Part shown: positions 1-64,000 of the stretch, piece by piece
Numbering within the stretch: position 1 is the stretch's first letter
Layout of the letters: each line of letters opens with the position of its first letter
Assembly: GCF_000612805.1 (NCBI RefSeq)
Contig: NZ_HG964409.1
Span: 124,001 to 188,000 of the forward strand
DNA: 64,000 bases
DNA from: Bacillus ndiopicus
Lineage (GTDB): Bacteria > Bacillota > Bacilli > Bacillales_A > Planococcaceae
Reading direction: 5' to 3'
Position numbers and translations under genes: made by a program
Notes under the pieces: model-generated
Told to the model about the DNA's origin: nothing
Databases searched by the model: none
Seen by the model: the letters and a program-made list of their open reading frames with translations, nothing else

Positions 1-442
1 CAGAGGCCATTTTTTGCAAAAATTTATCAGTAACAGGTTTATCAACTTGGACGATATATTCTTTTTCATGATGGTGCTCAGCACGTAAAATTTCATTTAC
101 GATATCTCCATCATTCGTTAAAAGTAACAAGCCTTCTGAATCTTTATCTAAACGTCCAATATGGAATATACGCAATGGGTGATTTACGAAGTCCACTACA
201 TTGCCTTTAATATGTTTTTCTGTTGTGCTCGTAATGCCAACAGGTTTATTCAGTGCAATGTAAACAAGCTGCTCTTCCTTCGAAACTGGCTGACCATCTA
301 CACAGACGATATCGCCCTCTTGTACTTTACTGCCAATTGTAGCAAGCTCCCCGTTAATTGTAATTCGACCTTCCTCAATCCATTTATCTGCACCACGACG
401 TGACACCGCCCCAGTTTCTGCTAGAAATTTATTAATACGCAT
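1..442 (-). CDS. RluF-like 23S rRNA pseudouridine synthase, 3' end cut by window edge
   Basis: Reading the minus strand from ATG at 442 gives an open frame of 147 codons to the window edge. The N-terminus (MRINKFLAETGAVSRRGAD) is an S4 RNA-binding domain, and about residues 100-115 hold GRLDKDSEGLLLLTND, the RsuA/RluB/E/F catalytic motif with the nucleophilic Asp. The family isomerises single uridines in rRNA; the fit is best to RluF (23S rRNA), but RsuA-like 16S enzymes cannot be excluded without the C-terminus. AAAGGATG precedes the start at good distance. It points away from the genes that follow. Confidence 0.85.
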   Translation of the reverse strand, partial: MRINKFLAETGAVSRRGADKWIEEGRITINGELATIGSKVQEGDIVCVDGQPVSKEEQLVYIALNKPVGITSTTEKHIKGNVVDFVNHPLRIFHIGRLDKDSEGLLLLTNDGDIVNEILRAEHHHEKEYIVQVDKPVTDKFLQKMAS

Positions 443-607
443 AGTTTCTCATCCTTTAATTTGAATAATGTTAGTATACAATATTTAGTATGGAATAAGA
501 AATATAGGTTCATCAGCAAAAGCTATAGTTGGCAAAAGGAAATAGCATTTTTCAAAAGAAATATGTGTGCTTATTTAATCAGATTTTCTATAGAAAGTTG
601 AAAACTC

Positions 608-704
608 AGTTGATTTCCGTTGCGATTGGCTCGCTTTCCAGGGGGCATAGCTCCAACTAATTTTTTTCGGCAGTAGCCGAGCCATCTTCACTTCAATCAA
701 CTGG
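608..704. repeat. Imperfect palindromic repeat, copy 1 (inverted, shorter)
   Basis: The ends are exact inverted repeats (CAGTTGAT at 608-615, ATCAACTG at 697-704). Its reverse complement matches the copy at 979-1110 at both ends (GTTGATTG... and ...CAACGGAAATCAAC) and in the AATTAGTTG and GGAAAGCG blocks; one arm is shorter. The centre is a small hairpin, TCGGC-AGTA-GCCGA, at 668-681. I remember similar palindromes scattered through Bacillaceae genomes. Confidence 0.65.
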
Positions 705-978
705 AGAAAGCCTTGTAAATAAAGAATTCAACTAAAAAACACGCACATAAAAATTTATTGCTTACCATGATTTATCTGAGAAAAAATTTTTAATCAATAG
801 TTAACATGACACATAGCTTACTTTTTTAAAGAGTAAGCTCTCTATGTAGATGGTTCCACAATACAAGATTTGATTTATTCTGAATTTTAAAATGAAATAG
901 GTACATCAATATTATTTTCTTGTATCAGCTATTGAAGAATATGTTTTTGACTATTTCATTAGATAAAAGCTATTTCTA

Positions 979-1110
979 GTTGATTGGAGTGGAGGGTGGC
1001 GACTCCAGCAGGAACAGCACGAGCTGAAAATCCATTTATTTCGGCAGTAGCCGAAATAAATTAGTTGAAGCCGTGCCTGCGGAAAGCGTCCACCCGCAAC
1101 GGAAATCAAC
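979..1110. repeat. Imperfect palindromic repeat, copy 2 (full length)
   Basis: The arms GTTGATTGGAGTGGAGGGTG and the reverse complement of GCAACGGAAATCAAC are related along about 50 nt each. The element folds into one long imperfect hairpin, with an apical 11-bp perfect stem (1035-1045 with 1050-1060) closing an AGTA loop. Copy 1 is 275 bp upstream in opposite orientation. The gene-free setting and symmetry suggest a non-autonomous mobile element or dispersed structured repeat. Confidence 0.7.
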
Positions 1111-1310
1111 GGCTTGTTTATCTTTTCTATAAATAAATAGTGAAATAACATGTTATTTTTTAATCAATCCCAAAAAGATAGAGGGATAAAAATTGAAATA
1201 TTCAACTTTTTCTGACAATATAATATATAAGACTACCTTTCTACTAGCACTAGCTGCAGCATAGCATATAGGGTATGATCTAATATTCATAACGAAGGGG
1301 AGAGAATTGA

Positions 1311-2831
1311 ATGGTTTATGCATTTCCAAACACAGAAGGGGCATTGATTCATTTTAAGGAACGTTATGACAACTATATTGGAGGTAAATGGACGCCTCCT
1401 ACAAAAGGGCAGTATTTTGATAATCCGACACCTGTAACAGGGAAAGTGTTTACACAAGTAGCACGTTCTACAGAAGAGGATATTGAGCTAGCGCTCGATG
1501 CGGCACATGAAGCGAAAGATGCATGGGGCAGTACTTCACCAACAGAACGCAGCAATATTTTATTGAAAATTGCAGATCGTATGGAAGCTAATCTTGAAAT
1601 GCTGGCAGTAGCTGAGACTTGGGAAAATGGGAAGGCAGTACGTGAAACGTTAAACGCGGATATTCCATTAGCAATTGATCATTTCCGTTATTTTGCTGGT
1701 GTTATCCGAGCACAGGAAGGCTCGCTCAGCCAAATAGATAATAATACAGTAGCTTATCATTTTCATGAGCCGATAGGGGTAGTGGGACAAATTATTCCAT
1801 GGAACTTCCCGATTTTAATGGCGACATGGAAGCTTGCCCCTGCACTTGCAGCAGGTAACTGCGTTGTAATAAAGCCTGCAGAGCAAACACCAGTATCAAT
1901 TTTGGTCGTAATGGAATTAATTGCAGACCTATTACCACCAGGTGTTGTTAATATTGTAAACGGCTTTGGCTTAGAGGCTGGTAAACCGCTAGCGTCAAGC
2001 ACGCGTATAGGGAAAATTGCCTTTACAGGTGAAACGACAACAGGGCGCTTAATTATGCAGTATGCATCACAAAATATTATCCCTGTAACACTTGAGCTAG
2101 GTGGTAAATCGCCAAATATTTTCTTTGAAGATATTATGGCACAGGATGATGAATTTTTAGATAAGGCTGTAGAAGGCTTTGTTATGTTCGCCTTAAACCA
2201 AGGGGAAGTATGTACATGCCCTTCACGTGCGCTGATCCAAGAGTCAATTTATGAGCCATTTATGGAGCGTGTGTTGGCTAGGGTGGAGGCGATTAAAACA
2301 GGTAATCCACTTGATCCGAACTCGATGATGGGTGCGCAAGCTTCTACAGAGCAAATGGAAAAGATTCTCTCTTACCTAGATATCGGTAAGCAAGAAGGAG
2401 CAGAGTGTCTAATCGGTGGTGAACGCAACCAATTAGATGGGGAATTTACAGACGGCTACTATATTAAGCCAACTGTTTTCAAAGGCGATAACAAAATGCG
2501 TATTTTCCAGGAGGAAATTTTTGGACCTGTTGTAGCTGTAACGACGTTTAAAACGAAGGAAGAGGCTTTGGAAATAGCGAACGATACTTTATATGGCTTA
2601 GGTTCGGGTATTTGGACGCGCGATATGAATACGGCATATCGTTTTGGTCGAGGTATTCAGGCTGGTCGAGTTTGGACGAACTGCTATCACCAATACCCTG
2701 CACATGCGGCATTTGGTGGTTACAAAATGTCAGGTACTGGACGAGAAAACCATAAAATGATGCTAAGTCACTATCAGCAAACGAAAAACTTGCTAGTGAG
2801 CTATGATCCAAATCGCGCAGGCTTCTTCTAA
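1311..2831 (+). CDS. NAD-dependent aldehyde dehydrogenase (ExaC/AldA-like)
   Basis: The 506-aa ALDH-superfamily enzyme oxidises an aldehyde to its carboxylate with NAD(P). All key parts are present: WNFP (about 164-167) with the oxyanion-hole Asn, FTGETTTGR for the cofactor, ELGGKSPN with the general base Glu262, and GEVCTCPSR with catalytic Cys301. GEVCTCPSR and the downstream DUF779 gene are typical of the ExaC/acetaldehyde dehydrogenase group that acts on acetaldehyde from ethanol or acetoin, so that is the likely substrate (inference). The ribosome binding site is GGGGAG before ATG. It is probably co-transcribed with the next gene 19 bp downstream. Confidence 0.93.
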
Positions 2832-2850
2832 TAATTGGAGGTGCTAAAGG

Positions 2851-3213
2851 ATGGTTGAGCGTGTAATAGCGACAGATGTAGCACTCGATTTAATTAATTT
2901 ATTAGTCGAACGCCATGGACCTGTTATGTTCCATCAATCAGGGGGATGCTGTGATGGCTCTTCACCGATGTGCTATCCGCAAGGTGATTTAATGCTAGGT
3001 GAGCAAGATATATTGCTTGGTGAGATTGGCAGCGCACCATTTTATATACACAAAAGCCAATATGATTATTGGAAGCATACACAGCTCATTATTGATGTTG
3101 TTGATGGGCGAGGTGGTATGTTTTCCTTGGAAGGTGTGGAAGGTAAGCGCTTCTTGACAAGGTCGCGTATATTTACGCAAGAGGAACAGCAAGAATTGAA
3201 TATAGGGTATTAG
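2851..3213 (+). CDS. DUF779 family protein
   Basis: This 120-aa protein has the Cys-rich signature typical of DUF779 (SGGCCDGSSPMCYP, about residues 30-44), suggesting metal or redox chemistry. No function is established for the family, which repeatedly occurs next to ExaC-like aldehyde dehydrogenases as here. The spacing of 19 bp, the GGAGG site and the terminator right after it define a two-gene operon. A helper role for the dehydrogenase is an inference from neighbourhood. Confidence 0.88.
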   Translation: MVERVIATDVALDLINLLVERHGPVMFHQSGGCCDGSSPMCYPQGDLMLGEQDILLGEIGSAPFYIHKSQYDYWKHTQLIIDVVDGRGGMFSLEGVEGKRFLTRSRIFTQEEQQELNIGY

Positions 3214-3220
3214 TTGGGGG

Positions 3221-3252
3221 ACCGATTCGCATATGCGAATCGGTCTTATTTT
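3221..3252 (+). terminator. Rho-independent terminator after the aldehyde dehydrogenase operon
   Basis: A perfect 24-bp inverted repeat (3221-3244) is followed by CTTATTTTT. It begins 8 nt after the DUF779 stop codon. Confidence 0.9.
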
Positions 3253-3275
3253 TGGCAAACAAATGCGTAAAACAT

Positions 3276-3304
3276 TTGAATTTCCACGTGCTGGCATGTA
3301 ACAT
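3276..3304 (+). promoter_or_regulatory. Candidate sigma-A promoter of the thioesterase gene
   Basis: TTGAAT and TAACAT are separated by 17 bp, 35 bp before the chosen start. It lies just after the preceding terminator, as expected for a single-gene unit. Confidence 0.5.
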
Positions 3305-3338
3305 AAAAAGAAGATTGCTCTTGAAGGAGAGATTAAAT

Positions 3339-3815
3339 ATGGGAAATGCTATGCCAATGAGTTATTCTCGTACAATTCAAACACGTCTTGTGCTCCCACC
3401 AGATACGAATCACCATGGTTCTATTTTTGGGGGACGTGTGTTAGCTTATATTGATGAAATTGCTGCAATTGCTTCGATGACACATGCTAAAGGAGAGGTT
3501 GTCACAGCCTCTATTGATTCAGTTGATTTTGTTTCTCCTGCCTATGTTGGCGATGTGTTGGAGTTAGAGGGAATTGTGACATCAACAGGACGTACTTCGA
3601 TGGAAATTTATGTGCGTGTTGTAACTCGCAACTTAAAAACGCGTGAGGAGCGTTTGACAACAGAATCCTTTGTCACAATGGTTGCTATTGATGCAGAAGG
3701 AAAGCCAAGAGAAGTGCCAGGTGTTTATCCGGAAACAGAAACGGAAAAACGATTGTTTGAAACTGCACCAAAGCGTAGAGAATACCGCAAAGCAAAACGT
3801 GCATTGCAGCATTAA
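3339..3815 (+). CDS. ykhA: Hotdog-fold acyl-CoA thioesterase (YkhA/YciA family)
   Basis: This 158-aa protein has the acyl-CoA hydrolase hotdog pattern: DTNHHGSIFGGRVLAYIDEIA with the conserved N-H-x-G segment and catalytic Asp, then DSVDFVSPAYVGD. The family hydrolyses acyl-CoA to free acid and CoA in the cytosol and trims CoA esters. The frame is open back to 3252, but only the ATG at 3339 has a proper site (AAGGAGAG, 7 nt away). Single gene between its own promoter and a bidirectional terminator. Confidence 0.9.
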   Translation: MGNAMPMSYSRTIQTRLVLPPDTNHHGSIFGGRVLAYIDEIAAIASMTHAKGEVVTASIDSVDFVSPAYVGDVLELEGIVTSTGRTSMEIYVRVVTRNLKTREERLTTESFVTMVAIDAEGKPREVPGVYPETETEKRLFETAPKRREYRKAKRALQH

Positions 3816-3856
3816 AACATTTGGCGTGGAAGCATCTGTTTTAGCAGGTATAATAT

Positions 3857-3902
3857 AAAATGGGCTATATGGAAAGTTACTACTTTCCATATAGCCCATT
3901 TT
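3857..3902. terminator. Bidirectional terminator between convergent genes
   Basis: A perfect 21-bp stem (3857-3877 with 3882-3902) with a TACT loop has A-rich and T-rich flanks, so it can end transcription from both sides: the thioesterase gene and hemAT. Its right arm reaches the hemAT stop codon. Confidence 0.92.
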
Positions 3903-5221
3903 TAGTCTTCAAGCTCGTTGATTTTCGTTACGATTTGCAATAATTCATCAGAGGATGCAGCAACGATTGTGGATGCTTCTGTTAATTCTGCAATTAAGTT
4001 TGAAATAGTACGGATATCATCGGTAGTATTCATATATTGCTGTTTAATGCCAGATACAGCCTCGGTAATTGAAGTAAATGATGCTGCAAGATTTTGTTGT
4101 GTTTCAACAGTTTGCTGTACTTGTGAATCTACACTTTGAACAGAGCTAGCCATGCTTAAAATATTGTTTTCCGTTTCTTTAATCAAGTGTGCTACATTTT
4201 GAACAGCTGTTTTCGTTTCTTCCGCTAGCTTTCTTACTTCGTCTGCTACAACAGCAAAGCCTTTACCATGCTCACCAGCACGCGCTGCTTCAATTGAAGC
4301 ATTTAGCGCTAATAAATTGGTTTGATCTGCTATGCCTGTTACAAGACCTACAATTTCTGAAATTTTTTGCGAAGAGAGACGTAAAGCCGCCATGGAAGCC
4401 TCTAATGTTTCCACACCAGTTAAAATCGTATTCATTAAACGAGTTTGTGTTTCGAGATGGCTTTTTCCTAAATTTGACTTCTCTTCTGTTTCAGCTACAA
4501 AGGCTAGACCCTGCTCAGTAGCTGAGCTAATTCCTTCAGCCTGATGGGAAATTGTTTGTAGAGACGCAGATGTTTCCTCGCTTGTGGAGCTCAGCTCTCG
4601 AGACGTATCTTGAAGTGTACTAATTAATACGTGCTTAGATGCTTCAAGCTCTAAGCGGATGCGCTCTTCTTCATTTTCATAAGCCTCAATTACGAGCTGC
4701 TGCTCAAAGTTGATTATTTTTGAAAAGGCATTAATTGCTCGAATACATTCATTTTTTGATAAATCTAAGCCATTAACAAATTCGATAAATGTTGACATTA
4801 GTGATTGGAATGATGCGATATACCATTTTGACTTCAAACCAACTCGCACATGTACATGTGCAATAATTTTACGTTCTTCTATATAAGCAGCATTAATTTT
4901 ACTATTAAAAATATCATTTAAGTGTTTAGTTAAAGTACCTTTTAAGCGGTCAATATGTGAGTTTGTTTGAATAATCGCAACTAAATTAGATTGTAAACTA
5001 ATTGCCTCATAAAACTGCTCGACCATTGTAGGAACTAAATCTTTGGCAAATGGTTGGAGCTGCTTCAAAATAGCTAAGTCCTCTGTTGTCAATTTAAGCA
5101 ATTGTAGTTGTTTCACTAAATCAGGGTAATTACTAACATCTAGTTGAACTTGTTGTATGTATTTTGATGTTTCAAAAAAAGTTGATTGTTCAGTAGTCTT
5201 TTTTGTAAACCAGTTCGCCAT
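3902..5221 (-). CDS. hemAT: Globin-coupled methyl-accepting chemotaxis protein (HemAT-like aerotaxis sensor)
   Basis: This soluble chemoreceptor of 439 aa has no membrane segment. Residues about 20-190 form a sensor globin domain; the segment [14 protein letters not shown] holds the proximal His region that binds haem. The C-terminal half is a methyl-accepting signalling domain with the hairpin tip [19 protein letters not shown], which contacts CheA/CheW. In Bacillus subtilis HemAT senses oxygen; an oxygen role here is by homology. An ATG at 5233 is also in frame, but GGAG sits 6 nt before the ATG at 5221, which I prefer. No che genes are nearby. Confidence 0.92.
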
Positions 5222-5292
5222 TATTTTCTCCATCCTACAATAAAATTTATCTAGTTCCTCTATCTCAAAAGAATAAAAAGTATAACATTCCT

Positions 5293-5322
5293 ATTGTACT
5301 ATTTTAAATGCTAGTTTTGCAA
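5293..5322 (-). promoter_or_regulatory. Candidate promoter of hemAT
   Basis: Read on the minus strand, TTGCAA (5322-5317) and TACAAT (5298-5293) are 18 bp apart, about 70 bp upstream of the hemAT start. It looks like sigma-A; I saw no sigma-D motility consensus. Confidence 0.5.
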
Positions 5323-5415
5323 TCTTTTGTCAGAAGTATATATTTGATTCAATTTGTTTTTTAAGTAGCTACAAGGTAGAATTAAGGATATAAAATGATG
5401 AAGGAGAAACGAACA

Positions 5416-5628
5416 ATGAAATTTTATAAAGGACGTTTAAAATATGTCGTTCCACTTTCAGCTGTTGTAGGTGTTTCATCCACAATGATGATATTTAATA
5501 AATATGAAGATGTGCCATCATTACATAAATTTTTGATTATTGTAGGGGCTGTCTTTTTCTCGGCTGTTATTTCTTATTTTTTATTCCCACAGGCTAGTGA
5601 TAATCCAGATGATAGAGGTCCGTATTAA
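5416..5628 (+). CDS. Small membrane protein, not recognised
   Basis: A 70-aa protein with a basic start (MKFYKGRLK), two hydrophobic stretches (about 11-25 and 41-62) and an acidic tail (SDNPDDRGPY). This predicts a two-helix hairpin in the membrane with charged cytoplasmic ends. An upstream in-frame ATG (5395) exists, but AAGGAGA stands 8 nt before 5416, which fixes the start. I do not recognise the family and the neighbours give no functional hint. Confidence 0.7.
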   Translation: MKFYKGRLKYVVPLSAVVGVSSTMMIFNKYEDVPSLHKFLIIVGAVFFSAVISYFLFPQASDNPDDRGPY

Positions 5629-5718
5629 AGTTAGATAATTTTTTTACATAAAAATGAATCTTTCAACAACCTTTTACCGTATATAAAGTACAAACATTAA
5701 AAGAAGGGTTGATGTCAT

Positions 5719-6024
5719 ATGGAAGACAAATGGTCAAAAGTAATTATTCATGCTAGTGCATTTTTTGCGCCAGTTTTAGTACCAATTTTATTTTTCTTAA
5801 TTAGTACAGATAGTGAAATAAAGCGTTTATCAATACAAGCATTATTATTCCAAGCAGTTATGTGGGTACTTGTGGGTATTTCAGGATTCTTCTCAGTGAT
5901 ACTAATTGGTCTACCGTTTTTAATTGTATTTGCGATTATGGGAATTGTTGTACCGATTATCGGTATTGTCAAGGCAATAAACGAAACTCAGTGGGATTAT
6001 CCGATTGTTGGACGTTGGGTATAA
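5719..6024 (+). CDS. DUF4870-type small membrane protein
   Basis: A 101-aa protein with three hydrophobic helices (about 8-29, 41-57 and 60-86) and a conserved tail (KAINETQWDYPIVGRWV). This matches the DUF4870 (YtjA/TM2-adjacent) family of integral membrane proteins without known function. AAGAAGGG precedes the ATG. A terminator follows, so it is a single gene or paired only with the small protein before it. Confidence 0.8.
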   Translation: MEDKWSKVIIHASAFFAPVLVPILFFLISTDSEIKRLSIQALLFQAVMWVLVGISGFFSVILIGLPFLIVFAIMGIVVPIIGIVKAINETQWDYPIVGRWV

Positions 6025-6048
6025 TAAGTTTTAAAAGTATAAAAAATG

Positions 6049-6083
6049 GCAAAACTTCTAATGCAGAGGTTTTGCTTTTTTTG
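6049..6083 (+). terminator. Rho-independent terminator
   Basis: GCAAAAC (6049-6055) pairs with GTTTTGC (6069-6075), followed by a T run. It separates the DUF4870 gene from the ctsR operon promoter. Confidence 0.8.
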
Positions 6084-6144
6084 TTGCTAAAGCCTTGTTA
6101 TATAAAGCTTTAAAAGCGAAATTATGCATTGTGAGGTTTTTTAA

Positions 6145-6173
6145 TTGCATTTCAATTTCGCTGTTTCTATAAT
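6145..6173 (+). promoter_or_regulatory. Sigma-A promoter of the ctsR operon
   Basis: A perfect TATAAT (6168-6173) lies 17 bp after a weak -35 (TTGCAT, 6145-6150). The CtsR box begins 3 bp after the -10, a classic repressor position. Confidence 0.75.
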
Positions 6174-6175
6174 TA

Positions 6176-6192
6176 AGTCAAAGATAGTCAAA
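6176..6192 (+). promoter_or_regulatory. CtsR operator
   Basis: AGTCAAA-GAT-AGTCAAA is an exact direct heptad repeat matching the known CtsR consensus (RGTCAAA-N3-RGTCAAA). It overlaps the transcription start region of the operon, giving autoregulation and heat-stress derepression. Confidence 0.93.
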
Positions 6193-6223
6193 GTCAGTTA
6201 TGGAATTGAGGTGAGAGACAATC

Positions 6224-6691
6224 GTGCGGAATATATCTGATATTATTGAAGGTTATTTAAAACAAGTTCTCGAATTAAGTGGGCAAGAGCATATCGAAAT
6301 AAAACGTAGTGAACTTGCAGATAAATTTCAATGCGTTCCGTCTCAAATCAATTACGTTATTAATACAAGGTTTACAGCGGAACGAGGTTATTTAGTTGAA
6401 AGTAAGCGGGGTGGCGGTGGTTATATTCGTATTTTACGTGTTGAGGTCCATTCAAAAGCCGCACTTATTGACGATATGATTCAGCAAGTTGGAGATGCGG
6501 TGGCACAGCAATCGATAGAGCATATGATATACCGTTTAATAGATGAGGAAATAATTACAAAACGGGAAGCGAAGCTAATATTAGCTGCGGTCGATCGCTC
6601 AACATTAGCACTGCCGTTACCACTACGCGACCAAGTTCGCGCATATATAGTAAAGGCGATGTTTATTACGTTGAAATACGACAATAAATAA
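6224..6691 (+). CDS. ctsR: CtsR, class III heat-shock repressor
   Basis: A 155-aa DNA-binding repressor that dimerises on the heptad repeat just upstream and shuts off clp genes until heat or McsB action releases it. The N-terminal winged helix carries QINYVINTRFTAERGYLVES and the glycine-rich wing KRGGGGYIRI; the glycine wing is the heat-sensing element known in Bacillus. The start is GTG at 6224, with GAGGTGA upstream. First gene of ctsR-mcsA-mcsB-clpC. Confidence 0.96.
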   Translation: MRNISDIIEGYLKQVLELSGQEHIEIKRSELADKFQCVPSQINYVINTRFTAERGYLVESKRGGGGYIRILRVEVHSKAALIDDMIQQVGDAVAQQSIEHMIYRLIDEEIITKREAKLILAAVDRSTLALPLPLRDQVRAYIVKAMFITLKYDNK

Positions 6692-6705
6692 GGTAGGTGA
6701 TTAGC

Positions 6706-7236
6706 ATGATTTGTGAACATTGTAAACAGAGACACGCATCTGTTACAGTGACGAAAGTACAAAATGGGCAAGCGGTCGCAAAGCATTATTGTGAGCATTG
6801 CGCATCAAAATTTCATCCATTTCAAACAGACATACAGGAAGAGCCAGTGGCATTGCATCAGCTTATTTCAAACTGGTTTGGTGTACCGATGTGGAAAAGC
6901 ACACAAACAGAAGAAAAAAAAGCTACGCAAAGCACATGTCCATCATGCGGCTTCACATATCGCCAATTTTTAAAGCAAGGGAAATTTGGCTGCACCGAGT
7001 GCTATAACACGTTCCGAGATCAACTCCCACCTGTGCTTAGTCGTTTACAGGCTGGCACATCACATACTGGTAAGTCTGTAGTGATTAGTATGGAGCAGCT
7101 CAAGCAAAAAATAGAAGAAATACGCCAGCAAATGCAGCATGCAATCGCAGAAGAGCGCTTTGAGGACGCTGCTAAAATGCGTGATGAAATAAAATCAATT
7201 CAGCATAAGCTTGATGCTGGAGGTGTAGATGTATGA
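6706..7236 (+). CDS. mcsA: McsA, activator of the McsB arginine kinase
   Basis: A 176-aa protein with four CxxC metal-binding pairs (CEHC at the start, CEHC about 29, CPSC about 85, CTEC about 104) and a C-terminal UVR domain (EERFEDAAKMRDEIK). McsA binds and activates McsB and helps switch CtsR and ClpC. I chose ATG at 6706, with AGGTG 6 nt upstream, over the GTG at 6697. Its stop overlaps the mcsB start. Confidence 0.94.
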   Translation: MICEHCKQRHASVTVTKVQNGQAVAKHYCEHCASKFHPFQTDIQEEPVALHQLISNWFGVPMWKSTQTEEKKATQSTCPSCGFTYRQFLKQGKFGCTECYNTFRDQLPPVLSRLQAGTSHTGKSVVISMEQLKQKIEEIRQQMQHAIAEERFEDAAKMRDEIKSIQHKLDAGGVDV

Positions 7237-8327
7237 ATATCGAGCATTTTTTAAAGCATGCACCTAAATGCGTCGTCGAAAGTGGTGAACATTCAGATAT
7301 CGTCATGACAACTCGCATTAGGCTTGCTAGAAATATTGCCAATATTCGCTTTCCGCTAAGCTTTTCACAGCAAGAGGCGAATGGTGTACAGGAGAAGCTT
7401 ATGAAAGCATTGCTCACGCCACAGGAGCAATTAAATTTTTCTTATTTTAAAATGGCTGATTTATCACAATTAGAACGCCAATTGTTAGTAGAGAAACATT
7501 TAATTAGCCCTTATTTAGCGAAGCATAAAGAGGTGTCGGCTGTCTTCTTATCCTCCGACGAATCCACAAGCGTAATGATTAATGAGGAGGATCATTTGCG
7601 GATTCAAGTTTTGAGCCCAGGTATGCAGTTAATGGAGACATATGAATATGCGAGTGAGCTAGATGATCGATTAGGTAAACAAGTGAGCTATGCTTATGAC
7701 GAGCAATTTGGTTATTTAACGAGCTGTCCAACAAATGTAGGTACAGGATTACGTGCATCGATTATGATGCATTTGCCAGCACTTACAATGTCAAAGCAAA
7801 TGAATGTCCTAATCCAAATGATGACACGTTTAGGTATGGTTGTGCGTGGTATATATGGAGAGGGTAGCGAAAATTTAGGTAATATTTATCAAATATCTAA
7901 CCAAGTAACGCTAGGTAAATCAGAGCGTGAAATTTTAGAAGAGCTGCAAAAGGTTGTTGAACAAATTATTGAGAAAGAGCGCAATGCTCGCAAAAAATTG
8001 TTAGAGCGAGCACAAGTCACATTGGATGATCGCGTTAATCGTGCATTAGGAACACTGCGTTACGCTCGTGTATTAACAAGTGAGGAGGCGGCATCATGCC
8101 TCTCAAGCGTTCGATTAGGTGTTGATTTAAAACTGATCCAAGGAATTTCGCCTAGCTGCTTAAATGAATGCGTCATGTTAATTCAGCCAGGCTTTGTTCA
8201 GCAATATGCAGGGACAATGCTCGATGCGGTAGATCGTGATATATATCGGGCAAAGTATGTTCGGGAAAAATTGGATAATGATAGTTTGATTACAGGTGAA
8301 AAAGGAGAGGAAACATATGATGTTTAA
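7233..8327 (+). CDS. mcsB: McsB, protein arginine kinase
   Basis: A 364-aa phosphagen-kinase-like enzyme that phosphorylates arginines on misfolded proteins, marking them for ClpC-ClpP. The catalytic parts are visible: TTRIRLARN near residue 28, the [13 protein letters not shown] loop about 168-180, and DRDIYRAK near the C-terminus for allosteric phosphoarginine binding. The ATG overlaps the mcsA stop (ATGA), showing translational coupling. Confidence 0.96.
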
Positions 8328-10764
8328 TCGTTTTACGCAACGCGCACAAAAAGTTTTACAATTAGCACAGGAAGAAGCTATTCGCTTAAATCACGATGCG
8401 ATTGGGACAGAGCATATTTTACTCGGTCTCGTGCGTGAAGGTGGTGGCATCGCAGCAAAAGCGTTAGAGGCAATTGGGGTTAGCCCTCAAACGATAGAAT
8501 CGGGTATTGAAGAGTTAGTAGGTAAGGGAACTGAGAAAGTTGGTTTAACAGTAAGCTATACGCCAAGAGCTAAAAAAGTAATTGAATTATCTGTTGATGA
8601 GTCGCGAAAATTAGGCCATTCATATATCGGAACAGAGCATATTTTATTAGCGTTAATTCGTGAGGGTGAGGGAGTTGCAGCGCGTGTCTTAGCGAATGCA
8701 GATGTTAGCTTAAATAAAGCGCGCCAGCAAGTCTTACTATTATTAGGCAATAATGATACGAACCAACCTGGTGGTAGCGCAGCAAGCCCAACAGCGAGCA
8801 CACCAACTTTAGATGGTTTAGCACGTGATTTAACTGCAATCGCACGCGAAGGCTCGTTAGATCCAGTTATCGGTCGTTCGAAAGAAATTACGCGTGTTGT
8901 TGAAGTATTATCGCGCCGTACAAAAAATAATCCTGTGTTAATTGGGGAGCCAGGTGTAGGTAAAACTGCGATTGCTGAAGGTTTAGCACAGCAAATCGTG
9001 AACAATGAAGTACCAGAAATCTTACGTGACAAGCGTGTTATGACGCTTGATATGGGAACTGTTGTTGCAGGTACAAAATACCGCGGTGAGTTTGAGGATC
9101 GTCTGAAAAAAGTAATGGATGAAATTCGCCAAGCGGGAAATATTATTTTATTTATCGATGAGCTACACACATTAATTGGCGCAGGTGGGGCAGAGGGCGC
9201 AATTGATGCTTCAAATATTTTAAAACCATCGTTAGCGCGTGGTGAATTGCAATGTATCGGTGCGACAACATTAGATGAGTATCGTAAATATATTGAAAAA
9301 GACGCCGCTTTAGAGCGTCGCTTCCAGCCAATTCAAGTTGATGAGCCATCTGTTGAGGAAACAGTTCAAATTATTTACGGATTACGTGATCGCTATGAAG
9401 CACATCACCGCGTAAAAATTACAGACGAAGCAGTTGAAGCGGCAGCAAAATTATCGGATCGCTACATTTCAGACCGCTTCCTACCAGATAAAGCGATTGA
9501 TTTAATTGATGAAGCGGGTTCAAAAGTACGTTTACGCTCATTTATTGTACCACCAAACTTAAAAGAGTTAGAGGAGCGTTTAGAAAGCGTGCGCTCTGAA
9601 AAAAATGCGGCTGTATCAAGCCAAGAGTTTGAAAAGGCAGCTGCTCTACGCGATTCTGAGCAAAAGCTCAAAGAGGAAGTGGAGCAAACGACGAAGCATT
9701 GGAAAGAATCTCAAGGTAAAGCGGAATCAGAAGTAACAGTTGATGATATCGCGGCAGTTGTGTCAATGTGGACAGGAATTCCTGTAAATAAAATTGCACA
9801 GGAGGAATCTGCGAAGCTGCTAAACTTAGAGGAAGAGCTGCATAAGCGAGTAGTTGGTCAAGGCGAGGCAGTTGAAGCTATTTCACGTGCGATTCGTCGT
9901 GCACGCGCAGGCTTAAAAGATCCGAAGCGCCCAATTGGCTCATTTATTTTCCTAGGTCCTACAGGTGTAGGTAAAACAGAACTTGCACGAGCATTAGCAG
10001 AAGTAATGTTTGGTGATGAGGACGCAATGATTCGTATCGACATGTCCGAGTATATGGAAAAACACGCAACTTCTCGTTTAGTAGGTGCACCTCCAGGCTA
10101 TGTAGGTTTTGATGAAGGCGGTCAGCTAACAGAGAAAGTACGTCGCAAGCCATACTCTGTAGTGTTGCTTGATGAAATCGAAAAAGCACATCCAGACGTA
10201 TTTAATATTTTATTACAAGTATTAGAGGACGGTCGTTTAACAGATTCGAAAGGACGCCTTGTGGACTTCCGTAACACGGTTGTTATTATGACATCAAACG
10301 TAGGTGCGGACGCATTGAAATATCAAAAGAACTTAGGCTTTAACGTTGGCAATTCAGCGTCGAAGCATAAAGATATGAAAAACACGATGCTTGAAGAGCT
10401 GAAAAAGGCATTCCGCCCTGAGTTCTTAAACCGTATTGATGAAATGATTGTGTTCCACTCATTAGAAAAAGAACACTTAACTGAAATCATTTCACTAATG
10501 GCAGCTTCTTTAACGAAGCGACTACAAGAGCAAAACATCGAGCTAGAGCTTACAGATGCAGCTCTTGCGAAAATCGCTGAAGAAGGCTACGATCCACAAT
10601 ATGGTGCTCGTCCATTACGTCGTGCACTACAAAAACATGTGGAAGATCGCCTATCTGAGGAGCTTTTAAAAGGCACTGTATTAACAGGCGGAAAAATTAT
10701 TTTCGACTATGTTGATAATGAATTTGTTGTTCGTGCTAAGGAAAATGCTGTAGAGGCTAAATAA
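8317..10764 (+). CDS. clpC: ClpC, AAA+ unfoldase of the Clp protease
   Basis: An 815-aa Hsp100 ATPase that unfolds substrates, including phosphoarginine-tagged proteins, and feeds them to ClpP. Order: N-terminal double repeat ([14 protein letters not shown] and [14 protein letters not shown]), first AAA+ module with GEPGVGKT, middle coiled coil with a UVR-like stretch (about 420-460) for McsA/MecA contact, second AAA+ module with GPTGVGKT. The start at 8317 follows AAAGGAGAGG and overlaps the end of mcsB by 11 nt. Last gene of the operon; a terminator follows. Confidence 0.96.
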
Positions 10765-10781
10765 AAAGATTTACAATAGAG

Positions 10782-10831
10782 GTTGTTCGAAAAGTAGGCT
10801 AGCGCGCTGCTTTTCGGACAACTTTTTTATT
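10782..10831 (+). terminator. Terminator of the ctsR-clpC operon
   Basis: GTTGTTCGAAAAG pairs with CTTTTCGGACAAC around an apical GGCTAGCGCGCTGC stretch, followed by TTTTTTA. It separates clpC from radA, unlike Bacillus subtilis, where the operon reads on. Confidence 0.9.
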
Positions 10832-11268
10832 GAATTGTTCGATATTTAGAAACATGTAAGTATTCTTTAAAAGCTTGAAAATACTGGTTTCTACGCAATT
10901 TTCTAAAATTTAAAATTAAAAAGTAAAGCTGAATTTACTGTTATGTCTGAAAAGGGCTAGATTCACTGGACTCCTCATTTTTGTAAAATACTGGTTTAAA
11001 TTAGCTGCAAAAGGAAAAATTGATTAATTGTTAGAATATAATTAAAATGAATGGAGAGGTAAATTTTCATTTGGGTTGATAGATCGATGTTCACAATATT
11101 TCAATCGAAAAAATTACATAAGGAAATGATTGCAACAATTGAACAACATGATAAAATTAACGAATCATATCAATGAGTTAGAATTGTAACTAAAAAATTA
11201 TTAAAGGCAGTGGAGCAAGTAAAGCATTTTCATGTGAGCAAATAAAACATTAATAATGAGGGATGAAG
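10832..11268 (+). other. Gap with remains of a small gene
   Basis: AT-rich stretch without an intact gene. Its right part (11089-11244) reads as pieces of one small protein in shifted frames (listed separately). Nothing else is recognised. Confidence 0.5.
11089..11244 (+). pseudogene. Possible frameshifted remnant of a short helical protein
   Basis: Three short stretches in different frames join into one plausible helical protein: MFTIFQSKKLHKEMIATIEQ, then HINELEL, then TKKLLKAVEQVKHFHVSK and a stop. This is the pattern of a gene with two small indels. No ribosome binding site is convincing and I do not know the family. Confidence 0.35.
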
Positions 11269-11790
11269 ATGACGAATCAAGAGAAGATTGCAGATTTCTT
11301 AAATAATTTAACACTTGAAGAAATAGCTAATCAAAGCGATTTGCTTATTTGGATAGATTGGCGCGAGGCTGAAGAAGACTTAATAGGTTACTTTAATGAT
11401 CAATTACCTGTGTCAAATCGAATTGCTTGTGAAGTTATTGAAATAGATAAACCTAGGGGTGTGGATATTATCCTATCCTCTCAAGAAAAAACGATAACCA
11501 TTCCCTTTGCTGATGATGTGACAGATAGAGATAGTGCAATTCGAGCGATGCAGGGCATGCTCTCGCCTCAATATCAAATCCGTTGGTTTATGGAAACCTT
11601 AGGCGATGATACATTAGCTTTTGCATTGCTACCAACTATACAATGGGAGGAACTAGAGCTACAGTTTGGTAAGCGTAAAGTAGATTACTATTTCCAACCG
11701 ATCACAAATACTAGCACCATGTTTGAAATGGGCATGGATGCGGTAGTTACGTTGCTTAAATCTAGAGAGGAAGAACTGCCTAATATATAA
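11269..11790 (+). CDS. Hypothetical acidic cytosolic protein
   Basis: A 173-aa soluble acidic protein without signal or membrane segment. It has an aromatic/acidic stretch LLIWIDWREAEEDL, a beta-rich middle (DIILSSQEKTITIPF) and a helical C-terminus (MFEMGMDAVVTLLKSREEE). In composition it resembles immunity-type proteins of polymorphic toxin systems, but I see no defining motif and no toxin beside it, so this is only a guess. ATG at 11269 has GAGG at suitable distance; 11263 is too close. It has its own terminator. Confidence 0.75.
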   Translation: MTNQEKIADFLNNLTLEEIANQSDLLIWIDWREAEEDLIGYFNDQLPVSNRIACEVIEIDKPRGVDIILSSQEKTITIPFADDVTDRDSAIRAMQGMLSPQYQIRWFMETLGDDTLAFALLPTIQWEELELQFGKRKVDYYFQPITNTSTMFEMGMDAVVTLLKSREEELPNI

Positions 11791-11796
11791 AATATA

Positions 11797-11832
11797 AACA
11801 CTTAATGCATTCGTTTGCATTAGGTGTTTTTA
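11797..11832 (+). terminator. Rho-independent terminator
   Basis: AACACTTAATGCA (11797-11809) pairs with TGCATTAGGTGTT (11816-11828), followed by TTTTA, directly after the hypothetical gene. Confidence 0.8.
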
Positions 11833-11914
11833 GTTTTACCAAAGTATAGCCAGTCTTTCTTAAACTTCATTAAGCAGACTTTGCTATAATAAAACAAAAA
11901 ACATTGGAGGCATT

Positions 11915-13291
11915 ATGGCGAAGAAAAAGACAAAATTTACGTGTAATGCGTGTGGCTACGAATCGGCGAAGTGGATGGGGCGCTGTCCAGGCTGTGGGCA
12001 GTGGAATACGATGGTGGAGGAAGTAGAGGTTATTGTTAAGGGTCCCCGTGGAGCTTTCCAACATTCTACTGCAACTACGCAAAAGGCTGTGCCGATTATG
12101 ACAGTGGAAACAGTGGACGAGGCACGAATCGTTACGGAGATGACGGAGTTAAACCGTGTGCTTGGAGGCGGTATAGTTGCGGGTTCACTTGTATTAATAG
12201 GTGGGGATCCTGGTATTGGGAAGTCTACGTTATTGCTTCAAGTTTCTGCGCTACTTTCTAATCGTGGTCAGCGCGTGCTTTATATTTCTGGTGAGGAGTC
12301 GATTCGCCAAACAAAATTGCGAGCAGAGCGTCTAGGTGTGAAATCGCAGGAGCTCTTTATATACTCAGAAACGAATTTAGAATTTTTGCATCAAACGATT
12401 GAAGAGGTGCAGCCGAAATTTGTTATTGTCGATTCGATCCAAACGGTGCATCATCCAGAGGTGACGAGTGCACCAGGAAGCGTATCACAAGTTCGTGAAT
12501 GTACAGCGGAGCTAATGCGCATTGCAAAAACGAAAAACATTGCAATTTTCCTTGTAGGTCATGTGACGAAAGAGGGACAAATTGCTGGCCCTCGACTTTT
12601 AGAGCATATGGTAGATACAGTGCTTTATTTTGAAGGAGAGCGACACCATAATCACCGTATTTTACGCAGTCAAAAAAACCGTTTTGGTTCAACAAACGAG
12701 ATTGCAATATTTGAAATGCTACATGGCGGTCTAAAGGAAGTCTTAAATCCATCTGAGTTGTTTTTACAGGAGCGCTCACAAGGAGTAGCGGGTTCAACAA
12801 TTGTTGCATCAATGGAAGGAACACGTCCCATTTTAGTAGAAATTCAATCGCTTGTGACACCGACAAGCTTTAATTATCCAAAGCGTATGGCGACCGGAGT
12901 AGACCAAAACCGTGTGCAACTATTGATGGCTGTGCTAGAAAAGCGTATGGGCATGATGCTACAGGCACAGGACGCCTATATTAAGGTGGCAGGCGGTGTA
13001 AAGCTGGATGAGCCTGCAATTGATTTAGCTGTTTTAACGTCGATTGTTTCTAGTTTTAAGGATCAAGCTGTGCGTGCAACAGACTGCTTTATCGGAGAGG
13101 TTGGTTTAACGGGAGAAGTGCGCCGTGTTTCTCGTATTGAGCAACGTGTACAAGAGGCAGCAAAATTAGGCTTCCAACGAGCCTTTATCCCTGCATCCAA
13201 TATTGGTGGGTGGGATTTCCCGCCTGGTATCCAAGTTGTCGGGGTAGAAACGATAGGTGATTGCTTGCGCCTTTGTTTCAATGAATTTTGA
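11915..13291 (+). CDS. radA: RadA/Sms DNA repair ATPase
   Basis: A 458-aa branch-migration protein for recombinational repair and transformation. Parts in order: a C4 zinc finger (CNACG...CPGCG, residues about 10-29), RecA-like ATPase with Walker [11 protein letters not shown], the RadA-specific KNRFGST motif, and a C-terminal Lon-like domain with [11 protein letters not shown]. Length is normal. TTGGAGGC precedes the ATG. In Bacillus disA follows directly; here it does not. Confidence 0.97.
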
Positions 13292-13299
13292 TCAAGGAG

Positions 13300-13346
13300 A
13301 GTTGTCTGAAAAGCATACTATTGTGCTGCCTTCAGACAACTTTTTA
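13300..13346 (+). terminator. Terminator after radA
   Basis: GTTGTCTGAA (13301-13310) pairs with TTCAGACAAC (13331-13340) and is followed by TTTTTA. The apical region ACTATTGTGCTGCC resembles that of the clpC terminator. Confidence 0.88.
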
Positions 13347-13363
13347 CTTATAGACTTTCTTTT

Positions 13364-13673
13364 TCATTTGTCAATTTCCCCTTTCGTAAAGAGTAAACCG
13401 TTTTGGTATAGCTTGTGTAATTGTTTAACTTCCTGTTCAATGGCGATTTTGCCTGCATCCTTAATGACATATTCCTCGTCTTCCTCAAAAGACATAATCC
13501 AATTTTTCTTTACTAATTGTTTGAATTGCACCGTAAATAGTTTCTACACCAAGCTCGACGTGTTTGTCGCTTAGCTCCGAAACGAATTGCATAATGCTAT
13601 AGCCATGTCTTGGCTCGTATAGGGATAAAAGGATATAATAAATTCCTTCTGTTAATGGGGAATACTTTCCCAT
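13364..13673 (-). pseudogene. PadR-family transcriptional regulator, frameshifted
   Basis: The first part reads MGKYSPLTEGIYYILLSLYE..., HGYSIMQFVSELSDK and GVETIYGAIQTI, the winged helix of a short PadR regulator. The frame then ends early at DYVF. One frame over, it continues as WIMSFEEDEEYVIKDAGK to GEIDK and a stop at 13366-13364. The total of 310 bp is one base off a multiple of three, so a single indel near 13500-13515 breaks a gene of about 103 codons. A sequencing error or slippage (run of five A) is possible. GGCGGTGA precedes the ATG. Confidence 0.8.
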
Positions 13674-13685
13674 TGTGTCACCGCC

Positions 13686-13702
13686 TATCGTCTATCGATA
13701 TA
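13686..13702. promoter_or_regulatory. Possible PadR operator
   Basis: TATCG followed by TATCGATA lies just upstream of the PadR start. Many PadR genes are preceded by TATCGATA-like sites for autoregulation; the assignment is by analogy only. Confidence 0.3.
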
Positions 13703-13775
13703 AAAAATATGGTTAGTTGTTCTTCGCAATAATAGGAGGAACGATGTATAATTATGCTCAAGGGAAGGATGTGAT

Positions 13776-14849
13776 GTGATGTTAAAAAGAGTTATTCAAA
13801 TTGCCTTTTTATTAATCGGGGGAACGTTGGGCTTTATTTTTTTACCGCCATTATATGAGTTTATGCATTTATCTTCTAGTCCGTGGCTTAACAATCCTAT
13901 TGTTTCGATTATTTTAGGCGCTAGTTTACTATTTGTTTTGTCATTTTTATTGTCCGATTATTGCGTTCGCTTAATTGTTTGGATGGAGGAAGTGTTATTC
14001 AAATTGCCGGTAGGTGATTTGTTGTTTGGAACATTCGGCTTAATTGTTGGTTTAATCGTGGCCTATTTTATTGGCTTTGCGATTGAGCGCATTTCGTTGC
14101 CCGGTGTGTCTGAAGTGCTACCAATACTTTTTTCTATCACGCTGGGATACTTAGGTTTCCGTATTTTCTTCAAACAGCGAGAAGAGCTGTTGCAGCTATT
14201 CACATCTAAAGGCAGTACGCAAAAGAAAAAGGCTGCTACACAGGATGATATGGCAATGTCGAAATTATTAGACACAAGCGTTATTATCGATGGGCGCATT
14301 GCGGATATTTCTGCGACAGGCTTTGTGGAAGGGGCTCTTGTTGTGCCGCAGTTTGTATTAACTGAATTGCAACATATTGCAGACTCTTCAGATACATTAA
14401 AGCGCACTCGCGGCCGAAGAGGTCTAGATATTTTAAAAAGGCTACAGGATGAGCGTGCATCACAAGTGTTGATTGTAGATGATGATTTTGAGGACGTGCA
14501 AGAAGTCGATTTGAAACTGGTGCGTTTAGCAAAACAACGCAATGCACAAATATTAACGAATGATTTTAACTTAAACAAAGTGTGTGAGCTACACAATGTA
14601 CAGGTATTAAATATTAATGATTTAGCAAATGCAGTGAAGCCTGTTGTTATTCCAGGCGAGGATATGCAAGTTGTCGTTATTAAAGATGGTAAGGAACATA
14701 ATCAAGGTGTTGCTTATTTAGATGATGGTACGATGATCGTTGTAGAGGGTGGTCGCAGTTACATTGGGCAGGCGATTACGGTTACAGTAACGAGCGTGTT
14801 ACAAACATCAGCGGGGCGAATGATATTTGCTAAACCAAAAGAAAGTTAG
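13776..14849 (+). CDS. yacL: PIN/TRAM domain membrane protein YacL
   Basis: A 357-aa protein with four hydrophobic helices in the first 115 residues, then a PIN nuclease-like domain (LLDTSVIIDGRI with the first acidic residue, later ILTNDFNLNKV) and a C-terminal TRAM domain (about 285-345) for nucleic acid binding. The family is conserved in Firmicutes beside radA/ispD; its target is not known to me. GTG at 13776 has AAGGA 6 nt upstream; ATG at 13779 is equally possible. It ends 11 nt before ispD. Confidence 0.93.
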   Translation: MMLKRVIQIAFLLIGGTLGFIFLPPLYEFMHLSSSPWLNNPIVSIILGASLLFVLSFLLSDYCVRLIVWMEEVLFKLPVGDLLFGTFGLIVGLIVAYFIGFAIERISLPGVSEVLPILFSITLGYLGFRIFFKQREELLQLFTSKGSTQKKKAATQDDMAMSKLLDTSVIIDGRIADISATGFVEGALVVPQFVLTELQHIADSSDTLKRTRGRRGLDILKRLQDERASQVLIVDDDFEDVQEVDLKLVRLAKQRNAQILTNDFNLNKVCELHNVQVLNINDLANAVKPVVIPGEDMQVVVIKDGKEHNQGVAYLDDGTMIVVEGGRSYIGQAITVTVTSVLQTSAGRMIFAKPKES

Positions 14850-14860
14850 GGAGTGAGCAA

Positions 14861-15550
14861 ATGCGATATGAAGTAGTGTTACCTGCTGCGGGTAGTGGAA
14901 AGCGGATGGGGGTAGGGCAAAACAAATTATTTTTGCCACTTTTTGAAAAGCCGATTTTAATACACACATTAGAGGTGTTTGAGCAGGATAGCAATTGTAC
15001 AGGAATTTGGCTAGCTGTGAAGCCTGATGAACGAGCATTTATTGAAGAGTTGTTAGTGCGTTTTGGTATAACGAAAGTGAAGGGGTTACCTGCTGGAGGT
15101 GAGGAGCGTCAGCATTCTGTCCATTCATGCTTAAAGGCAATGGAGCAGGTGGAAATTGTTCTTGTGCATGATGCTGCTCGTCCATTTATTACCCAAGAAA
15201 TTATTGCACAGCTAACAAAGGTAGCGCATGAAAAGGGTGCGGCAATTGCTGGGGTTCGTGCAAAAGATACGATGAAAAAGGTGCGCGGTACGGTTATTGC
15301 TGAAACGATAGAGCGTGATAGTTTATGGATGATTCAAACACCTCAAGCATTTCGCTTTGATTTATTAGCAGAGGCAGAAGATGTAGCGGAGAAAGTAGGG
15401 TTTTTAGGCACAGATGAAGCAATGCTAGTAGAGCGTCTTGGTCATGAAGTTCATATTGTTGAAAGTAGCTATGAAAATTTAAAAATGACAACGCAAGAGG
15501 ATTTACTATTTGGAGAAGCTATTTTGCGTAAGCGAGCTTTACAAGGTTAG
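14861..15550 (+). CDS. ispD: 2-C-methyl-D-erythritol 4-phosphate cytidylyltransferase
   Basis: A 229-aa enzyme of the MEP isoprenoid pathway that joins CTP to methylerythritol phosphate. The nucleotide loop PAAGSGKRMGVGQNK is near the N-terminus, with LVHDAARPF about residue 103 and the final KMTTQEDL motif. It follows yacL closely with a GGGAG site. IspF, the next pathway partner usually adjacent, lies 6.5 kb away beyond the iron genes. Confidence 0.96.
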   Translation: MRYEVVLPAAGSGKRMGVGQNKLFLPLFEKPILIHTLEVFEQDSNCTGIWLAVKPDERAFIEELLVRFGITKVKGLPAGGEERQHSVHSCLKAMEQVEIVLVHDAARPFITQEIIAQLTKVAHEKGAAIAGVRAKDTMKKVRGTVIAETIERDSLWMIQTPQAFRFDLLAEAEDVAEKVGFLGTDEAMLVERLGHEVHIVESSYENLKMTTQEDLLFGEAILRKRALQG

Positions 15551-15560
15551 CTGAATTAAG

Positions 15561-15602
15561 AGGGGAATGTCTGAAAAAATATTAAAGACATTCCCCTTTT
15601 TT
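15561..15602 (+). terminator. Terminator after ispD, shared with the convergent reductase gene
   Basis: AGGGGAATGTCT (15561-15572) pairs with AGACATTCCCCT (15586-15597), followed by TTTTT. It ends at the stop of the minus-strand reductase, so it may serve both directions. Confidence 0.9.
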
Positions 15603-16653
15603 AATTACTTGTTTTCAAAAGTTGCTTTTTAATAATAGAGCGGTTTTTCTCTTTAAACAGCTCGTTATGAGAGGAAACCATTCCGTAACGATAAGCGCTT
15701 GGCTCTAAATAGGTTTTAATGGAGTTAACAGCATTTGCTGCATCCTGGAAAGTACCAATAAGAAGGTTAACTTTTCCTTCAAATGCTAAAATATCTCCAG
15801 CCGCAAAAATACCAGGATGTGGCGTTTCGCCTGTAGCCTTTCCTTCAAAATAATAGTCATCCTTTTTAGGAAGTATTATTGCTTTGTCAAATTCTAATGA
15901 TGCTTCACGATTATAACCATGACTAATAATGACCTCATCGATATGGCGAATAGAGCTTTCTTGAGTTTTTGAATTTTCGCATGTTACATATTGGATAGCT
16001 GTCTTATCAGCGTTGGAAGTTAGCTTCGTAATTGAAGTATTACATTCGATTTTGACACCAGCATTAATGGCTTCTTGTATCGTTGCCTCATGTGCTGATA
16101 AATTGTCTTTTCTATACACTACAGTGATGTTTTTGGCGATTTGACTAAGCTCAACTGCCCAATCAATAGCCGCATTGCCCCCTCCTGAAATAATCACTTC
16201 TTTACCAACGAAACGCTGATAGGATTGCACAGTATAATGCAAATTGGCCATTTCGTATTTTTCTGCCCCTTCTAATGTGAGCTTTTGCGGATTAATGATG
16301 CCCCCACCAATTGCTAAAAGAATAGCTTTAGAGTAGTGACGCTCTCCCTTTGAAGTATGAACGATGAATAAATCCCCATCTCGTTCTATAAAATCAACCT
16401 TCGTATCCGTTAAAATTGTTGGATCAAATGTTTTTGCTTGATCAATTAATTGTTTAACAAATTGCGCCCCAAGTACAGGGGGGTGACCACCAATATCCCA
16501 AATAAGCTTTTCGGGATAGAGTAGTACCTTTCCCCCAAGCTCTTGTTGACTTTCAATAAGCTTCGTTTTCAAGCCACGGAGCCCACTATAAAAAGTACTA
16601 TACAAACCCGCAGGTCCACCGCCAATAATTGTTACATCATATATATTTTGCAT
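15601..16653 (-). CDS. Ferredoxin--NADP+ reductase, thioredoxin reductase-like (YumC/YcgT type)
   Basis: A 350-aa flavoprotein with an N-terminal FAD site (TIIGGGPAGLYS), an internal NADPH site (VIISGGGNAAIDW, about 150-162) and the C-terminal FAD motif GIFAAGDI. It lacks the CxxC pair of true thioredoxin reductase, which marks the Bacillus YumC/YcgT class of ferredoxin-NADP reductases. It is divergent from a siderophore transporter with a Fur box between them. Supplying electrons to release iron from siderophores is an inference from that context. Confidence 0.9.
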   Translation of the reverse strand: MQNIYDVTIIGGGPAGLYSTFYSGLRGLKTKLIESQQELGGKVLLYPEKLIWDIGGHPPVLGAQFVKQLIDQAKTFDPTILTDTKVDFIERDGDLFIVHTSKGERHYSKAILLAIGGGIINPQKLTLEGAEKYEMANLHYTVQSYQRFVGKEVIISGGGNAAIDWAVELSQIAKNITVVYRKDNLSAHEATIQEAINAGVKIECNTSITKLTSNADKTAIQYVTCENSKTQESSIRHIDEVIISHGYNREASLEFDKAIILPKKDDYYFEGKATGETPHPGIFAAGDILAFEGKVNLLIGTFQDAANAVNSIKTYLEPSAYRYGMVSSHNELFKEKNRSIIKKQLLKTSN

Positions 16654-16681
16654 TTAAACTACCACATCCTTAAAAAAATAT

Positions 16682-16710
16682 TTGACAAAATGTAAAAGGA
16701 TAATTAGACT
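16682..16710 (+). promoter_or_regulatory. Promoter of the siderophore transporter operon
   Basis: TTGACA (16682-16687) and TAGACT (16705-16710) are 17 bp apart. The Fur box begins 8 bp downstream, so bound Fur would block initiation. Confidence 0.65.
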
Positions 16711-16717
16711 TTCTAAG

Positions 16718-16737
16718 TGATAACGATTATCATTATC
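16718..16737. promoter_or_regulatory. Fur box in the divergent iron promoter region
   Basis: TGATAAC-G-ATTATCA (16718-16732) is a 7-1-7 inverted repeat with one mismatch to the Bacillus Fur consensus. The stretch 16719-16737 also matches the classic 19-bp GATAATGATAATCATTATC at 17 of 19 positions. It can serve both the transporter and the reductase. Confidence 0.9.
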
Positions 16738-16790
16738 GATTGGATTTAATCATAACATGGAATTTCAAAAAAGGAAAGAGAGGTCACGCT

Positions 16791-17579
16791 TTGCGTTTAC
16801 AAATTGAATCGCTACGTATTGGCTATGACAATAAAACGATTGTACAAGATTTATCGCTGCAAATCCCTGATGGAAAAATAACGACAATTATCGGCTCGAA
16901 TGGCTGTGGTAAATCTACGCTTTTAAAAGCAATTACTCGAATTTTGAAGCATGAAAGTGGGCGAGTTATTTTAGATGGTAGAAGTATTTCTGAGATGAAT
17001 ACAAAAGATTTAGCGAAAGAACTCGCTATTTTACCACAAAGTCCAGAAAGTGCACATGGTCTAACAGTAGAAGAGCTTGTGTCATATGGCCGATTTCCAT
17101 ATCAAAAAGGCTTTGGAAATTTATCGCAAAAGGACAAAGCAATGATTGATTGGGCTTTAAAAGTTACCAAAACAGAGGATTATCGCCTTCAATCCGTTGA
17201 TGCCCTATCAGGTGGACAACGTCAGCGTGTATGGATTGCCATGTCATTAGCACAAGAAACCAATATTATTTTTCTAGATGAGCCAACAACATACTTAGAC
17301 ATGGCACATCAGTTAGAGGTTTTAGAGTTGCTAGATAAGTTGAATAAAGAAGAGGAGCGCACAATTGTTATGGTGTTACATGACTTAAATCAAGCTGCGC
17401 GCTTTTCGGATTATATTGTTGCTTTATCGAAGGGGGAGCTTGTGAAGTTTGGAGCTGCTGAGGAAGTAATCGTTCCAGAAGTGTTGGAAAAGGTATTTAA
17501 TATTGATGCAGTTATTGGCAAAGACCCTAGAACAAATAAGCCAATGTGTATTACTTATAATCTATTACAAACGGTGTAA
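16791..17579 (+). CDS. Iron-siderophore ABC transporter ATPase (FecE/FhuC type)
   Basis: A 262-aa ATPase with Walker A GSNGCGKST, signature LSGGQRQR, Walker B IIFLDEPTTYLD and the switch His (VLHDLNQ). The pattern is that of FecE/FepC/FhuC proteins for Fe(III)-siderophore import. The frame is open to 16740, but the best start is TTG at 16791, 7 nt after AGAGG, which gives a normal N-terminus (LRLQIESLRIGYDN). First gene of a four-gene operon. Confidence 0.94.
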   Translation: MRLQIESLRIGYDNKTIVQDLSLQIPDGKITTIIGSNGCGKSTLLKAITRILKHESGRVILDGRSISEMNTKDLAKELAILPQSPESAHGLTVEELVSYGRFPYQKGFGNLSQKDKAMIDWALKVTKTEDYRLQSVDALSGGQRQRVWIAMSLAQETNIIFLDEPTTYLDMAHQLEVLELLDKLNKEEERTIVMVLHDLNQAARFSDYIVALSKGELVKFGAAEEVIVPEVLEKVFNIDAVIGKDPRTNKPMCITYNLLQTV

Positions 17580-17593
17580 AAGGAGATAGAACA

Positions 17594-18505
17594 ATGAAAA
17601 AGAGGTTATTAACAATGTTAATGATGGTCGCATTAGTACTTGCGGCTTGTGGCAATAAAGAAGAATCGAAAAAGGATGTAAAGGAAGCATCGGCTGCAAC
17701 GATTACATATCAATCAGAGGCGGGCCCCATTGAAGTACCGGCAGAGCCAAAGCGTGTAGTTGTATTATCATCATTTACAGGTCATTTACTACAGTTAGGT
17801 ATCAATGTTGTAGGTGTTGATTCATGGGCTGCGGACAATCCAAACTTCCAAAAGGGCGTTAAGGATGCAGTTGTTGTTGAAAATACTGATATTGAAAAAA
17901 TTATTGAACTAGACCCAGATTTAATCATTGGTTTAAATGGTATTGAAAATGCGGATAAATTAGCAGAAATCGCGCCAACTGTATTATTTACTTATGGCAA
18001 GGTTGATTACTTACAACAATTTATTGAGATTGGTAAGGTTGTCAATAAAGAACAAGAAGCAACAGAATGGGTAGAGGATTTCAAGGCACGTGCAGCAGAG
18101 GCTGGTGTAAGAATTAAAGCAAAAATTGGTGAAGATGCAACAGTTACAGTAGCAGAAATGTTCAATAAACAACTATATGTTTATGGTAATAACTGGGGGC
18201 GTGGGACGGAAATTTTATACCAAGAAATGGGCTTGAAAATGCCTGAAAAAGTAATACAGGATGCTTTACAGCCAGGTTATTTTGCGATTTCGCAGGAAGT
18301 ATTAAATGAGTATGCGGGTGACTATGTCATTTTTAGTATGTTCCAGGACCAAGAAAATTCTTTTGAAGATGCGACATGGTTTAAAGATTTAGAAGCAGTG
18401 AAAAACGGACATTTATTCGAAATCAATGCGAATGCATTTTACTTTAATGATCCTGTTACATTAGAGTACCAGCTAAAATTCTTTGAAGAAAAGTTTTTAC
18501 AATAA
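17594..18505 (+). CDS. Iron-siderophore binding lipoprotein
   Basis: A 303-aa FecB/FhuD-type solute-binding protein. The signal peptide ends in lipobox LAAC (Cys19), so it is anchored outside the membrane. The periplasmic-binding fold is recognisable from PKRVVVLSSFTGHLLQLGI, LDPDLIIGLNG and the C-terminal NDPVTLEYQLKFF. The ligand (citrate, hydroxamate or catecholate siderophore) cannot be read from sequence. It has an AAAGGAGA site and lies 14 nt after the ATPase gene. Confidence 0.92.
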   Translation: MKKRLLTMLMMVALVLAACGNKEESKKDVKEASAATITYQSEAGPIEVPAEPKRVVVLSSFTGHLLQLGINVVGVDSWAADNPNFQKGVKDAVVVENTDIEKIIELDPDLIIGLNGIENADKLAEIAPTVLFTYGKVDYLQQFIEIGKVVNKEQEATEWVEDFKARAAEAGVRIKAKIGEDATVTVAEMFNKQLYVYGNNWGRGTEILYQEMGLKMPEKVIQDALQPGYFAISQEVLNEYAGDYVIFSMFQDQENSFEDATWFKDLEAVKNGHLFEINANAFYFNDPVTLEYQLKFFEEKFLQ

Positions 18506-18530
18506 TTTTAGATGAGAGTAGCGAAGGTAA

Positions 18531-19532
18531 ATGACAAAGTTTCGATATATCCCGTTTTGGCTTCAGATAGTATTCGCACTCGTATTATTAGCTGTAATAG
18601 TGACAATTTCCCTTTGCTGCGGTGCAGCTAATACGAGCGTACAGGACGTTTATCAAGCAATTATTGGTCAAAGCGGTGGTAAGCATTATAGTATACTGCG
18701 TGAAATTCGTTTTCCCCGTATTATAGCTGCAATTTTTGTGGGGAGCGCACTGGCAGTTGCTGGAGCTATTATGCAAGGGGTGACGAGAAACCCATTGGCA
18801 GATCCAGGGCTTCTTGGTTTAACAGCAGGAGCGAATGCAGCCCTTGCATTAGCGATGGCATTCATCCCTAAAACATCTTTTTACCTGCTTATTTTTGCTT
18901 GCTTTATAGGTGCAGGAGTAGGAATGCTACTCGTTTATAGTATTGGGGCTTCTACGAAGAACGGCTTTTCGCCCTTAAAGCTTGTGTTAGCAGGTGCAGC
19001 GGTATCTGCCCTTTTACAGGCAATAGCAGATGGTACGGGCATATTATTTAAAATTTCGAAAGATGTATCGATGTGGACAAGCGGTGGTTTAGTTGGCACG
19101 ACATGGCAGACCTTAATGATAGTCCCTTTTATCGTAGTAGGGTTAATTACTGCATTTATATTTAGTCGCCAGTTAACAATTTTAAGCTTAAATGAAGAGG
19201 TAGCTGTAGGATTAGGTCAAAACACGACGATTATTAAAGGTATTATGATGTTGGTAGTTGTTATTCTTGCAGGTTCAGCGGTTGCTCTTGTAGGTAATCT
19301 AGCATTTGTCGGCTTAATGGTGCCGCATATTGTTCGTGCTATCGTAGGTACTGATTACCGCTTTGTTTTACCAATGAGCGCCCTTATTGGAGGTGGCTTT
19401 ATGGTAGCGGCAGACTTTGCGGGGCGAATGATTAATGCCCCTTATGAAACACCAGTAATTGCGATTATTTCAATTTTGGGTCTTCCATTTTTCTTACTGC
19501 TGGTAAGGAAGGGAGGGCGCCAGTTTGTTTAA
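18531..19532 (+). CDS. Iron-siderophore ABC transporter permease 1 (FecCD family)
   Basis: A 333-aa permease with about nine to ten hydrophobic helices. The family motif GAIMQGVTRNPLADPGLLG (about 83-101) and the ATPase-contact region GNLAFVGLMVPHIVR (about 260-274) are present. It partners the next gene as a heterodimeric channel. GAAGGT precedes ATG. Its last 8 nt overlap the next frame. Confidence 0.94.
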   Translation: MTKFRYIPFWLQIVFALVLLAVIVTISLCCGAANTSVQDVYQAIIGQSGGKHYSILREIRFPRIIAAIFVGSALAVAGAIMQGVTRNPLADPGLLGLTAGANAALALAMAFIPKTSFYLLIFACFIGAGVGMLLVYSIGASTKNGFSPLKLVLAGAAVSALLQAIADGTGILFKISKDVSMWTSGGLVGTTWQTLMIVPFIVVGLITAFIFSRQLTILSLNEEVAVGLGQNTTIIKGIMMLVVVILAGSAVALVGNLAFVGLMVPHIVRAIVGTDYRFVLPMSALIGGGFMVAADFAGRMINAPYETPVIAIISILGLPFFLLLVRKGGRQFV

Positions 19533-20535
19533 TCAAGGAAGAAAAAAGCAACGTAAATGGTTATTCACATGGGTGTTGCTAACCGTATCAATTTTTATTT
19601 TGGGTATTTCAGTAGGAGCATCCTCCGTATCGATAGATCGTATACTCCCTACTTTGATGGGAAACGGTAGCTTTAAAGAATCCTTTGTTTTATTTTCTGT
19701 CCGTTTACCAAGGATGTTTGTTTTAGCGGCAGCGGGTATGGCATTAGCGCTAGCTGGTGCAGTATTACAGGGGGTAACACGGAATGATTTAGCTGACCCG
19801 GGCATCATTGGGATTAATGCAGGTGCAGGCGTTGGTATTACATTGTTTTACTTATTGGTAGATGGTGATTTACCTAATTTTGCATATGTACTCCCGCTTG
19901 TTGGATTTATAAGTGCGATTGTAACAGCGCTTGGCATTTACTTTTTCGCTTATAAACGAAGTGAAGGTATACAGCCCGTTCGCTTTATTTTAGTAGGTGT
20001 TGGGTTTGCCTATGCTTTGGCTGGCGTGATGCTACTTTTAATTTCCTCAGCTGAGCGTAGTGATGTGCAGTTTATTGCGCAGTGGCTTGCAGGTAGCGTT
20101 TGGGGAGCTGATTGGCCATTTTTCTGGGCGCTATTGCCTTGGCTTGCGTTAGGTATTCCTTTTATTTTTTATAAAGCAAACGTATTAAATGTGTTAGGAA
20201 TGACAGAGCAAACAGCGATTGGTTTAGGGATAAATATTACGAAGGAACGCTTGCGACTATTGTTTGTTGCGGTAGCATTGGCTGCTGCTGCGGTATCAGT
20301 AACAGGGGGAATTGGCTTTGTAGGCTTAATGGCCCCACATATCGCTAAGCAATTAGTTGGTCCACGCTATCAATTATTTTTACCGCTGACATTGTTTATT
20401 GGTGCAAGCTTACTAATGCTTGCTGATACGATTGGTAGAGTAGCTATTGCAAGTGCAACAGTGCCAGCAGGTATTGTAGTCGCCTTTATTGGCGCACCAT
20501 ATTTTTTATATTTGTTACGTAAAAATGTTAATTGA
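19525..20535 (+). CDS. Iron-siderophore ABC transporter permease 2 (FecCD family)
   Basis: A 336-aa permease paralogous to the previous one, with GAVLQGVTRNDLADPGIIG (about 79-97) and GGIGFVGLMAPHIAK in the same places. The start is TTG at 19525, 8 nt after GGGAGG and inside the end of the preceding gene, so translation is coupled. A terminator follows, closing the operon. Confidence 0.93.
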   Translation: MFNQGRKKQRKWLFTWVLLTVSIFILGISVGASSVSIDRILPTLMGNGSFKESFVLFSVRLPRMFVLAAAGMALALAGAVLQGVTRNDLADPGIIGINAGAGVGITLFYLLVDGDLPNFAYVLPLVGFISAIVTALGIYFFAYKRSEGIQPVRFILVGVGFAYALAGVMLLLISSAERSDVQFIAQWLAGSVWGADWPFFWALLPWLALGIPFIFYKANVLNVLGMTEQTAIGLGINITKERLRLLFVAVALAAAAVSVTGGIGFVGLMAPHIAKQLVGPRYQLFLPLTLFIGASLLMLADTIGRVAIASATVPAGIVVAFIGAPYFLYLLRKNVN

Positions 20536-20539
20536 CATC

Positions 20540-20583
20540 ATGGTAAAAATCCACATGAATGCGGTGGGTTTTTACCATTTTTA
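20540..20583 (+). terminator. Terminator of the siderophore transporter operon
   Basis: ATGGTAAAAATCCAC (20540-20554) pairs with GTGGGTTTTTACCAT (20564-20578), followed by TTTTT. Confidence 0.9.
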
Positions 20584-20893
20584 AATCACAAAAAACATGC
20601 TGGATGTAACAGCCAAAGTAGGAGCCTTCATTGAATAAATAATAAAGATGGTGAATATTCCTTAAATGAGTACATAACTTTTTTCGATTTGTTAAAAGTA
20701 GTATACTTGCGGCAGTTTGTGTAGGTCATTACGTAAATTTTTCTTAAAATTTAAGGCTATTCGCCTCCTTTTACATTAAAGGTTCATTTTGTAAAAATGA
20801 ATTCTTGCAAACAACAATAATCTTTTGTAACCTTATAAAAACACAAGTATTGTTATAAGATTAATTAGAAAATTGAAGGGGTGTTTTGTTGTT
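20584..20893 (+). other. Leader region of the serine acetyltransferase gene
   Basis: About 310 bp without a gene. AT-rich inverted sequences near 20811-20860 (AACAATAATCTT against TTGTTATAAGATT) could be an operator or promoter region. No T-box, S-box or other known leader is recognised. Confidence 0.4.
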
Positions 20894-21835
20894 ATGAATT
20901 TAAATGAATGGTTGAATGAAAAGGTACCAGCAATTACGAGCTCTTTAAATGATATAAATAAGCAGTATATTGATATTGAAAACTCCATTGGCTTTGTTGG
21001 CCGGGACAAAATTTATCAAATTTTAGATAAATTCCATGAAGTATTATTTCCAGGTATTTATACAACTCCACCGATTGATGAGATGCGCATTAATATTGTA
21101 AGTAGTAATAAACTGCGTGAGGCAGCGCTGGATTTGCGTGATATTATTGAAAAGGTGCTGATTTATAATATGGATGATAGCGACTCATCGAATACTGGGA
21201 CGTATTGCCTTGAACAGGCAGATCAAATTGTGATGGATTTAATTGCTAGGTTCCCAGCAATTCGTAAGATGCTACAAACAGATATACAAGCTGCTTATAA
21301 TGGAGACCCGGCAGCTCTTTCTACAGAAGAAATTTTGCTAAGCTATCCATCGATAGTGGCAGTGTTTATTCACCGTATAGCCCATGAACTATATGAAATG
21401 GGTGTGCAAATTGTGCCGCGCATTATGTCAGAGTATGCACATCGTTTAACGGGTATCGATATTCATCCAGGAGCTTCCATAGGGGAATCATTCTTTATTG
21501 ACCACGGTACGGGTGTAGTTATTGGAGAAACGTGTACAATTGGTAATAACGTGAAAATTTATCAAGGTGTAACGCTAGGAGCGCTAAGCTTTCCACTTGA
21601 TGCAAATGGTAACCCGATTAAAGGTATTAAACGCCACCCGAATATTGAAAACAATGTTGTAATTTATGCAGGTGCAACGATTTTAGGTGGAGAGACGACA
21701 ATTGGGCATGATTCCGTGCTGGGGAGTAATATTTGGTTAACGCATTCTGTACCACCATATTCACGTGTTTATAATTCGCAGCCATCTCCAAATATTAGTA
21801 ACAGTCAAATGAAAAACATTGAGTATCATATTTAA
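20894..21835 (+). CDS. Serine O-acetyltransferase, long EpsC-like type
   Basis: A 313-aa enzyme making O-acetylserine, the carbon skeleton for cysteine. Residues about 85-180 form the helical N-terminal domain. From about 190 the left-handed beta helix follows: [19 protein letters not shown] with the catalytic His/Asp, then [19 protein letters not shown]. At over 300 residues it is of the long EpsC/plant-like class, not the roughly 215-residue CysE found between gltX and cysS in Bacillus subtilis. AAGGGGTG supports ATG at 20894 over the TTG at 20873. Confidence 0.9.
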
Positions 21836-21901
21836 AGGGAAGCTATATTAAACAATTGTTAGAAATTTGTGCTTCTGCATTGATTGCATCAAGATGTCAT
21901 G

Positions 21902-21933
21902 GAGGTGTCTCAAAATAATTTTTCAGACACCTC
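21902..21933 (+). terminator. Hairpin after the serine acetyltransferase gene
   Basis: GAGGTGTCT (21902-21910) pairs with AGACACCTC (21925-21933). The T-tail is weak, so it is a moderate terminator candidate. Confidence 0.6.
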
Positions 21934-22012
21934 ACTTCCCTATTTCACAATAAATTTTGATATGATAGTGAATAAAGTAAAAATGACAAATAATAATTAA
22001 AGGAAGATGAAT

Positions 22013-22489
22013 ATGTTTCGAGTAGGTCAAGGTTATGATGTACATGCATTTGCGGAAGGACGAAAATTAATTTTGGGCGGTATTGAAATTCCACATGAGC
22101 GCGGGCTTTTGGGGCATTCAGATGCAGACGTATTATTACATACAATTACGGACGCTGCACTTGGTGCAATTGGTGAAGGCGATATTGGACGTCATTTCCC
22201 AGATACAGATCCCGAGTGGAAGGATGCTGATTCAGCGAAATTACTACAATACATTTGGAAGATTGTTGAAGATAAAGGCTATGTGCTAGGTAATGTAGAC
22301 GCTACAATTATGGCGCAACGCCCGAAAATGGCACCGTATATTGAACCGATGCGCAATCGAATTGCTGAATTATTAAATGCTGAGCCATCACAAGTGAATG
22401 TGAAGGCGACTACAACAGAGAAATTAGGCTTCGTTGGTCGTGAAGAGGGTATAGCGGCGTTAGCGACGATTTTGTTAATTAAAAAATAA
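22013..22489 (+). CDS. ispF: 2-C-methyl-D-erythritol 2,4-cyclodiphosphate synthase
   Basis: A 158-aa enzyme of the MEP pathway that cyclises CDP-methylerythritol phosphate with loss of [12 protein letters not shown] holds the metal-binding Asp and His, followed by [17 protein letters not shown] and [18 protein letters not shown]. Two in-frame ATGs are close; 22013 has GGAA 7 nt away and gives the normal [11 protein letters not shown] start. It is separated from ispD by the iron island and the acetyltransferase. Confidence 0.96.
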
Positions 22490-22498
22490 TATTTAAGA

Positions 22499-22550
22499 GG
22501 CTGACGAGAAGGCGGGCTAGCACCTGCATTTCCCGTCAGCCATCCTATTT
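22499..22550 (+). terminator. Hairpin after ispF
   Basis: GGCTGACG (22499-22506) pairs with CGTCAGCC (22534-22541). The apical GGCTAGCACCTGC resembles that of the clpC terminator. The tail CATCCTATTTT is T-poor, so termination may be partial. The following 180 bp before gltX show no gene. Confidence 0.6.
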
Positions 22551-22733
22551 TCTAGCCGAAAAGGATTTCCTCGTTTTTTAGCGCACAATGCTTAAAAAGA
22601 GGAATTTGTAGAAAAGCTTTATCCGGGATTTTTTAATCCCCTATACTTTTATTTGCCTAGAGACAATGGTAAAATGGACAAAGTTAAAACGGTCGGAAAT
22701 TTTTCGTGACTTAAAATTTAGGAGGCTTTTATT

Positions 22734-24194
22734 ATGACGAAACAAGTTCGTGTTCGTTATGCGCCATCACCAACAGGTTTTTTACATATTGGAGGAGCGC
22801 GTACGGCATTATTTAACTATTTATATGCAAAGCATCATGACGGTAAGTTTATTGTGCGTATAGAGGATACAGATATCGAGCGTAATGTAGAGGGCGGGGA
22901 AGCATCTCAGCTTGATAACTTACGTTGGTTAGGTATTATACCTGATGAGTCGATTGATATTGGTGGACCATATGCGCCGTACCGCCAAATGGAGCGTCTT
23001 GACATTTATAAAGAGCATGCAGAGCGTCTATTAGCAGAAGGTAAAGCATACAAATGCTTCTGTACATCAGAGGAGCTTGAAGCATCACGTGAGGCACAAA
23101 AAGCAAATGGTGTTGCTGCCCCAACTTATGATGGCAAATGTCGTCATTTAACGGCTGATGAAGTAGCAGCAAAAGAGGCTGCAGGTGAAGCATTTACAAT
23201 TCGTATGCGTGTACCAGCAGAGACGACGTACAAGTTTACAGACTTAGTACGTGGTGAGGTTATTTTTGAATCAAAAGATATCGGTGATTGGGTGCTAGTA
23301 AAAGCTAACGGTATCCCAACTTATAACTATGCAGTAGTATTAGATGATCATTTCATGGAAATTTCACACGTGTTCCGTGGCGAAGAGCATTTATCGAATA
23401 CACCGAAGCAAATGATGATTTTTGATGCGTTTGGCTGGGAGTATCCACAATATGGGCATATGACATTGATCGTCAATGAAGATCGCAAAAAGCTATCGAA
23501 ACGTGATGAGACAATTATTCAATTCGTAGCACAATATAAAGATTTAGGTTATTTACCAGAGGCAATGTTCAATTTCTTCGCTCTACTTGGCTGGTCTCCG
23601 GAAGGGGAAGAAGAGATTTTCTCGAAGGAGCAATTTATTGAGCTATTTGATGAAAAGCGTTTATCTAAATCACCTTCAATGTTTGATAAAACGAAGCTTA
23701 CTTGGATGAACAATCAATATATTAAAAAGCTATCTCGTGAAGAGGTTGTTACATTAACATTGCCACATTTACAAAAAGCGAACCTTTTACCTATAGAGTT
23801 AAATGAAGAACAGGCTGCTTGGGCTTCTGAGCTAATTGGCTTGTACCATGATCAAATGAGCTTTGGTGCAGAGATTGTTGAGCTTTCTGAGCTGTTCTTC
23901 AAGGATGATATTGACTATGATGCAGCGGCTACAGAAGTGTTAGCAGGAGAGCAAGTGCCAGAAGTTATGACATCGTTCAAAGCGCAACTAGAGGCATTAG
24001 AAATGTTCGATGCAGAATCAATTAAAGCGGCAATTAAAGCTGTACAAAAAGAAACGGGACATAAAGGAAAAAATTTATTCATGCCAATTCGCGTAGTAAC
24101 AACTGGTCAAACACATGGCCCAGAGCTCCCAAATGCAATTGCATTAATTGGTAAAGAGAAAGTTATTGCTCGTGTAGAAAAATACGCGAATTAA
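22734..24194 (+). CDS. gltX: Glutamyl-tRNA synthetase
   Basis: A 486-aa class I synthetase that charges tRNA-Glu, and in Firmicutes without GlnRS also tRNA-Gln for amidation. The HIGH-type motif is [13 protein letters not shown] (about 17-29) and the KMSKS-type motif is KKLSKRD (about 252-258). The anticodon-binding helical domain fills the C-terminal third. AGGAGG is 7 nt before ATG. Standard position before cysS. Confidence 0.97.
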
Positions 24195-24220
24195 TTGATT
24201 GCTTTTTTTACTAATTTCTG

Positions 24221-24226
24221 TACAAT
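24221..24226 (+). promoter_or_regulatory. Candidate -10 element of the T-box/cysS unit
   Basis: TACAAT lies just upstream of the T-box. The nearest -35-like TTGATT (24195-24200) is 20 bp away, longer than ideal. Confidence 0.35.
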
Positions 24227-24242
24227 GAAGCTACTATAGTAT

Positions 24243-24497
24243 GAAAGCTTTGATAAGGAGAAGTACGTCGCGCATGCTCTAAAAGAGAAGACTACCATCG
24301 GCTGAAAGTAGTCTGAGCCTAGGCAACACGGAAATGCACCTTTGAGCGCTTTGCTGAAATCTAGTAGGCGAGCCGAAGTCGTCCCTCGTTAAAAGGACTT
24401 TAGAGCGGAAGGAGGACTAATTAGTCCCTTTCAAGCAGAGTGGAACCACGCTAACAATGCGTCTCTGTCACAATTTTTGTGACGGAGGCGCTTTTTT
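24243..24497 (+). ncRNA. T-box leader controlling cysS (cysteine-type)
   Basis: The T-box core AGAGTGGAACCACG lies at 24437-24450 and a terminator at 24459-24491 with a T run to 24497. The upstream part has Stem I features: AAGGAGAAGTACG at the 5' side and a likely specifier TGC (Cys) at 24335-24337 in GAAATGCACC. The bulge reads TGGA, which pairs with a tRNA end UCCA; U73 is the discriminator of tRNA-Cys, so both readouts agree on cysteine. Uncharged tRNA-Cys should allow readthrough into cysS. Confidence 0.93.
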
Positions 24498-24599
24498 ATC
24501 TTGTTTTAGCAAATTATTTGTACCAAAAGCGCAGTAAGAAACCAACTTGTTGAGGTTTGGTTTTATTGGTTACGAAGAAAAATAAAAGGAGAGAAAAAG

Positions 24600-26000
24600 A
24601 TGAGCATTCAAATTTTTAACTCATTAACACGTCAAAAAGAAACATTTGTGCCACTAGAAGAAGGTAAAGTAAAAATGTATGTATGTGGACCAACTGTTTA
24701 TAACTATATTCATATCGGTAACTCACGCCCTGTTATCGTTTATGATACAGTACGTCGCTATTTGCAATATGCAGGCTACGAAGTGAGATTCGTGTCTAAT
24801 TTTACAGATGTAGATGACAAAATTATTAAAGCGGCAAATGAATTAGGTGAGGAAGTATTTGAGCTAACGGAACGTTTTATCGGAGCTTATTTTGACGATA
24901 TTACAGCGCTAGGATGCCGTAAAGCGGATGCACACCCACGTGTGACAGAGCACATGGATGATATTATCGCATTTATTCAAGTGTTAATTGATAAAGGCTA
25001 TGCATATGAATCAGCAGGAGATGTTTATTACCGTACACGCAAATTCGATGGATATGGTAAATTATCTCATCAATCTATTGATGATTTAAAGGTCGGTGCG
25101 CGTATCGAAGCGGGAGAAAAGAAAGAAGATCCACTTGATTTCGCACTGTGGAAAGCAGCGAAGCCAAATGAGATTTTCTGGGCAAGTCCATGGGGTGATG
25201 GTCGACCGGGCTGGCATATTGAGTGTTCCGTTATGGCACGTGAGCATTTAGGTGATACAATTGATATTCATGCAGGTGGTCAAGATTTAACATTCCCTCA
25301 CCATGAAAATGAAATTGCGCAATCAGAGGCGCATAATGAGAAAACTTTCGCACGTTATTGGATGCATAATGGTTATATTAATATCGATAATGAAAAAATG
25401 TCGAAATCATTAGGGAATTTTGTATTAGTGAATGATATTCGCCAACAAATCGATCCGCAAGTGCTGCGCTTCTTTATGCTATCTGTACACTATCGTCAGC
25501 CAATTAACTTTGCGCAAGATTTAGTAGAGGCGGCTCGTACAGGTTTAGAGCGAATTCGTACAGCGTATAGCAATGTGGAGCACCGCCTTGTATCTGCTGC
25601 TGATTTAGTAAATAACTCGGAAGAATGGCTAACGCAAATTGCGGCAATCCAACAGCAATTTGAAGAGGCTATGAATGATGATTTCAATACTGCAAATGCG
25701 ATTACAGCTTTATTTGAGTTAGCGCGTTTAGCAAATATATACGCAACTGAAAGTAATACAGAGCAAGAGGTTTTACAAAAGTTCCTAACAACATTCAATG
25801 TGCTTGGTGATGTTTTAGGTATTGTGTTGAAAGCTGAAGAAGAGCTACTTGATGAAGAAATAGAAGCGTTAATCGAAGAACGTAATACCGCTCGTAAGAA
25901 TCGTGATTTTGCACGCTCTGATGAAATTCGCGACCAATTATTAAGCTTAAATATCGTATTGGAAGATACGCGTCAAGGTACACGTTGGAAACGAGGGTAA
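24600..26000 (+). CDS. cysS: Cysteinyl-tRNA synthetase
   Basis: A 466-aa class I synthetase. [19 protein letters not shown] holds the first zinc Cys and the HIGH motif (about 27-45); WHIECS and HHENE supply further zinc ligands; KMSKSLGN is near 265. It lies directly behind the T-box without the short cysE gene that separates them in Bacillus subtilis. AAAGGAGAG precedes ATG. Confidence 0.97.
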
Positions 26001-26004
26001 TAGT

Positions 26005-26421
26005 ATGTCGGAGCTTCGAAAAGAAGATGTAAAACAATTGAATGCGTTAGCGCTTGCTTATATGGGAGATGCAGTGCTTGAGCAGAAGGTACGAGAGCAC
26101 CTTCTGCTTATAGGGCGCGTAAAGCCAAATACGCTGCATCGTGAGGCAACAAAGTATGTATCAGCAAAGGCACAATCTATGGTGATGTATCGTTTGTTAG
26201 AGGAAAACTATTTGACGGAAGAAGAGCTCGCTGTATTTAAACGAGGCCGTAATGCTAAATCGGGCTCAATTCCGAAAAACACGGATGTGCAAACATACCG
26301 CAATAGTTCAGGCTTTGAAGCGGTGCTCGGTAGCCTATATTTACTAGGGCAGTTAGAGCGTGTATATGAAATAATTGATTATGCGATTACAATCGTGGAA
26401 CAATCGAAGGGAGTGTCATAG
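26005..26421 (+). CDS. mrnC: Mini-ribonuclease III
   Basis: A 138-aa RNase III-like enzyme without a double-strand RNA-binding domain. It matures 23S rRNA ends in Bacillus. The catalytic region [18 protein letters not shown] (about 13-30) and [15 protein letters not shown] with the second acidic site are visible. It starts 4 nt after cysS and runs directly into rlmB. Confidence 0.94.
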
Positions 26422-27168
26422 ATGGCGGAGCAAACAGGTGAAATGATTGCAGGAAAAAATCCAGTGCTAGAGGCGTTACGCTCAGGTCGCGAAATGAACA
26501 AACTATGGATTGCAGAAGGTGTAAAAAAAGCAGGCATTCAAGAGCTGCTAGATTTGGCACGAGAACGCGGTGTTTTGGTGCAGTTTGTACCAAAGAAAAA
26601 AGTGGATCAACTATCAGATGCAAACCATCAAGGGATTGTCGCATCCGTTGCTGCCTATAATTACGCGGAGTTGGAAGATTTATTTGCAGCAGCCCAAGCG
26701 AAGCAAGAGGACCCCTTCTTCCTAATTTTGGATGAACTGGAAGATCCTCATAACTTGGGCTCTATCATGCGTACGGCGGATGCAAGTGGTGTACATGGTA
26801 TTATTATTCCGAAGCGTCGTGCGGTTGGTTTAACAGCAGTTGTTGCAAAAGCTTCAACTGGTGCAATTGAGCATGTACCTGTTGTACGGGTAACGAATTT
26901 AGCGCAAACTGTAGATGAGCTAAAGGAGCGTGGCGTATGGATTGCTGGTACCGATGCAAAAGGCTCTGCCGATTATCGGAAAATGGATGCTACATTGCCA
27001 TTAGCGATTATTATCGGTAGTGAAGGTAAGGGTATGAGCCGTCTACTGAAAGAGAAATGTGATTTTTTATACCACTTACCGATGGTTGGTCATGTTACTT
27101 CGTTAAATGCATCAGTTGCAGCGGCGTTGTTAATGTACGAAGTATATCGTAACCGCCAAGCTTTATGA
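26422..27168 (+). CDS. rlmB: 23S rRNA (guanosine-2'-O-)-methyltransferase RlmB
   Basis: A 248-aa SPOUT methyltransferase for G2251-type methylation in the 23S P-loop. The N-terminal RNA-binding domain starts GKNPVLEALRSGR. The catalytic knot has LDELEDPHNLGSIMRTAD, IIIGSEGKGMS and SLNASVAAALLMYE. The start immediately follows the mrnC stop, with GGGAG upstream. Confidence 0.96.
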   Translation: MAEQTGEMIAGKNPVLEALRSGREMNKLWIAEGVKKAGIQELLDLARERGVLVQFVPKKKVDQLSDANHQGIVASVAAYNYAELEDLFAAAQAKQEDPFFLILDELEDPHNLGSIMRTADASGVHGIIIPKRRAVGLTAVVAKASTGAIEHVPVVRVTNLAQTVDELKERGVWIAGTDAKGSADYRKMDATLPLAIIIGSEGKGMSRLLKEKCDFLYHLPMVGHVTSLNASVAAALLMYEVYRNRQAL

Positions 27169-27169
27169 T

Positions 27170-27682
27170 ATGCAAAATATTTTGCTAGTAGACGGCTATA
27201 ATATGATTGGGGCTTGGGTGGAGTTACGCCCTTTACGTGATAAAAGTTTAGAAGATGCCCGTGACCGTTTAGTAGAATTGCTGGCTGAATATAAAGCGGC
27301 AATGGGATGGCGGGTTATTATTGTGTTTGATGCTTATCTCGTGCCTGGTACTGAAAAATTGTATATGAAACACGATCTGGAAGTAATATTTACGCGAAAA
27401 AATGAAACAGCTGATGAGCGTATAGAGAAGTTAACGAATGAGTTAAAGGGTAGGAAGGTGCAAATTCATGTTGCAACTTCTGATATGACTGAGCAAAATG
27501 TAGTATTTGGACAAGGGGCATTGCGCAAATCAGCTCGTGAGTTGGAAATTGAAATGCAAATTATTAAAACTAAAATTTCATCAAAAGTGAAAAAGACACA
27601 AGTAGAGAAGCCTGCTTCGCGCATTCCTTTATCGAAAGATGTGGAGCTTGTCTTTGAAAAATGGCGACGAGGCTTAAAGTAG
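27170..27682 (+). CDS. rae1: Rae1/YacP, ribosome-associated A-site endoribonuclease
   Basis: A 170-aa NYN (PIN-like) domain protein. The first strand LLVDGYNMIGAW bears the catalytic Asp, VIIVFDAY the second, and ATSDMTEQNV the third acidic group. In Bacillus subtilis Rae1 cleaves mRNA in the ribosomal A site. The ATG lies 1 nt after the rlmB stop, so the two are coupled. Confidence 0.92.
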   Translation: MQNILLVDGYNMIGAWVELRPLRDKSLEDARDRLVELLAEYKAAMGWRVIIVFDAYLVPGTEKLYMKHDLEVIFTRKNETADERIEKLTNELKGRKVQIHVATSDMTEQNVVFGQGALRKSARELEIEMQIIKTKISSKVKKTQVEKPASRIPLSKDVELVFEKWRRGLK

Positions 27683-27784
27683 AATGATAGATATTTTGCT
27701 TTAGCAAGAAATTTCTAGATTTTATTATCTATCTAGTTCAATTATACTATTGCTAACGATTCTTAAGTGACTGAGGTGAAGCGA

Positions 27785-28432
27785 TTGCTTAAAAGTAGTA
27801 AGATGCCAACCATACAGCAATTTGAAGAGCTTTCTGATGAGGAACTTGTAGAACAAGTTCGTCTAGGGAATACAGATGCGCTAGATTTTTTAATAACAAA
27901 ATATCGCTTATTTGTGAAAGCGAAAGCAAGGTCTTATTTTCTTGTTGGTGCTGACAAAGAAGATATCATACAAGAGGGTATGATTGGTCTGTACAAGGCG
28001 ATACGTGATTTTAAAGGGGACAAGCTTGCTTCGTTTAGAGCGTTCGCTGAGCTATGTGTTACGAGACAAATTATTACAGCAATTAAAACTGCCACACGAC
28101 AAAAACATATTCCGCTCAATTCCTATGTGTCGCTAGATAAGCCGATTTATGATGAGGAGTCTGAACGGACCTTGATGGATATTATTACTAGTCCGCTATC
28201 GGACGATCCGATGCATGCAATGATTAATCGAGAAGAATTCAACTACTTAGAAGAAAAAATGAGTGAAGTATTAAGTGAGCTTGAGCAGCAAGTACTTGCA
28301 CTTTATTTAGAAGGTCGATCCTATTTTGAGATTTCTGAATTGTTGAATCGCCATGTCAAATCAATTGATAATGCGTTGCAAAGAGTAAAGCGAAAGTTGG
28401 AACGCCATTTAGAAGCTGAGGGTATTCGTTAA
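27785..28432 (+). CDS. sigH: RNA polymerase sigma factor SigH (sigma-30)
   Basis: A 215-aa sigma-70 family factor for early stationary phase, competence and sporulation genes. Region 2 (ITKYRLFVKAKARSYFLVGA, then DIIQEGMIGLYKAIRDF) binds core and -10; region 4 (LEGRSYFEISELLNRHVKSI) reads -35. I place the start at TTG 27785, 6 nt after GAGGTG; GTG 27767 would add six residues. Its position after rae1 is standard. Confidence 0.94.
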   Translation: MLKSSKMPTIQQFEELSDEELVEQVRLGNTDALDFLITKYRLFVKAKARSYFLVGADKEDIIQEGMIGLYKAIRDFKGDKLASFRAFAELCVTRQIITAIKTATRQKHIPLNSYVSLDKPIYDEESERTLMDIITSPLSDDPMHAMINREEFNYLEEKMSEVLSELEQQVLALYLEGRSYFEISELLNRHVKSIDNALQRVKRKLERHLEAEGIR

Positions 28433-28506
28433 CACGAGAAGCTTGTTGACAGCATCATTGTAAGGTGTTAGTCTTGAAAAGACAAAATGCCGAAAAGGTG
28501 ATATGG

Positions 28507-28653
28507 ATGGCAAAAAGAGTCATTATAAGCTGTGGGAAATGTGGTTCAAGAAACTATACAATGCCCGCTAAAGAAGGTACAACAAAGCGATTAGAGCTCA
28601 AGAAATTTTGTGCGCACTGCAATGAACATACGATGCATAAACAGACAATATAG
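28507..28653 (+). CDS. rpmG: 50S ribosomal protein L33
   Basis: A 48-aa protein, zinc-binding type: CGKCG and CAHCN provide four cysteines. It sits before secE. The longer frame from 28465 is not real; AAGGTGAT stands before ATG 28507. In Bacillus subtilis 168 the copy at this place (rpmGB) is a pseudogene; here it is intact. Confidence 0.94.
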   Translation: MAKRVIISCGKCGSRNYTMPAKEGTTKRLELKKFCAHCNEHTMHKQTI

Positions 28654-28685
28654 AAGATAATATTGATTTTGGAGGTTAGGCTAGA

Positions 28686-28871
28686 ATGAGTAAAGTAACA
28701 ACTTTTCTACAAGAAGTAGGCTCAGAAATGAGAAAAACAAGCTGGCCAAAAAGTAAAGAGCTAACAAAATACACAGTTGTTGTTATTGTAACAGTTATTT
28801 TTATGGCTTTATATTTTTCGGTAGTTGATCTTGGAGTCTCAGAGCTATTCCGTTGGTTCTTAAGTTTGTAA
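28686..28871 (+). CDS. secE: Preprotein translocase subunit SecE
   Basis: A 61-aa single-span protein that clamps SecY. The amphipathic part EVGSEMRKTSWPKSKELTKY precedes one membrane helix (about 28-48). GGAGGT precedes ATG. Usual place between rpmG and nusG. Confidence 0.95.
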   Translation: MSKVTTFLQEVGSEMRKTSWPKSKELTKYTVVVIVTVIFMALYFSVVDLGVSELFRWFLSL

Positions 28872-28889
28872 AAAAATATTGATATTTAT

Positions 28890-28924
28890 GAAATAGCCCG
28901 TCCATAGCAATAACGGGTTTTTTC
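28890..28924 (+). terminator. Hairpin with T-run between secE and nusG
   Basis: AGCCCGT (28895-28901) pairs with ACGGGTT (28912-28918), extended by AAA/TTT pairs and followed by TTTTTTC. It could end or attenuate transcription from secE before nusG. Confidence 0.7.
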
Positions 28925-28953
28925 ATTTGCCGAAATAATTATGTAAAAATAAG

Positions 28954-28976
28954 AAGGAGGGGCGGACGAAAAGTCC
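28954..28976 (+). promoter_or_regulatory. Unusual nusG ribosome binding region
   Basis: AAGGAGG (28954-28960) is 24 nt from the nusG ATG. Between them GGAC-GAAAA-GTCC (28964-28976) can fold into a 4-bp hairpin that shortens the distance to about 11 nt. No alternative in-frame start codon lies closer to the site. Confidence 0.6.
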
Positions 28977-28984
28977 TTGCAACT

Positions 28985-29524
28985 ATGGAGAAAAATTGGT
29001 ATGTAGTTCATACGTATTCAGGTTATGAAAATCGCGTAAAAGCAAATTTAGAAAAACGTGTCGAAACAATGGGAATGCAAGATAAAATTTTCCGTGTTAT
29101 CGTTCCAGAACAAGAAGAAGTTGATGTAAAAGAAGATGGTAAAAAGCGCACGGTAATGCGAAAAGTTTTCCCTGGTTATGTGTTGGTGGAAATCATTATG
29201 ACGGATGATTCTTGGTATGTTGTCCGTAATACACCAGGTGTGACAGGCTTTATAGGTTCTTCGGGCGGTGGAGCAAAGCCGACGCCATTATTACCTGAAG
29301 AGGCTGAACGTCTACTTGCTCAAATGGGTATGAAAGATACAGCTATCGGTGATGTTGCCTTAGAGGTTGGCGAGGTTGTCGAAGTGTTAGAAGGGCCATT
29401 CGCTCACTTCCAAGGAAGAGTAGAAGAAGTGGATGTTGAAAAATCGAAAGTTAAAGTTAGCGTAGATATGTTTGGGCGCGAAACAATAATGGAGCTTAGC
29501 TTCGAACAAATTCGTAAAATTTAG
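28985..29524 (+). CDS. nusG: Transcription termination/antitermination factor NusG
   Basis: A 179-aa protein. The NGN domain (KNWYVVHTYSGYENRVKANL..., FPGYVLVEI, VRNTPGVTGFIG) binds RNA polymerase, and a C-terminal KOW domain begins about 128 (VGEVVEVLEGPFAHFQGRV). Length and order are typical. The start codon is fixed by the conserved N-terminus despite an oddly distant ribosome binding site. Confidence 0.97.
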   Translation: MEKNWYVVHTYSGYENRVKANLEKRVETMGMQDKIFRVIVPEQEEVDVKEDGKKRTVMRKVFPGYVLVEIIMTDDSWYVVRNTPGVTGFIGSSGGGAKPTPLLPEEAERLLAQMGMKDTAIGDVALEVGEVVEVLEGPFAHFQGRVEEVDVEKSKVKVSVDMFGRETIMELSFEQIRKI

Positions 29525-29695
29525 TCTTAATTCAGCTTAGGTAAAAACACCTGTTGAGCTACGGTGTGATAAATGAGATTTTTTCGAGCATGCATTGATT
29601 AAAAGTAAAAATCATGATGCGTGCAAATATTTGTAATGCTTAAGGTGCAAAATAAACTCGAAAACAATAAATTTGAATTTGATTATTATTTGTGC

Positions 29696-29724
29696 TTGCG
29701 TATATGCTATAAAAGTGATATCAT
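29696..29724 (+). promoter_or_regulatory. Candidate promoter of rplK-rplA
   Basis: TTGCGT and TATCAT are 17 bp apart, with the transcribed leader and the L1-site mimic downstream. The -35 is weak. Confidence 0.45.
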
Positions 29725-29810
29725 TTCATAGGTCAGACTGTAAATTGTTTTCAGTCGACAATTGATAGATTTTTAATGTTATCGGCAAATTAGCTGACAG
29801 ACAGATATTT

Positions 29811-29841
29811 GAGTGGGAGGGGCAACCCAATTACCACATCA
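29811..29841 (+). promoter_or_regulatory. L1-binding-site mimic in the rplK leader
   Basis: GTGG (29813-29816) pairs with CCAC (29834-29837), enclosing GAG opposite AATTA and an inner GGG-CAA-CCC stem. The 23S rRNA L1 site has the same plan: GGUGG-GAG ... GAAAUA-CCACC. L1 autoregulation through such mimics is established for rplKA operons in several bacteria. Confidence 0.75.
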
Positions 29842-29863
29842 CGGACTTAAGGAGGTGTGTCTC

Positions 29864-30289
29864 GTGGCTAAAAAAGTTATTAAAGTTGTAAAACTTCAAA
29901 TCCCTGCTGGTAAAGCTAACCCAGCTCCACCGGTTGGTCCTGCACTAGGTCAAGCAGGTGTTAACATCATGGGATTCTGTAAGGAGTTCAATGCTCGCAC
30001 TGCTGATCAAGCAGGTTTAATCATCCCTGTTGAGATTTCAGTATTCGAAGATCGTTCATTCACTTTCATTACGAAAACTCCACCAGCAGCAGTTCTACTT
30101 AAAGTAGCAGCTGGTATCCAATCTGGATCTGGTGAACCAAACCGTAAAAAAGTAGCGACGGTTAAACGTGATAAAGTTCGCGAAATCGCTGAACAAAAAA
30201 TGCCAGACCTTAACGCTGCATCAGTTGAAGCAGCTATGTTAATGGTTGAAGGTACTGCACGTAGCATGGGTATTGTAATCGAAGACTAA
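29864..30289 (+). CDS. rplK: 50S ribosomal protein L11
   Basis: A 141-aa protein of the GTPase-associated centre. The N-terminal domain [19 protein letters not shown] carries the proline helix where thiopeptides bind, with no resistance-type change at the prolines. GTG at 29864 follows AAGGAGG; the frame extends upstream to 29813 through leader sequence and is not coding. First gene of rplK-rplA. Confidence 0.97.
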
Positions 30290-30322
30290 TTCCCATTTAC
30301 TTGATGATGCATTTGTTTTTGG

Positions 30323-30354
30323 AAGGTTGCGGCACTTAAGTAGTGCGCAACCTT
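30323..30354 (+). terminator. Hairpin between rplK and rplA
   Basis: AAGGTTGCG (30323-30331) pairs with CGCAACCTT (30346-30354), with an inner GCACT/AGTGC stem. The tail is only TATT, so it is more likely a processing or attenuation element than a full terminator. Confidence 0.5.
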
Positions 30355-30358
30355 TATT

Positions 30359-30388
30359 CGTGGGAGGTAAAATTCCGCTATAACCACA
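30359..30388 (+). promoter_or_regulatory. Second L1-site mimic, before rplA
   Basis: GTGGGAGG (30360-30367) and ATAACCAC (30380-30387) repeat the outer stem and GAG bulge of the site before rplK, with a weaker inner stem. It lies 20 nt before the rplA start. Confidence 0.6.
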
Positions 30389-30406
30389 ATCAAGGAGGAA
30401 ATTATA

Positions 30407-31105
30407 ATGGCTAAAAAAGGTAAAAAACTGCAAGATGCAGCTAAATTAATCGACCGTACACAATTATATTCTGTAGAAGAAGCAATCGCGCTAGCTCAAA
30501 AAACTAGCACTGTAAACTTCGATGCAACTGTGGAGGTAGCGTTCCGTCTAGGAATCGACACTCGTAAAAACGACCAACAAATCCGTGGTGCAGTAGTACT
30601 TCCACACGGTACTGGTAAAACTCAACGCGTATTAGTTTTCGCTAAAGGTGAAAAACTTAAAGAAGCTGAAGCTGCTGGTGCAGACTATGTAGGTGATGCT
30701 GAATATATCCAAAAAATCCAACAAGGCTGGTTCGACTTCGATGTAATCGTAGCTACTCCAGATATGATGGGTGAAGTTGGTAAACTTGGTCGTGTATTAG
30801 GTCCAAAAGGCTTAATGCCAAACCCAAAAACAGGTACAGTTACTTTCGACGTAACAAAAGCTATCGAAGAAATTAAAGCTGGTAAAGTAGAATACCGTGC
30901 AGCGAAAGATGGTATTATCCACGCTCCTATCGGTAAAGCTTCTTTCGAAACAGGCAAATTAGTAGAAAACTTCTTAGCTGTATTTGATGTAGTTCAAAAA
31001 GCAAAACCTGCTGCAGCTAAAGGTACTTACATGAAATCTGTAAACGTAACAACTACAATGGGTCCTGCTGTTAAAATTGATGCAGCTAACGTAGTAGTTA
31101 AATAA
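30407..31105 (+). CDS. rplA: 50S ribosomal protein L1
   Basis: A 232-aa protein of the L1 stalk, which guides deacylated tRNA out of the E site and can repress its own m[27 protein letters not shown] and the [12 protein letters not shown] segment are conserved signatures. AAGGAGG precedes ATG. Ends before a separate promoter for rplJ-rplL. Confidence 0.97.
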
Positions 31106-31115
31106 TAAAAAACAG

Positions 31116-31144
31116 TTGACAACAAACCAACCATTTGCTAATAT
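31116..31144 (+). promoter_or_regulatory. Strong sigma-A promoter of rplJ-rplL
   Basis: A perfect TTGACA (31116-31121), a 17-bp spacer and TAATAT (31139-31144) start 11 bp after the rplA stop. Confidence 0.88.
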
Positions 31145-31164
31145 GGTTTCTGTTGTGAATTATC

Positions 31165-31257
31165 CATTTGTACCGTAGACAGTAGGGGGGCTTTATGCGC
31201 TTAATATTCCTACCGAGGACAACGGAATTCGGAATCTTTTTAAGATGATGACTTTCT
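31165..31257 (+). ncRNA. L10 leader of rplJ-rplL
   Basis: The conserved strings GTACCGTAGACAGTAGG and TCCTACCGAGGAC (31169-31220 region) form the kink-turn-type fold known as the L10 leader, to which L10(L12)4 binds. It sits between the promoter and the attenuator hairpin. Confidence 0.85.
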
Positions 31258-31294
31258 GCCTCTATGTCTATTTAGATATAGAGGCTTTCTTTTG
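31258..31294 (+). terminator. Attenuator of rplJ-rplL
   Basis: GCCTCTAT (31258-31265) pairs with ATAGAGGC (31278-31285), followed by TTTCTTTT, inside the leader. Together with the L10 leader this allows excess L10-L12 to stop transcription. Confidence 0.85.
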
Positions 31295-31333
31295 TCGGTA
31301 TAAATGACTCATTCTAATAGGAGGTGTCATCAA

Positions 31334-31834
31334 ATGAGCAAAGCTGTTGAAGCTAAAAAAGTTCAAGTACAAGAAATCGCTGACAAGTTCCAAGCTGCTG
31401 CATCTGTAGTAGTAGTTGACTATCGCGGTCTTACTGTTGGTCAAGTAACAGAACTTCGTAAACAACTTCGTGAAGCTGGCGTAGAGTTCAAAGTATACAA
31501 AAACACTTTAACTCGTCGTGCTGCTGAGGTTGCAAACGTTGCAGGAATTAATGAACACTTAACAGGTCCAAACGCTATCGCATTCTCAAATGAAGATGTT
31601 GTAGCACCAGCTAAAATTATTAACGAATTCGCTAAAAAGAACGAAGCGTTAGAAATTAAAGCAGGTATTATCGAGGGTACTGTTGCATCACTTGAAGATG
31701 TTAAAGCTCTTGCAGAACTTCCATCGCGCGAAGGTCTACTTTCTATGCTTTTATCTGTACTTCAAGCACCAATGCGCAACTTCGCACTTGCAACGAAAGC
31801 AGTTGCAGACCAAAAAGAAGAGCAAGGAGCTTAA
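31334..31834 (+). CDS. rplJ: 50S ribosomal protein L10
   Basis: A 166-aa stalk base protein that holds L7/L12 dimers. The conserved start of the fold is seen in [20 protein letters not shown] and YKNTLTRRA. The helical C-terminus for L12 binding ends at [16 protein letters not shown] precedes ATG 31334; the frame upstream to 31304 is leader. Confidence 0.96.
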
Positions 31835-31910
31835 TTGCTGCCGTTCTTCACACAAAATCGGCTTAATTGCCTAAAACTTAAAACATAACCTAATGTAGGA
31901 GGAAATTAAA

Positions 31911-32273
31911 ATGAACAATGAGCAAATCTTAGAAGCTATCAAAGCTATGACAGTTCTTGAATTAAACGATTTAGTAAAAGCAATCGAAGAAGAATTCGGT
32001 GTAACAGCGGCTGCTCCTGTAGCTGTAGTTGCTGGTGGTGCTGCAGGCGCTGCTGAAGAAAAATCTGAATTTGATGTAGTATTAGCTAGCGCTGGTGCTG
32101 AAAAAATCAAAGTAATCAAAGTGGTTCGTGAAATCACTGGTTTAGGCTTAAAAGAAGCTAAAGAAGTTGTAGACAACGCTCCTAAAGCTCTTAAAGAAGG
32201 CGTTTCTAAAGAAGAAGCTGAAGAAATCAAAGGCAAACTTGAAGAAGTTGGCGCTTCTGTAGAAGTTAAGTAA
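31911..32273 (+). CDS. rplL: 50S ribosomal protein L7/L12
   Basis: A 120-aa acidic stalk protein that recruits translation factors. The N-terminal dimer domain, an Ala/Gly hinge ([16 protein letters not shown]) and the C-terminal domain ([20 protein letters not shown]) are all present. TAGGAGGAA precedes ATG. A terminator follows. Confidence 0.97.
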
Positions 32274-32299
32274 TTTCTTGCTAGCATCTATTAAATAGA

Positions 32300-32331
32300 C
32301 AAGCTCGTCATATGACGGGCTTGTTTTTTTA
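32300..32331 (+). terminator. Terminator after rplL
   Basis: CAAGCTCGTCA (32300-32310) pairs with TGACGGGCTTG (32313-32323), followed by TTTTTTT. Confidence 0.92.
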
Positions 32332-32363
32332 CCTAATTCTTTTTAGTAAGGAGGCGCTACTAG

Positions 32364-32966
32364 GTGTCAGAGCACTATTATTCTAATAAGCCGCAAGTTG
32401 AAAGTAAGCCGCGTAGATGGAAGTTCACATTGCTTGGTTCGGAGTTTACATTTGAAACGGATGCGGGTGTTTTTAGTAAAAGTGAAGTAGATTTTGGCTC
32501 CCGTGTATTAATTGACACATTTGAAATGCCTGCGGTTAAAGGGGCGGTCATGGACATTGGGTGTGGATATGGACCGATTGGCTTGGCGTTAGCGAAGGTG
32601 CATCAAGATCGCTTTATTTACATGGTGGATATTAATTCACGTGCGGTAGCATTAGCGCAAAAAAATGCAGAAGTGAACGGGATTCAAAATGTACAAATTA
32701 TCGAAAGTGATGGACTAGCAAACGTAGCGCCCCAAACGGAAGTTGCGGCTATTTTAACCAATCCTCCCATTCGTGCCGGTAAGGAAACGATTTTTAAGTT
32801 TTATGACGAGGCATATAATATGCTGGTAGCTGGTGGTGAGCTGTGGGTTGTTATTCAAAAGAAGCAGGGCGCTCCATCGACAGTTAGTCATTTAGAAGAG
32901 AAGTTTGTTGAAGTAGAAGTTGTTGAGAAGAAAAAAGGATACTGGATTGTGCGCGCGAAAAAATAG
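32364..32966 (+). CDS. ybxB: RsmC-like class I SAM methyltransferase (YbxB)
   Basis: A 200-aa methyltransferase at the usual site between rplL and rpoB. The SAM site is MDIGCGYGPIGLALA (about 62-76); the catalytic NPPIRAGKET (about 134-143) is the N6/N2-amine type motif of RsmC/RlmG relatives. It probably methylates 16S rRNA, but the exact base is not shown here. The start is GTG 32364 behind AAGGAGG. Confidence 0.9.
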   Translation: MSEHYYSNKPQVESKPRRWKFTLLGSEFTFETDAGVFSKSEVDFGSRVLIDTFEMPAVKGAVMDIGCGYGPIGLALAKVHQDRFIYMVDINSRAVALAQKNAEVNGIQNVQIIESDGLANVAPQTEVAAILTNPPIRAGKETIFKFYDEAYNMLVAGGELWVVIQKKQGAPSTVSHLEEKFVEVEVVEKKKGYWIVRAKK

Positions 32967-33045
32967 TTCACAGTAAAATGTAAACCTATTTGGTGGGTGA
33001 ATTATATTTCTGTCAAATAAAAAGAAGTCAATCTACTCTAAAATA

Positions 33046-33077
33046 TTGACTTGACAAATTGACTGTGATAATATAAT
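33046..33077 (+). promoter_or_regulatory. Sigma-A promoter(s) of rpoB
   Basis: TTGACT (33046-33051) with TAATAT (33069-33074) has a 17-bp spacer. TTGACA (33051-33056) with TATAAT (33072-33077) overlaps it with a 15-bp spacer. This would give a leader of more than 450 nt before rpoB. Confidence 0.8.
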
Positions 33078-33189
33078 AAAATGCAAAATTATTATTTTGA
33101 GGAAGTATGCCCTTTTGTGTAATTTTAATTTTAAGTAGGGTGTGTTTTACAAGAATTTTTTGTATCAAAGTGTTAGCACATGCGCTTTC

Positions 33190-33260
33190 TGTTGCAAAAG
33201 CAGAGCGTCAGCAACAACGCAGCAACTGTTTTTTGTACCGAAAGCAACGCGTCAGGTACA
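33190..33260 (+). repeat. Two tandem hairpin modules with shared loop and covarying stems
   Basis: Module 1: TGTTGC, 15-nt loop AAAAGCAGAGCGTCA, GCAACA (33190-33216). Module 2: TGTACC, 15-nt loop GAAAGCAACGCGTCA, GGTACA (33234-33260). The loops agree at 12 of 15 positions, while two stem pairs differ and both keep pairing. Confidence 0.75.
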
Positions 33261-33328
33261 GATACAGAAGACTCCTACCTCTAAGGTGGCGAGATAAGTG
33301 CTTAGTTTGCTTTTTTTCAGCGAGAGTT

Positions 33329-33445
33329 CCAACTTTCGTTGAATTAAGATAAAGCCTCTGGCAAATGTCACAGGTTTTTTAGGAGAGTTTTATAAGCTCA
33401 CTCGAAAAAATCTGTATACAATTACGCCGGGGCGTAATTGATTTT
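33329..33445 (+). repeat. Dispersed repeat, copy A (rpoB leader)
   Basis: It shares AAGATAAAGCCTC and the ACAATTACGCCGGGG region, with similar spacing, with the copy at 45845-45980. Each copy is preceded by an inverted repeat ending in AAG. This copy includes the 10-bp perfect hairpin CAATTACGCC-GG-GGCGTAATTG (33419-33440). Confidence 0.65.
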
Positions 33446-33449
33446 AACC

Positions 33450-33486
33450 GAAAATGAGCTTTTAATAAAGACTCGTTTTCTTTTTG
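33450..33486 (+). terminator. Attenuator-like hairpin before rpoB
   Basis: GAAAATGAG (33450-33458) pairs with CTCGTTTTC (33472-33480, one G-U), followed by TTTTTG. It lies about 70 nt upstream of rpoB inside the transcribed leader. Confidence 0.7.
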
Positions 33487-33557
33487 TCTTTCGAAATCAT
33501 ACACCATTTGTATGGTTTTGCAAAGACCTATTATCGCTTTATTGAGGGGTGAATGAG

Positions 33558-36500
33558 TTGACAGGTCAACTAGTTCAGTACGGACGACACCGCCAGCGCA
33601 GAAGTTTTGCGCGTATTAAAGAGGTGCTTGAGCTTCCGAATTTAATCGAGATTCAAACAGCATCTTATGAGTGGTTCTTTGCAGAAGGATTGCGTGAAAT
33701 GTTCCACGACATTTCTCCAATCGAAGATTTTACAGGTAATCTTTCACTTGAATTCGTCGATTATGCTTTAGGGGAACCAAAGTATGATGTGGATGAGTGT
33801 AAAGAACGTGACGTAACGTACGCCGCACCATTGCGTGTAAAAGTACGTTTGCACAACAAGGAAACAGACGAAGTAAAAGAGCAAGATGTCTTTATGGGGG
33901 ATTTCCCTTTAATGACGGAAACAGGCACGTTTATTATTAATGGTGCCGAGCGCGTTATCGTTTCACAGTTAGTCCGTTCACCAAGTGTTTACTTCCATGA
34001 TAAAACGGACAAAAACGGTAAAAAAGGCTTTGGTGCAACAGTTATTCCAAACCGTGGTGCGTGGCTTGAATATGAAACGGACGCAAAAGACGTTATTTAC
34101 GTTCGTATCGACCGTACACGTAAACTTCCGGTTACAGTTTTACTGCGTGCATTAGGTTTTGGTTCAGATCAAGAAATTATCGATATTATCGGTGATAATG
34201 AATATTTACGTAATACGTTAGAAAAAGATAACACAGAAAGCACAGAAAAAGCGCTTCTTGAAATTTATGAGCGTCTACGTCCAGGTGAGCCACCTACAGT
34301 AGAAAGTGCAAAAAGCTTATTATATTCACGCTTCTTCGATGCAAAACGCTATGATTTAGCGAATGTTGGTCGCTATAAAATGAATAAAAAGCTGCATATT
34401 AAAAATCGTTTATTTAACCAAACGATTGCAGAAACATTAGCTGACCCAGAAACAGGCGAAATTTTAGTTGAAAAAGGTACTGTCCTTGACCGACGCACAC
34501 TAGATAAGATAATTCCTTATTTAGAAAACGGCATCGGCTTCCGCAAGTTATCACAAGTTGGTGGTGTGTTAGAGGACGATATTACAATTCAAACTATCAA
34601 AATTTATGCGCCAAACGATGAAGCACAAAAAGAAATCAACGTTATTTCAAATGCTTATATTGATGAAGAAGTGAAAAACATCGTTCCGGCTGATATTTTA
34701 GCTTCAGTTTCTTATTTCTTCAATTTACTTTATGGCGTTGGTAATACAGACGATATCGACCATTTAGGAAACCGTCGTATCCGTTCAGTTGGTGAGTTAT
34801 TACAAAACCAATTCCGTATCGGTTTATCTCGTATGGAGCGTGTTGTACGTGAACGTATGTCAATTAACGACACAGCGTCAATCGTACCACAGCAATTAAT
34901 CAATATTCGTCCGGTAATTGCATCTATTAAAGAGTTCTTTGGTAGCTCTCAATTATCGCAATTCATGGATCAAACAAATCCGCTTGCAGAATTAACGAAC
35001 AAGCGCCGTTTATCAGCATTAGGACCAGGTGGTTTAACACGTGAGCGTGCTGGTATGGAAGTGCGTGACGTTCACTATTCTCACTACGGTCGTATGTGTC
35101 CAATTGAAACGCCAGAGGGTCCAAACATTGGTTTAATTAACTCGCTTTCATCATTTGCGAAAATTAATAAATTCGGCTTTATCGAAACACCATATCGCCG
35201 TGTAGATCCTGATACTGGTCAAGTAACAGAGCAAATCGATTACTTAACAGCTGATGAAGAAGATAACTACGTAGTAGCACAAGCTAACTCAATCTTAAAT
35301 GAAGATGGTACATTTGCAAAAGATGAAATCGTAGGACGCTTCCGAGGCGATAACACGGTATTCAAAAAAGACAAAATTGACTATATGGACGTATCACCAA
35401 GACAGGTAGTGTCTGTTGCGACAGCATGTATTCCTTTCTTAGAGAACGATGACTCGAACCGTGCATTAATGGGCGCAAACATGCAACGTCAAGCTGTTCC
35501 ATTATTAAATCCAGAGGCGCCTTTCGTAGGTACTGGTATGGAGCATGTTGATGCGCGTGACTCAGGTGCTGCTGTTGTAGCTAAGTACGATGGTATTGTT
35601 GAGCACGTCGAAGCACGTTCAATTCACGTACGTCGTATTGAAACAATTGACGGTAAAGAAGTTAAAGGCGATTTAACGAAGTATAAAGTTCAAAAATTTG
35701 TTCGTTCTAACCAAGGTACATCATATAACCAGCGTCCAATCGTAAAAGTTGGCGACCGTGTGAAGCCAAAAGATATTTTGGCAGATGGTCCTTCTATGGA
35801 AAGAGGCGAGTTAGCGCTTGGGCGCAACGTATTAGTAGCCTTCATGACATGGGATGGTTTCAACTATGAAGATGCTGTTATTATGAGTGAACGTCTAGTA
35901 AAAGACGATGTATACACTTCCGTGCATATTGAAGAATATGAATCAGAGTCTCGTGATACAAAGCTTGGACCTGAAGAAATTACACGTGATATTCCAAACG
36001 TTGGGGAAGACGCGTTACGTAATTTAGATGAGCGTGGTATTATTCGTATCGGTGCAGAAGTGCGCGATGGCGATATTCTTGTAGGTAAAGTAACGCCTAA
36101 AGGGGTTACTGAATTAACTGCAGAAGAACGCTTATTACATGCAATCTTTGGTGAAAAAGCACGTGAGGTTCGTGACACGTCTCTACGTGTACCACACGGA
36201 GCTGGTGGTATTGTACTTGACGTTAAAGTCTTCAACCGTGAAGATGGTGATGAATTACCACCAGGTGTAAACCAATTAGTTCGTGCGTATATTGTTCAAA
36301 AACGTAAAATCCGCGTTGGGGACAAAATGGCCGGACGTCACGGTAACAAAGGTGTAATTTCACGTATCTTACCAGAGGAAGATATGCCGTTTATGCCAGA
36401 CGGTACACCTGTTGACATCATGTTAAACCCACTTGGCGTACCTTCACGTATGAATATCGGACAAGTGCTAGAGCTACATTTAGGTATGGCTTCACGTTAC

Positions 36501-37112
36501 TTAGGTATTCATATGGCAACACCAGTATTTGACGGTGCTAATGAAGAAGACGTTTGGGAAACGATGGAAGAAGCGGGTATGGACCGTGATGGTAAAACGA
36601 TTTTATATGATGGACGTTCAGGTGAGCCATTTGATAACCGTGTATCAGTAGGTATCATGTATATGATTAAACTTGCACACATGGTTGATGATAAGCTACA
36701 TGCACGTTCAACAGGACCATACTCACTTGTAACGCAACAACCGCTTGGTGGTAAAGCACAATTCGGTGGTCAGCGCTTTGGTGAGATGGAAGTTTGGGCA
36801 CTTGAAGCATATGGTGCTGCGTACACATTACAAGAAATTTTAACTGTTAAATCAGATGACGTTGTAGGTCGTGTGAAAACATACGAAGCTATCGTTAAAG
36901 GTGAAAGTGTACCGGAGCCAGGTGTTCCTGAGTCATTTAAAGTATTAATTAAAGAGCTTCAATCTTTAGGTATGGATGTAAAAATGCTAACAATCAACGA
37001 TGAAGAAGTAGAGCTTCGCGATCTTGATGAAGAAGACGATCTTCAGCCAGCTGATGCATTAAACATTGTACCAACGGATGAAGAAGACGATGCAGTAGAA
37101 ACAGTGGAATAA
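33558..37112 (+). CDS. rpoB: RNA polymerase beta subunit
   Basis: 1184 aa, complete. The start is TTG 33558, as in Bacillus ([17 protein letters not shown]), 8 nt after GAGGGG. The rifampicin pocket reads [19 protein letters not shown] followed by [11 protein letters not shown]: Asn481 (codon AAC, 34998-35000) replaces the His conserved in Bacillus and E. coli (H526). Other pocket residues look wild type. Catalytic-side motifs ([12 protein letters not shown]) are intact, and the acidic tail is typical of Bacillales. Confidence 0.98.
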
Positions 37113-37118
37113 TCTGTA

Positions 37119-37149
37119 ACGGGCAGGTATTTGCCCTGCCCGTTTTTTG
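37119..37149 (+). terminator. Hairpin with T-run between rpoB and rpoC
   Basis: ACGGGCAGG (37119-37127) pairs with CCTGCCCGT (37135-37143), followed by TTTTTT. As rpoC has no clear promoter in the 80-bp gap, it probably acts as a partial terminator adjusting rpoC level. Confidence 0.85.
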
Positions 37150-37227
37150 CAATAAATGAAAACGATGATAAATGTCGAGCTACGGAAAGGTCTTTATAAA
37201 GACTTAGACTAAAGGGAGGTAGGCTCC

Positions 37228-40200
37228 TTGATAGACGTTAATGAATTTGAATATATGAAAATCGGCTTAGCTTCTCCAGATAAGATTCGATCTTGGTCAT
37301 ATGGTGAAGTGAAGAAGCCAGAAACAATCAACTACCGTACATTAAAGCCAGAAAAGGATGGTCTTTTCTGTGAGCGCATTTTCGGACCTACAAAGGACTG
37401 GGAATGTCATTGTGGTAAATATAAACGCGTTCGCTATAAAGGTGTTGTTTGTGATCGCTGTGGTGTAGAAGTTACACGTGCAAAAGTACGTCGTGAACGT
37501 ATGGGACATATTGAGCTAGCAGCTCCTGTTTCTCATATTTGGTACTTTAAAGGAATTCCTAGCCGTATGGGTCTTATTTTAGATATGTCTCCACGCGCGC
37601 TTGAGGAAGTTATTTATTTTGCGTCATACGTAGTAATTGACCCTGCTGATACAAATTTAGAAAGCAAGCAACTGCTTTCTGAAAAAGAATACCGTGCTTA
37701 CCGTGAAAAATTCGGTGCAACATTTGAAGCAGCGATGGGTGCAGAAGCAATCAAAAAGTTACTTGAAAAAATCGACCTTGAAGGCGAAACAGTAACATTA
37801 AAAGAGGAATTAAAAACAGCTCAAGGACAACGCCGTACACGCGCGATTAAACGCCTTGAAGTAGTGGAATCATTCCGTAACTCTGGCAATAAACCAGAAT
37901 GGATGATTTTGGATGTACTACCTGTTATTCCGCCAGAGCTTCGTCCGATGGTTCAATTAGATGGTGGACGTTTTGCAACTTCAGACTTAAACGATCTTTA
38001 CCGTCGTGTAATTAACCGTAATAACCGTTTAAAACGTTTATTAGACCTTGGTGCCCCAAGCATCATCGTACAAAACGAAAAACGTATGTTACAAGAAGCG
38101 GTAGATGCTTTAATTGACAACGGTCGCCGTGGTCGTCCAGTAACGGGTCCTGGTAACCGTCCTTTAAAATCACTTTCACATATGCTGAAAGGGAAACAAG
38201 GTCGCTTCCGTCAAAACTTACTAGGTAAACGTGTAGACTATTCTGGTCGTTCGGTTATCGTAGTAGGACCAAACTTAAAAATGTACCAATGTGGTCTTCC
38301 AAAAGAGATGGCAATCGAACTATTTAAGCCTTTCGTAATGAAGGAATTAGTAGAGCGTGGCCTAGCTCATAACATTAAGAGTGCGAAACGCAAAATCGAG
38401 CGTTTACACAACGAGGTTTGGGATGTATTAGAGGATGTTATTCGTGAGCATCCAGTACTGCTAAACCGTGCACCGACGCTTCACCGACTTGGTATCCAAG
38501 CGTTCGAGCCTACATTAGTAGAGGGTCGTGCAATTCGTCTACATCCACTAGTATGTACAGCTTATAATGCTGACTTCGATGGTGACCAAATGGCAGTTCA
38601 CGTTCCACTATCAGCAGAAGCGCAAGCAGAAGCACGTTTATTAATGTTAGCAGCACAAAATATTTTAAACCCTAAAGATGGTAAACCAGTAGTTACACCA
38701 TCTCAAGATATGGTATTAGGTAACTATTACTTAACACTTGAGCGTGAAAATGCTCGTGGTGAAGGATCTGTTTTCTATGGTCCAGACGAAGTGTTAATTG
38801 CATATCAAAACGGTCATGTTCATTTACACACGCGTATTGCTATCCATGCAAGCTCTGTTCATAATGAAACATTTACTGAAGAACAAAATAAAATGTTCTT
38901 ATTAACAACTGTTGGTAAAGTAATTTTCAATGAGATTTTACCAGAATCATTCCCGTATATTAACGAGCCAACAGATGTAAACCTAGAGCAAAAAACGCCT
39001 GAAAAATACTTTGTAAAATTAGCAATTGATGCTGAACAAATGGCTGAATTGGAAGCGACTGAAGGCTATGCTGATTTATCAGAAGCTGAAAAAGTTGATG
39101 CACAACGCAAAGCAGTTTTACAAAAATACTTTGCATCTGTGCCAGTAGTGCCTCCATTCCGCAAAAAGTTCCTTGGTAATGTCATTGCCGAAGTATTTAA
39201 ACGATTCCACATTACGGAAACATCAAAAATGTTAGACCGTATGAAGGATTTAGGCTTTAAACATTCTACTCGTGCGGGTATTACGGTAGGGGTATCTGAT
39301 ATCGTCGTATTACCAGATAAAGGTGTTATCTTAGAAGAGGCACAGGCAAAAGTAGATAAAGTAATGGTTCAATTCCGTCGTGGTTTAATTACGGAAGAGG
39401 AACGTTATGATCGTGTTATCTCTAGCTGGTCAGCAGCGAAAGATGAAATTCAATCTAAACTGATGAAATCGTTAGAGAAAACGAACCCAATCTTTATGAT
39501 GTCTGACTCAGGAGCTCGTGGTAACGCATCGAACTTTACGCAGTTAGCAGGTATGCGTGGTCTGATGGCCAACCCGGCTGGTCGAATCATCGAGTTACCT
39601 ATTAAATCTTCATTCCGTGAAGGTTTAACAGTATTAGAGTACTTCATTTCTACACACGGTGCGCGTAAAGGTCTTGCCGATACAGCACTAAAAACAGCCG
39701 ACTCAGGTTACTTAACTCGACGTTTAGTAGACGTTGCACAAGATGTAATCGTACGTGAGGATGACTGTGGTACTGACCGCGGTTTATTAATCGGTGCGTT
39801 AATGGAAGGCAACGAGCTAATCGAAGCGTTGGAAGAGCGTGTAGTAGGTCGTTATGCAAAGAAAACAATTCACCACCCTGAAACAGGCGCAGTAATTTTA
39901 GAACGTGACGGTTTAATTACGCAAGATATAGCACGTGCAATTGATGATGCAGGTATCGAGCAAATAACAATCCGTTCTGCATTTACATGTAATACAAAGC
40001 ATGGTGTGTGTAAAAAATGCTATGGTATGAACTTAGCTACAGGTGAAGAGGTTGAAGTAGGTGAGGCGGTAGGTATTATCGCAGCTCAATCAATCGGTGA
40101 GCCTGGTACACAGTTAACGATGCGTACATTCCATACAGGTGGGGTAGCCGGAAACGATATTACAATGGGTCTTCCTCGTATCCAAGAAATTTTCGAATCG

Positions 40201-40914
40201 CGTAACCCTAAAGGGCAAGCGGTTATTTCTGAAATTGCTGGGGTAGTATCAGATATCGATGAAATTCGTGAAGGCTTGAAAGAAATTACTGTACAAGGTG
40301 AAGTTGAAACACGTAAGTATCAAGCGCCTTACAATGCACGCTTAAAAGTACAGTTAAATGATACAGTTGAGCCAGGACAGTTACTAACTGAAGGTTCGAT
40401 TGATCCTAAGCAATTATTAAAAGTAAAAGACGTATCTACAGTACAAGAATATTTACTAAAAGAAGTGCAAAAAGTATACCGTATGCAAGGGGTAGAAATT
40501 GGAGATAAACACATCGAAGTAATGGTTCGCCAAATGCTACGCAAAGTACGTGTAATTGAAGCTGGTGACACAGACTTATTACCGGGTTCATTATTAGACG
40601 TACATCAATTTGCCGAAGCTAATGCAGATATTATTTTGAGTGGCAAAAATCCAGCAACATGCCGCCCTGTTATTCTTGGTATTACAAAGGCTTCTCTGGA
40701 AACAGAATCATTCTTATCAGCAGCATCGTTCCAAGAAACAACTCGTGTGTTAACAGATGCAGCAATTAAAGGTAAGCGTGATGAGCTTCTTGGTCTGAAG
40801 GAAAATGTAATTATCGGTAAGCTTGTGCCAGCTGGTACTGGTATGCAACGCTACCGTCAAATCCGTATTGAGCAGGACGCTGAAACGGAAGAAGAACTAA
40901 CTTCAGCTGAGTAA
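37228..40914 (+). CDS. rpoC: RNA polymerase beta' subunit
   Basis: 1228 aa. The zinc finger [20 protein letters not shown] is at about 69-88 and the catalytic Mg site is [12 protein letters not shown] (about 448-459). The bridge helix and trigger loop regions are normal ([12 protein letters not shown]). It is about 29 residues longer than Bacillus subtilis RpoC; the extra length appears to lie near 594-636 ([20 protein letters not shown]), an acidic helical stretch. The start is TTG 37228 behind AAGGGAGG. Confidence 0.98.
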
Positions 40915-40922
40915 TTCCAATT

Positions 40923-40956
40923 CCGGTAGAGAGCTATTCTCTGCCGGAGTTTTTTT
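40923..40956 (+). terminator. Terminator after rpoC
   Basis: CCGGTAGAGA (40923-40932) pairs with TCTCTGCCGG (40938-40947, one G-T), followed by a T run. Confidence 0.92.
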
Positions 40957-40965
40957 AGATAATAG

Positions 40966-40995
40966 TTGACAGGTGCAAGTAGAGGATGATAATAT
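40966..40995 (+). promoter_or_regulatory. Promoter of the str operon
   Basis: TTGACA (40966-40971) and TAATAT (40990-40995) have an 18-bp spacer, or GATAAT 16 bp away. It follows the rpoC terminator and drives the L7Ae-like gene, rpsL, rpsG and fusA. Confidence 0.82.
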
Positions 40996-41040
40996 ATTTA
41001 AGGTTGATAGTTAACTGTCTATGCTTTGGGGGATATGCAA

Positions 41041-41289
41041 ATGTCTTATAATAAAGTAAAGGCTAGTCAAACAATCATAGGTACAAAGCAAGCAGTGAAA
41101 GCAATGCGTGCTGGTCAAGTTACAGAGCTTTTTGTCGCACTCGATGCAGACAGTTGGGTAACCGATCCGGCCATTCTTCTCGCGAAAGAAATCGGCATAC
41201 CAATTACTTTGGTCGAGTCAAAAAAAGAACTTGGGAAAGCTTGCGGCATTCATGTTGGAGCTGCGGTTATTGCGATTACTGCGATGTAG
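41041..41289 (+). CDS. ybxF: L7Ae-like kink-turn binding ribosomal protein (YbxF)
   Basis: An 82-aa member of the L7Ae/L30e family that binds kink-turn RNA. IGTKQAVKAMRAGQVTELFVA and the end CGIHVGAAVIAI are diagnostic. Of three in-frame starts (41026, 41035, 41041) the last has the best distance from GGGGGA and gives the standard MSYNKVKAS start. First gene of the str operon. Confidence 0.92.
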   Translation: MSYNKVKASQTIIGTKQAVKAMRAGQVTELFVALDADSWVTDPAILLAKEIGIPITLVESKKELGKACGIHVGAAVIAITAM

Positions 41290-41291
41290 TT

Positions 41292-41310
41292 TTTGTGTAG
41301 TATACACAAA
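41292..41310 (+). other. Small hairpin before rpsL
   Basis: TTTGTGTA (41292-41299) pairs with TACACAAA (41303-41310). A T-rich stretch follows 7 nt later. Weak structure; it could modulate readthrough into rpsL. Confidence 0.4.
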
Positions 41311-41387
41311 GACTTTGTTTTTACCCTAAAAATGAACCACCTGGATGTGTGGTATTAACAAGGAATGAACGAAGGGAGGAAAAATCG

Positions 41388-41807
41388 ATGCCTACAATTA
41401 ACCAATTGGTCCGTAAGCCTCGTAAATCAAAAAGCACGAAATCAAATTCACCAGCGTTAAACAAAGGATATAACTCATTTAAAAAATCTTTAACTGATGT
41501 TAAATCTCCACAAAAACGTGGTGTTTGTACTCGTGTAGGTACTATGACGCCTAAAAAACCTAACTCAGCGTTACGTAAATACGCTCGTGTACGTTTAAGC
41601 AACCTAATCGAGGTTACAGCGTACATCCCAGGTGAAGGCCACAACTTACAAGAGCACAGTGTTGTTCTTATCCGTGGCGGTCGTGTAAAAGACTTACCGG
41701 GTGTTCGTTATCATATCGTACGTGGTGCTCTTGATACTGCTGGTGTAAACGGTCGTATGCAATCACGTTCTTTATATGGTGCAAAACGCCCTAAAGAAAA
41801 GAAATAA
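41388..41807 (+). CDS. rpsL: 30S ribosomal protein S12
   Basis: 139 aa, decoding-centre protein. KKPNSALRK and [14 protein letters not shown] are wild type at the lysines linked to streptomycin resistance. GAAGGGAGG precedes ATG 41388; the upstream extension to 41349 is leader. Confidence 0.97.
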
Positions 41808-41844
41808 TTAAAAATTTATTTATCACTTGAAAGGAGGAAAACAC

Positions 41845-42315
41845 ATGCCTCGTAAAGGTCCTGTTTCCAAACGTGACGTGTTACCAGATCCACTTTATAA
41901 TTCAAAGCTAGTAACTCGTTTAATCAATAAAATGATGATTGATGGTAAAAGAGGTACTTCTCAAAAGATTTTATACGGTGCGTTTGAATTAGTAAAAGAA
42001 CGTTCTGGTAACGATCCAATTGAAGTATTTGAAGCTGCATTAAACAACGTAATGCCAGTTTTAGAAGTACGCGCTCGCCGTGTAGGTGGATCTAACTACC
42101 AAGTACCAGTTGAAGTACGTCCAGAGCGTCGTACTACATTAGGTCTTCGTTATTTAGTAAACTACTCTCGTCTTCGTGGTGAAAAAACTATGGAAGAGCG
42201 TTTAGCAAACGAAATCTTAGATGCATCAAACAACACTGGTGCTTCAGTTAAGAAACGTGAAGATATGCACAAAATGGCAGAAGCGAACAAAGCATTTGCT
42301 CACTACCGTTGGTAA
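41845..42315 (+). CDS. rpsG: 30S ribosomal protein S7
   Basis: 156 aa, binds the 3' major domain of 16S rRNA and nucleates head assembly. [20 protein letters not shown] and the [18 protein letters not shown] loop are typical. AAAGGAGG precedes ATG 41845. Between rpsL and fusA as usual. Confidence 0.97.
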
Positions 42316-42379
42316 TATTCTTTACGCTAGCTAACAATTCTTAGACAGTCTTAACCGAAAACGGAAGGAGAAATTTCCT

Positions 42380-44458
42380 ATGAAACGCGAATTCTCATTA
42401 GAGAATACTCGTAATATTGGAATCATGGCTCATATTGACGCTGGTAAAACAACGACAACTGAGCGTATCCTTTATTACACTGGTAAGATCCACAAAATTG
42501 GTGAAACTCACGATGGTGGAGCTCAAATGGACTGGATGGAGCAAGAGCAAGAGCGTGGTATTACAATCACTTCTGCCGCTACAACAGCTCAATGGGCAGG
42601 TCATCGTATTAACATCATCGATACACCAGGACACGTAGACTTCACTGTAGAAGTAGAACGTTCTTTACGTGTACTTGATGGTGCGGTAACAGTACTAGAT
42701 GCTCAATCTGGTGTTGAACCACAAACTGAAACTGTATGGCGTCAAGCGACTACTTACGGTGTACCACGTATTGTATTCATTAACAAAATGGACAAAATGG
42801 GTGCAAACTTCTTATATTCTGTAGGAACTTTACACGATCGTTTACAAGCGAACGCACACCCAATCCAATTACCAATCGGTGCTGAAGATGAATTCAAAGG
42901 TATCATCGATTTAGTAGAAATGAACGCTACTTTCTATGGTAACGACTTAGGTACTGAAGTTACTGTTGGCGAAATCCCAGCAGACATGATGGACCAAGCT
43001 GAAGAGTACCGTGAGAAATTAATCGATGCTGTTGCAAGTGTTGATGAAGATCTTATGGAAAAATACTTAGAAGGCGAAGAAATTACTGTTGCTGAATTAA
43101 AAGCAGCTATCCGTAAAGCAACAATCGCGGTAGAATTCTACCCTGTTCTTTGTGGTACAGCATTCAAACACAAAGGTGTTCGTAAAATGCTTGATGCAGC
43201 GGTTGATTTCCTTCCAGCTCCAACAGATGTACCAGCTATTAAAGGTACTTCAGTTGATGGCGACGATGAAATCATTCGTCATTCTTCAGACGAAGAGCCA
43301 TTCTCAGCTCTTGCGTTCAAAGTTATGACGGATCCATTCGTTGGTAAATTAACATTCTTCCGTGTGTACTCAGGTACTTTAGAGTCTGGTTCATACGTAC
43401 AAAACTCTACAAAAGGTAAACGTGAGCGTGTAGGTCGTATCCTTCAAATGCATGCGAACAGCCGTGAAGAAATTTCAAAAGTATTCGCTGGTGATATCGC
43501 TGCAGCTGTTGGTCTTAAAGACACAACTACTGGTGACACTTTATGTGACGAGAAAAATCTTGTTATTTTAGAGTCTATGGAATTCCCAGAGCCAGTAATC
43601 TCTTTATCTGTAGAGCCTAAATCAAAAGCTGACCAAGATAAAATGGGTCAAGCTCTTGTAAAATTACAAGAAGAAGATCCAACTTTCCGTGCTCACACTG
43701 ACCAAGAAACTGGTCAAACAATTATCTCTGGTATGGGTGAGTTACACTTAGACATCCTAGTTGACCGTATGAAACGTGAATTTAAAGTTGAATGTAACGT
43801 AGGTGCTCCAATGGTATCTTACCGTGAGACATTCCGTGGTTCAGCACAAGTTCAAGGTAAATTTACTCGTCAATCAGGTGGTCGTGGTCAATACGGTGAC
43901 GTTTGGATTGAATTCTCTCCAAACGAAGAAGGTAAAGGCTTCGAGTTCGAAAACGCTATCGTTGGTGGTGTAGTACCACGTGAATATATTCCAGCAGTAG
44001 AAGCAGGTCTTCGTGACTCGCTTGACCGCGGTGTTGTCGCTGGTTACCCATTAATCGATATTAAAGCGAAATTATTTGATGGTTCTTACCATGATGTTGA
44101 CTCGAATGAGATGGCATTCAAAATTGCTGCTTCTATGGCATTAAAAGCTGCTGCATCTAAATGTAGTCCAGTAATTTTAGAGCCAATGATGAAAGTTGAA
44201 GTTGTAATTCCAGAAGAGTACCTTGGTGATATCATGGGTAACGTTACTGCTCGTCGTGGACGTGTAGAAGGTATGGACGCTCGTGGTAACTCTCAAGTAG
44301 TACGCGCAATGGTTCCACTATCTGAAATGTTCGGATATGCAACAACTTTACGTTCTGCAACACAAGGTCGCGGTGTATTCTCAATGGTGTTTGATCACTA
44401 TGAAGAAGTACCAAAATCAATTGCAGAAGAAATCATCAAAAAAAATAAAGGTGAATAA
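42380..44458 (+). CDS. fusA: Elongation factor G
   Basis: A 692-aa translocase GTPase. P-loop [22 protein letters not shown] and NKMDKMGA define the G domain; [14 protein letters not shown] lies in the C-terminal part. Length is normal and I see no obvious fusidic acid resistance change, though I could not check every position. GGAAGGAG precedes ATG. Confidence 0.98.
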
Positions 44459-44508
44459 TTGAAATTTCATCTTGCATAAAGTATAACTAATTTGTAAGCT
44501 ATGATTGA

Positions 44509-44538
44509 CTGGCTTAAGCTGGGCCCGGTTTAAGCCAG
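44509..44538 (+). other. Long perfect RNA hairpin between fusA and tuf
   Basis: CTGGCTTAAGCTGGG (44509-44523) and CCCGGTTTAAGCCAG (44524-44538) pair at all 15 positions (two G-U), minus the turn. There is no T-tail, so it is not a standard terminator. Confidence 0.65.
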
Positions 44539-44587
44539 CGTTCATAACATAAAAAACTAAAACATAGATTATAGGAGGCTTTCTCTA

Positions 44588-45775
44588 ATGGCTAAAGAAA
44601 AATTTGACCGTTCGAAAACGCATGCTAATATTGGTACAATCGGACACGTTGACCATGGTAAAACAACTTTAACTGCTGCAATTGCAACAGTATTATCAAA
44701 ACGTTTAGGTGGAGAAGCAAAATCTTACGCTGACGTTGATAACGCTCCAGAAGAAAAAGAGCGTGGTATTACAATCAATACTTCACATATCGAGTATGAA
44801 ACTGAATCACGTCACTATGCACACGTTGACTGCCCAGGACACGCTGACTATGTTAAAAACATGATCACTGGTGCTGCTCAAATGGATGGCGGTATCTTAG
44901 TAGTATCTGCTGCTGATGGTCCAATGCCACAAACTCGTGAGCACATCCTTTTATCTCGTCAAGTAGGTGTACCTTACTTAGTAGTATTCATGAACAAATG
45001 TGATATGGTTGATGACGAAGAATTATTAGAATTAGTAGAAATGGAAATCCGTGACCTACTTTCTGAATATGACTTCCCAGGCGATGACCTACCAGTAATC
45101 AAAGGTTCTGCTCTTAAAGCTCTTGAAGGTGAGCCAGAGTGGGAAGAAAAAATCGTTGAATTAATGGACGCTGTAGATAACTATATCCCAACTCCAGAAC
45201 GTCAAACTGACAAACCATTCATGATGCCAGTAGAGGACGTATTCTCTATCACTGGTCGTGGTACAGTAGCAACTGGCCGTGTTGAACGTGGTCAAGTTAA
45301 AGTTGGTGACGTAGTAGAAATCATCGGTATCGCTGAAGAAGCTAAATCTACAACTGTAACTGGTGTAGAAATGTTCCGTAAATTATTAGACTACGCTGAA
45401 GCTGGTGACAACATCGGTGCATTACTTCGTGGTGTAGCTCGTGAAGATATCCAACGTGGTCAAGTATTAGCTAAACCAGGCTCAATCACTCCACACACAA
45501 ACTTCAAAGCAGAAGTTTACGTTTTATCAAAAGAAGAGGGTGGCCGTCATACTCCATTCTTCTCTAACTACCGTCCACAGTTCTACTTCCGTACAACTGA
45601 CGTGACTGGTATTTGTAACTTACCAGAAGGCGTAGAAATGGTTATGCCTGGCGATAACATCGAAATGACAGTAGAACTTATCGCTCCAATCGCACTTGAA
45701 GAAGGTACTAAGTTCTCTATCCGTGAGGGTGGCCGTACTGTAGGTGCTGGTGTAGTTGCTTCTATCCAAAAATAA
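44588..45775 (+). CDS. tuf: Elongation factor Tu
   Basis: A 395-aa GTPase delivering aminoacyl-t[21 protein letters not shown] and NKCDMVDD are the nucleotide motifs; domain 2 and 3 are complete to the end ([11 protein letters not shown]). ATAGGAGGC precedes ATG. A terminator follows. Confidence 0.98.
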
Positions 45776-45786
45776 TTGATTTAATT

Positions 45787-45821
45787 AAAACCTCAAGGGG
45801 ACGCTCTTGAGGTTTTTCTTT
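45787..45821 (+). terminator. Terminator of the str operon after tuf
   Basis: AAAACCTCAAG (45787-45797) pairs with CTTGAGGTTTT (45806-45816), followed by TCTTTT. Confidence 0.92.
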
Positions 45822-45844
45822 TGCATTCAAACGCTTTTGAATTT

Positions 45845-45980
45845 ATCTTGATTTAGAGGGTGTTCAAACATCCTCTAAATCAAGATAAAGCCTCCAGTCG
45901 GTATCGCAGATTTTGAAGAAGATTTTTTGGTTTTCTGGAGAAATCAGGACACAATTACACCGAGGTAAAATCAATTATAA
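45845..45980 (+). repeat. Dispersed repeat, copy B (tuf-bceR gap)
   Basis: It begins with a 15-bp perfect stem (45845-45859 with 45872-45886). AAGATAAAGCCTC and, about 60 nt on, ACAATTACACCGAGG follow, in the same order as copy A near rpoB. It occupies most of the gap before the response regulator. Confidence 0.65.
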
Positions 45981-46002
45981 AGTTAAAGCGAGGGGATTCA
46001 TT

Positions 46003-46680
46003 ATGAAAATTTTTTTAGTGGAAGACGACACTTCAATATTCCATTTAATAGAGGAACGGTTACAACAATGGTCTTTAAATGTAATAGGACCAAAGGATTT
46101 TCAGAAAGTGATGAATGATTTTAAGAAAGAAAACCCACAGCTTGTCATTATTGATATTCAGTTACCAGCTTACGATGGGTTTCATTGGTGTCGAGAAATT
46201 CGTGCTGTATCTAATGTACCTATTTTGTTTTTATCATCAAGGGATCATCCAATGGATATGGTAATGGCGATGCAGCTAGGTGCTGACGATTTTATACAAA
46301 AGCCATTCCATATGGATGTACTTATAGCAAAAATACAGGCTTTGTTACGACGTACATACGATTATCAACAACAGGTGCAGCAAGTAATTAGTTGGCAGGC
46401 AGCACTAATTGATTACGAACGAGGGATTCTTACGTACAATGATAATCAAATTGAATTCACAAAAAATGAACTGTTTATTTTAAAGTTGCTAGTAGAGCGA
46501 GTAGATAAAATTGTCTCGCGTGAAGAATTAATGCGCAAATTATGGGATGATGAGCGCTTTGTAAATGATAACACGTTAACAGTAAATATAAATCGCCTTC
46601 GACAAAAGCTTGAAGAAATAGGGCTGGTAGATGTTATCGTGACTAAAAAAGGCCTTGGCTATATGGCGGTGTCTAAATGA
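46003..46680 (+). CDS. Response regulator, BceR type (OmpR family)
   Basis: 225 aa. The receiver domain has the acidic pair VEDDTS, phosphoacceptor Asp in VIIDIQLP and Lys in QKPF. A winged-helix DNA-binding domain follows (SREELMRKLW ... DNTLTVNINRLRQKL). It belongs with the BceR/YxdJ regulators of antimicrobial peptide transporters. GAGGGG supports ATG 46003. Its stop overlaps the kinase start (ATGA). Confidence 0.92.
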   Translation: MKIFLVEDDTSIFHLIEERLQQWSLNVIGPKDFQKVMNDFKKENPQLVIIDIQLPAYDGFHWCREIRAVSNVPILFLSSRDHPMDMVMAMQLGADDFIQKPFHMDVLIAKIQALLRRTYDYQQQVQQVISWQAALIDYERGILTYNDNQIEFTKNELFILKLLVERVDKIVSREELMRKLWDDERFVNDNTLTVNINRLRQKLEEIGLVDVIVTKKGLGYMAVSK

Positions 46681-47681
46681 TTTGGTTATATGTTAGGCAA
46701 CATATTATGTGGATTGGTTTTTTTATTGGGTTACTCCTTATATGGAATATTATTTGTATGCTTGATGTTGGATTTGCTACGGTTTCTGTGGGCTATTTAA
46801 ATAGCGTAGCACTTTTATTGTTTTTATTATTTTTAATTGCTCGCTATTTTTGGGAAAGACCAAGCTTGAAAAATATCCTTTATCAAAATTCACTACAGGA
46901 TGTTGAAAGCTACCGATGGGACACCTATACGCACAAAATAATTGAATTGTATGAAGGGCAGAGACAGCAACAAATGCAAATTGTACAAAAAATTAAATTC
47001 GAGAAAAGTGAAGAGCAGGATGGACTTCTAGCATGGGTGCATGAAATTAAAGCACCATTAACGGCGATGAAGCTGATGCTTGAGCAATTAGATGACCCAA
47101 AAGTACGCAATCGACTGGAGCAAGAATGGCTACGCCTCCATTTATTGGTTGACCAACAATTACATCAAACTCGACTGCAAACAATTGCGGAAGATAATCG
47201 ACTTGAGCCAGTAAAGCTACGCACAATTGTCTTTAAAGAAATTCGTGAATTTCAAACATGGTGCTTGGAAAAGGGGATTGGCTTCCAAATAGATGAGCTT
47301 GAGGAAATCGTTTTGACGGATGCCAAATGGCTGGGCTTTATTGTTCGACAAGTGCTGTCTAATGCCATTAAATATAGCCCAAATAATAGTGAGATTGTTG
47401 TAAATGTTACGCGTGATACGCAAGGTCACATTTTGCTAAAAATAAAGGATATGGGTCCAGGTATTCGTCCCGAAGATTTGCCGCGTATTTTTAAAAAGTC
47501 CTATACTGGCACAATAGGTAGGGAAACGAATATTGCAACTGGGATGGGGCTTTATTTGGCTAAACGGGCAGCTACATCTTTGGGGGTACTGCTTTATGTT
47601 GATTCGATTTATGGGCAAGGTACGACCGTTGTATTTAAATTTCCTTTACAGAATGAATATGTGCAAACATTCGGTATGTGA
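46677..47681 (+). CDS. Intramembrane-sensing histidine kinase, BceS type
   Basis: 334 aa. Two N-terminal helices (about 10-29 and 38-56) with almost no extracellular loop are the hallmark of kinases that sense through their ABC transporter. H122 in VHEIKAPLTAMK is the phosphoacceptor; the ATPase domain has LSNAIKYSPNN, DMGPGI and TGMGLYLAKRAA. Coupled to the regulator by overlap and followed by its transporter. Confidence 0.92.
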   Translation: MIWLYVRQHIMWIGFFIGLLLIWNIICMLDVGFATVSVGYLNSVALLLFLLFLIARYFWERPSLKNILYQNSLQDVESYRWDTYTHKIIELYEGQRQQQMQIVQKIKFEKSEEQDGLLAWVHEIKAPLTAMKLMLEQLDDPKVRNRLEQEWLRLHLLVDQQLHQTRLQTIAEDNRLEPVKLRTIVFKEIREFQTWCLEKGIGFQIDELEEIVLTDAKWLGFIVRQVLSNAIKYSPNNSEIVVNVTRDTQGHILLKIKDMGPGIRPEDLPRIFKKSYTGTIGRETNIATGMGLYLAKRAATSLGVLLYVDSIYGQGTTVVFKFPLQNEYVQTFGM

Positions 47682-47709
47682 CGACATTGTCACATACCGT
47701 TTATTATTG
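47672..47709 (+). terminator. Inverted repeat over the bceS stop codon
   Basis: CGGTATGTGAC (47672-47682) pairs with GTCACATACCG (47689-47699), followed by TTTATTATT. It may end the bceRS transcript or be an operator for the transporter genes; the T-tail favours the first. Confidence 0.55.
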
Positions 47710-47781
47710 TAACGTAAAACGAACGATTTCTACTTGCGGCAACTGTACAATGTAGATACATAAGAAAAGCAGGGGGAATAA

Positions 47782-48546
47782 ATGATGAATATTTTAACGG
47801 CTCGTAAAGTCCGTAAAACATATGGTAAACGATTAACAGCAGTCGAAGTATTAAAAGGTATAGATTTAGAGGTAAGTAAAGGTGAGTTTGTTGGAATTAT
47901 GGGACCTTCAGGCTCAGGGAAAACAACGTTATTAAACGTACTTTGCTCTATTGATCATGTAACAGAAGGTATTGTAGAAATTAATGGACAAATATTACAA
48001 GAAATGAAGGAGCGTCAGCTAGCAGCTTTTAGACGTGATGCGCTAGGATTCATTTTCCAAGATTATAATTTGCTCGATACATTGACTGTGAAGGAGAATA
48101 TTTTGCTTCCCTTAGCGATTAAAAAAGTTCCACACAAAGCAGCAGAACAACGTTTTCAAGAGCTGGTAGAAGTTTTACGCATTGAAGATATCGTTGCAAA
48201 ATATCCAAACGAGATTTCAGGAGGGCAAAAGCAGCGGACTTCGGCAGCGCGTGCCTTGATTACAAACCCATCGATTGTCTTTGCGGACGAGCCAACAGGA
48301 GCGCTTGATTCGAAATCAGCAACGGCACTTCTGAAAAATTTAGAGCAAATAAATCAGCAGCGCAATGTTACGATTATGATGGTTACACATGATGCGGTCG
48401 CTGCAAGCTTTTGTTCGCGCGTGTTATTTTTGAAGGATGGGGCGCTTTACACAGAGCTTTATAAGGGAGACAAAACTCGTCAGGAGTTTTTCCAGCAAAT
48501 TTTAAGTACGCAAAGCGTTTTAGGCGGTGATGGCTATGACGATTAG
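47782..48546 (+). CDS. ABC transporter ATPase, BceA type
   Basis: 254 aa. Walker [11 protein letters not shown], signature ISGGQKQR, Walker [12 protein letters not shown] and switch His in VTHD are intact. It belongs to the MacB/LolD-like ATPases of Bce transporters. AGGGGG stands before two adjacent ATGs (47782, 47785). A separate promoter region of 100 bp precedes it, as in bce loci where the transporter is induced by BceR. Confidence 0.93.
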
Positions 48547-50533
48547 TCGCTTAATTTCACGCTCGATGCTGAAAAACATGCGTCATTACTTTTTATATTT
48601 CTTTTCGCTAATTTTTAGTGTCACACTTTACTTTTCCTTTGTCACATTGCAATTTAATGATGAGGTATTGAAACAAGTATCAAATAGCCCAACTGCCGCT
48701 ACAGGTTTTAAGGTAGCATCGTATTTGCTATATTTTATCGTATTATTTTTCGTGCTTTATGCCAATCATTTGTTTACAAAGAGACGCAGTAAAGAAATAG
48801 GAATGTATCAGCTTATTGGGATGACTAAGGGGCTAATATTTCGCTTAATTGCAGCTGAGAATATTGTGCTATTTAGCGGAGCTGTGTTAATTGGTATTAT
48901 CACGGGTCTTTTAAGCTCGCGATTTTTCACGATGGTTTTAATGAAGGTTTTGGAGCAGGAAGCATTAGTTCAGTTAACATTTGATTCGAAGGCAATAATA
49001 CAAACGATAATGCTTTTTAGTGTAATGTTAATTGTTATTTTGGTGCAGTTAAGCTGGATGATTCGACGCGTTTCGTTGCTATCCCTTTTTACAGCATCAA
49101 AGCAAACAGAGGAACGTGTAAAGCGCTTTAGCGTATGGCAAATGTTAATTGGGGCACTTGGCTTAGTGTTAATTGGTTGGGGTTACTATGAATCGACACA
49201 ATTGTTTGCAAGTAATCAAGCGGATCGCATACTTATTAACATGCTGCTTATTTTAGCACTAACTATTGGCGGAGCATTTCTAGTATTCCGTTACTCTGTA
49301 TCCTTTATTTTTAATTTACGCAGACTGTCTAAAAATGGTCATTTAACAGCGACAGATGTATTAGCAGTTACACCAATTATGCACCGCATGAAAGGGAATG
49401 CTAAGTCTTTAACGCTTATAACGGTATTAACAGCAGTATCACTAGCAATTTCAACTCTTTCTTATATTGCATATTATTCAGGTGAGAAATCAGTGAAGAC
49501 AGCTGTACCTGCGGATTATGTGTTAACAACGGATAAAGGTCCAGCGTTTTTAGAATTACTAAATCAACAGGGTATTGATTATCGAGCGGTTACTTATGAA
49601 GATATTTATGTAGATTTTAATGTATCAAGCTTGCTAAAAAACGCTGCTGATATGCAAGAGTTGTTTTATGCAGAGGAGTCTACAAAAAGACTGCTATCTC
49701 AATCTACTTATGAACAATTGAAAGGAAAGATTGAATTACAGGAAGATGAAGCATTCATAACAAATATGAGTGGCTATGTTTCGAAGCTGTATGAATTTAA
49801 TAAGCAAGGACAAATTGAAGTAACTATAGATTCACTAGATACGCGTTTAAATGACACGTTGAAGATTGTCGATGTGAAAGAAGAAAGCACTCTTGCTCAT
49901 AATGGCAGTATGGGCGTAATTTATGCCGTACTTGTCGTGTCAGACCAGAAATATGCACAGTACAAGGAGTTTTATGGTAATCGCCATCGCGTACCACAAA
50001 CGCTTGTGTTTTTAGAAAATAAAAATGATGTAGCGAAGGCGGAAGAATTATACGAACAATCAGGTGCTGATATCCGAGAAATTATTGGTGAAGGAGAAAA
50101 GCAAATTATTCGTAAACAAAATTCATATAAGCAAGAATGGCAAGACTATATGAATATTTTCGGTATGACGATTTTTATTGCAGCTTTCCTAGGGTTAGCA
50201 TTTTTATTAACGACAGGAAGCATTTTGTACTTTAAGCAGATTGCTGAAGCCGATGAAGAGCAAGCAAGCTACACGACATTAAGAAAAATTGGTTTTTCTG
50301 AGCAGGATATTTTGAAGGGCATTGTTTGGAAACAAGTGTTTAACTTTGGTGTACCATTGTTAATTGGCTTATTGCATAGCTACTTTGCAGTAAAATCGGG
50401 ATGGTTCCTATTTGGTACGGAGCTAGTTGTTCCGATGCTTATAATGATGGGCTTATATATACTTATGTATATGGTATTTATGCTGCTAGCAATTCAATAT
50501 TATAAAAAAGTCATTAAGAGCAGTTTGTCTTAA
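48536..50533 (+). CDS. ABC transporter permease, BceB type
   Basis: 665 aa with about ten membrane helices: the first two FtsX-like groups fill residues 1-305, a large extracellular domain of about 200 residues (about 310-525) follows, then the last helices. This is the layout of BceB, which recognises lipid II-cycle antibiotics such as bacitracin or lantibiotics and signals to BceS. The start (48527, 48530 or 48536) lies inside bceA; 48536 has GGTGAT upstream. The drug cannot be inferred. Confidence 0.92.
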
Positions 50534-50609
50534 CCACACTACTTAGCTTAAAAATTTAAATTAGAAAGAACTCTTGCAGGGACTATTAAATAGGTAGAGA
50601 TTAAAAATT

Positions 50610-50647
50610 ACAGGTGTCCTAGAAATTCTAGGATGCCTGTTATTTTT
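50610..50647 (+). terminator. Terminator after the Bce module
   Basis: ACAGGTGTCCTAGAA (50610-50624) pairs with TTCTAGGATGCCTGT (50626-50640, two G-U), followed by TATTTTT. Confidence 0.88.
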
Positions 50648-50809
50648 ATGCTGATATTTGGTTTCAGTGAGTTTTGCTGTGGTGAAATCTTTTTGAAAAC
50701 GCGCTTTTTTGAATGAATATGCACAATGAGAATTTATAAGATGTTTAATAGCGAGGATTTATTACCCAAAAAGCGATTGAATATAAAGTGCTTTACATAA
50801 AAGGAGGAA

Positions 50810-50902
50810 TTGCGGTACAGAGGACTGTATTTATTGCTTGCAATGATGGGAAATATTTTATATACTAGACAACGGCTTATAAATATAGTGAAATGTAATT
50901 AA
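50810..50902 (+). CDS. Possible 30-aa hydrophobic peptide
   Basis: TTG at 50810 stands 4-5 nt after AAAGGAGGA, an excellent Shine-Dalgarno, and opens a 30-codon frame with a hydrophobic core (YLLLAMMGNILY) and basic ends. No family is recognised. It may equally be chance or the broken end of a membrane protein. Confidence 0.25.
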   Translation: MRYRGLYLLLAMMGNILYTRQRLINIVKCN

Positions 50903-50948
50903 CAAAATAGAGCATGATAAAGGCATTCAATTTTTTTTATAAAACTAC

Positions 50949-50977
50949 TTGCTAATTGCAATAGTATTGTATATAAT
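50949..50977 (+). promoter_or_regulatory. Promoter of the S10-spc cluster
   Basis: TTGCTA, a 17-bp spacer and a perfect TATAAT (50972-50977) lie directly before the S10 leader. Confidence 0.85.
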
Positions 50978-50982
50978 ATTGA

Positions 50983-51414
<432 letters not shown>

Positions 51415-51460
51415 TGGTAAAACAAAATAGAACTTTTAAAATTTACAGGAGGTGTGACAA

Positions 51461-52090
51461 ATGGCTAAAGGAATCTTAGGTAGAAAAATCGGTATGACTC
51501 AAGTTTTCGCTGAGAACGGAGATTTAATCCCAGTAACAGTAATTGAAGCTGCTCCAAACGTAGTTCTTCAAAAGAAAACAGTTGAAACTGATGGTTACGA
51601 AGCAGTTCAAATTGGTTTCGAAGATAAGCGCGTTAAGCTTTCAAACAAACCAGAACAAGGTCACGTAGCAAAAGCAAATACGGCTCCTAAGCGCTTCATT
51701 CGTGAATTCCGCAACTTAAACGTAGCAGAATACGAAGTTGGTCAAGAAGTCAAAGTTGAAATTTTCGCAGAAGGCGATGTAATTGATGTAACAGGTGTTT
51801 CGAAAGGTAAAGGTTTCCAAGGTGCAATTAAACGCCACGGACAATCACGTGGTCCAATGAGCCACGGTTCTCGTTATCACCGTCGCGTTGGTTCTATGGG
51901 TCCTGTTGCTCCGAACCGCGTATTCAAACAAAAGAAATTACCTGGTCAAATGGGTGGCAACGTTGTAACAATCCAAAACCTTGAAATTGTTAAGGTGGAT
52001 GCTGAACGTAACCTATTATTAGTTAAAGGTAATGTTCCTGGTTCTAAAAAAGCATTAGTAACAGTGAAAACTGCTATTAAATCTAAATAA
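51461..52090 (+). CDS. rplC: 50S ribosomal protein L3
   Basis: 209 aa; one of the first proteins on 23S rRNA, with a loop reaching the peptidyl transferase centre ([20 protein letters not shown]). The start [16 protein letters not shown] is standard, with AGGAGGTG before ATG. Second gene of the S10 operon. Confidence 0.97.
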
Positions 52091-52116
52091 TTTCTCGAAG
52101 AAAGGAGGAAACAGGA

Positions 52117-52740
52117 ATGGCAAAGGTATCTGTACTTAGTCAAACAGGCGCTTCAGTTGGTGAAATCGAATTAAACGATGCGATTTTCGGAATCGAGCCA
52201 AACGAAGCTGTATTATTCGACGCAGTAATCGCACAACGTGCTTCTCTACGTCAAGGTAATCACAAAGTAAAAAACCGTTCTGAAGTTGCTGGTGGTGGTC
52301 GTAAGCCATGGCGTCAAAAAGGAACTGGTCGTGCTCGTCAAGGTTCGATCCGCTCTCCACAATGGCGCGGTGGTGGTATCGTATTCGGTCCAACTCCACG
52401 AAGCTATTCATATAAATTACCGAAGAAAGTTCGTCGCTTAGCTCTTAAATCAGCTTTATCAGCTAAAGTTGTAGAACAAAACTTCTTAGTGCTTGATGCA
52501 TTAACTTTAAATGCACCAAAAACTAAAGATTTCGCTGCTATTTTAAAAGCATTAGAAATCAATTCAAAAGCATTATTCGTTACTGCTGAGTTAGATGAAA
52601 ACGTAGCATTATCTGCTCGTAACATCCCAGGTGTAACTGTTTTAACAGCTAACGGAATCAACGTTCTTGATCTTTTAGGTCATGACAAAGTTGTATTCAC
52701 AAAAGCTGCAGTAGAAAAGGTTGAGGAGGTGCTTGGATAA
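52117..52740 (+). CDS. rplD: 50S ribosomal protein L4
   Basis: 207 aa; its extended loop lines the exit tunnel ([20 protein letters not shown]). No change of the macrolide-linked loop region is evident. AAAGGAGG precedes ATG. Its stop codon shares one base with the rplW start. Confidence 0.97.
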
Positions 52741-53018
52741 TGGAAGCACGTGATATCATTAAACGTCCGGTCATTACTGAGCGTTCTTCTGAATTAATGG
52801 CAGAGAAAAAGTATACTTTTGAAGTAGACACTCGCGCTAACAAAACACAAGTTAAAGACGCTGTAGAAGAAATCTTTGGTGTTGAAGTTGATAAAGTAAA
52901 CATCATGAACTACAAAGGTAAATTCAAACGCGTTGGTAAATATAGCGGCTACACTAACAAACGTCGTAAGGCAATCGTTAAATTAACTGCTGATTCAAAA
53001 GAAATCGAATTATTCTAA
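52740..53018 (+). CDS. rplW: 50S ribosomal protein L23
   Basis: 92 aa; sits at the tunnel exit and is the docking place for trigger factor and [23 protein letters not shown] and [15 protein letters not shown] are typical. The ATG overlaps the rplD stop (TAATG) with GAGGAGG inside rplD. Confidence 0.97.
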
Positions 53019-53061
53019 TAGACAGGGCAACCTGAGCAATAAATAGAAGGAGGGAACACAA

Positions 53062-53892
53062 ATGGCGATTAAAAAGTACAAACCAACCTCAAATGGTCGT
53101 CGTAACATGACGTCATCTGACTTTGCGGAAATCACTACTAATAAGCCTGAAAAGTCTTTATTAGCTCCGAAAAAACGCAAAGCTGGTCGTAATAACCAAG
53201 GTAAAATTACTGTTCGTCATCACGGTGGTGGTCATAAGAAGCAATACCGCGTAATCGATTTTAAACGTGTTAAAGATGGCATTCCAGGCCGCGTTGCTAC
53301 AATCGAGTATGATCCAAACCGCTCTGCGAATATCGCATTAATTAACTATGCTGACGGTGAAAAACGTTATATCTTAGCTCCGAAAGGTCTTGAAGTAGGT
53401 CAAACGATCGTTTCAGGTCCAGAGGCAGACATTAAAGTAGGTAACGCATTACCATTAGCAAACATTCCAATGGGTACAACAATCCATAACATCGAGTTAA
53501 AACCTGGTAAAGGTGGACAATTAGTACGTTCAGCTGGTACATCAGCACAAGTATTAGGACGTGAAGATAAATATGTAATTATCCGTCTTCAATCTGGTGA
53601 AGTTCGTTTAGTATTAGCAACTTGCCGCGCTACAGTTGGTCAAGTTGGTAATGAGCAACATGAACTTATCCACATTGGTAAAGCAGGTCGTTCTCGTTGG
53701 TTAGGTAAACGCCCAACTGTTCGTGGTTCTGTAATGAACCCTAACGATCACCCACACGGTGGTGGTGAAGGACGTTCTCCAATCGGACGTAAATCTCCAA
53801 TGACACCATGGGGTAAACCAGCTCTTGGTTATAAAACACGTAAGAAGAAAAACAAATCTTCTAAATTCATTATTCGTGGACGTAAAAAATAA
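53062..53892 (+). CDS. rplB: 50S ribosomal protein L2
   Basis: 276 aa; binds near the peptidyl transferase centre. [19 protein letters not shown] and the essential His region [17 protein letters not shown] near the C-terminus are intact. AAGGAGGG precedes ATG. Confidence 0.98.
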
Positions 53893-53952
53893 AGTGGTTG
53901 TACTGCGGTTCGCTAGAAGAGCCGTGGTGGGATCACGGAGGGAGGTTCCTAA

Positions 53953-54231
53953 ATGGGTCGCAGCTTGAAAAAAGGACCTTTTGTTGACGCTCACCTTATG
54001 AAAAAGGTGGAAGTACAAGAGGCTTCTGAGAAAAAACAAGTAATTAAAACTTGGTCTCGCCGTTCTACTATCTTCCCGAACTTTATCGGTTTAACAATCG
54101 CTGTATATGATGGACGTAAACACGTTCCTGTATATGTGACAGAAGATATGGTAGGTCACAAGTTAGGCGAGTTCGCACCAACACGTACTTACAAAGGTCA
54201 CGGTGCAGACGATAAGAAAACAAGACGCTAA
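53953..54231 (+). CDS. rpsS: 30S ribosomal protein S19
   Basis: 92 aa; in the 30S head next to S13. [19 protein letters not shown] and [20 protein letters not shown] are diagnostic. GGAGGGAGG lies just before ATG. Confidence 0.97.
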
Positions 54232-54253
54232 TTTTGAGAGGAGGTAAATCCTA

Positions 54254-54598
54254 ATGACACAAGCTAAAGCTATCGCTCGTACAGTTCGTATCGCTCCTCG
54301 TAAAGTACGTCTAGTAGTAGACTTAATCCGAGGCAAGCAAATCGGTGAAGCAGTTGCAATTTTACGTCATACTCCAAAAGCGGCGTCTCCAGTCGTTGAG
54401 AAAGTATTAAAATCTGCAGTTGCTAACGCTGAACATAACTATGAGTTAGATGTAAATAACTTAGTTGTATCTGAAATCTTTGTTGATGAAGGTCCAACAT
54501 TAAAACGTTTCCGTCCACGTGCTCAAGGACGTGCAAGCGCAATTAACAAACGCACAAGCCACATTACAGTTGTGGTATCAGAGAAGAAGGAGGGTTAA
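54254..54598 (+). CDS. rplV: 50S ribosomal protein L22
   Basis: 114 aa; its beta hairpin forms the tunnel constriction with L4. [19 protein letters not shown] starts the fold and [16 protein letters not shown] is the hairpin, without an obvious macrolide-type duplication. GAGGAGG precedes ATG. Confidence 0.97.
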
Positions 54599-54601
54599 TC
54601 C

Positions 54602-55258
54602 GTGGGTCAAAAAGTACATCCAATAGGACTACGAGTTGGTATTATTCGTGATTGGGAATCAAAATGGTTCGCTGAGAAAGACTACGCTGCTCTTTTACAC
54701 GAAGATATCAAAGTTCGTAAACATATCGAATCTACATTAAAAGATGCATCTGTATCTAAAGTAGAAATCGAGCGCGCTGCAAATCGCGTAAACATTACAA
54801 TTCACACTGCGAAACCAGGTATGGTAATCGGTAAAGGCGGTACGGAAGTTGAAAACTTACGTAAATACTTAAGCGAAACAACTGGCAAGCGTGTTCACAT
54901 TAATATCGTAGAAATCAAACGTGCTGATCTTGATGCTCGCTTAGTAGCAGAAAACATCGCTCGTCAACTTGAGAACCGCGTATCATTCCGTCGTGCTCAA
55001 AAACAAGCAATCCAACGCACAATCCGCGCTGGTGCAAAAGGTATTAAAACACAAGTATCTGGTCGTTTAGGTGGCGCTGACATCGCGCGTGCTGAACACT
55101 ATAGTGAAGGAACTGTTCCACTTCATACACTACGTGCTGACATCGATTATGCACATGCTGAAGCTGATACAACTTACGGTAAATTAGGCGTTAAAGTTTG
55201 GATCTACCGTGGTGAAGTCCTTCCTACTAAAAAGAACTCTGTGGAAGGAGGCAAATAA
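54602..55258 (+). CDS. rpsC: 30S ribosomal protein S3
   Basis: 218 aa; mRNA entry channel protein with a KH domain ([20 protein letters not shown]). The start is GTG 54602, three bases after the rplV stop, with AAGGAGGG inside rplV, so coupled. Confidence 0.97.
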
Positions 55259-55260
55259 TA

Positions 55261-55882
<622 letters not shown>

Positions 55883-55906
55883 TACGAATAAAGGAGGTTT
55901 TCTGGC

Positions 55907-56170
55907 ATGACTGAGCGTAATCAACGCAAAGTTTACACAGGCCGTGTTGTTTCTGACAAAATGGACAAAACTGTTACTGTTTTAGTTGAAACACACAAAA
56001 AGCACAAGCTTTACGGTAAACGTGTAAAATATTCTAAAAAGTTTAAAGCTCATGATGAGCAAAACACTGCGAAAATCGGTGATATCGTACGTATCATGGA
56101 AACTCGCCCGCTATCAGCTACTAAACATTTCCGTCTAGTGGAAGTTGTAGAAAAAGCGGTTATTATCTAA
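55907..56170 (+). CDS. rpsQ: 30S ribosomal protein S17
   Basis: 87 aa; early 16S binder with an OB fold. [17 protein letters not shown] and [18 protein letters not shown] are diagnostic. AAAGGAGG precedes ATG. Confidence 0.97.
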
Positions 56171-56214
56171 TAACTATTTCGGAAAATATAAAGTTCCGAA
56201 GGGAGGTAACCTAA

Positions 56215-56583
56215 GTGATCCAACAAGAAAGTCGTATGAAAGTTGCTGACAACTCAGGTGCACGTGAAGTATTAACAATTAAAGTGCTTGGTGGTTCTGG
56301 ACGTAAAACTGCAAACATCGGCGATATCGTCGTATGTACAGTTAAGAAAGCAACACCAGGTGGCGTTGTCAAGAAGGGTGACGTTGTTAAGGCTGTTATC
56401 GTTCGCACAAAATCTGGCGTTCGTCGTAAAGATGGTACTTACATTAAATTTGATGAAAATGCTTGCGTTATTATCAAAGATGATAAGTCACCACGCGGAA
56501 CTCGTATTTTCGGACCTGTTGCACGTGAATTGCGTGACAGCAACTTCATGAAAATCGTTTCTCTAGCTCCAGAAGTTCTTTAA
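56215..56583 (+). CDS. rplN: 50S ribosomal protein L14
   Basis: 122 aa; intersubunit bridge protein and RsfS docking site. [19 protein letters not shown] and [14 protein letters not shown] are typical. The start is GTG 56215 behind AAGGGAGG. Confidence 0.96.
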
Positions 56584-56621
56584 TTTTCATGACAGTACCA
56601 ATCAAGGAGGTGCGACACACA

Positions 56622-56930
56622 ATGCATGTTAAAAAGGGCGACAAGGTAAAAGTTATTACTGGTAAAGATAAAGGCAAAGAAGGCGTTATCTTAGCTGCTT
56701 TCCCAAAACAAGACCGTGTTCTTGTTGAAGGCGTTAATATCGTTAAAAAGCATATCAAACCTAACCAGTTAAACCCACAAGGTGGTATTGTATCTCAAGA
56801 AGCTGCAATCCACGTATCGAACGTAATGCTGATCGATCCAAAATCTGGCGAGCCGACTCGTGTAGGTTACAAAATCGAAAACGGTAAAAAAGTTCGTGTT
56901 GCAAAAAAATCAGGTGTAGTAATCGACTAA
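56622..56930 (+). CDS. rplX: 50S ribosomal protein L24
   Basis: 102 aa; assembly initiator with a KOW motif ([19 protein letters not shown]). The frame starts at 56589, but AAGGAGGTG right before 56622 and the family start MHVKKGDK fix the shorter form. Confidence 0.96.
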
Positions 56931-56958
56931 TAAGTAAAACGAGAAAGGAGGTACGAAC

Positions 56959-57498
56959 ATGAGCCGCCTAAAAGAAAAATTTGTAAATGAAGTATCACCT
57001 GCTCTAGTGAGCAAGTTTGAATATAAATCAGTAATGCAAGTGCCGAAAGTGGAAAAAATCGTTATTAACATGGGTGTTGGTGACGCTGTACAAAACTCTA
57101 AAGCACTAGATGCTGCTGTTGAAGAATTAGCAACTATCACTGGTCAAAAACCAGTTGTAACTAAAGCGAAAAAATCGATTGCTGGTTTCCGTTTACGTGA
57201 AGGTATGCCTATCGGTGCTAAAGTTACATTACGCGGTGAGCGTATGTATGAATTCTTGGATAAATTAATTTCTATCGCACTACCACGTGTACGTGACTTC
57301 CGCGGTGTTTCTAAAAAAGCATTCGACGGTCGCGGTAACTACACTTTAGGTGTTAAAGAACAATTAATTTTCCCAGAAATCGATTACGATAAAGTTTCGA
57401 AAGTACGCGGTATGGACATCGTGATCGTAACGACTGCGAATTCTGATGAAGAAGCTCGCGAGTTATTGACACAATTCGGTATGCCGTTCCAAAAGTAA
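56959..57498 (+). CDS. rplE: 50S ribosomal protein L5
   Basis: 179 aa; binds 5S rRNA in the central protuberance. [18 protein letters not shown] and [18 protein letters not shown] are conserved. AAAGGAGG precedes ATG. Confidence 0.97.
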
Positions 57499-57705
<207 letters not shown>

Positions 57706-57736
57706 TCCCCTAATTTTGGGAAGGAGGTAAATTTTC

Positions 57737-58135
57737 ATGACAATGACTGATCCGATTGCAGATATGCTTACTCGTATTCGTAATGCGAACATGGTTCGTC
57801 ACGAGAAATTAGAAGTTCCTGCTTCTAACTTAAAGAAAGAAATCGCTGAAATTTTAAAGCGTGAAGGTTTCGTACGTGACGTTGAGTATGTTGAAGACAA
57901 CAAGCAAGGAATCATCCGTATCTTCTTAAAATACGGTAAAGATAACGAACGTGTAATCACTGGTTTAAAACGTATTTCTAAACCTGGTCTACGCGTATAC
58001 GCTAAAACAAACGAAGTACCTAAAGTATTAAACGGTCTTGGTATCGCTTTAGTATCAACTTCACAAGGTTTATTAACTGATAAAGAAGCTCGCGCTAAAC
58101 AAGTTGGCGGAGAAATCTTAGCATACGTTTGGTAA
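57737..58135 (+). CDS. rpsH: 30S ribosomal protein S8
   Basis: 132 aa; central-domain binder and known spc-operon repressor in E. coli. [19 protein letters not shown] and [15 protein letters not shown] are typical. AAGGAGG precedes ATG. Confidence 0.97.
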
Positions 58136-58166
58136 TTAGTAACAAAAGAATGGAGGTGCAACTTAC

Positions 58167-58706
58167 ATGTCTCGCGTAGGTAAAAAACTTATCGAGGTAC
58201 CTGCTAACGTAACTGTGACTGTCGCTGACGACAACACAGTAACTGTTAAAGGTCCAAAAGGCGAATTAGTTCGTCAATTTAATCAAGATATGAAAATCGA
58301 GCAAGAAGGCAACATCATCACTGTTGTTCGTCCATCTGAATCGAAAGAACACCGTACAGTCCACGGTACAACTCGTGCGTTATTAGCTAACATGGTAACG
58401 GGTGTTTCTGAAGGTTTCTCTCGTACTCTAGAACTTGTTGGGGTAGGTTACCGTGCTCAATTGCAAGGTAATAAACTTGTACTTAACGTAGGTTACTCTC
58501 ATCCAGTAGAGTTTACACCTGAACAAGGTTTAGAAGTTGAAGTTCCTTCAAACACGAAAATTATCGTAAAAGGTATTTCAAAAGAACGCGTTGGTGCATT
58601 AGCATCTAACATCCGTGACGTTCGTCCTCCAGAGCCATATAAAGGCAAAGGAATTCGTTATGAAGGCGAATACGTTCGTCGTAAAGAAGGTAAAACAGGT
58701 AAATAA
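58167..58706 (+). CDS. rplF: 50S ribosomal protein L6
   Basis: 179 aa; two related domains near the sarcin-ricin loop. [17 protein letters not shown] and the C-terminal [20 protein letters not shown] are standard. TGGAGGTG precedes ATG. Confidence 0.97.
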
Positions 58707-58740
58707 TGCTAAAACCAAGCATTAGAAAGGAGTGACCTCT

Positions 58741-59100
58741 GTGATTACGAAACAAGATAAAAATCAGGTTCGTAAAAAACGTCATGCACGTGTACGTTCA
58801 AAAATTACGGGTACTGCTGAGCGTCCACGCTTAAACGTATTCCGTTCTAACAAGAACATTTATGCACAACTAATCGATGACGTAGCTGGTGTAACTTTAG
58901 TATCTGCTAATACACAAGAAAAAGCTTTCGAAGGTATGGGATCTAACGTAGAAGCTGCATCTAAAATCGGTGAAACAATCGCAAAACGCGCTACGGAAAA
59001 AAATATTACTGCTGTTGTATTTGACCGTGGTGGTTACTTATATCATGGACGTGTAAAAGCTTTAGCAGAAGCTGCACGTGAAAACGGCTTAGAATTTTAA
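58741..59100 (+). CDS. rplR: 50S ribosomal protein L18
   Basis: 119 aa; 5S rRNA binder. [20 protein letters not shown] and [20 protein letters not shown] are conserved. GTG 58741 follows AAAGGAG; 58732 would add three residues. Confidence 0.96.
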
Positions 59101-59121
59101 TAAGAAGGAGGGACATACTTC

Positions 59122-59625
59122 ATGAGTCGCATTGACGCAAACAAATTAGAGCAACTTGAAGAACGCGTAGTTACAATTAACCGTGTAGCTAAAGTTGTTA
59201 AAGGTGGACGTCGCTTCCGCTTCACAGCATTAGTAGTTGTTGGAGACAAGAACGGCCATGTAGGTTTCGGTACTGGTAAAGCACAAGAGGTGCCAGACGC
59301 GATCCGTAAAGCTGTTGAAGACGCGAAGAAAAACTTAGTCGAAGTACCGCGCGTAGGTGGAACTACTCCACACTTAGTGCAAGGTCGCTTCGGTGCAGGT
59401 AAAGTGTTAATTAAACCTGCTGCTCCAGGTACAGGGGTTATCGCTGGTGGTCCAGTACGTGCTGTATTAGAGTTAGCTGGTATTACTGATATTCTTTCAA
59501 AATCTCTAGGTTCAAACACACCAATTAACATGGTGCGTGCAACTATTGCAGGTTTAACTGAATTAAAGCAAGCTGAGGAAGTTGCAAAGCTTCGCGGTAA
59601 ATCAGTGGAAGAATTATTAGGATAA
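59122..59625 (+). CDS. rpsE: 30S ribosomal protein S5
   Basis: 167 aa; accuracy and mRNA entry protein. The loop [20 protein letters not shown] is wild-type-like in the spectinomycin region, and [18 protein letters not shown] follows. AAGGAGGG precedes ATG. Confidence 0.97.
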
Positions 59626-59638
59626 GGGGGGAATTATA

Positions 59639-59818
59639 ATGGCTAAATTACAAATTACCCTTTCTAAATCTGTGATTGGTACTAAACCAGCACAACGTAA
59701 AACAATCGAGGCTCTTGGATTACGCAAAACAAATCAAACTGTTGAACATGCTGATAATGTTGCTGTTCGCGGTATGCTTACAAAAGTAGCTCACTTAGTT
59801 ACTGTAAAAGAAATTTAA
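59639..59818 (+). CDS. rpmD: 50S ribosomal protein L30
   Basis: 59 aa. [20 protein letters not shown] and [19 protein letters not shown] are the full family pattern. AAGGGGGG lies before ATG. The gene is short but certain from sequence and its standard place between rpsE and rplO. Confidence 0.96.
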
Positions 59819-59852
59819 TTTCATATCATTGAACAAGGAGGTGCCACTCATA

Positions 59853-60292
59853 ATGAAACTTCATGAGTTGAAACCAGCAGAAGGATCACGTAAAGTACGT
59901 AACCGAGTTGGTCGTGGTATCGGTTCTGGTAACGGTAAAACTGCAGGTAAAGGTCACAAAGGTCAAAACGCTCGTTCTGGCGGCGGCGTTCGCCCAGGAT
60001 TTGAGGGTGGTCAAAACCCACTATTCCGTCGTTTACCTAAACGAGGCTTTACAAATATTAACCGTAAAGAATACGCTATCGTTAACCTTGATGCATTAAA
60101 CCGTTTTGAAGATGGTGCAGAAGTAACTGCTGCATTATTAGTAGAAACTGGTATTGTGAGTAATGAAAAAGCTGGTATTAAAGTTTTAGGTAATGGAACT
60201 TTAACTAAAAAGCTTACAGTAAAAGCTCATAAATTCTCAGCTTCTGCAAAAGAAGCTATTGAGAATGCTGGCGGAACAACTGAGGTGATCTA

Positions 60293-60293
<1 letters not shown>
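59853..60293 (+). CDS. rplO: 50S ribosomal protein L15
   Basis: 146 aa. [20 protein letters not shown] and the glycine-rich tail [18 protein letters not shown] are typical. CAAGGAGGTG supports ATG 59853, not 59829. Its stop overlaps the secY start (TAATG). Confidence 0.96.
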
Positions 60294-62321
<2,028 letters not shown>

Positions 62322-62340
62322 TACCCGACCCAGGCGCAAG

Positions 62341-62668
62341 TTATCTGCTTTCGCGGGAGGCATGCGGAGGCAACAACGAAACATAATTTTTGAGAGTTGC
62401 AAAAGCATATTGTACCCAATTAATACGTGAGAGGGGAGCACAGTACGTGTGATGATCCACTTATTGTATAGAGGGTTTCGTGGAAGCATCTGTGTAACGG
62501 GTATGAATCTCTCATCCAAGACATTCCGGCTATCGTGTTAACATAAGGAATACAGCTTCCTAAACCGGGTTCTGTTCATTCCATGGATTGTGTGAAGCGA
62601 AACCAGACGAGCGTCTTTCGAACATCTCTCATACAATCCAAGCATATGTTGAGACGAGTTGCTTCTAA
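62341..62668 (+). pseudogene. map: Decayed map (methionine aminopeptidase type I)
   Basis: Short pieces in changing frames follow the order of MetAP-I: ELQKHIVP (62394-62417), QLIRERGAQ (62417-62443), LYRGFRGSICV (62464-62496), ESLIQDIPA (62505-62531), and FHGLCEA then KPDERLSNISHTIQAYVE (62579-62656) to a stop at 62666-62668. These match the family's ELxKHIxPG, FIxxxGAxPSF, GYNGFRGSIC, NEELVHGIP and AKPGNRLTDISHAIQTYVE. The metal-binding DIGA...GYHGDSA block is deleted and the C-terminal 100 residues are gone. Location between adk and infA is exactly that of map in Bacillus. An active copy must exist elsewhere. Confidence 0.88.
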
Positions 62669-62744
62669 ATAACGGAAGAAAACAGTTATAATGATTACCG
62701 GATTAGGTAGTCAGAAATTGCATATAGAAGGGAGACGAGAGTTA

Positions 62745-62963
62745 ATGGCGAAAGATGATGTAATTGAAGTCGAAGGGACAGTTGTTGAGACTTTGCCAAA
62801 CGCGATGTTTAAGGTAGAATTAGAAAATGGGCATGTAGTGCTTGCACATGTATCTGGAAAGATTCGTATGCACTTTATCCGCATTCTACCGGGAGATAAG
62901 GTTACTATTGAGTTATCTCCATATGATTTAACTCGCGGTCGTATCACATACCGTTTTAAATAA
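62745..62963 (+). CDS. infA: Translation initiation factor IF-1
   Basis: 72 aa, S1/OB fold. [20 protein letters not shown] and [15 protein letters not shown] are the complete family pattern. The frame extends to 62691, but that part is leader; GGGAG is 10 nt from ATG 62745. Confidence 0.96.
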
Positions 62964-63000
62964 TCTTTTGCACTCCGGACTATTAAGGAGGTTAGGTTAG

Positions 63001-63114
<114 letters not shown>

Positions 63115-63137
63115 TTAATAAGGAGGTGCACACGTAA

Positions 63138-63503
63138 ATGGCACGTATTGCTGGTGTTGATATTCCTCGCGACAAACGCGTTGTAATTTCATTAACTTAT
63201 ATTTACGGTATTGGTAAAACAACTTCACAAAAAGTATTAGCAGCTGCAGGTATTGACGAAAATATCCGCGTTCGCGACTTAACTGAAGATCAATTAAACT
63301 TAATCCGTGAACAATTAGATACATTAAAAGTGGAAGGTGACTTACGTCGCGAAGTTTCACTTAACATTAAACGTCTGATGGAAATCGGTTGTAACCGTGG
63401 TATCCGTCACCGTCGTGGTTTACCTGTTCGTGGTCAAAATACGAAGAACAACGCACGTACGCGTAAAGGTCCTCGTAAAACTGTAGCGAATAAGAAAAAA
63501 TAA
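63138..63503 (+). CDS. rpsM: 30S ribosomal protein S13
   Basis: 121 aa; head protein contacting P-site t[23 protein letters not shown] and [20 protein letters not shown] are typical. AAGGAGGTG precedes ATG. Confidence 0.97.
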
Positions 63504-63511
63504 TTAAGTAA

Positions 63512-63919
<408 letters not shown>

Positions 63920-64000
63920 TGGGTGCAGCTTAAAGAGCATATATCTTTAAGTACATCATTTCTTTGTGCAAATGTCTTGTGCAACTTATTATTAAAGTCA

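What the first reader, a model, noticed from the sequence alone, without database searches (positions are those of the whole stretch)
33190..33260. Tandem hairpins with identical loop logic and compensatory stem changes in the rpoB leader
Two modules 44 bp apart have 15-nt loops matching at 12 of 15 positions (core AAGCA..GCGTCA). The stems TGTTGC/GCAACA and TGTACC/GGTACA differ at two base pairs that change together. Keeping loop sequence and stem pairing while the stem sequence drifts is evidence for selection on structure, either as RNA or as a palindromic mobile unit. I recall similar AAAGC..GCGTCAG hairpins between genes in Lysinibacillus genomes.
Basis: partly seen in the sequence, partly recalled or inferred. 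Interest (0 to 1): 0.6.

Follow-up and report, generated by a model that had tools for sequence, protein, structure and literature searches.

The report
Hairpins of a dispersed mobile repeat
The two look-alike hairpins in front of the RNA-polymerase gene rpoB are inner pieces of a roughly 285-base non-coding mobile DNA element, present in about 50 places in this bacterium and absent from the same spot in its relatives, and other copies of the element carry, as an optional part, a 'mystery RNA' (Bacillaceae-1) already listed in the Rfam database.

Summary
In detail: two hairpins, loops 12/15 identical, stems differing by two compensated pairs. They are not a feature of the rpoB leader. They lie inside a left-truncated copy (33158-33442) of a high-copy, non-coding, hairpin-built mobile element (54 matching clusters in this Metasolibacillus genome). 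The rpoB leader is conserved in relatives and none examined carries the element; two congeners show the uninterrupted site. Other copies, with empty sites in named relatives, show clean insertion just 3' of TTTAT or TTTAA, a fixed right end (GGCGTAATTGAT), no inverted termini and no target duplication. Copies occur only in this bacterial family, very unevenly (0 to 103 per genome). An optional module is the Rfam 'Bacillaceae-1 RNA' (RF01690), of unknown function. Closest known kinds: Bacillus cereus bcr repeats (TTTAT-linked) and, in footprint, IS200/IS605 single-strand transposons. No transposase was found: the IS200/IS605, RAYT and IS110 types tested are absent from this genome. Identity as a mobile repeat is secure; how it moves is inferred.

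The parts
33158..33442 (+). whole element copy, left end missing, right end intact; inserted in the rpoB 5' leader
   Evidence: blastn to full-length copy L001 over window 33220-33454, 74% identity, E=4e-31; empty sites in two congeners
33156..33166 (+). 5' arm of outer module-c hairpin (TTTTTTGTATC)
   Evidence: pairs with 33261-33269 in the predicted fold; same nesting in L035
   Evidence: sequence; alignment A2 and pair counts
   Evidence: sequence; alignment A2 and pair counts
33261..33269 (+). 3' arm of outer module-c hairpin (GATACAGAA)
   Evidence: predicted fold
33272..33293 (+). module d hairpin CTCCTACC..GGTGGCGAG
   Evidence: homologous to CTCCCACCTCTACAGGTGGTGAG in the other copies
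33317..33344 (+). internal hairpin TTCAGCGAGAG..CTTTCGTTGAA
   Evidence: predicted fold
33339..33353 (+). internal partner of the (here lost) left end, TTGAATTAAGATAAA
   Evidence: matches CTGAATCAAGATAAA of full copies (row L007)
33370..33416 (+). hairpin CACAGGTTTTTT..AAAAAATCTGT next to core GGCAAATGTCACAG
   Evidence: homology to GGCGGATGTCACAG core; fold
33419..33442 (+). right-end hairpin CAATTACGCC..GGCGTAATTGAT; element ends at 33442
   Evidence: exact right-end pattern at G000:C7:157431-157442 = window 33431-33442; followed by host TTTAACCG as in empty sites

Best explanation
The tandem hairpins are internal modules of one copy of a non-autonomous, non-coding, multi-hairpin mobile DNA element. 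SHOWN: the family has fixed ends (CTTGATTCAG-like on the left, GGCGTAATTGAT on the right), a modular interior, about 50 copies here, and inserts precisely 3' of TTTAT or TTTAA with no target duplication. The window copy landed in the rpoB 5' leader of this lineage, between conserved leader hairpins, and lacks its left end. SHOWN: the junction TTTAW-CTTGATTCAG pairs with an internal CTGAATCAAGWTAAA and both sides covary. INFERRED: the element moves as a folded single strand, handled in trans by an HUH (Y1-type) or comparable enzyme that this genome no longer encodes or that was not recognised, the internal segment helping to choose the TTTAW target as guide sequences do in IS608 (this step about 0.4). 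INFERRED: it has no dedicated function in rpoB expression; it is a tolerated passenger of the leader mRNA.
For: Window copy aligns to dispersed full-length copies, E=4e-31; 54 clusters in the genome. Right end GGCGTAATTGAT: 50 exact copies here, 0 for the reversed control. Both ends seen in over 40 own loci. rpoB leader otherwise conserved; no element signature in the other ybxB-rpoB spacers read; M. meyeri CAAGAATTCAGTTTATTTTAACCG versus window CAAGAATT[..TTGAT]TTTAACCG. Exact filled/empty pairs elsewhere: CTTTTAA[CTTCTTTCAG..AATTGAT]TAAATC in L. sphaericus SDF0037 versus CTTTTAATAAATC in several other Lysinibacillus loci; TTTTAT[CTTCATTCAG..ATTGAA]GAAGTGAAC in L. xylanilyticus L107 versus TTTTATGAAGTAAAC in L108; own L021 AAACTTTTAT[..]GCAAAAGG versus G002 AAACTTTTATGCAAAAGG. 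Terminal stem: 90.2% of cells paired, 29 double-changed cells against 7.1 shuffled, 0/500. Fifth target base versus internal partner: T:A 24, T:T 0, A:A 0, A:T 22. Near-identical ~193 bp copies in G190 point to recent movement.
Against: No mobilising enzyme identified: Y1 transposase (PF01797) is absent from this genome and from copy-rich G018 and G035; IS110 (PF02371) is absent here and in G001, G002. RAYT-like genes in congeners are flanked by a different repeat. Copies that carry a Bacillaceae-1 module often lack the internal partner, yet sit at TTTAW too (L104), so the partner is not always present. The window copy itself lacks the left end, so its own target cannot be read. Elements lie mostly on the sense strand between co-directional genes (40 versus 14), which could mean RNA-level selection.
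Confidence: 0.88

Rival explanations
1. Same mobile family, but moved by a double-strand, TTTAT-specific site-specific recombination, as suggested for the Bacillus cereus bcr repeats, not as a folded single strand.
For: bcr elements are 100-400 bp and linked to a TTTAT motif (PMC6542083); insertions here abut TTTAW; no Y1 enzyme in several copy-rich genomes.
Against: No TTTAT at the right end, no repeat of the crossover sequence on both sides; long self-complementary ends that covary fit single-strand recognition better.
Confidence: 0.3
2. The element is kept as a functional RNA: a structured leader or sRNA that stabilises or regulates the mRNAs it sits in.
For: Very stable fold (L001 -80.3 kcal/mol, z -6.1; window z -4.6); stem covariation; sense orientation 40 versus 14; one module is Rfam RF01690.
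Against: Positions not shared between close relatives, patchy copy number 0-103, free shuffling of modules, the RF01690 module in both orientations within one element. Mobile palindromes also keep pairing.
Confidence: 0.1
3. A regulatory RNA element belonging to the rpoB leader.
For: It lies between the rpoB promoter and start codon on the sense strand.
Against: Not found in the other ybxB-rpoB spacers read, including two congeners with the uninterrupted site; the same element sits before many unrelated genes.
Confidence: 0.02

Closest known systems
Bacillus cereus group repeats bcr1-bcr3 (group A)
   Same: 100-400 bp, non-coding, tens of copies, intergenic, structured, MITE-like, often in UTRs; mobility tied to TTTAT (PMC6542083, PMC3446304).
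   Different: Different family of bacteria (found only in the family of this genome); modular interior; a TTTAA variant with a matching internal segment; sequence relation to bcr1 not tested because no bcr1 sequence was available.
IS200/IS605 single-strand transposons (IS608) and their non-autonomous derivatives
   Same: Insertion 3' of a fixed short sequence, no target duplication, no inverted termini, hairpins near ends, target complementary to an internal stretch (IS608 target choice is by base pairing, abstract of PMC5934647).
   Different: No tnpA/tnpB in or near the element; the complement is part of a 15-bp stem, not a separate short guide; no Y1 gene in this genome.
REP/REPIN with RAYT transposase
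   Same: High-copy palindromic extragenic repeats.
   Different: Much longer; the RAYT-like genes of congeners are bordered by GTGCCTGGCAC repeats instead; none in this genome.
Rfam RF01690 Bacillaceae-1 RNA
   Same: Passes the gathering score as an internal module of many copies.
   Different: RF01690 is catalogued as a stand-alone sRNA of unknown function and uncertain strand (PMC2864571, PMC4333381); here it is an optional, invertible module of mobile DNA and is absent from the window copy.

Membership tests
bcr group A repeats | short, non-coding, multi-copy, intergenic, linked to TTTAT | tested here: met
bcr group A repeats | sequence similarity to bcr1-3 | not tested
   no bcr reference sequence held; PMC524882 not in library
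bcr group A repeats | restricted to the B. cereus group | tested here: not met
   found in genera of this family; none in 24 single genomes from other families
classical MITE | terminal inverted repeats | tested here: not met
   ends CTTGATTCAG and GGCGTAATTGAT are not inverse; the left end pairs with an internal segment
classical MITE | target-site duplication | tested here: not met
   TTTAA|TAAATC empty versus TTTAA[..TTGAT]TAAATC filled
IS200/IS605 | insertion 3' of fixed short target without duplication | tested here: met
IS200/IS605 | Y1 transposase gene in element or genome | tested here: not met
   PF01797 0 hits in own, G018, G035
IS200/IS605 | target recognised by base pairing with element | tested here: inconclusive
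   24:0/0:22 association, but copies with RF01690 module lack the partner and no experiment
REPIN/RAYT | RAYT gene flanked by the same repeat | tested here: not met
IS110 / bridge RNA | IS110-type transposase present | tested here: not met
   PF02371 absent from own, G001, G002
RF01690 Bacillaceae-1 RNA | covariance-model score above gathering threshold | tested here: met
   met by a module of other copies; the window copy has no hit
rpoB leader regulatory RNA | conserved at the rpoB leader of relatives | tested here: not met

The most novel reading that the evidence does not exclude
A family-wide, self-complementary mobile DNA element whose own internal segment specifies the insertion target (ATAAA for TTTAT, TTAAA for TTTAA), carried by an enzyme acting in trans that is not one of the known Y1 or IS110 types; the Rfam family Bacillaceae-1 RNA is one of its interchangeable DNA modules and not an sRNA gene.
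Probability: 0.3. Interest if true: 0.72.

Novelty: new variant of a known kind. Interest (0 to 1): 0.52.

Why it matters
It turns an odd pair of leader hairpins into a well-bounded mobile element with clean empty sites in named species, so the movement mechanism can be tested. The match between the target base and an internal base across two genera predicts that changing the internal segment retargets insertion. It also offers an explanation for an orphan Rfam family (RF01690): its multi-copy spread and uncertain strand follow if it is a module of mobile DNA, which bears on proposals that it is a CsrA-binding sRNA (PMC4333381). Finally, insertion of a ~285-nt structured element into the leader of an essential transcription gene shows how well such leaders tolerate passengers.

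Tried and rejected
Cis-regulatory rpoB element: rejected by empty sites. RAYT/REPIN: RAYT genes of congeners carry other flanking repeats. IS200/IS605 and IS110 enzymes as present-day movers: absent from this genome. Target duplication of AT: rejected because TTTAA insertions still end TTGAT. Plasmid or phage carriage: no matches. Rfam on the window: no hit for the element. Replication-strand bias (G003 32/39, G035 62/90) looks real but is not separated from gene orientation, so it was not used as evidence for lagging-strand insertion. Literature: no description of this repeat found in the held library.

Full report
WHAT IS THERE. The two hairpins are real: stems TGTTGC/GCAACA (33190-33216) and TGTACC/GGTACA (33234-33260), loops 12/15 identical. 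A search of the genome with the loop pattern brought up further copies in the same hairpin but in larger, shared surroundings. A blastn search with one full copy (L001, ~240 bp) found 62 matches, which with the earlier search make 54 clusters in this genome, and the window aligned over 33220-33454 at E = 4e-31. So the hairpins are two modules of a repeat running from about 33158 to 33442. In the window a third, outer copy of the same hairpin encloses them (33156-33166 with 33261-33269); a nested copy of this kind is also seen at L035, and the same tandem pair occurs in Lysinibacillus xylanilyticus (L107).

ANATOMY OF THE FAMILY. Full copies run from CTTGATTCAG (directly after host TTTAT or TTTAA) to GGCGTAATTGAT, usually about 120-400 bp. 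The only ORF listed over the window copy is a mechanical one of 81 codons. The fold is far more stable than shuffles (L001 -80.3 kcal/mol, z -6.1).

PAIRING. For module c, 23 sequences gave 82.6% paired cells, 6 of 10 pairs with double changes, and 13 double-changed cells against 5.0 in shuffles (0/500). For the terminal stem (15 pairs, 38 distinct sequences) 90.2% of cells pair, with 29 double-changed cells against 7.1 (0/500). Partners were chosen by similarity to a consensus, not by complementarity. In an independent extraction anchored outside the variable base, the fifth target base and its internal partner were T:A in 24 and A:T in 22 copies, with no T:T or A:A, and three further copies with C at the target base; all 18 informative G190 copies are of the A:T type, and within the other loci alone it is 24:0/0:4. 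Relatedness of copies reduces the weight of the p-values. Palindromic DNA can also keep its pairing through template switching, so covariation alone does not prove an RNA function.

MOBILITY. The genome is taken to be a Metasolibacillus: the nearest named loci are Metasolibacillus sp. BHI2 and M. meyeri (YbxB 92 and 91% identical). In the rpoB leader both lack the element and show the uninterrupted site; no element signature was found in the other ybxB-rpoB spacers read. Other loci give exact filled/empty pairs in named species: between rpoB and rpoC in L. sphaericus SDF0037, CTTTTAA[CTTCTTTCAG..GGCATAATTGAT]TAAATCATTC, against CTTTTAATAAATCATTC in several other Lysinibacillus loci; between secE and nusG in L. 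xylanilyticus, TTTTAT[..]GAAGTGAACAGCAG, against TTTTATGAAGTAAACAGCAG in L108; and in this genome against congeners at L021, L030, L038, L058 and L151. Because TTTAA insertions still end in TTGAT, the terminal AT is the element's own and there is no target duplication. Copy number is extremely uneven: 136 of 261 genomes of the order sample have at least one exact right end, from 1 to 103 copies (one or two hits in a genome can be chance); near-identical ~193-bp copies in G190 (L258, L264, L277, L281) point to recent bursts. It was not found on the plasmids, phages or viral contigs searched.

WHO MOVES IT. Unknown. IS200/IS605-type Y1 transposase is absent from this genome, G018 and G035, the RAYT-like genes of congeners are flanked by another repeat, and IS110 is absent from several carriers. 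The footprint (fixed 5' target, no duplication, no inverted termini, subterminal hairpins, internal complement of the target) is that of single-strand HUH transposition, where target choice by base pairing is established for IS608 (abstract of PMC5934647). I take this as the most likely mechanism (about 0.4), with a TTTAT-linked site-specific recombination as proposed for the bcr repeats (PMC6542083) as the main rival (about 0.3). A point against an obligatory guide: copies with the Bacillaceae-1 module often lack the internal partner yet sit at TTTAW.

LINK TO A KNOWN RNA FAMILY. Rfam RF01690 (Bacillaceae-1 RNA) scores well above threshold inside many copies: L262 and L280, each with one hit on either strand; own-genome loci L010, L011, L015, L016, L017, L020, L024, L026, L028 and several G190 loci. 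In 28 loci originally fetched for an unrelated reason (the ybxB gene), five RF01690 hits appeared, all inside element copies; some of those loci were, however, put on the list after elements had been seen in them. RF01690 was published as an RNA of unknown function (PMC2864571), its strand in doubt and a CsrA-binding sRNA role proposed (PMC4333381). Members outside this family of bacteria were not examined. The window copy has no such module.

EFFECT ON rpoB. The element lies between the conserved GTATGCCC..GGGTATAC hairpin and a conserved terminator-like hairpin GAAAATGAG..CTCGTTTTC-TTTTT of the leader, disrupting neither. Elements in general lie on the sense strand between co-directional genes (40 versus 14, p = 5e-4), which may reflect tolerance of sense-strand copies, selection, or target availability. 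I found no reason to assign it a role in rpoB regulation.

VERDICT. Observation confirmed; leader-element reading not supported; mobile-unit reading supported and extended. Identity about 0.9, mechanism open.

Noticed in passing
window 33085-33548 and L079-L138 leaders: The rpoB 5' leader (~188 nt without the insert) is strongly conserved in about 40 species of the family, with a predicted 41-pair structure including a terminator-like hairpin GAAAATGAG..CTCGTTTTC-TTTTT and a hairpin GTCTTTCGAAATCAT..GATTTTGCAAAGAC near the start codon; no Rfam match. Little covariation because the sequence hardly varies.
   Followed up: partly
L089, L127 (rpoB leader): Lysinibacillus yapensis and L. telephonicus carry an extra ~80 nt with further inverted repeats after the terminator-like hairpin of the rpoB leader.
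   Followed up: no
L193, L195, L196, L198: RAYT-like Y1 genes in congeners sit in a conserved neighbourhood and are bordered by inverted GTGCCTGGCAC repeats, probably their own REP-like repeat.
   Followed up: partly
G000:C3:130798-130823 (L210); G003:C1:1338036-1338061 (L228); G035:C1:79799-79824: A free-standing perfect palindrome ATCAATTACGCCNNGGCGTAATTGAT between genes, without the rest of the element; similar head-to-head pairs in several genomes.
   Followed up: no
L029, L033, L035, L036: Tandem ~32-bp hairpins CTGCGACGAGTAACCGCAGGAGCAA in 2-4 head-to-tail copies as a module of the element.
   Followed up: no
G003, G035 whole genomes: Element orientation switches in large blocks that look like replichores (32/39 and 62/90 by best split); not separated from gene-orientation bias.
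   Followed up: partly
G035:C1 ~2.01-2.12 Mb and 2.55-2.63 Mb: 14 hits to IS110-type transposase, most of them clustered in two regions.
   Followed up: no
window 24241-24469, 31155-31299, 50994-51090: Ordinary Rfam hits: T-box, L10 leader, S10-Clostridia leader.
   Followed up: no
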